The notes beneath the pieces were generated by a model. The model was not told the origin of the DNA. It did no database searches and was given only the letters and a program-made list of their open reading frames with translations. The translations under genes and the position numbers were made by a program. DNA of 18,938 nt from Mobilitalea sp. (GTDB lineage Bacteria; Bacillota_A; Clostridia; Lachnospirales; Lachnospiraceae): positions 1 to 18,938 of the forward strand of contig JARKQP010000292.1 of assembly GCA_029974875.1 (NCBI GenBank), written 5' to 3'. Below are positions 1 through 18,938 of the stretch, piece after piece (the stretch's first letter is position 1; the number at the start of each line of letters is the position of its first letter).

Positions 1-1
1 T

Positions 2-1126
2 ATGAACTTTTATGAAAAGATGGGAATAAAGACTATTATAAACGCAAGCGAAACCTACACGGTCCTGGGCTGCTCACTTAAGGAGGAGCAGACAGTTCAG
101 GCAAAGGCGGAGGCGGCTTCACACATTATAAAATTGGAGGAGCTTATGGACGCAGACAGACAAAAGGCAGCGTGCCTGACAAAGAATGATGGGGCCTTTG
201 TTACCTCCGGGGCGGCCGGAGGCCTTATCCTGTCTGTGGCTGCTTGTATTTGCGGGGATGATACGGAGAAGATGGAGATGCTTCCTAATGTGGAAGGGCT
301 CCAAAAAAATGAAGTTTTAATCTATGACGGGGCATTCCATGAGCTGGCGCCATACTGGAAGCTGATCCGGCTGACCGGGGCAAGAATTGTATTTGTCCCG
401 CCCTCTGTTGATGCAATTAAGGAGGCTGTTAATGAGCATACGGCTGCATTCGTCCTCTTTCCCGCCTTGCTGTATGAGAAGGGGATTCCGACCTGTGAGG
501 AGAGCATCCCGGAGCTGAAAAGATTGGGCGTGCCGGTTATTGTTGATGCGGCGGCACAGCTGCCGCCGATATCCAACCTGTGGTATTATACGAAAGAGCT
601 TGGCTGTGATGCGACGGTTTTCAGCGGTGGAAAGCATATAAGGGGACCCCAAAGCACGGGGCTTATTGTAGGGGAACCCAAGCTGCTCCAAAATTGCAGG
701 AAGCTGGCAAGTCCAAATTGCAGAATCGGGCGGGCTTTTAAAACGGGAAAAGAGGAGCTGGCAGCCTTCATTACAGCGTTAGAGCTGTTTATAGCGGAGC
801 CGGAGGAGATTAAATTTGGCAGACAGCTTGCAATTCTTACAAAAATGCAAAAGAGGTTTTCAAGTAAGACAGAATTAAAACAGCAGATGAACTCTGAGGG
901 AAGGCTCGGCACGCACCAGCCTCTGCTGTTAGTGACTTTGCCGGAAGGAAAAACAGCGAAGGAATGCAATGCGTTTACAAGAAGCTATGGGATACCGGTT
1001 GATATAGGTGTGTATCCTCCGGAATTCGACATGCCTGACAATGTAATATTTCTGAATGCCTATAATCTGAAAGAAGAGGAGGCGGATATTGTTGTGGATG
1101 CGGTTTTGGCATATCTGGCGGATTAA
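2..1126 (+). CDS. PLP-dependent SelA/DgaE-like enzyme
   Basis: 374 residues. The N-terminus (YEKMGIKTIINAS) and the segment VTSGAAGGLILSVAACICGDD are typical of the SelA-related fold-type I PLP family that includes D-glucosaminate-6-phosphate ammonia-lyase (DgaE) and the selenocysteine synthase relatives. The likely Schiff-base lysine is K211 in FSGGKHIRGPQSTG, with the upstream DAAAQLPP holding the usual cofactor-pocket aspartate. The length fits the DgaE-like branch rather than true SelA (about 460 residues), so tRNA-Sec selenylation is unlikely. The ATG lies at the window edge, so its ribosome site and upstream partners cannot be seen; in other genomes such genes sit in sugar-acid or amino-sugar catabolic operons. 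The exact substrate is unknown. Family call good, reaction uncertain. Confidence 0.8.
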   Translation: MNFYEKMGIKTIINASETYTVLGCSLKEEQTVQAKAEAASHIIKLEELMDADRQKAACLTKNDGAFVTSGAAGGLILSVAACICGDDTEKMEMLPNVEGLQKNEVLIYDGAFHELAPYWKLIRLTGARIVFVPPSVDAIKEAVNEHTAAFVLFPALLYEKGIPTCEESIPELKRLGVPVIVDAAAQLPPISNLWYYTKELGCDATVFSGGKHIRGPQSTGLIVGEPKLLQNCRKLASPNCRIGRAFKTGKEELAAFITALELFIAEPEEIKFGRQLAILTKMQKRFSSKTELKQQMNSEGRLGTHQPLLLVTLPEGKTAKECNAFTRSYGIPVDIGVYPPEFDMPDNVIFLNAYNLKEEEADIVVDAVLAYLAD

Positions 1127-1132
1127 TCTTTT

Positions 1133-1283
1133 GGATACCCATGGCGATGCTGTCTCCATGCAAATTATTGCTAATGTCACTGATCGTCTGAGAATATTAG
1201 CGGAGAGCTTAAAAACAGCGGTCAACAGGTTCCGGGTAAGTGCGGAAGACAGTGGCCAGGATACGGAAAAAAATAAAAGGTAG
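1133..1283 (+). pseudogene. Possible 3' remnant of a methyl-accepting chemotaxis protein
   Basis: An open frame ending at the TAG at 1281-1283 reads SMQIIANVTDRLRILAESLKT and then AVNRFRV and a polar tail. Many MCPs end in just this way: a helix of the form AxxLxxxAExLxxxVxRFxV followed by a short charged tail. No start codon with a ribosome site precedes it, the frame overlaps the end of the PLP enzyme, and the rest of the receptor is absent. The stop codon sits in the left arm of a hairpin (1277-1297), as expected for a gene end. I read it as the leftover tail of a deleted receptor. The match is by eye over about 30 residues, so chance similarity is possible. Confidence 0.4.
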
Positions 1284-1297
1284 CCTTTAGCTACCTT
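1277..1297 (+). terminator. 8-bp hairpin, weak terminator
   Basis: AAGGTAGC (1277-1284) and GCTACCTT (1290-1297) pair perfectly around a CTTTA loop. The following bases (CTATTATTAAATT) are only partly T-rich, so termination may be modest. It would end transcription from the PLP enzyme or the lost receptor gene. Confidence 0.5.
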
Positions 1298-1322
1298 CTA
1301 TTATTAAATTCAGGCCCCGTTA

Positions 1323-1454
1323 TTATTTAAGGATGCGGGTGAACCACCTGTAGGATTCTACATATTTATTGTGATTTCTTTTTACATGTATGTAATAGCA
1401 AGCGCTTAGGATGAGTGAGTATACAAGAAGGATAATAATGAAATTTAATAGCAT
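1323..1454 (-). CDS. Small single-pass membrane peptide, 43 aa
   Basis: On the minus strand an ATG at 1454 is preceded by AAAGGGGTGG about 6 nt upstream, which makes it the better start; the frame stays open upstream to 1517 but has no ribosome site there. The product begins MLLNFIIILLVYSLILSACYY, one strong transmembrane helix (about residues 2-21), followed by a basic, aromatic tail (HVKRNHNKYVESYRWF). No family is recognised. The AT-rich DNA upstream could hold a promoter. Peptides of this build are often regulators of membrane complexes or type I toxins, but nothing here decides that; no antisense RNA is evident. Confidence 0.4.
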   Translation of the reverse strand: MLLNFIIILLVYSLILSACYYIHVKRNHNKYVESYRWFTRILK

Positions 1455-1677
1455 AGAGACCACCCCTTTATAATATTTTCTTTGCAATAATATTATAAAA
1501 TAAAAATTATCTGACAAATATCATAGTCAGGTTAATATTATGTAAAATTTGTGTTTGGTTTGTAAAATGATAAATAAAAAGCACGGTTGTTGACCCAAAA
1601 TGCGGGCAGTTAAGGGAAAACAGAAGTTGTCAGAAAAGGAGATTTAATAAAAAACAGACAAAAAAGAAACATAGTTA

Positions 1678-1706
1678 TTGACTTAAGTGAGAGGAAATAG
1701 TAGAAT
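1678..1706 (+). promoter_or_regulatory. Sigma-A promoter for tRNA-Arg
   Basis: TTGACT (1678-1683), a 17-bp spacer and TAGAAT (1701-1706). It lies about 100 nt before the tRNA. The stretch between (1707-1806) has a small palindrome, GATGAAT-GG-ATTCATC (1743-1758), and no gene. I see nothing else supportable between 1455 and 1677. Confidence 0.5.
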
Positions 1707-1806
1707 ATATACGTTGCGTATAGCGAATCAACAGAACAGACAGATGAATGGATTCATCAACAATTTTATAGGTGTTAAGCTTGTTTATAGCGGGCTTTTC
1801 ATAGAT

Positions 1807-1880
<74 letters not shown>

Positions 1881-1883
1881 CTG

Positions 1884-1925
1884 GGAAGTATTGAAAACAT
1901 TAGATTTTTCAATACTTCCTTTTTT
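1884..1925 (+). terminator. Intrinsic terminator of tRNA-Arg
   Basis: GGAAGTATTGAAAA (1884-1897) and TTTTCAATACTTCC (1906-1919) form a perfect 14-bp stem over an 8-nt loop, followed by TTTTTT (1920-1925). It starts four bases after the tRNA. Confidence 0.9.
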
Positions 1926-1948
1926 GTATTAATCATCAGCTTCGGCTG

Positions 1949-2290
1949 TTATTGTAACAGCAGTATAAGAGTTCTACTTCCTTTATTATTAGGAAGCTTC
2001 TCATCTGAAAATATCCTCCGGCTGGAGGTTAGATCTGCATATCCTGTAAGCCTTGGTATTTGCTTTCCGCGGCCATTAAAGTCCTCCGGCTTAAGAAGTT
2101 GTCCGTCGTAGTATTCCCACTCCCCGTTTAAATTGACAGTTCCATCCTTGTCAAAATTCCATTGGGAAAGATCAATCCTTCCCTTTTCTGCGAGCTGATC
2201 CTTATTCATACGAATATGGCCGGCAAAAAGGTAAAGGACAGAAAAAAACAGTATTGCAATAAGTATTACCTGTATTATCTTTTGTTTCAA
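1949..2290 (-). pseudogene. 5' fragment of a 7TMR-DISM-type membrane sensor
   Basis: The minus-strand frame has an N-terminal signal anchor (IIQVILIAILFFSVLYLFAG), then DLSQWNFDKDGTVNLNGEWE and YYDGQLLKPEDF. That block is the start of the extracellular 7TMR-DISM domain found in large sensor kinases and diguanylate cyclases. After about 80 residues the similarity stops: the expected VPGSW motif, the seven membrane helices and the output domain are absent, and the frame ends in unrelated residues beside the tRNA-Arg terminator. The start is unclear (a TTG at 2290 with a poor ribosome site). This is the stump of a deleted gene. It might still make a short secreted peptide, but nothing suggests selection for that. 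The gap 2291-2410 holds nothing I can name. Confidence 0.65.
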
Positions 2291-2410
2291 GGTCTTCCAT
2301 CCATTTCTTTTATGCTATTTGACGGATTTTATATTAATCCATGGCTTAAGTCAAGGGCTCAGCCGTCACATCTTGATATGGCTTGCTTTTTACCCTGGAA
2401 ATGGTGCTGT

Positions 2411-2442
2411 TTTACATAAACTTTACAAAAACTGAACATTAC
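2411..2442 (+). promoter_or_regulatory. Pho box: three direct repeats at 11-bp spacing
   Basis: TTTACA (2411-2416), TTTACA (2422-2427) and TGAACA (2433-2438) begin exactly 11 bp apart, each followed by an A/T-rich 5-mer. PhoB/PhoP-family regulators bind direct repeats of this period, and the site stands about 85 bp before pstS with phoPR in the same cluster. No good -35 is seen, as expected when the activator replaces it. TATGGT (2443-2448) or TATTAC (2448-2453) could be the -10. Confidence 0.7.
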
Positions 2443-2526
2443 TATGGTATTACAGACCATAAATTAATGTTATTTTTGTATTGTAAGAAACGAAGAGAAT
2501 GAAACGAAATCAAAAGGAGAGTTAGA

Positions 2527-3444
2527 ATGAGGAGAACAATTAAAGGAATAGCAGCGCTTTTATTAATGATGGTTTTTGTGATTGGTACTTTTACTGCATG
2601 TGGAGAAAAGGCTTCGGCACCTGATACAACAACAGATGGATCAACAGATACCACAACGGATGGATCAAAGGATGATACAACAGATACATCAAATGACACA
2701 GCAGATTTAAGCGGAACAATTACCCTGGCAGGCTCCACTTCCATGGAGAAGCTGGCTAACACAGCAGCAGAGGCATTTATGGAGAAATATCCAAATGTCA
2801 CTGTAACAGCAGAGTTCACTGGCTCCAGTGCAGGTATTGAGGCATTATTAGCAGGGACAGTTAATATTGGTAATTCCTCCAGAAATTTAAAGGATACTGA
2901 AATTAGCTCAGGAGCTGTGGAGAATATCGTAGCAATCGATGGCATTGCAGTAATTACTGACAAGGCAAACACGGTAGCTGAATTAACAAAGGACCAGTTA
3001 ACACAAATCTTTACCGGTGAAACCACTAACTGGAGCCAGCTTGGCGGAAATGACCAGCCAATCGTTGTAATCGGCAGGGAAGCAGGATCCGGTACAAGAG
3101 GAGCTTTTGAAGAGCTTTTGAAGGTGGAGGATGCATGCAAGTATTCGAATGAAATCAACAGTACCGGCGGTGTTATGGCAAAGGTAGCATCCACTCCCGG
3201 AGCAATCGGATATGTATCCCTGGATGTTGTAGATGATTCTGTCGGAACCATGAACCTGGATGGAGTAGAGCCTACAGAAGAGAATATTAAGGCAGGTTCC
3301 TATCTGCTTAGCAGACCGTTTGTAATGGCTACCAAAGGAGCTATCGCAGACCAGAGCGAATTAGTGCAAGCGTTCTTAAACTACATGCTGTCAGCAGAGG
3401 GCCAGGAATTAGTAAAGACCGTTGGATTAATCACAGTAGAGTAA
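2527..3444 (+). CDS. pstS: Phosphate ABC transporter substrate-binding lipoprotein PstS
   Basis: 305 residues; the ATG follows AAAGGAG. A basic N-terminus and hydrophobic stretch end at a lipobox-like FTAC, making C25 the lipidated residue; Phe at -3 is unusual. Then comes a Thr/Asp-rich flexible linker of about 30 residues with a repeated TTDGS, and the PBP-like phosphate domain. The ligand-site motifs are present: AGSTSMEKL, SSRNLKDTE, DGIAVI, FTGETTNWSQLGG and GREAGSGTRGAFEELL. It captures inorganic phosphate outside the membrane and hands it to PstCA. It is first in the pst operon and directly downstream of the Pho box, so it should be strongly induced at low phosphate. A hairpin follows it that could favour its expression over the permease genes. 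Confidence 0.95.
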   Translation: MRRTIKGIAALLLMMVFVIGTFTACGEKASAPDTTTDGSTDTTTDGSKDDTTDTSNDTADLSGTITLAGSTSMEKLANTAAEAFMEKYPNVTVTAEFTGSSAGIEALLAGTVNIGNSSRNLKDTEISSGAVENIVAIDGIAVITDKANTVAELTKDQLTQIFTGETTNWSQLGGNDQPIVVIGREAGSGTRGAFEELLKVEDACKYSNEINSTGGVMAKVASTPGAIGYVSLDVVDDSVGTMNLDGVEPTEENIKAGSYLLSRPFVMATKGAIADQSELVQAFLNYMLSAEGQELVKTVGLITVE

Positions 3445-3469
3445 TTCATTATTAGGATTACAGTACAGA

Positions 3470-3523
3470 GGAAGAGCTGCATCTGCGGTGTGTATTTTCA
3501 GACACACATAGGGGGGCTCTTCC
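3470..3523 (+). promoter_or_regulatory. pstS-pstC intercistronic stem-loop
   Basis: GGAAGAGC (3470-3477) pairs with GCTCTTCC (3516-3523), and inside it GTGTGT (3488-3493) pairs with ACACAC (3502-3507). No T-run follows directly, so it is a poor terminator. Stem-loops after the binding-protein gene commonly block 3' decay or attenuate read-through, giving more binding protein than permease. That role is inferred. Confidence 0.55.
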
Positions 3524-3570
3524 TAAAGCTGTTATTATATATATTTATTTTGTGTATAGAAGGAGTCTAT

Positions 3571-4509
3571 ATGAGTGATAAGAGCATCTCTATCATAGGT
3601 AGTTATAAAACAAAAAAAACAGTAGAAAAAGTAGCGGGATATATTTTTACGGCCTGTGCTTTCTTTACTGTTTTAGCTGTCTTTTCAATTACCTTATATA
3701 TGTTTATCAGCGGTACTCCCGCGATTTTTGAGGTAGGGCTGAAGGATATTTTATTTAGCTCCCTGTGGAAGCCCACTGCCTCAGATCCGAGCTATGGTAT
3801 TTTATATGTAATTTTAACCTCCCTTGTCGGTACTGCCATGGCAATAATAATCGGTGTTCCCATCGGTGTATTGACGGCGGTTTTCCTGGCAGAAACAGCG
3901 CCAAAGAAGCTGGCGGGTGTTGTCCGTCCGGCTGTAGAGCTGCTGGCCGGTATTCCTTCCGTAATTTATGGTTTATTAGGCATTCTCATCCTATGTCCCC
4001 TTATTTATAAAATAGAAATGAACATATTCAAAGACTCAGCAACCCATCAATTTACCGGCGGCTCCAATCTGGTATCCGCTGTGTTGGTATTGGCGATCAT
4101 GATATTGCCAACAGTTATTAACATAAGTGAAGCGGCTTTGAAGGCGGTTCCGGGCCACTACAAGCACGCATCCTTGGCTCTGGGAGCCACAAAAATACAA
4201 ACTATTTTTAAGGTAATACTGCCGGCAGCCAAATCAGGCATTGTTACAGCAATCGTCCTGGGCGTAGGCAGGGCAATCGGCGAAGCAATGGCCATCAGCC
4301 TGGTTGCAGGAAATAGCGCCAATTTACCGCTGCCCTTTAATTCAGTCCGGTTTTTAACCACGGCAGTTGTCAGCGAGATGTCCTATGCGGCCGATACCCA
4401 TAAACGAGTATTATTTACAATTGGTTTAATACTATTCTTATTTATTATGATTATAAATTTATTTCTCAACCGGATAATGAAGGGAGGCGCAAAGGATGCC
4501 GATAGCTAG
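3571..4509 (+). CDS. pstC: Phosphate ABC transporter permease PstC
   Basis: I choose the ATG at 3571 because AGAAGGAG lies 6 nt before it. The frame is open upstream to 3490, but that part overlaps the stem-loop. The 312-residue product starts MSDKSISIIGSYKTKK and has about six transmembrane helices. The cytoplasmic EAA-type coupling loop is EAALKAVPGHYKHASLALGAT followed by KIQTIFKVILP; it contacts the ATPase PstB. The first periplasmic region (VGLKDILFSSLWKPTASDPSYGI) is typical of PstC. It forms the membrane channel with PstA. Its last 14 bases overlap the start of pstA, which suggests translational coupling. Confidence 0.95.
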   Translation: MSDKSISIIGSYKTKKTVEKVAGYIFTACAFFTVLAVFSITLYMFISGTPAIFEVGLKDILFSSLWKPTASDPSYGILYVILTSLVGTAMAIIIGVPIGVLTAVFLAETAPKKLAGVVRPAVELLAGIPSVIYGLLGILILCPLIYKIEMNIFKDSATHQFTGGSNLVSAVLVLAIMILPTVINISEAALKAVPGHYKHASLALGATKIQTIFKVILPAAKSGIVTAIVLGVGRAIGEAMAISLVAGNSANLPLPFNSVRFLTTAVVSEMSYAADTHKRVLFTIGLILFLFIMIINLFLNRIMKGGAKDADS

Positions 4510-5374
4510 TATTTATGACAAGAAACTCAGGCTTTTTGACATGCTCGTCCATGCCATCATATATCTCTGCTCATCCATATCAATTATCATCCTGGCAGTT
4601 ATCGTCGGATATGTAACCTTCCGGGGCATCTCGGTGGTAAACTGGTCCTTCCTGACCCATGTACCCAGCATGCTGAAAGGAACCTTTGGTATTGCCGGAA
4701 ATATTGTGAACACCCTGTACATTATTATTCTTACCTTAATTATAGTAATTCCTTTGGGGGTGGGAGCGGCAATCTATTTAAATGAATATGCGAAGCCGGG
4801 GAAGATAGTCCGGTTAATCGAATTTACCACAGAGACACTGGCCGGGATACCTTCCATTATCTTTGGATTGTTTGGCTATGTATTTTTTGGGATAACCTTG
4901 AAGCTGGGCTATTCTGTTTTGACAGGTTCTTTAACACTTACCTTAATGGTACTCCCGTTAATTACGAGGAATACCCAGGAAGCGTTGAAGACGGTGCCCT
5001 CCAGCTACCGCAGCGGTGCTTTAGGTATCGGTGCCACCAAGTGGTATATGATACGGACGATCCTTTTGCCCTCTGCCATGCCTGGTATTATTACAGGAAT
5101 TATCCTTGCCATAGGCCGTATTGTGGGGGAATCGGCGGCACTGCTCTTCACCGCAGGAAGCGGTTACCTGTTACCGAAGCTTGGGAATTATGGTGAAGGA
5201 TTATTGGAAAAGGTTCTTCAGCCGGGAGGTACCCTGACCATACAGATGTACCTTAAGATGGAGGAAGGAAAATACGATATTTCATTTGGAATCGCATTTG
5301 TATTGCTTGTGATCGTGTTTGGTATAAATATATTGACTAAGTATTTATCAAAGAAGCTCGATGTAAATAAGTAA
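4496..5374 (+). CDS. pstA: Phosphate ABC transporter permease PstA
   Basis: 292 residues; the start lies inside the end of pstC, with GGGAGG 8 nt upstream. Six membrane helices are apparent, beginning with [21 protein letters not shown]. The coupling loop is [20 protein letters not shown] followed by [17 protein letters not shown], and [20 protein letters not shown] is the conserved helix shared with PstC. It pairs with PstC to form the phosphate path. A gap of 128 bp filled with tandem repeats and a hairpin separates it from pstB, unlike the tight pstC-pstA join. Confidence 0.95.
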
Positions 5375-5390
5375 TTCATTATAAAGCTGA

Positions 5391-5457
5391 TTACCATCGG
5401 CAAAGCCGGCTAAGGTCAGTAAAGCCGGTTACCATCAGCAAAGCCGGTGGTCATCGG
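5391..5457 (+). repeat. 19-bp tandem repeat between pstA and pstB, 3.5 copies
   Basis: The units are TTACCATCGGCAAAGCCGG (5391-5409), CTAAGGTCAGTAAAGCCGG (5410-5428), TTACCATCAGCAAAGCCGG (5429-5447) and a partial TGGTCATCGG (5448-5457). The period is exactly 19 bp and the 3' half AAAGCCGG is invariant in the full units. There are no spacers, so it is a minisatellite and not a CRISPR array. It sits within the operon and must be transcribed. Confidence 0.85.
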
Positions 5458-5472
5458 CTTGGAGAAAAAGGC

Positions 5473-5490
5473 TCCGTCAAAAGGGACGGA
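5473..5490 (+). promoter_or_regulatory. Hairpin just before the pstB ribosome site
   Basis: TCCGTC (5473-5478) and GACGGA (5485-5490) pair perfectly around AAAAGG. The pstB ribosome site GGAGG starts about 3 nt later. It may shield the upstream end of the pstB message or affect initiation; it has no T-run. Confidence 0.45.
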
Positions 5491-5502
5491 TTGGAGGAAG
5501 AT

Positions 5503-6261
5503 ATGATTAAAGATAAAATCATTACAAAGGACCTGAATTTATACTACGGTACGAACCATGCACTGAAAGACGTAGGCATGAATATTAAGGAAAAATCAAT
5601 TACGGCATTTATCGGGCCATCCGGCTGTGGAAAGTCAACCTTTTTAAAGACTTTAAATAGAATGAATGATTTAATCCCCAGTGTTAAAATTGAGGGGCTG
5701 GTAACCCTTGATGGGGAAAATATCTATGACCCGAGGGTGGACACGACCCTGCTCCGTAAAAAGATAGGTATGGTATTCCAGCAGCCGAATCCCTTCCCTA
5801 TGTCCATCTATGATAATGTTGCCTACGGCCCAAGAATCCATGGGATCAAATCGAAGGCTAAGCTGGATGAGCTTGTGGAGGAGAGCTTAAGGGGAGCGGC
5901 TTTGATTGATGAGGTAAAGGACCGTTTGAAAAAATCCGCTTTAGGGCTATCCGGGGGACAACAGCAAAGGCTATGTATTGCAAGAGCCCTTGCCGTGGAG
6001 CCGGAGGTATTATTAATGGATGAACCTACCTCTGCGCTGGATCCTATCTCAACCTTAAAGATTGAGGACCTGATGTCCGAGCTAAAGGAAAAATATACGG
6101 TGGCCATTGTAACCCATAACATGCAACAGGCGGCGCGTATTTCTGACTATACTGCATTTTTCCTGGTGGGGGAAGTGGTGGAATTTGCGTCGACGGATGC
6201 TTTATTTACCCGGCCGGCGGATAAGAGGACGGAGGATTACATTACCGGCAGGTTCGGCTGA
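5503..6261 (+). CDS. pstB: Phosphate ABC transporter ATPase PstB
   Basis: The ATG at 5503 follows GGAGG with a 5-nt gap and is preferred to a TTG at 5491, which would overlap that site. The 252-residue product is full length. Walker A is GPSGCGKST (38-46). The Q-loop region is [20 protein letters not shown], with the [10 protein letters not shown] signature special to PstB. The ABC signature is LSGGQQQR (149-156), Walker B is [11 protein letters not shown] (170-180) and the switch histidine is H205. It hydrolyses ATP on the cytoplasmic face to drive PstCA. All catalytic motifs are intact. Confidence 0.97.
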
Positions 6262-6354
6262 TTTGACACAAATTATCCAGAAGACTATAATTATATTTAG
6301 TATGAAGAAGAATCTTTGATCCGATTTTTTCGTGGTCAATAAAAGGAGGTTTTT

Positions 6355-7017
6355 ATGACAGCCAGATTAACGTTTGAACATGAATTGTCACTGCTTAGGG
6401 ATAACTTGACTGAGATGGGACATTTAATCGAGGATGCAATAGATAAAACCCTGCAAGCCTTTGAAAGCGAGGATGAAGAGCTCGCGAAGGATATTATCCA
6501 GGGGGACCGTAATATTAATGATATCGAAAAAACAATTGAATCCAGGTGCCTTTCCCTGATCCTAAAGCAGCAGCCTGTGGCAAGGGATCTGCGGGTCGTT
6601 ACCACTGCCCTGAAGGTGGTGACGGACATGGAGCGTATCGGTGACCATGCTGCGGATATTGCAGAATTAATTATCCGGGAGAAGCGGGAGCCAATCTATA
6701 ATCTTGTAAAGCATATTCCTGAGATGGGTAGGGTGGCAAAGGAAATGGTACATGATGCCGTTGTTGCATTTACTACCTTGGACATCGATATGGCAAGAAG
6801 GATTATTAAACAGGATGACGTGGTAGATGAACTGTTTGATAAGGTAAAGGAAGAGGTGGCATCCATGCTCAGGACATCGAATGAGCATGTGGACCAGTGC
6901 GTGGATATTTTAATGATCGCAAAGTATTTTGAACGAATTGGCGACCATGCGGTTAACCTATGTGAGTGGACCGAGTTTAATGAGACAGGATCCGTAAATA
7001 ATATCAGAATATTATAA
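6355..7017 (+). CDS. phoU: Phosphate signalling protein PhoU
   Basis: 220 residues; the start follows AAAGGAGG. Two tandem PhoU three-helix bundles are seen, each with its metal-binding signature: ERIGDHAADIAE in the first half and ERIGDHAVNLCEW in the second. The segment SLILKQQPVARDLRVVTTALK is also typical. PhoU is a peripheral membrane protein that links the Pst transporter to the histidine kinase and keeps the Pho response off when phosphate is ample. It lies 93 bp after pstB and before the two-component genes, the usual order. Confidence 0.95.
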   Translation: MTARLTFEHELSLLRDNLTEMGHLIEDAIDKTLQAFESEDEELAKDIIQGDRNINDIEKTIESRCLSLILKQQPVARDLRVVTTALKVVTDMERIGDHAADIAELIIREKREPIYNLVKHIPEMGRVAKEMVHDAVVAFTTLDIDMARRIIKQDDVVDELFDKVKEEVASMLRTSNEHVDQCVDILMIAKYFERIGDHAVNLCEWTEFNETGSVNNIRIL

Positions 7018-7114
7018 ACGGGAGAAAACAGCTTAAAAGAAAGTGAAATAAAAGAGCGAAGGGAGGGACCGAATCCATGCCAGCACTTTCATATCGATTT
7101 GTGCGAGGAGGGGC

Positions 7115-7813
7115 ATGGACATATACATGGAGAGAATATATGTTATTGAGGATGATGAGAGTATCCGCGAGCTGCTGAAGGTTGCCCTGGAGGGTTTCGG
7201 ATACCAGTTAAGTGCCTATGAAGCGGCTGAGCCTGCCCTTCTGGATATGAAGGAGGATAAACCGGATCTGGTATTATTTGATGTGATGCTGCCCGGGATG
7301 GACGGACTTTCTGCAATTAAATTACTCCGTCAGGACGCCCAATTAAAGAATGTTCCGGTGATTTGCCTTACTGCGAAGGACAAAGAATTAGATAAGGTCA
7401 TGGGGCTTGATGTGGGAGCCGATGATTACATTACGAAGCCTTTTGGCGTGCTGGAGCTGGCGGCAAGGATTAGATCCCTGCTGCGCAGGTCCAGCCGGGA
7501 GGATAGTCCGGATATTATCCGGTTCATGACACTGGTCATTAACCCGGCGACCCGCGAGGTGCGCAATAACGGAGCCTTAGTGGAGCTGACCTATAAGGAA
7601 TATGAGCTTTTGCTTTATCTGATTGAGCATAATAACCGTGTTGTGACAAGGGATGAGCTGCTAAACCATATCTGGGGCTATGAATATGATGGTGAGACAA
7701 GAACCCTGGATATCCATATACGTACCCTAAGACAAAAGCTGGGCAATATAGGGGCCGAATGTATCAGGACTGTGAGAAGTGTGGGCTACCGTTTTGCCAA
7801 GCCGGAATATTAA
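7115..7813 (+). CDS. phoP: PhoB/PhoP-family response regulator
   Basis: 232 residues, OmpR/PhoB type. In the receiver domain the acidic pocket is E12-D13-D14, the phosphoacceptor is D56 in LVLFDVMLPGMDG, T86 lies in CLTAK, and K108 lies in DYITKPF. The C-terminal winged helix (about 130-230) has ELTYKEYELLLYLIEHNNRV and TLDIHIRTLRQKLG, the DNA-recognition helix region. GAGG lies 6 nt before the ATG at 7115; a second in-frame ATG at 7127 would remove only four residues. Position between phoU and a kinase makes phosphate control the likely role, acting at the Pho box before pstS. The symbol could equally be phoB. Confidence 0.9.
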   Translation: MDIYMERIYVIEDDESIRELLKVALEGFGYQLSAYEAAEPALLDMKEDKPDLVLFDVMLPGMDGLSAIKLLRQDAQLKNVPVICLTAKDKELDKVMGLDVGADDYITKPFGVLELAARIRSLLRRSSREDSPDIIRFMTLVINPATREVRNNGALVELTYKEYELLLYLIEHNNRVVTRDELLNHIWGYEYDGETRTLDIHIRTLRQKLGNIGAECIRTVRSVGYRFAKPEY

Positions 7814-7843
7814 TTAAAGCTGTAACAGGAAGGTGGGGTTTTC

Positions 7844-9250
7844 TTGAAGAAAGCAATTTTTCGAAGATTTGCGTTGATTATTGCGCTGGCAATTATTTTA
7901 AGCTGCGGTATTTTTGGTGTGGCCATCAGCAATATCATTCTGACGAGATCGGAGGAGAGTATGCTTTATACCGTCCGGATAGCAGACCATGGGCTGGATT
8001 ATAGCGGTGATCTGAAGGCACAGGTGGATGCCCTGAGGCAGGTAAAAGGAAATGAGAGAACCCGTTTTACTATTATAGATATGGATGGGGATGTAATTGC
8101 GGATAGTGATGTGGAAAATAGCCTGGTAATGGAGAACCATTTGGACAGGGAAGAGGTACAGGAGGCTTTAAGGTCCGGGTTAGGCTATGCAATCCGCAAA
8201 TCGGAAACCTTAAAGGTTTCCATGCTTTACGTGGCATCACTGTCGGAAAACGGGGACTATATCCTACGGATTGCCATCCCCTTCTCAGGGATGGAGCAGT
8301 ATATCGGGATATTAATTCCTGCCATACTGATCAGCATCAGTGTTACCCTGGTAGTATCCCTTATTCTGGCAAACCGGTTCTCCCGCTCCGTGACCAGTCC
8401 CATGCTTGAGATAGCGGATGAGATGAGGAAGCTAAAGGATAAAAATCCGGAATTTCATTTTGAACGTTACCAGTACGATGAGATGAACGTCATTGCTGAT
8501 ACGACCCTGCAGATGTCGCAGGCAGTAAAGGAATCCATGGACCGTATCGAGTTTGAAAAATTAATACGCCAGGAGTTCTTCTCCAATGCTTCCCATGAGC
8601 TTAAGACACCATTAACCTCCATCCGCGGGTATATTGAGCTGCTGCAGAATGATATGGCGACAGATGAGAAGATGAAGAAGGAGTTTCTCTCAAGGATTAG
8701 GCTGGAAGCGGATAATATGACAAACCTGATTAATGATATCCTGATGATTTCCCGGTTGGAAACGAAGGAAGCAGAGGTAGTTATATCGGATGTCAGGATT
8801 AGCCCGTTGCTGCAGGAGGTATGCAAGACCCTGGAGCCCCTTGCGAAGGAATGCCAGGTGGAGCTTAAGACAAATTGTAAACCCCTGTCCATGACCGCTA
8901 ATATGCAGCAGTTAAGGGAGCTGTTTAGCAATTTAATCAATAACGCAATTAAATATAATAAGCCGGGTGGAAAGGTGAGAATTACGGTGACCTCGGAAGC
9001 CCAGGAAATGGTGATGACCGTTGCGGATACGGGTGTTGGGATCGCGCAGGAGGATTTGCAGCGGATCTTTGAACGCTTTTACCGGGTTGACAAGGGAAGA
9101 AGTAAAAAGGTTGGAGGAACCGGATTGGGGCTTTCTATTGTAAAGCATATCGTGAATTATTATGATGGGTCAATTCAGGTGGAAAGTAAATTAGGGGAAG
9201 GAACCAGGTTTACGGTCCGTTTGCCGTTAAGGCGGGATTTTTCTGAATAA
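7844..9250 (+). CDS. phoR: Phosphate sensor histidine kinase PhoR
   Basis: 468 residues from a TTG start, with AAGGTGGGG about 6 nt upstream. Membrane helices lie at about 9-31 and 154-176 and enclose an extracellular sensor of about 120 residues (VDALRQVKGNERTRFTIIDM has a Cache/PDC look). A HAMP-like stretch (about 177-230) follows. The HisKA box is FFSNASHELKTPLTSIRGY with phospho-accepting H251. The ATPase domain has N-box LINNAIKYNKPGG, G1 VADTGVGI, F-box IFERFYRVDKG and G2 GGTGLGLSIVKHIV. It phosphorylates the regulator encoded 30 bp upstream. No clear cytoplasmic PAS domain is seen, unlike B. subtilis PhoR. It is the last gene of the operon. Confidence 0.92.
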   Translation: MKKAIFRRFALIIALAIILSCGIFGVAISNIILTRSEESMLYTVRIADHGLDYSGDLKAQVDALRQVKGNERTRFTIIDMDGDVIADSDVENSLVMENHLDREEVQEALRSGLGYAIRKSETLKVSMLYVASLSENGDYILRIAIPFSGMEQYIGILIPAILISISVTLVVSLILANRFSRSVTSPMLEIADEMRKLKDKNPEFHFERYQYDEMNVIADTTLQMSQAVKESMDRIEFEKLIRQEFFSNASHELKTPLTSIRGYIELLQNDMATDEKMKKEFLSRIRLEADNMTNLINDILMISRLETKEAEVVISDVRISPLLQEVCKTLEPLAKECQVELKTNCKPLSMTANMQQLRELFSNLINNAIKYNKPGGKVRITVTSEAQEMVMTVADTGVGIAQEDLQRIFERFYRVDKGRSKKVGGTGLGLSIVKHIVNYYDGSIQVESKLGEGTRFTVRLPLRRDFSE

Positions 9251-9320
9251 TGTGTTTATTATATCAGGACGTCTGCTATATTAATGAGTTTATGGCATTA
9301 GTTGGGTACTATATTAGGCA

Positions 9321-9369
9321 CAGATATCGGCCTGGAGGCGTTTTTATCCGGTGCAGATATCTGTTTTTT
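9321..9369 (+). terminator. Terminator of the pst-pho operon
   Basis: CAGATATC (9321-9328) pairs with GATATCTG (9356-9363), followed directly by TTTTTT (9364-9369). The 27-nt interior can extend the stem partly (TGGA with TCCG). It lies about 70 nt after the phoR stop. Confidence 0.8.
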
Positions 9370-9514
9370 ATGCATTTTATTCCAAAAGTCGATAATATGG
9401 CCTCCTTATTTCTAATTACAGATTGATTTGTATAGGCCTTTTATATTATTATGTATATAGATTATTTTGTATACGTGAGAAAAAGCTAATGGATTAGATG
9501 GGAGAGCGCTGGTT

Positions 9515-10378
9515 ATGAAGACAAAGAAACATATAATTGCAATGGGCAGTTGTTTTATTATTACTTTATTGCTTCAGATGTACAGCATAGGATTGGTGGA
9601 GGTAGGCCCGGTGGTTCCAATAGGATTGGGAATGGTCACGGTACTTCTTGGCTATCTTTTTATGGATGCAATCCGCAAACAGATTGAGCAGATACAAAAG
9701 GATGACAAGTTTTATTTGGACCAAATGATCGGGAATGAATCAGAGAAGTGGCTTGAGCGCTATACGGAGCTGTTAAATATGCAAAAAGCCTCCTATACCG
9801 CAACGAAGAAGAATGGGGAGTATCAGGCAAAGCAGTTTAGCGAACTATTATTAAGGCTGGAGGGTCTGGAAAAAAAGCAGGCTGCCTCTTTATATAAGGT
9901 AGTTGAACTACAGAAAAGGTCCCTGGAAGGACAGAAGAAAGCACTGAATCTTGAGGTAAACCATGGAAGGGAAAATACGAGAAGGATCATGGGGCTTCTC
10001 AAGGAGGCGCAGCAGGCTTCCTCCGAAATTCCCTTTGATAAGCTTTTGTCCCTGCAGGAAGGCAGCCAGGAGCTTATCAAAGAGCAATTGAAGCAGCTGG
10101 AGGAGATAAAGAGCCAGCTGGAAGCGGCAAAGGAGCTGTCAGGAGATTTCTATGCTAAGGCCGGGGCTGTGGATTCTATTGGTCTGCCGGATGGGGAAGA
10201 GGAAAAAGAAAATGCCCCAGAGGCTGATTGGCTTTTAGAGGAGCCAGGGCTTGAGGCAGTTGATTCTGATGGGAAAGCAGTTTCTAAGCCGGCGGAGGTG
10301 ATCCCGCTTTACAGTGACCCCAATAAGGCATTGACAACGGATGAGATTGCCAGTTTATTTGCTTCCTTTGGGCAATAG
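9515..10378 (+). CDS. Membrane-anchored coiled-coil protein of unknown function
   Basis: 287 residues. Two hydrophobic helices lie at about 6-26 and 33-52 (GPVVPIGLGMVTVLLGYLFM), joined by a very short loop. The rest is Glu/Lys/Gln-rich with long heptad-like stretches from about 60 to 215, so a cytoplasmic coiled-coil stalk is likely. After an acidic spacer it ends in ALTTDEIASLFASFGQ, much like the LSQDEIDALL motif at the N-terminus of FliM that binds CheY. No catalytic motif is seen and I do not recognise the family. It stands alone between the phoR terminator and a convergent carboxypeptidase gene. The ribosome site (GGGAG, about 11 nt before the ATG) is mediocre. A scaffold or adaptor role is a guess. 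Confidence 0.75.
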   Translation: MKTKKHIIAMGSCFIITLLLQMYSIGLVEVGPVVPIGLGMVTVLLGYLFMDAIRKQIEQIQKDDKFYLDQMIGNESEKWLERYTELLNMQKASYTATKKNGEYQAKQFSELLLRLEGLEKKQAASLYKVVELQKRSLEGQKKALNLEVNHGRENTRRIMGLLKEAQQASSEIPFDKLLSLQEGSQELIKEQLKQLEEIKSQLEAAKELSGDFYAKAGAVDSIGLPDGEEEKENAPEADWLLEEPGLEAVDSDGKAVSKPAEVIPLYSDPNKALTTDEIASLFASFGQ

Positions 10379-10385
10379 CACTAAT

Positions 10386-11846
10386 TTAAAGATCCAGGAA
10401 TTTATCATCGTGGTATTTCCGGTTGGCACGCTTGCGGTAATAAGCTTTCCTCCTCTTTAAACGGGGGCGTTCAATGATAAAGTAGTATAAAGCTACGGCT
10501 AAGACTAATAATCCTGCAGCTACGCAAATAATAATAACGAGGGGGCGTCCTGATTTCTCGGGAGGGCTTGTCTCGGAAGGCGTATCTGCGGGTTTTTCCT
10601 CGCTGTCCTGGATCAATACCAGGGGATTGGTAGCTTTATATAATATATTTGCGCCGCCGACATATTTTCCGTCATAGGTATAGGAGATCTTTCCGATGAC
10701 CTTGCCTCCGGTCTGGGTATCAGCGGAGGACGTTGTATCAGTGCCGTCCTGCGGGGAGTAGAAGGTCACTTCCTTTTTGGCATCCTTAAAGGATGCGGAA
10801 TTTGGAAGAATCAGATAGCCGTTTTTATCGATGTTAATAGGCGACTGGGTATCGCTGAGTAAAGCGTTATATTTGGTGAACATGGGTGACTCGGTAACTG
10901 TATCCGGGGATTCCAAATCATTGGTCGGATAGATGGAGAAGTTATCAAAGCCATAGTCAAATAATTTCTGGGTATCGACATATTGATGTGCATTACTGTC
11001 ATCCCTCATTACAACGCAGATCAGCTCAAGATCACCCCGTTTGGCAACGGAAACTAAAGTGTATTTGGCAACGGAGGTATAGCCGGTCTTGCCGCCGATG
11101 CAGTCATTGTAGAGATAATCCTGCCTTAATACAAAGCGGTGGTGGTTCCTTAAATACCGGGTTTCGGACTGAATATTCGTGGGTGGGATCTGGTAAGTCC
11201 TCGTATTAAAAATCTTGCGGAAGGTAGCATTTTTCATCGCTTCCTTCGTAATTAAGGCCATATCGTAGGGGCTGGTATAATGCTCCTCGTTATGAAGCCC
11301 GTGGGGATTCACGAAATTAGTATTAACACAGCCAAGGCTTTTCGCGCGGTCATTCATCATCTTGGCAAAGGCGGGAATGGAGCCTGCTACATGCTCTGCG
11401 ACAGCGTAGGTGACTTCATTTGCAGATTCAAGAAGAATGGCGTATAGGCACTGCTGCATGGTAAGCTGCTCGCCGACATCAATGCCGATCCGGCTGCTGT
11501 CTAAATCCACGTCAAAAATTGCTTCCCTTGAAAAGGTAACCGTGTCCCCCATGGAAGAGTTTTCAATAGCCAGAAGGGCGGTCATGATCTTCGTGATACT
11601 TGCCGGATAATAGGCCTTCTGCGCATTCTTTTCATATAGGACCAGGCCGGTAGAGGCTTCCATGACAATCGCGGCATCTGCATAGACCTTTGGCCCGGCG
11701 GGCCAGGTCACAGAGGAGTCTTCGGTGCTTGCAGCTTCTGTGGCTGAATTGGCAGTAGCCTCTGCTGCGGCTACCCTTGACTGGGGTGAGACGGTACTTA
11801 ATAGAACGCTGGCTATAATAAAAAAAGAAAAAATACGCTGCTTCAT
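10386..11846 (-). CDS. D-alanyl-D-alanine carboxypeptidase (S11, PBP5/DacF type)
   Basis: 486 residues; the ATG at 11846 follows AGGAGG on the minus strand. A signal peptide (about 1-28) is followed by a Ser/Thr/Ala-rich linker. The serine-peptidase motifs are all present: SITK with S83 and K86, SAN at 141-143, and KTG at 253-255 in CIGGKTGYTS. The C-terminal beta-rich PBP5 domain follows, then a proline-rich stretch, a transmembrane helix (PLVIIICVAAGLLVLAVALYY) and a very basic cytoplasmic tail of about 30 residues. Most S11 enzymes use an amphipathic helix, so a true membrane span is a variant. It trims the terminal D-Ala from peptidoglycan pentapeptides at the outer face. Its end nearly meets the preceding + strand gene (7 bp apart) with no clear terminator between. 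Confidence 0.93.
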   Translation of the reverse strand: MKQRIFSFFIIASVLLSTVSPQSRVAAAEATANSATEAASTEDSSVTWPAGPKVYADAAIVMEASTGLVLYEKNAQKAYYPASITKIMTALLAIENSSMGDTVTFSREAIFDVDLDSSRIGIDVGEQLTMQQCLYAILLESANEVTYAVAEHVAGSIPAFAKMMNDRAKSLGCVNTNFVNPHGLHNEEHYTSPYDMALITKEAMKNATFRKIFNTRTYQIPPTNIQSETRYLRNHHRFVLRQDYLYNDCIGGKTGYTSVAKYTLVSVAKRGDLELICVVMRDDSNAHQYVDTQKLFDYGFDNFSIYPTNDLESPDTVTESPMFTKYNALLSDTQSPINIDKNGYLILPNSASFKDAKKEVTFYSPQDGTDTTSSADTQTGGKVIGKISYTYDGKYVGGANILYKATNPLVLIQDSEEKPADTPSETSPPEKSGRPLVIIICVAAGLLVLAVALYYFIIERPRLKRRKAYYRKRANRKYHDDKFLDL

Positions 11847-11898
11847 AGAATCCTCCTAAGACAAAACAATAAAACCCAAAGAAAGTAATAAATCCTGT

Positions 11899-11927
11899 AG
11901 TATAACAAAAGGTTGGTGTACTGTCAG
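11899..11927 (-). promoter_or_regulatory. Promoter of the carboxypeptidase gene
   Basis: On the minus strand CTGACA (11927-11922), a 17-bp spacer and TATACT (11904-11899): one mismatch in each hexamer. Start would be near 11892, giving a leader of about 45 nt before the ATG. Confidence 0.65.
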
Positions 11928-11938
11928 GGCAGTACACC
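11915..11938. promoter_or_regulatory. 9-bp perfect palindrome overlapping the -35, candidate operator
   Basis: GGTGTACTG (11915-11923) and CAGTACACC (11930-11938) are exact inverted repeats around six bases, and they cover the -35 of the carboxypeptidase promoter. A bound dimer there would block RNA polymerase. The form GTGTA...TACAC recalls operators of the GntR/YtrA group, which in Bacillus responds to cell-wall antibiotics; that link is from memory and unproved. Confidence 0.5.
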
Positions 11939-11999
11939 TGGCACTTCTTACATCATAATTGAAAATCCAATGGAAATCAATCCATATTTCTAAGGAATC

Positions 12000-12021
12000 T
12001 TCCAAGGGAAGGCCCTTGGAA
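12000..12021. repeat. 9-bp inverted repeat in the divergent intergenic region
   Basis: TTCCAAGGG (12000-12008) and CCCTTGGAA (12013-12021) pair perfectly around AAGG. It lies upstream of the carboxypeptidase promoter and is not followed by a T-run on either strand. Role unknown. Confidence 0.5.
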
Positions 12022-12137
12022 AAGCTGTTTGCACGTTCCATTTTACTATAGGTGATTTCCGATGTAAATAAGAAAATGGAAGCAAATGTGAAATCTTGAA
12101 GTGATTTTGTGGGATATGAAAATTGTTGGTAAAATTA

Positions 12138-12302
12138 GCTGGCTAGTGAAATTATTGCTGGCTGGTGAAATTATTGTTGGCTGGTGAAATTATTGTTGGC
12201 TGTGAAATTATTGTTGGCTGGTGAAATTAAAGCTGGCTGATGAAATTATTGCTGGCTAGTGAAATTAAAGCTGACTGGTGAAATTATTTCCGGCTGGTTT
12301 TG
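12138..12302 (+). repeat. 19-bp tandem repeat, about 8.5 copies
   Basis: The unit is GCTGGCTGGTGAAATTATT. Full copies run 12138-12156, 12157-12175, 12176-12194, 12195-12212 (one base shorter), 12213-12231, 12232-12250, 12251-12269 and 12270-12288, followed by a partial copy to about 12302; a degraded copy may precede (12119-12137). Copies differ at few positions (GTT/GCT start, ATT/AAA end). It fills most of the DNA between the carboxypeptidase promoter and the trmB promoter. No spacers, no open frame with a ribosome site. Confidence 0.95.
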
Positions 12303-12355
12303 AAAAAGAATCTTAGTACTATTAATAGGAAGAGAGGCTGGCGCAAATCGGAGAA

Positions 12356-12384
12356 TTGACGAATTCGGGGAGAGACTTTATAAT
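12356..12384 (+). promoter_or_regulatory. Promoter of trmB
   Basis: TTGACG (12356-12361), a 17-bp spacer and TATAAT (12379-12384). It lies about 65 bp before the trmB ATG, just past the tandem array. Confidence 0.75.
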
Positions 12385-12448
12385 AAGACAGTGAAATCTT
12401 GGCTGTGTGGAGGAAAATCCTTTGCCAGCAAAGAATTAGGAGGTAAAT

Positions 12449-13087
12449 ATGAGATTAAGAAATATAAGGGGCTCCAGGGAAGTGGTTGCAGCCCATGATT
12501 ATGTCGTCCATGAGCCGGAGCGGCTAAAGGGGAAATGGGATACCTTGTTTGGCAATGGCCATCCAATCCATGTAGAGATTGGAATGGGTAAGGGAAAGTT
12601 TATTATGAAGCTGGCAGAGATGAATCCCCAGATTAATTATATAGGTATTGAGAAATATTCCAGTGTACTTTTGCGGGCACTGGAAAAGAGGGATGGGACG
12701 GAGCTGCCCAATCTGTATTTTATACGGTTTGATGCAGAATATCTGAATGATATCTTTGGCCCGGAGGAGCTTTCAAGGATATATCTCAATTTTTCGGATC
12801 CCTGGCCAAAGGATCGCCATGCAAAGAGACGCCTTACCTCTAAAGAGTTCTTAGGCCGCTATGACAAATGCCTTAAGAAGGAGGGGGAGGTTATCTTCAA
12901 GACGGACAACCGCCTTTTATTTGATTTTTCTTTGGAAGAAGTAAAGCTTGCGGGATGGGAGCTTAGGGAGGTAACCTTCGACCTGCACCACAGTGAATAT
13001 GTGGAGGGGAATGTGATGACGGAGTACGAGGAGCGCTTTGTGGCTCTTGGGAACCCGATCCACAGGCTGGTCGCATACCGTAAATAA
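12449..13087 (+). CDS. trmB: tRNA (guanine-N7-)-methyltransferase TrmB
   Basis: 212 residues; the ATG follows TTAGGAGG. The SAM-binding loop is VEIGMGKGKFI (about 42-52) with the acidic IGIEKYSSV after the next strand, and the TrmB signature is NFSDPWPKDRHAKRRL (about 114-129). The conserved FKTDN and FVALGNPIHRL end motifs are present. It methylates N7 of G46 in the variable loop of a set of tRNAs. The length is normal for Firmicutes. It has its own promoter and is not in an operon with the carboxypeptidase. Confidence 0.95.
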   Translation: MRLRNIRGSREVVAAHDYVVHEPERLKGKWDTLFGNGHPIHVEIGMGKGKFIMKLAEMNPQINYIGIEKYSSVLLRALEKRDGTELPNLYFIRFDAEYLNDIFGPEELSRIYLNFSDPWPKDRHAKRRLTSKEFLGRYDKCLKKEGEVIFKTDNRLLFDFSLEEVKLAGWELREVTFDLHHSEYVEGNVMTEYEERFVALGNPIHRLVAYRK

Positions 13088-13208
13088 TGCAACGCCCACT
13101 AAATAACCGGGCACCTTATACTGGTCTAAATTCCCGATAGCACAGAATATTGGGACGAAAAGCCTTCTTTCATCATATGATAGTAAAAAGAGTCTGGAAG
13201 GTGCATCC

Positions 13209-13349
13209 ATGAAGAAGGACTGGAAGAGCAAGATAGCAAAGGCGACAGCCGGAAACCGCGAGCTGGACCGTAGGATTTTGGGGCTGAAGGCCTCCTGGGA
13301 TGAAGTGGAGGGCTTGCTCAACAAGCCTGCCAAAAAGAAGCGGAAATAG
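13209..13349 (+). CDS. Small basic protein, 46 aa, unknown
   Basis: An ATG at 13209 follows GGAAGG by about 7 nt. The 46-residue product begins MKKDWKSKIAKATAGNRELD, has a middle of the form RRILGLKASWDEVEGLLNK and ends in a Lys/Arg cluster (PAKKKRK). It looks like one amphipathic helix with basic ends. Codons are mostly G/C-ending, like neighbouring genes, and the sequence is protein-like rather than random. No family recognised; nucleic-acid or ribosome binding would suit the charge but is a guess. It lies 121 bp after trmB and 159 bp before trxA. Confidence 0.45.
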   Translation: MKKDWKSKIAKATAGNRELDRRILGLKASWDEVEGLLNKPAKKKRK

Positions 13350-13508
13350 GAAAATAGGAAAACCACTTGTAAAAAATGGCTGTCTGTTGTAATATTTCCT
13401 TGTAAGACACATAAAAGCAGTAAGATGTGAGATACTATAAACAAACGGATAAAATTGGGATATCATCAGGTATGTTAGCCCGACTCAACTTAGAATGGAG
13501 GAAAACAG

Positions 13509-13826
13509 ATGGCTCTTCAATTTACAGATGCAAATTTTCAACAAGAAGTATTGGAATCAAACATTCCTGTATTAGTAGATTTTTATGCTGACTGGTGCGG
13601 TCCCTGCAAAATGATTGCTCCTATTGTGGCAGAATTGGCAGAGGAATATAAGGATACATTCAAGATTGGCAAGCTAAATGTGGATGACAGTCCGGAAACT
13701 GCCCAGAAATACCGCGTAATGTCAATTCCCACGTTAATTATCTTTAAGAATGGGGCTGCCGTAGAAACTGTTGTAGGCGCTGTTCCAAAGAAAGCATTAC
13801 AGGAAAAATTGGACGCACATAAATAA
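13509..13826 (+). CDS. trxA: Thioredoxin
   Basis: 105 residues, the standard size. The ATG follows ATGGAGG by 8 nt. The active site is DWCGPCKM with redox cysteines C30 and C33, and the cis-proline is P74 in MSIPTLIIF. The buried aspartate is in VLVDFYADW. It reduces protein disulfides in the cytoplasm using electrons from thioredoxin reductase, which is not in this window. It is a single gene closed by its own terminator. Confidence 0.96.
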
Positions 13827-13865
13827 TTTTGTAGGAATAAAATGTAATTATTTATACGGACATAG

Positions 13866-13897
13866 GTGAAAAAGCCCTGTTTATAGGGCTTTTTCAC
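13866..13897. terminator. Terminator of trxA
   Basis: GTGAAAAAGCCCT (13866-13878) and AGGGCTTTTTCAC (13885-13897) form a perfect 13-bp stem over GTTTAT. The core is GCCCT/AGGGC followed by TTTTT; the matching A-run means it could work from both strands. Confidence 0.9.
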
Positions 13898-13946
13898 AGC
13901 TTAAATGTAAAAAGTGTATATTTTTCAAAAAAAACAAAAAAAATGC

Positions 13947-13975
13947 TTGCAATTTGTTTTCAGATTATATATAAT
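13947..13975 (+). promoter_or_regulatory. Promoter of tRNA-Lys
   Basis: TTGCAA (13947-13952), a 17-bp spacer and TATAAT (13970-13975), ending about 47 bp before the tRNA in A/T-rich DNA. Confidence 0.75.
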
Positions 13976-14022
13976 AATTTTTGCGTTCAGAAATAATAAA
14001 AATACAGAGAAAAATAGGACAC

Positions 14023-14095
14023 GCGCCTCTAGCTCAGTTGGTAGAGCACCTGACTCTTAATCAGGGTGTCCAGGGTTCGAGCCCCTGGAGGCGCA
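14023..14095 (+). tRNA. tRNA-Lys, anticodon CTT
   Basis: The acceptor stem is GCGCCTC with GAGGCGC. The D-arm is GCTC-AGTTGGTA-GAGC. The anticodon stem CCTGA/TCAGG holds loop CTCTTAA, giving CTT. The T-arm has GTTCGAG in the loop. The discriminator is A14095 and CCA is not encoded. Phage-type genes begin a few hundred bases after it, so its 3' end is a reasonable place to look for an attachment site. Confidence 0.96.
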
Positions 14096-14100
14096 CTTAC

Positions 14101-14149
14101 AAAGGTATCGGTTTGACAGACGTAGGAGCTGTTGGGTCGGTGCTTTTTT
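14101..14149 (+). terminator. G-T-rich terminator of tRNA-Lys
   Basis: AAAGGTATCGGTTTGACAG (14101-14119) can pair along its whole length with CTGTTGGGTCGGTGCTTT (from 14129), allowing several G-U pairs, and a run of six T (14144-14149) follows. Confidence 0.65.
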
Positions 14150-14240
14150 CTTGTAATTTTTTCAATTCTATGTTTCAATTCTATGGATGCGGCGATATCC
14201 GCACATGGAAGGATACTTTATACATTATATGTTATATGTA

Positions 14241-14279
14241 ATTTGCGGCATCCTTGTCTATAAGAAGGATGCCGCAAAT
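14241..14279 (-). terminator. 15-bp perfect hairpin after the Cys/Arg peptide gene
   Basis: ATTTGCGGCATCCTT (14241-14255) and AAGGATGCCGCAAAT (14265-14279) are exact inverted repeats with a 9-nt loop. On the minus strand it lies 27 nt after the stop of the Cys/Arg-rich peptide frame. Neither side has a classic T-run, so it may stabilise the message end rather than stop transcription. Confidence 0.55.
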
Positions 14280-14306
14280 GATATAAGAAAATATTTTTAG
14301 TATAAC

Positions 14307-14387
14307 TTAGCACCAGAATCCACATCTGCGTCTACGACGACAGCGGCTTCTACAAGAACGTCCACGACGGCCACATATACAACACAT
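14307..14387 (-). CDS. 26-residue Cys/Arg-rich peptide
   Basis: On the minus strand AAAGGAG stands 8 nt before an ATG at 14387; the frame ends at TAA (14309-14307). Of 26 residues seven are Cys (positions 2, 3, 5, 12, 16, 22, 26) and ten are Arg, including a run of five (17-21); the ends are MCCICGRRG and CGFWC. A perfect TTGACA and TATAAT lie upstream and a long hairpin lies downstream, so this is a complete unit. I recognise no family. The composition suggests metal binding, disulfide-rich structure, or RNA/membrane binding. The ORF is short enough that chance is possible, but the signals around it argue against that. Confidence 0.55.
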   Translation of the reverse strand: MCCICGRRGRSCRSRCRRRRRCGFWC

Positions 14388-14428
14388 GTTAAATGCTCCT
14401 TTACAATATTAATTAAATTCTCATAATT

Positions 14429-14459
14429 ATTATATGATATTTGTGGCATATCGTGTCAA
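14429..14459 (-). promoter_or_regulatory. Promoter of the Cys/Arg-rich peptide gene
   Basis: On the minus strand TTGACA (14459-14454), a 19-bp spacer and TATAAT (14434-14429). Both hexamers are perfect; the spacer is two bases longer than ideal. From here to the lysozyme gene (14460-14739) I see nothing supportable. Confidence 0.6.
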
Positions 14460-14739
14460 ATTATCTCAAAATAAGCATACGGAAGTAGTTTTCCGTCAAA
14501 TAGAAGTAATATTTCTGACCAATTATCCTCAAGAAATAATAAACAGGTACTGTCACAAATTATTGCATATGTCAACGAAAAACATCAAATTTCATTATTA
14601 TACGACAAAGAGCAAAGCAAATTTAAGAAGAATGAATATATTAATAGTGTCTGTGATCGATGTTTTAGGGGCTTTTAAAATTATTTTAAGGCATTAAGGA
14701 TTAAGGGGACGTATTGATGAGCAAAGAGGAGGAATCAGG

Positions 14740-15201
14740 ATGAAGACGGAGACGAAAGGAATTAAATTAATAGAGAAGTTTGAAGGCTGTAGTTTAAAAG
14801 CATACAGATGTCCTGCCGGAGTATGGACAATTGGAATCGGCCATACAGGAACAGTTCTCGGAAAAAAGGTTGGGGCAGGGATGAAAATAACTTATCCTCA
14901 TGCAATCAGGATACTAAATACGGATATTAAGAAATTTGAGACGTATGTGAAGCAGTACGTACAGGTACCTGTTACACAAAACCAGTTTGACGCATTGGTG
15001 TCCTTCTGCTTTAATGTAGGGCCGGCAAACCTAAAAAAATCTACCCTGCTTAAAAAACTAAATAAAAAAGATTATGCAGGAGCAGCAGCTGAATTTCCAA
15101 AATGGAATAAAGGAGATGTTGACGGAAACGGCAACCTTGTCGCGATTGCAGGATTGACGCGGCGCAGGAAGGCAGAGCAGGAATTATTTATCCAGAAATA
15201 A
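14740..15201 (+). CDS. Phage-type lysozyme (GH24, T4/P21 endolysin family)
   Basis: 153 residues; the ATG follows GAGGAGG. The N-terminus carries the GH24 catalytic pattern E-X8-(D/C)-X5-T: E15 in EKFEGCSLKAY, C24, then T30 in WTIGIGHT. The rest (NQFDALVSFCFNVGPANLKKSTL, and GLTRRRKAEQELF at the end) is standard for the family. It cleaves the glycan strand between MurNAc and GlcNAc. There is no signal peptide, so export would need a holin, and none is visible beside it. It lies between tRNA-Lys and an unknown gene, outside any normal lysis cassette, so it is a phage relic or a domesticated enzyme. Confidence 0.92.
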   Translation: MKTETKGIKLIEKFEGCSLKAYRCPAGVWTIGIGHTGTVLGKKVGAGMKITYPHAIRILNTDIKKFETYVKQYVQVPVTQNQFDALVSFCFNVGPANLKKSTLLKKLNKKDYAGAAAEFPKWNKGDVDGNGNLVAIAGLTRRRKAEQELFIQK

Positions 15202-15343
15202 AAAATAGATTCCTGATCAAATATGGGGGTTAAGAATATTATGGCATCCCGGAGGAAAATAACTGCACCGGACGGTTACCTTATCCATTCTTTTGGCCGA
15301 TATTTGTATTAACAAAAGAAATCTTAGGCCCCAAGGTGAGAAT

Positions 15344-15985
15344 ATGATTATAGATATTGATATAAAAATTGCAGACAGCAATGGGAAGATGCTTCAGCAC
15401 TTCGTAAAGCGGCTTGATAATATTGATTCCACAGACGACCGGTTGAGCTTCAGTCTGGATCTCGGAAAAAGCTTCGAGCATTTTTTAGCTGAGTATATGT
15501 CCTACAGCGGGCGCAGAATTCAGGAAAAACTGTTTACGGACAACAAATATCCCTTATATGGCAGATATTATCTGCCTAATGGGAGCTTTATGCCCAGTGA
15601 AGAAGTACAGTTTAATGAGGATCTCACATCCGGTGGAGCAATACAAGGGGATGAGGGACTTCCGGCTGCTAAAGAGATTCCTTTCCAGCATCAGGAGAAT
15701 ATCCTGCAGAAAGACCTTCCCACCGACAAAAAAGTAGAAAGCCGGGAAATCCAATACTTAATCCGTATTGGGAACGGGAGTATTTTCTCCGGTAAATTTC
15801 CTGTTAAACAGCTTATCGAGGTTAGGGATATGAGGGGATCCCAGGAATCGGAATCCGTAAATAGCCCGGAGGCAGAAGGTGAGGATTTAAGTTATTTGAT
15901 GCAGAAAGCCATAGAGAAATATGAAACTACTTTTTATCACATTACCCAGGATCAGGAAGCCGGGGACTTTTATAGTCCCCGGTAA
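15344..15985 (+). CDS. Hypothetical protein, 213 aa
   Basis: The ATG at 15344 has AAGGTGAG just upstream and is preferred to a TTG at 15293 with no ribosome site. The product is soluble and acidic, with no signal peptide or membrane helix. It begins MIIDIDIKIADSNGKMLQHF, has a middle rich in Glu/Gln/Asp that is probably disordered (about 85-140), a strand-rich segment IQYLIRIGNGSIFSGKFPVK, and ends in an acidic helix (LSYLMQKAIEKYETTF). I recognise no family. It follows the lysozyme gene on the same strand (142 bp) and its last 16 bases overlap the end of the convergent protease gene within a hairpin. Confidence 0.7.
   Translation: MIIDIDIKIADSNGKMLQHFVKRLDNIDSTDDRLSFSLDLGKSFEHFLAEYMSYSGRRIQEKLFTDNKYPLYGRYYLPNGSFMPSEEVQFNEDLTSGGAIQGDEGLPAAKEIPFQHQENILQKDLPTDKKVESREIQYLIRIGNGSIFSGKFPVKQLIEVRDMRGSQESESVNSPEAEGEDLSYLMQKAIEKYETTFYHITQDQEAGDFYSPR
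15960..15982. terminator. 9-bp palindrome spanning two convergent gene ends
   Basis: CCGGGGACT (15960-15968) and AGTCCCCGG (15974-15982) form a perfect GC-rich stem with a 5-nt loop. The minus-strand stop codon (15970-15972) lies in the loop and the plus-strand stop (15983-15985) directly follows the stem. No T-run, but it could slow both polymerases or mark both RNA ends. Confidence 0.55.
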
Positions 15986-16650
15986 AGCCATTGATTTTCG
16001 GCTACGAATAAATCGGCAGCCTGTGTGTCATAAATATTTTCTTCATTTAATATGGGCTTATCACATTTATTGCAGATGGGTTTATTAGAGTTGTATATGA
16101 TGGTATCACAATAAATACATTGGGCTTCCTTAAAAATAAATTGCCTCATATCCTGGTTATAGAAGTGCTGGTACAGCTTCCTGTCTATGTCGGTCATACC
16201 ATATGTCTTTGCACTATAAAGCCATCTTTCATAAAATTCCTTGGCATATTTGGCGCACTCAAGTGAGATGTTAAATAAGTTTGCAATCTCCCGTATGTTG
16301 GTAAGCCTGGAGAAATGCAGGGCAATGGAGGGGCATAAAATATTGCTGGAAAATAGATTTGCCTCGGTTTCATTATCCGTATTTAATTCAATATGGCCCA
16401 GCTCATGCATAAGAGAGAAACGGATCCTGCGGGGAGATTTCCTGTCGTTATAATAAATAGTGTCACCAATGGTGCAGGAATCCGGGCTAAGCTCCATACA
16501 GGCCTGGTATTTACTTTCTGACAGCTGGGAGTATTTTTTACAGGTAAAGCCTTTCTGTGTAAGGAGGTGGAAGCAGTCAAAAGGAAGCTCCGTTATGTTG
16601 CATTGCTCATAGATTAAAACGGCGGTATATTTTATTCTGTCATAATCCAT
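15970..16650 (-). CDS. ImmA/IrrE-family metallopeptidase with C-terminal Cys pairs
   Basis: 226 residues. The zinc-peptidase motif is MHELGH (H82, E83, H86), with E96 in ETEANLF as the probable third ligand, as in ImmA of ICEBs1 and IrrE. A helical region follows, then a C-terminal extension with C178-X2-C181 and C193-X2-C196, likely a zinc ribbon that many ImmA proteins lack. In the known systems ImmA cleaves the partner repressor ImmR to release the mobile element. Here the partner is the XRE gene three bases upstream on the same strand. The start follows a GAGGAA site that lies within the end of that gene, so translation is probably coupled. Confidence 0.88.
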   Translation of the reverse strand: MDYDRIKYTAVLIYEQCNITELPFDCFHLLTQKGFTCKKYSQLSESKYQACMELSPDSCTIGDTIYYNDRKSPRRIRFSLMHELGHIELNTDNETEANLFSSNILCPSIALHFSRLTNIREIANLFNISLECAKYAKEFYERWLYSAKTYGMTDIDRKLYQHFYNQDMRQFIFKEAQCIYCDTIIYNSNKPICNKCDKPILNEENIYDTQAADLFVAENQWLYRGL

Positions 16651-16653
16651 ATC

Positions 16654-16992
16654 CTATTCCTCATCATCTGATAGTATAATTTTAGCCAGTTTCATTTTTT
16701 CCTGGGGTGTTAAAGTACTTTTACCACGGGTATAAATCTTAATCATCTCATCGTATGTAGGCAGCGCTTCCGGTTTTTTATTTTCCAGTAAATCTGAATT
16801 TTTGACCCCTAACCAATTAGCAATTAATTGAACCTTATCCATACGGGGCAGCTTTTGGCCCGTGCACCAGTTCGATACCGTTGATGAGCTGACATTAATA
16901 AAATCAACCAGATCCTTCTGTGTTTTATTTCTTTCCTCTAATAACCGGGTTAAATTTTTTGAAAAAATTCTTCTTATCTCGTCTTCTGACAT
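16654..16992 (-). CDS. XRE-family repressor (ImmR/cI-like)
   Basis: 112 residues. The N-terminal helix-turn-helix domain covers about 10-68; the recognition part is TQKDLVDFINVSSSTVSNWC, followed by GQKLPRMDKVQLIANWLGV, the standard XRE form. The C-terminal tail (YDEMIKIYTRGKSTLTPQEK) is short, with no self-cleaving peptidase domain, which fits control through the adjacent ImmA-like protease. AAGGTAGG precedes the ATG by about 8 nt. It is transcribed away from a control region with repeated AGCTAAAAG half-sites that overlap both promoters, so it very likely represses itself and the rightward genes. Confidence 0.9.
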   Translation of the reverse strand: MSEDEIRRIFSKNLTRLLEERNKTQKDLVDFINVSSSTVSNWCTGQKLPRMDKVQLIANWLGVKNSDLLENKKPEALPTYDEMIKIYTRGKSTLTPQEKMKLAKIILSDDEE

Positions 16993-17015
16993 GGGGATAC
17001 CTACCTTTCATTAAG

Positions 17016-17045
17016 ATTATAGCATGATATCCAGGGGTTTTGCAA
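17016..17045 (-). promoter_or_regulatory. Leftward promoter for the XRE repressor
   Basis: On the minus strand TTGCAA (17045-17040), an 18-bp spacer and TATAAT (17021-17016). The -35 overlaps the left arm of the operator-like inverted repeat. Confidence 0.7.
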
Positions 17046-17099
17046 GCTAAAAGTGAGTAAATTATACTATAAAAGTAAAAAAGTTTAACTTTTAGCTTG
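17043..17099. promoter_or_regulatory. Operator-like 12-bp inverted repeat between divergent promoters
   Basis: CAAGCTAAAAGT (17043-17054) and ACTTTTAGCTTG (17088-17099) match perfectly, 33 bp apart. Each arm touches one -35 element. A third AGCTAAAAG occurs at 17184-17192. A looser run AAAGnGAG is seen at 17051, 17112, 17190 and 17232. These are candidate sites for the XRE repressor. Confidence 0.65.
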
Positions 17100-17124
17100 A
17101 CAGCTTTCTTAAAGCGAGTATAAT
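17097..17124 (+). promoter_or_regulatory. Rightward promoter of the phage-like region
   Basis: TTGACA (17097-17102), a 16-bp spacer and TATAAT (17119-17124), both hexamers perfect. The -35 overlaps the right operator arm. The leader to the next gene is about 270 nt and holds only very short frames (for example 22 codons from 17206) without good ribosome sites. Confidence 0.75.
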
Positions 17125-17399
17125 GAGAAATACAAATCAGTGATATGAAAAACCCATGGGATATATTTTTTTACTATTTAACTAGCTAAAAGAGAGTAAA
17201 ACACAATGAAACAGGTAAAATACAAGTCGAAAAGAGAGATAACCCGAGGCGTTTTATACAAATCTGAGAAATAATTTATTTATAGATGGCTATAAAACCA
17301 ACTTTAGGTTGACTATAAGAAAGCTGGGGAGACCTGGGCAGTAATAAGATGCCTGAGCCAAAATGCAAATAAGACTGAATCATAAGGAGGACTTTTTAT

Positions 17400-17840
17400 A
17401 TGACAGAACATGAATTAAGCCAATATAGGGCAATCCAAAAAGAGATTGAAGATCTCAGCCTGAGAATTAAAAGATTTGAGAATATGGGAACGCCTATGGT
17501 GTCCGATAGGGTGAAGGGCTCATCAAGACATTTTCCATATATAGAAAAGTATTATTATGTGTCCGGAGTTGATACGGAAGCGAATAATAAACGAAAGAAG
17601 CTTATTTTGGAATTACAGAAAAAGCGTAATGATAAAGTGGACGAGCTTCTTAAGATGGAGAATGAGATCCATGATTATATTTACACTATTCCAGATAGTG
17701 AGATTAGGCAGATATTTGTCTTCCGCTATATCGACGGCCTTTCACAGGAAGAAATAGGGGAGAAGCTACATATGGACCGGAGTGGCGTGTCAAAGAGAAT
17801 TACGAAGTATCTGGGGGTGGCGAAGGCTAGAAGCAAATAG
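17400..17840 (+). CDS. Phage sigma-70-region-4-like transcription regulator
   Basis: 146 residues; AAGGAGG lies 9 nt before the ATG. The N-terminal half is helical and charged with SDRVKGSSRHFPYIEKYYYV, a segment common in clostridial prophage regulators of the ArpU/RinA-like or DUF1492 kind. The C-terminal half is a sigma region 4-type helix-turn-helix: IRQIFVFRYIDGLSQEEIGE followed by KLHMDRSGVSKRI. Such proteins usually switch on late or packaging genes and stand just before the terminase genes. Here no terminase follows. The final codons (GCTAGAAGCAAATAG) match the 17-bp tandem repeat that continues downstream, so the stop region seems to be part of the array. Confidence 0.8.
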   Translation: MTEHELSQYRAIQKEIEDLSLRIKRFENMGTPMVSDRVKGSSRHFPYIEKYYYVSGVDTEANNKRKKLILELQKKRNDKVDELLKMENEIHDYIYTIPDSEIRQIFVFRYIDGLSQEEIGEKLHMDRSGVSKRITKYLGVAKARSK

Positions 17841-17988
17841 GCTGAAAAGGCAGAATAGGATGAAAAAGGGGAATAAGCTAAAAAGACAAATAAGCCGAGA
17901 AGGCAAATAAGATGAGAAGGCAAATAAACTAAGAAGACAAATAAACTAAGAAGACAAATAAGCTGAGAATACATTTAAGCTGGTAAGG
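17826..17988 (+). repeat. 17-18 bp tandem repeat starting in the end of the regulator gene
   Basis: Consensus about GCTGAGAAGGCAAATAA. Units: 17841-17858 and 17859-17876 (18 bp), then 17877-17893, 17894-17910, 17911-17927, 17928-17944, 17945-17961 and 17962-17978 (17 bp each), then a partial to 17988. A shortened unit, GCTAGAAGCAAATAG, is the last five codons of the preceding gene. The array has stop codons in the reading frame of that gene and no spacers. Confidence 0.9.
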
Positions 17989-18111
17989 ATCCTAAAATGA
18001 AATCCGTTGGAGAGCTGTTCGGAAATTCATTCTTGGATCCTTCTCTATTGGGTGCATATCAACCGGGGGATACAGGCAAGAACAATAATTATCGAATAAA
18101 ATCCAATTGGA

Positions 18112-18164
18112 ACACAAATCACAAAAGAACCTGCTATAATAGTAGTATGGAAAGCTATCAAAAT
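18112..18164 (+). repeat. 53-bp direct repeat, copy 1 (holds a promoter)
   Basis: Matches 18356-18408 at 51 of 53 positions; the differences are G18145/T18389 and G18154/A18398. It contains CTGCTATAAT with an extended -10 (TGC-TATAAT, 18132-18140) but no good -35. Confidence 0.95.
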
Positions 18165-18275
18165 TAACTGAATACAAATAAAGAGTTTGTTTAGGGGACT
18201 GATATAAAATGGAATTCTAAGAATTAGGAAGGTTTAAATCCTAGTGGGAGCCGTTTTGTGGCAGCCCTCTTTTCT
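18147..18275 (+). ncRNA. Candidate structured small RNA, copy 1
   Basis: Start predicted about 7 nt after TATAAT (18135-18140). AGGGGACTGATATAAAAT (18193-18210) pairs with GTTTTGTGGCAGCCCTCT (18253-18270) at 16 of 18 positions with G-U pairs. Inside, ATTAGGA (18223-18229) pairs with TCCTAGT (18239-18245). CTTTTCTTTCC follows, a loose terminator tail. The stem recurs in copy 2 with changes that mostly keep pairing. No known RNA family recognised. Confidence 0.5.
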
Positions 18276-18355
18276 TTCCATATAAAAAGGTAGCCAAGGT
18301 GGCTGCAGAGATCAAAATGAATTAAGAAATAAATTGATATCCGTATCCACCCTGC

Positions 18356-18408
18356 ACACAAATCACAAAAGAACCTGCTATAATAGTATTATGGAAAACT
18401 ATCAAAAT
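18356..18408 (+). repeat. 53-bp direct repeat, copy 2 (holds a promoter)
   Basis: Second copy, 244 bp downstream of the first, with the same extended -10 (TATAAT at 18379-18384). Confidence 0.95.
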
Positions 18409-18512
18409 CATTGATAGGCATAAAGAGCCAGCTTCAGGAGCTGCCGCAAAACAAATCTAAGGATTAGTAATTTTAGTCCTTAGGATAAAGGTTTTGTGGT
18501 GGCTTCTTCTTT
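18391..18512 (+). ncRNA. Candidate structured small RNA, copy 2
   Basis: AGGAGCTGCCGCAAAAC (18436-18452) pairs with GTTTTGTGGTGGCTTCT (18491-18507) over 17 uninterrupted pairs, four of them G-U. It encloses a second hairpin, 18457-18483 (CTAAGGATTAG with TTTAGTCCTTAG), about 11 bp. A pyrimidine-rich TCTTTCAT tail follows. Outside the promoter repeat the two copies share little primary sequence except GTTTTGTGG, but they share the fold. The stretch 18513-18788 has only a small GTGTT-ATA-AACAC palindrome (18538-18550) and a 20-codon frame at 18615 that I do not support. Confidence 0.5.
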
Positions 18513-18788
18513 CATATGGTTTGGATAAAATATGGTTGTGTTATAAACACGGGGAAACGTAATCAAGAGATAATTCGGGGTGGGCATTTGATTACAACTA
18601 GTTTGGAAGGAAATATGATCAGGCATTCAATTAGGGAATTCTCAGGTTATTTTATAAATGGCCTAAGATTTATATAAATTATCATTCCAGGTCTTTTTGC
18701 TGTCTTGCAGACGTAAAAGAACAAGGCAGACACTGTATCAGAGAAGGAACACTCGTAAACACCGTAGATATGGAAGGGAGAGATTAGT

Positions 18789-18938
18789 TTGGAGTACACG
18801 AAGCTTTTGGAAGGACAAGGGTTGTCAGAGGAGCAGATAAATGCAATTGTAAAGGCGATGAGGAAAAGCAGGATATTCATTACCCATGAGGAACACCTGG
18901 AAGTGAGATATCAGAAGATGAGGCACCAAAGAGATCTT
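18789..18938 (+). CDS. Start of a phage scaffold GP20-like protein (cut by window end)
   Basis: A TTG start follows AAGGGAGAG by about 6 nt. The 50 visible residues begin MEYTKLLEGQGLSEEQINAI and continue VKAMRKSRIFITHEEHLEVR and YQKMRHQRDL. Phage minor structural/scaffolding GP20 proteins start the same way: a short LxxxGLSxEQIxxIVKxx helix, then a hydrophobic FxPxxxxxEV patch and a long charged coil that guides capsid assembly. Only the first part is here, so the call is tentative. In phages this gene follows terminase and portal genes, which are missing. Confidence 0.4.
   Translation, partial: MEYTKLLEGQGLSEEQINAIVKAMRKSRIFITHEEHLEVRYQKMRHQRDL

Follow-up and report, generated by a model that had tools for sequence, protein, structure and literature searches.

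Tandem promoter-leader-terminator units in a probable tailocin-type element of Mobilitalea suggest a gated late switch

In phage lambda the gene for the Q regulator lies directly upstream, as does the regulator gene of the locus described here. The lambda pR'-tR'/Q system has a protein site inside the promoter, a short leader and a promoter-proximal terminator before the late operon, and Q-type antiterminators are described as acting at the beta-flap region (PMC7171158, PMC7969949). AlpA of Pseudomonas aeruginosa, formerly termed an activator, is presented in PMC7969949 as an antiterminator binding within the promoter, so that RNA polymerase bypasses a terminator before the first gene; at the alpB and PA0807 promoters its site overlaps the promoter, and the output is a lytic, phage-like programme. 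For Gram-positive phages, late control is described as promoter activation, and the regulators of the RinA, Ltr and LlgA types as activators, the word "terminator" not occurring in PMC13123087. PBSX of Bacillus subtilis is a defective phage-like element with a sigma-like factor, Xpf (PMC4243946). As a point of likeness with our locus, the regulator family phrog_36 has matches in the B. subtilis control genome. The match there is presumably Xpf. The titles and abstracts of the openly licensed literature gave nothing on a terminator placed between late promoter and late operon in Gram-positive phages, and nothing on tandem late promoters in tailocins. The general plan is known from lambda; in that literature we did not come across it for late regulators of Gram-positive phages, nor as a tandemly multiplied unit in tailocins.

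We analysed a stretch of 18,938 nt from Mobilitalea sp. (contig JARKQP010000292.1), hereafter the window. At its right end there are, in this order, a lysozyme gene, an M78-peptidase gene, an HTH repressor gene, the regulator gene, a minisatellite, two copies of a promoter-bearing unit and the start of a scaffold gene (Table 1). The minisatellite, made of AAGACAAATAAGCTGAG-like units, is placed between the regulator gene and unit 1. We consider the pair as two tandem late-control units, terminator-gated, in an element of the tailocin type (a contractile phage tail that lacks a head), and regard this reading as a whole as fairly probable. The architecture of the units is well supported; binding by the regulator, antitermination and the reasons offered for the tandem copies are inferred, and antitermination proper is a possibility that we rate somewhat short of even. 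The initial annotation had named anti-termination leaders among its options, which comes close to our reading of each unit as promoter, leader and terminator.

Table 1. Features of the window and of related loci (positions without a prefix refer to the window; A2, alignment of 35 unit sites; R1, unit model)
Feature	Position or locus	Strand	Remarks
Lysozyme gene	14740-15201		family matches in window
M78-peptidase gene and HTH repressor gene	15970-16992	-	
Late-regulator gene, 146 aa	17400-17840	+	phrog_36; C-terminal sigma-region-4-like domain
17-bp minisatellite	about 17846-17990		about 7-9 AAGACAAATAAGCTGAG-like units; repeat search
Unit 1 promoter element	18102-18164	+	R1 60.0 bits (site in R1's own set); A2
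Unit 1 box	18111-18123	+	first base A, not C; by-eye coordinates
Unit 1 TG; -10 TATAAT	18132-18133; 18135-18140	+	by-eye coordinates
Unit 1 second hexamer TAGTAT	18143-18148	+	predicted +1 near 18147; by eye
Unit 1 hairpin (18194-18268) and T-tract	18194-18276	+	intrinsic terminator; -26.1 kcal/mol, 0/20 shuffles as stable
Unit 2 promoter element	18346-18408	+	R1 64.0 bits (site in R1's own set); A2
Unit 2 box; TG	18355-18367; 18376-18377	+	by-eye coordinates
Unit 2 -10 TATAAT; second hexamer TATTAT	18379-18384; 18387-18392	+	predicted +1 near 18391; by eye
Unit 2 hairpin (18436-18507) and T-tract TCTTTCAT	18436-18515	+	intrinsic terminator; -37.1 kcal/mol, 0/20 shuffles as stable
Downstream leader, candidate second structured RNA	18530-18605	+	GUGU..ACAC, GGGG, GUAAUC..GAUUAC with GGGGUGGGC
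GP20-b-like RNA (RF03003) before scaffold gene	18698-18766	+	26.9 bits, E 0.0015; gathering 36.2
Capsid-scaffold (GP20-like) gene start	18789-18938	+	TTG start; runs off window
One unit	L007, L019		L007 at contig end; L019 phage-type
Two units	window, L001, L002, L006, L014		
Three units	L005, L017		one L017 unit partial, 28.7 bits
Four units	L016		
Five units	L018, L008		
Seven units	L015		
phi11 hairpin after rinA	L079:2455-2478		-13.2 kcal/mol; TTTTTTAA
PVL hairpin after orf61	L080:4467-4491		-12.1 kcal/mol
TP901-1 hairpin after alt	L081:3519-3539		-12.0 kcal/mol; larger structures before it
A118 hairpin after gp66	L078:6752-6810		-14.7 kcal/mol; weak T-tract

The 53-bp promoter segment that had been annotated as duplicated is confirmed by eye (18112-18164 and 18356-18408, 51/53 identical, 244 bp apart), and a repeat search lengthens the pair to 64 nt at 89%. 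For the units we built a position matrix from 19 sites and then the model R1 from 35 sites; the scores of R1 on its own training sites are no independent evidence. In the alignment A2 the consensus begins with a CACACA-ATCACA box, which spans about -36 to -24, and continues with the extended -10 TGnTATAAT. Another hexamer, TAnnnT, follows 8 nt after the -10 (present, by eye, in 34/35 aligned units), and then comes GGAARRYTRY. Both window copies are promoters, as annotated, and hold the box and the second hexamer besides. The T, A and T of both hexamers are among the invariant or near-invariant columns; these are the weightiest positions for a -10 and those that a lambda-like sigma-dependent pause would need; the second hexamer is a possible pause hexamer, which would be a further likeness to lambda. 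No TTGACA-like -35 box was found in the units, and the CACACA-ATCACA box is a putative regulator site in its place. The locus differs from lambda in lacking such a -35 box, in having from two to seven tandem units and in a regulator outside the Pfam Q families. It differs from AlpA in that the AlpA site lies between -35 and -10, AlpA is a predicted winged helix and its promoters are single, whereas here the box is at about -36 to -24, the regulator has a sigma-region-4-like domain and the units are in tandem.

The absence of a supported ORF inside the pair had also been annotated and holds: short frames from the predicted +1 exist, and their start codon is missing from several single-copy relatives. 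The predicted +1 falls on ATG or GTG in array units of the window, L001, L002, L005, L006, L008 and L014-L018; the frames are mostly short, and many units begin, by eye, with Met-Glu-x-(Cys/Tyr). Leaderless leader peptides, with an ATG or GTG frame (Met-Glu-...) opening at the predicted +1 and its translation controlling the hairpin, would explain the (A/G)TG seen by eye at that point in nearly all array units. We consider them highly improbable, since (A/G)TG is missing in L007 and in several single-copy relatives (e.g. L023, L026), frame length and later codons vary, and the second hexamer (TAnnnTGG) accounts for these bases.

The regulator of the window is of the phrog_36 type and is directly upstream of the units and the late genes. 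In a Pfam scan it matched only sigma-70 region 4 and ECF families at E <= 0.001 and no Q family (PF06530, PF03589 and PF06323, as named in PMC7171158), and no ArpU-type NCBIfam model was among the 15 families listed at E <= 0.01. Its predicted fold has a coiled-coil and beta-hairpin part plus the sigma-region-4-like domain, with no PDB match at E <= 0.001 in a fold search. By analogy, such a predicted fold would be apt for the -35 position and, like sigma, for contact with the beta-flap.

We searched for relatives in two ways. A scan of viral contigs with the regulator returned L001 and L002, in which the regulator gene and the scaffold gene likewise flank the pair. We then aligned 33 of the 39 regulator proteins listed, including that of the window (A1), and with this alignment retrieved 7 loci in genomes and 16 in viral contigs; L001 and L002 recur among the viral ones. 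Before counting we dropped L003, L004, L012 and L013 (same contigs as L001 and L002, themselves near duplicates) and left L020 uncounted (same matches as L008, the locus of Anaerocolumna aminovalerica DSM 1283). Tandem arrays of two to seven units were present in 11 tail-type loci (Table 1), all on the operon's strand and all between a phrog_36 regulator gene and the scaffold/tail operon. R1 had no strong match in 10 of 24 sources (L009-L011, L021-L027). When G001, G002 and G004 were scanned as complete genomes, all R1 matches (3, 2 and 5, respectively) fell at this one locus. With the DNA model alone, 13 of 397 genomes matched at E <= 0.001; G002 and G004 were already known, and in 4 of the 11 further genomes (G277, G215, G019, G052) the match was beside a regulator gene. 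This search is independent support for the units.

The other seven are weak R1 matches (20-26 bits, in G053, G104, G196, G393, G011, G242 and G276) and were set aside; three regulator queries found no regulator in the stretches of about 3 kb around them. In G429 (35.2 bits) no regulator gene was present within the 801 nt examined. There, the promoter-like element (L086:1509-1560) follows an endolysin-like gene and precedes a gene with a product that resembles, by eye, a serine protease, perhaps a cargo under the late switch. The first unit of L016 seems to be interrupted by about 2 kb (L016:3023-5036) containing two transposase-like ORFs that are IS3-like by eye; only half an element (12.3 bits) stands after the regulator, and the rest of the array lies past this segment.

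The sequence after each promoter copy had been annotated as structured, and both copies do fold into long hairpins, at -49.5 kcal/mol (z -3.79) after copy 1 and -48.7 kcal/mol (z -5.40) after copy 2, with 0/200 shuffles of each as good. For the nine close units (the window's two and seven from L001, L002 and L005), the 18-pair stem is 91.9% paired, and pairing falls to 44-63% when the partner is slid by 1-3 columns. Changes on both sides occur in 8 of the 18 pairs, a number reached by 28/500 shuffles, and the covariation score is 0.458 versus a shuffled mean of 0.333 (0/500 shuffles as high), the nine sequences amounting to fewer independent ones because L001 and L002 are near duplicates. The selection on the stem that had been proposed from compensatory changes is therefore borne out, and points to a helix. 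A hairpin follows all nine units, with energies between -19.5 and -37.1 kcal/mol, and in every case 0/20 shuffles were as stable. The pyrimidine-rich tail of the initial annotation is present, but it is the U-tract of a terminator; TCTTTCAT of unit 2 is weaker than the T-tract of unit 1. Given this U-tract, the position before the operon and the ordinary terminators in its place elsewhere, the helix is best read as an intrinsic terminator rather than an independent sRNA.

The long hairpin gives way to short ones of the GAGCATCC/GGATGCTC type in L017 and L018. We counted a terminator after 22/39 units (shuffles 173/1560) and after 10/13 last units (shuffles 78/520). The 17 units without one include 6/7 of L015, 5/5 of L008 (scanned within 120 nt) and 3/4 of L016, whose last unit is among those where none was found; for the last L008 unit there is a terminator farther down, where 17/20 shuffles also gave a hairpin of -8 or better. 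Two loci stand at the extremes: L015 has seven promoters and a terminator after the last only, L018 five promoters and a terminator behind each. In the comparison with Rfam, the units matched no family at gathering or at E up to 10; a mir-7131 match between the units, on both strands (E 0.88-0.96), was taken as chance.

These data also bear on the other functions that had been suggested. An RNA of the put (HK022) type is not supported, as both stems end in U-tracts, as terminators do, and probably stand where a terminator would. Free small RNAs acting in trans, as regulatory sRNAs or protein decoys, would suit the promoter, defined 5' end and terminator, which are the anatomy of an sRNA gene, as well as the covarying long stem and the transcript start, of which some 18 nt are alike across the nine close units. 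We regard them as very unlikely, because the transcript body diverges beyond the close group, where only the promoter and these first nucleotides are alike, and because distant loci have instead a short ordinary terminator, or none (inner units of L015 and L008). In addition, the units keep to a single place ahead of the tail operon, for which no other promoter stands out.

The initial annotation of a phage-like region was right; a more fitting description is that of a late-control region belonging to an element of the tailocin type. Behind the scaffold gene, L001 has tail-terminator, sheath, tube, XkdN-like and tape-measure genes. L005 (genome G001) has scaffold, tail-terminator, sheath, tube and XkdN genes, and its continuation, L082, has YQBQ-like, baseplate-wedge, fibre-like, holin and lysozyme genes and, beyond the lysozyme gene, host-type genes (RelA/SpoT, two-component system). 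Among the ORFs scanned in L005 and L082 (for L082, 15 of 34 listed), none matched a terminase, portal or capsid family. This layout is that of an R-type tailocin, with the oddity of a retained capsid-scaffold gene. Lysis genes are represented by the lysozyme gene in the window and by holin and lysozyme genes in L082. The window and L005 both have a lysozyme gene upstream and a tRNA scoring 69.9 bits in Rfam (in the window, tRNA-Lys), and their regulators are 92% identical. From this we infer that the element of the window is probably of the tailocin type too, with its own tail genes past the window end.

The scaffold DNA of the window aligns to the gene of L001 and L002, whose product matches PF06810 (E 1.5e-24) and phrog_194; the 50 aa of the window fragment, searched alone, matched no family. 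By analogy with L001, it would be the first gene of the tail operon. A PF06810 homologue is first in the operon in L001 (L001:4234-4866), L005, L006, L008 and L014-L018. In a capsid-less operon, as in the one relative followed, this homologue may have a new role, e.g. in the tail or in regulation.

A single-copy form of the same plan was seen in prophages and phages. In distant phages a TATAAT-like promoter is often, by eye, at or just past the regulator stop codon, in some with the box inside the 3' end of the regulator gene; a terminator-like hairpin and other genes follow, and several of these phages have terS or other late genes beyond them. We then considered 30 phrog_36 loci from 299 same-family genomes (169 with a match), chosen as strong-match loci and not as a random sample. 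A compact terminator was present at <=220 nt from the regulator stop in 24/30 of these Lachnospiraceae loci (shuffles 55/600); the reverse-strand control, at 17/30, is not clean because stems between A- and T-runs score both ways. A -10-like hexamer was upstream of the terminator in 23/24 loci, such hexamers being also in 620/1500 shuffles. Near-perfect direct repeats of period 8-12 occurred in 7/30 loci (shuffles 6/1500).

The order regulator, promoter, terminator, late genes is found also in phi11, PVL, TP901-1 and A118 (Table 1). Judging by position, we take gp66 to be the A118 late regulator and the PVL frame to be Ltr. PVL orf61 ends with the 18-bp repeats that have been described for P23 of phi13 in view at its 3' end. 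The alt-terS intergenic region of TP901-1 (L081:2987-3563, 576 nt) has, by eye, several tRNA-T-arm-like sequences and hairpins before the terminator. In L024 and L026, about 150-200 nt past the regulator stop, GAACGTGTGTTC and GAACGTTTGTTC lie in TTGACA-type promoters; they resemble a Gram-positive LexA box and may mark a separate SOS-controlled gene.

For the window, we propose the following mechanism. Each unit would be a promoter with a putative regulator site and an extended -10, and a short leader closed by an intrinsic terminator. In the resting state any unit transcript would be short and end at its own hairpin. Upon induction, the regulator would engage the CACACA-ATCACA box with its sigma-region-4-like domain, assist initiation by RNA polymerase there and render the polymerase resistant to the terminators, and transcription would then cross the leader (18530-18766) into the scaffold and tail genes. 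The two to seven units in relatives suggest a switch by which the tail genes stay silent until the regulator allows transcription to pass. The window units and many of their relatives have a promoter-proximal intrinsic terminator before the late operon, as in a lambda Q-type operon. Moreover, the stretch from the last terminator to the scaffold gene has no standout sigma-A-like promoter in any of 11 loci (the score there was reached by 21-99 of 100 shuffles; only the sigma-A type was scored). Hence the simplest reading is that the tail transcript begins at the units, in which case it has to cross the last terminator at least, by leakage or with a modified polymerase.

The tandem copies could add promoter strength or stack gates in series. 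A tailocin is not known to replicate its own DNA, and it would thus be without a phage's gene-dosage boost. The L015 pattern fits added promoter strength in such a non-replicating element, and the L018 pattern fits stacked gates.

Alternatively, the late promoters may be activated at initiation only, and the leaky hairpins may be attenuators, insulators against early read-through or 5' mRNA stabilisers. This is the published view of Ltr/RinA-type regulators, and in phi13 a P23 reporter ending 50 bp past the start site is activated by Ltr and depends on it (PMC13123087), which points to activation of initiation. The related PVL hairpin is at about +26 to +50 from the predicted start, so that the phi13 reporter is probably without an intact U-tract and its Ltr dependence would then reflect initiation. 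The weak T-tract in unit 2, and several inner units and the last L016 unit without a terminator, would also agree with it. We nevertheless consider initiation alone unlikely: an insulator is expected upstream of the late promoter, yet the -10-like hexamer precedes the terminator in nearly all the single-copy loci that have one, and stable hairpins with T-tracts stand behind all nine close-group units. Activation of initiation and antitermination may both be present.

Extended beyond the window, the reading of terminator-gated units would make the phrog_36/RinA/Ltr "late activators" of Gram-positive phages processive antiterminators that, in convergence with Q and AlpA, are loaded at the late promoter and have the promoter-proximal terminator as their true target; tailocins, unable to raise gene dosage by replication, would have multiplied the unit up to seven-fold. 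We advance this tentatively, as the less probable outcome. A strong terminator just past the late promoter (tailocins, Lachnospiraceae prophages, phi11) makes a second, antitermination layer testable. The arrays, with copy numbers from 2 to 7 and inner terminators present or absent, are a natural series that bears on whether extra copies raise promoter strength or keep a lethal operon more firmly off.

Two further RNA candidates lie between unit 2 and the scaffold gene (Table 1). For the downstream leader, an alignment of eight loci (A4: window, L001, L002, L005, L006, L016, L017, L018) predicts 12 pairs, 2 of them with changes on both sides; the leader has no Rfam match, and leaders of this type were not seen by eye in L008, L014 and L015. 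The second resembles GP20-b RNA (RF03003), outside the units and before the same scaffold gene. No gathering-level GP20-b match occurred in 10 sources, and L006, L017 and L018 had no match at E <= 2. Below gathering, matches of 26.4-33.7 bits, the window's included, are present at L005:6320-6389, L014:1957-2026 and L015:3905-3975, and these RNAs are probably a divergent branch of the family in tailocins.
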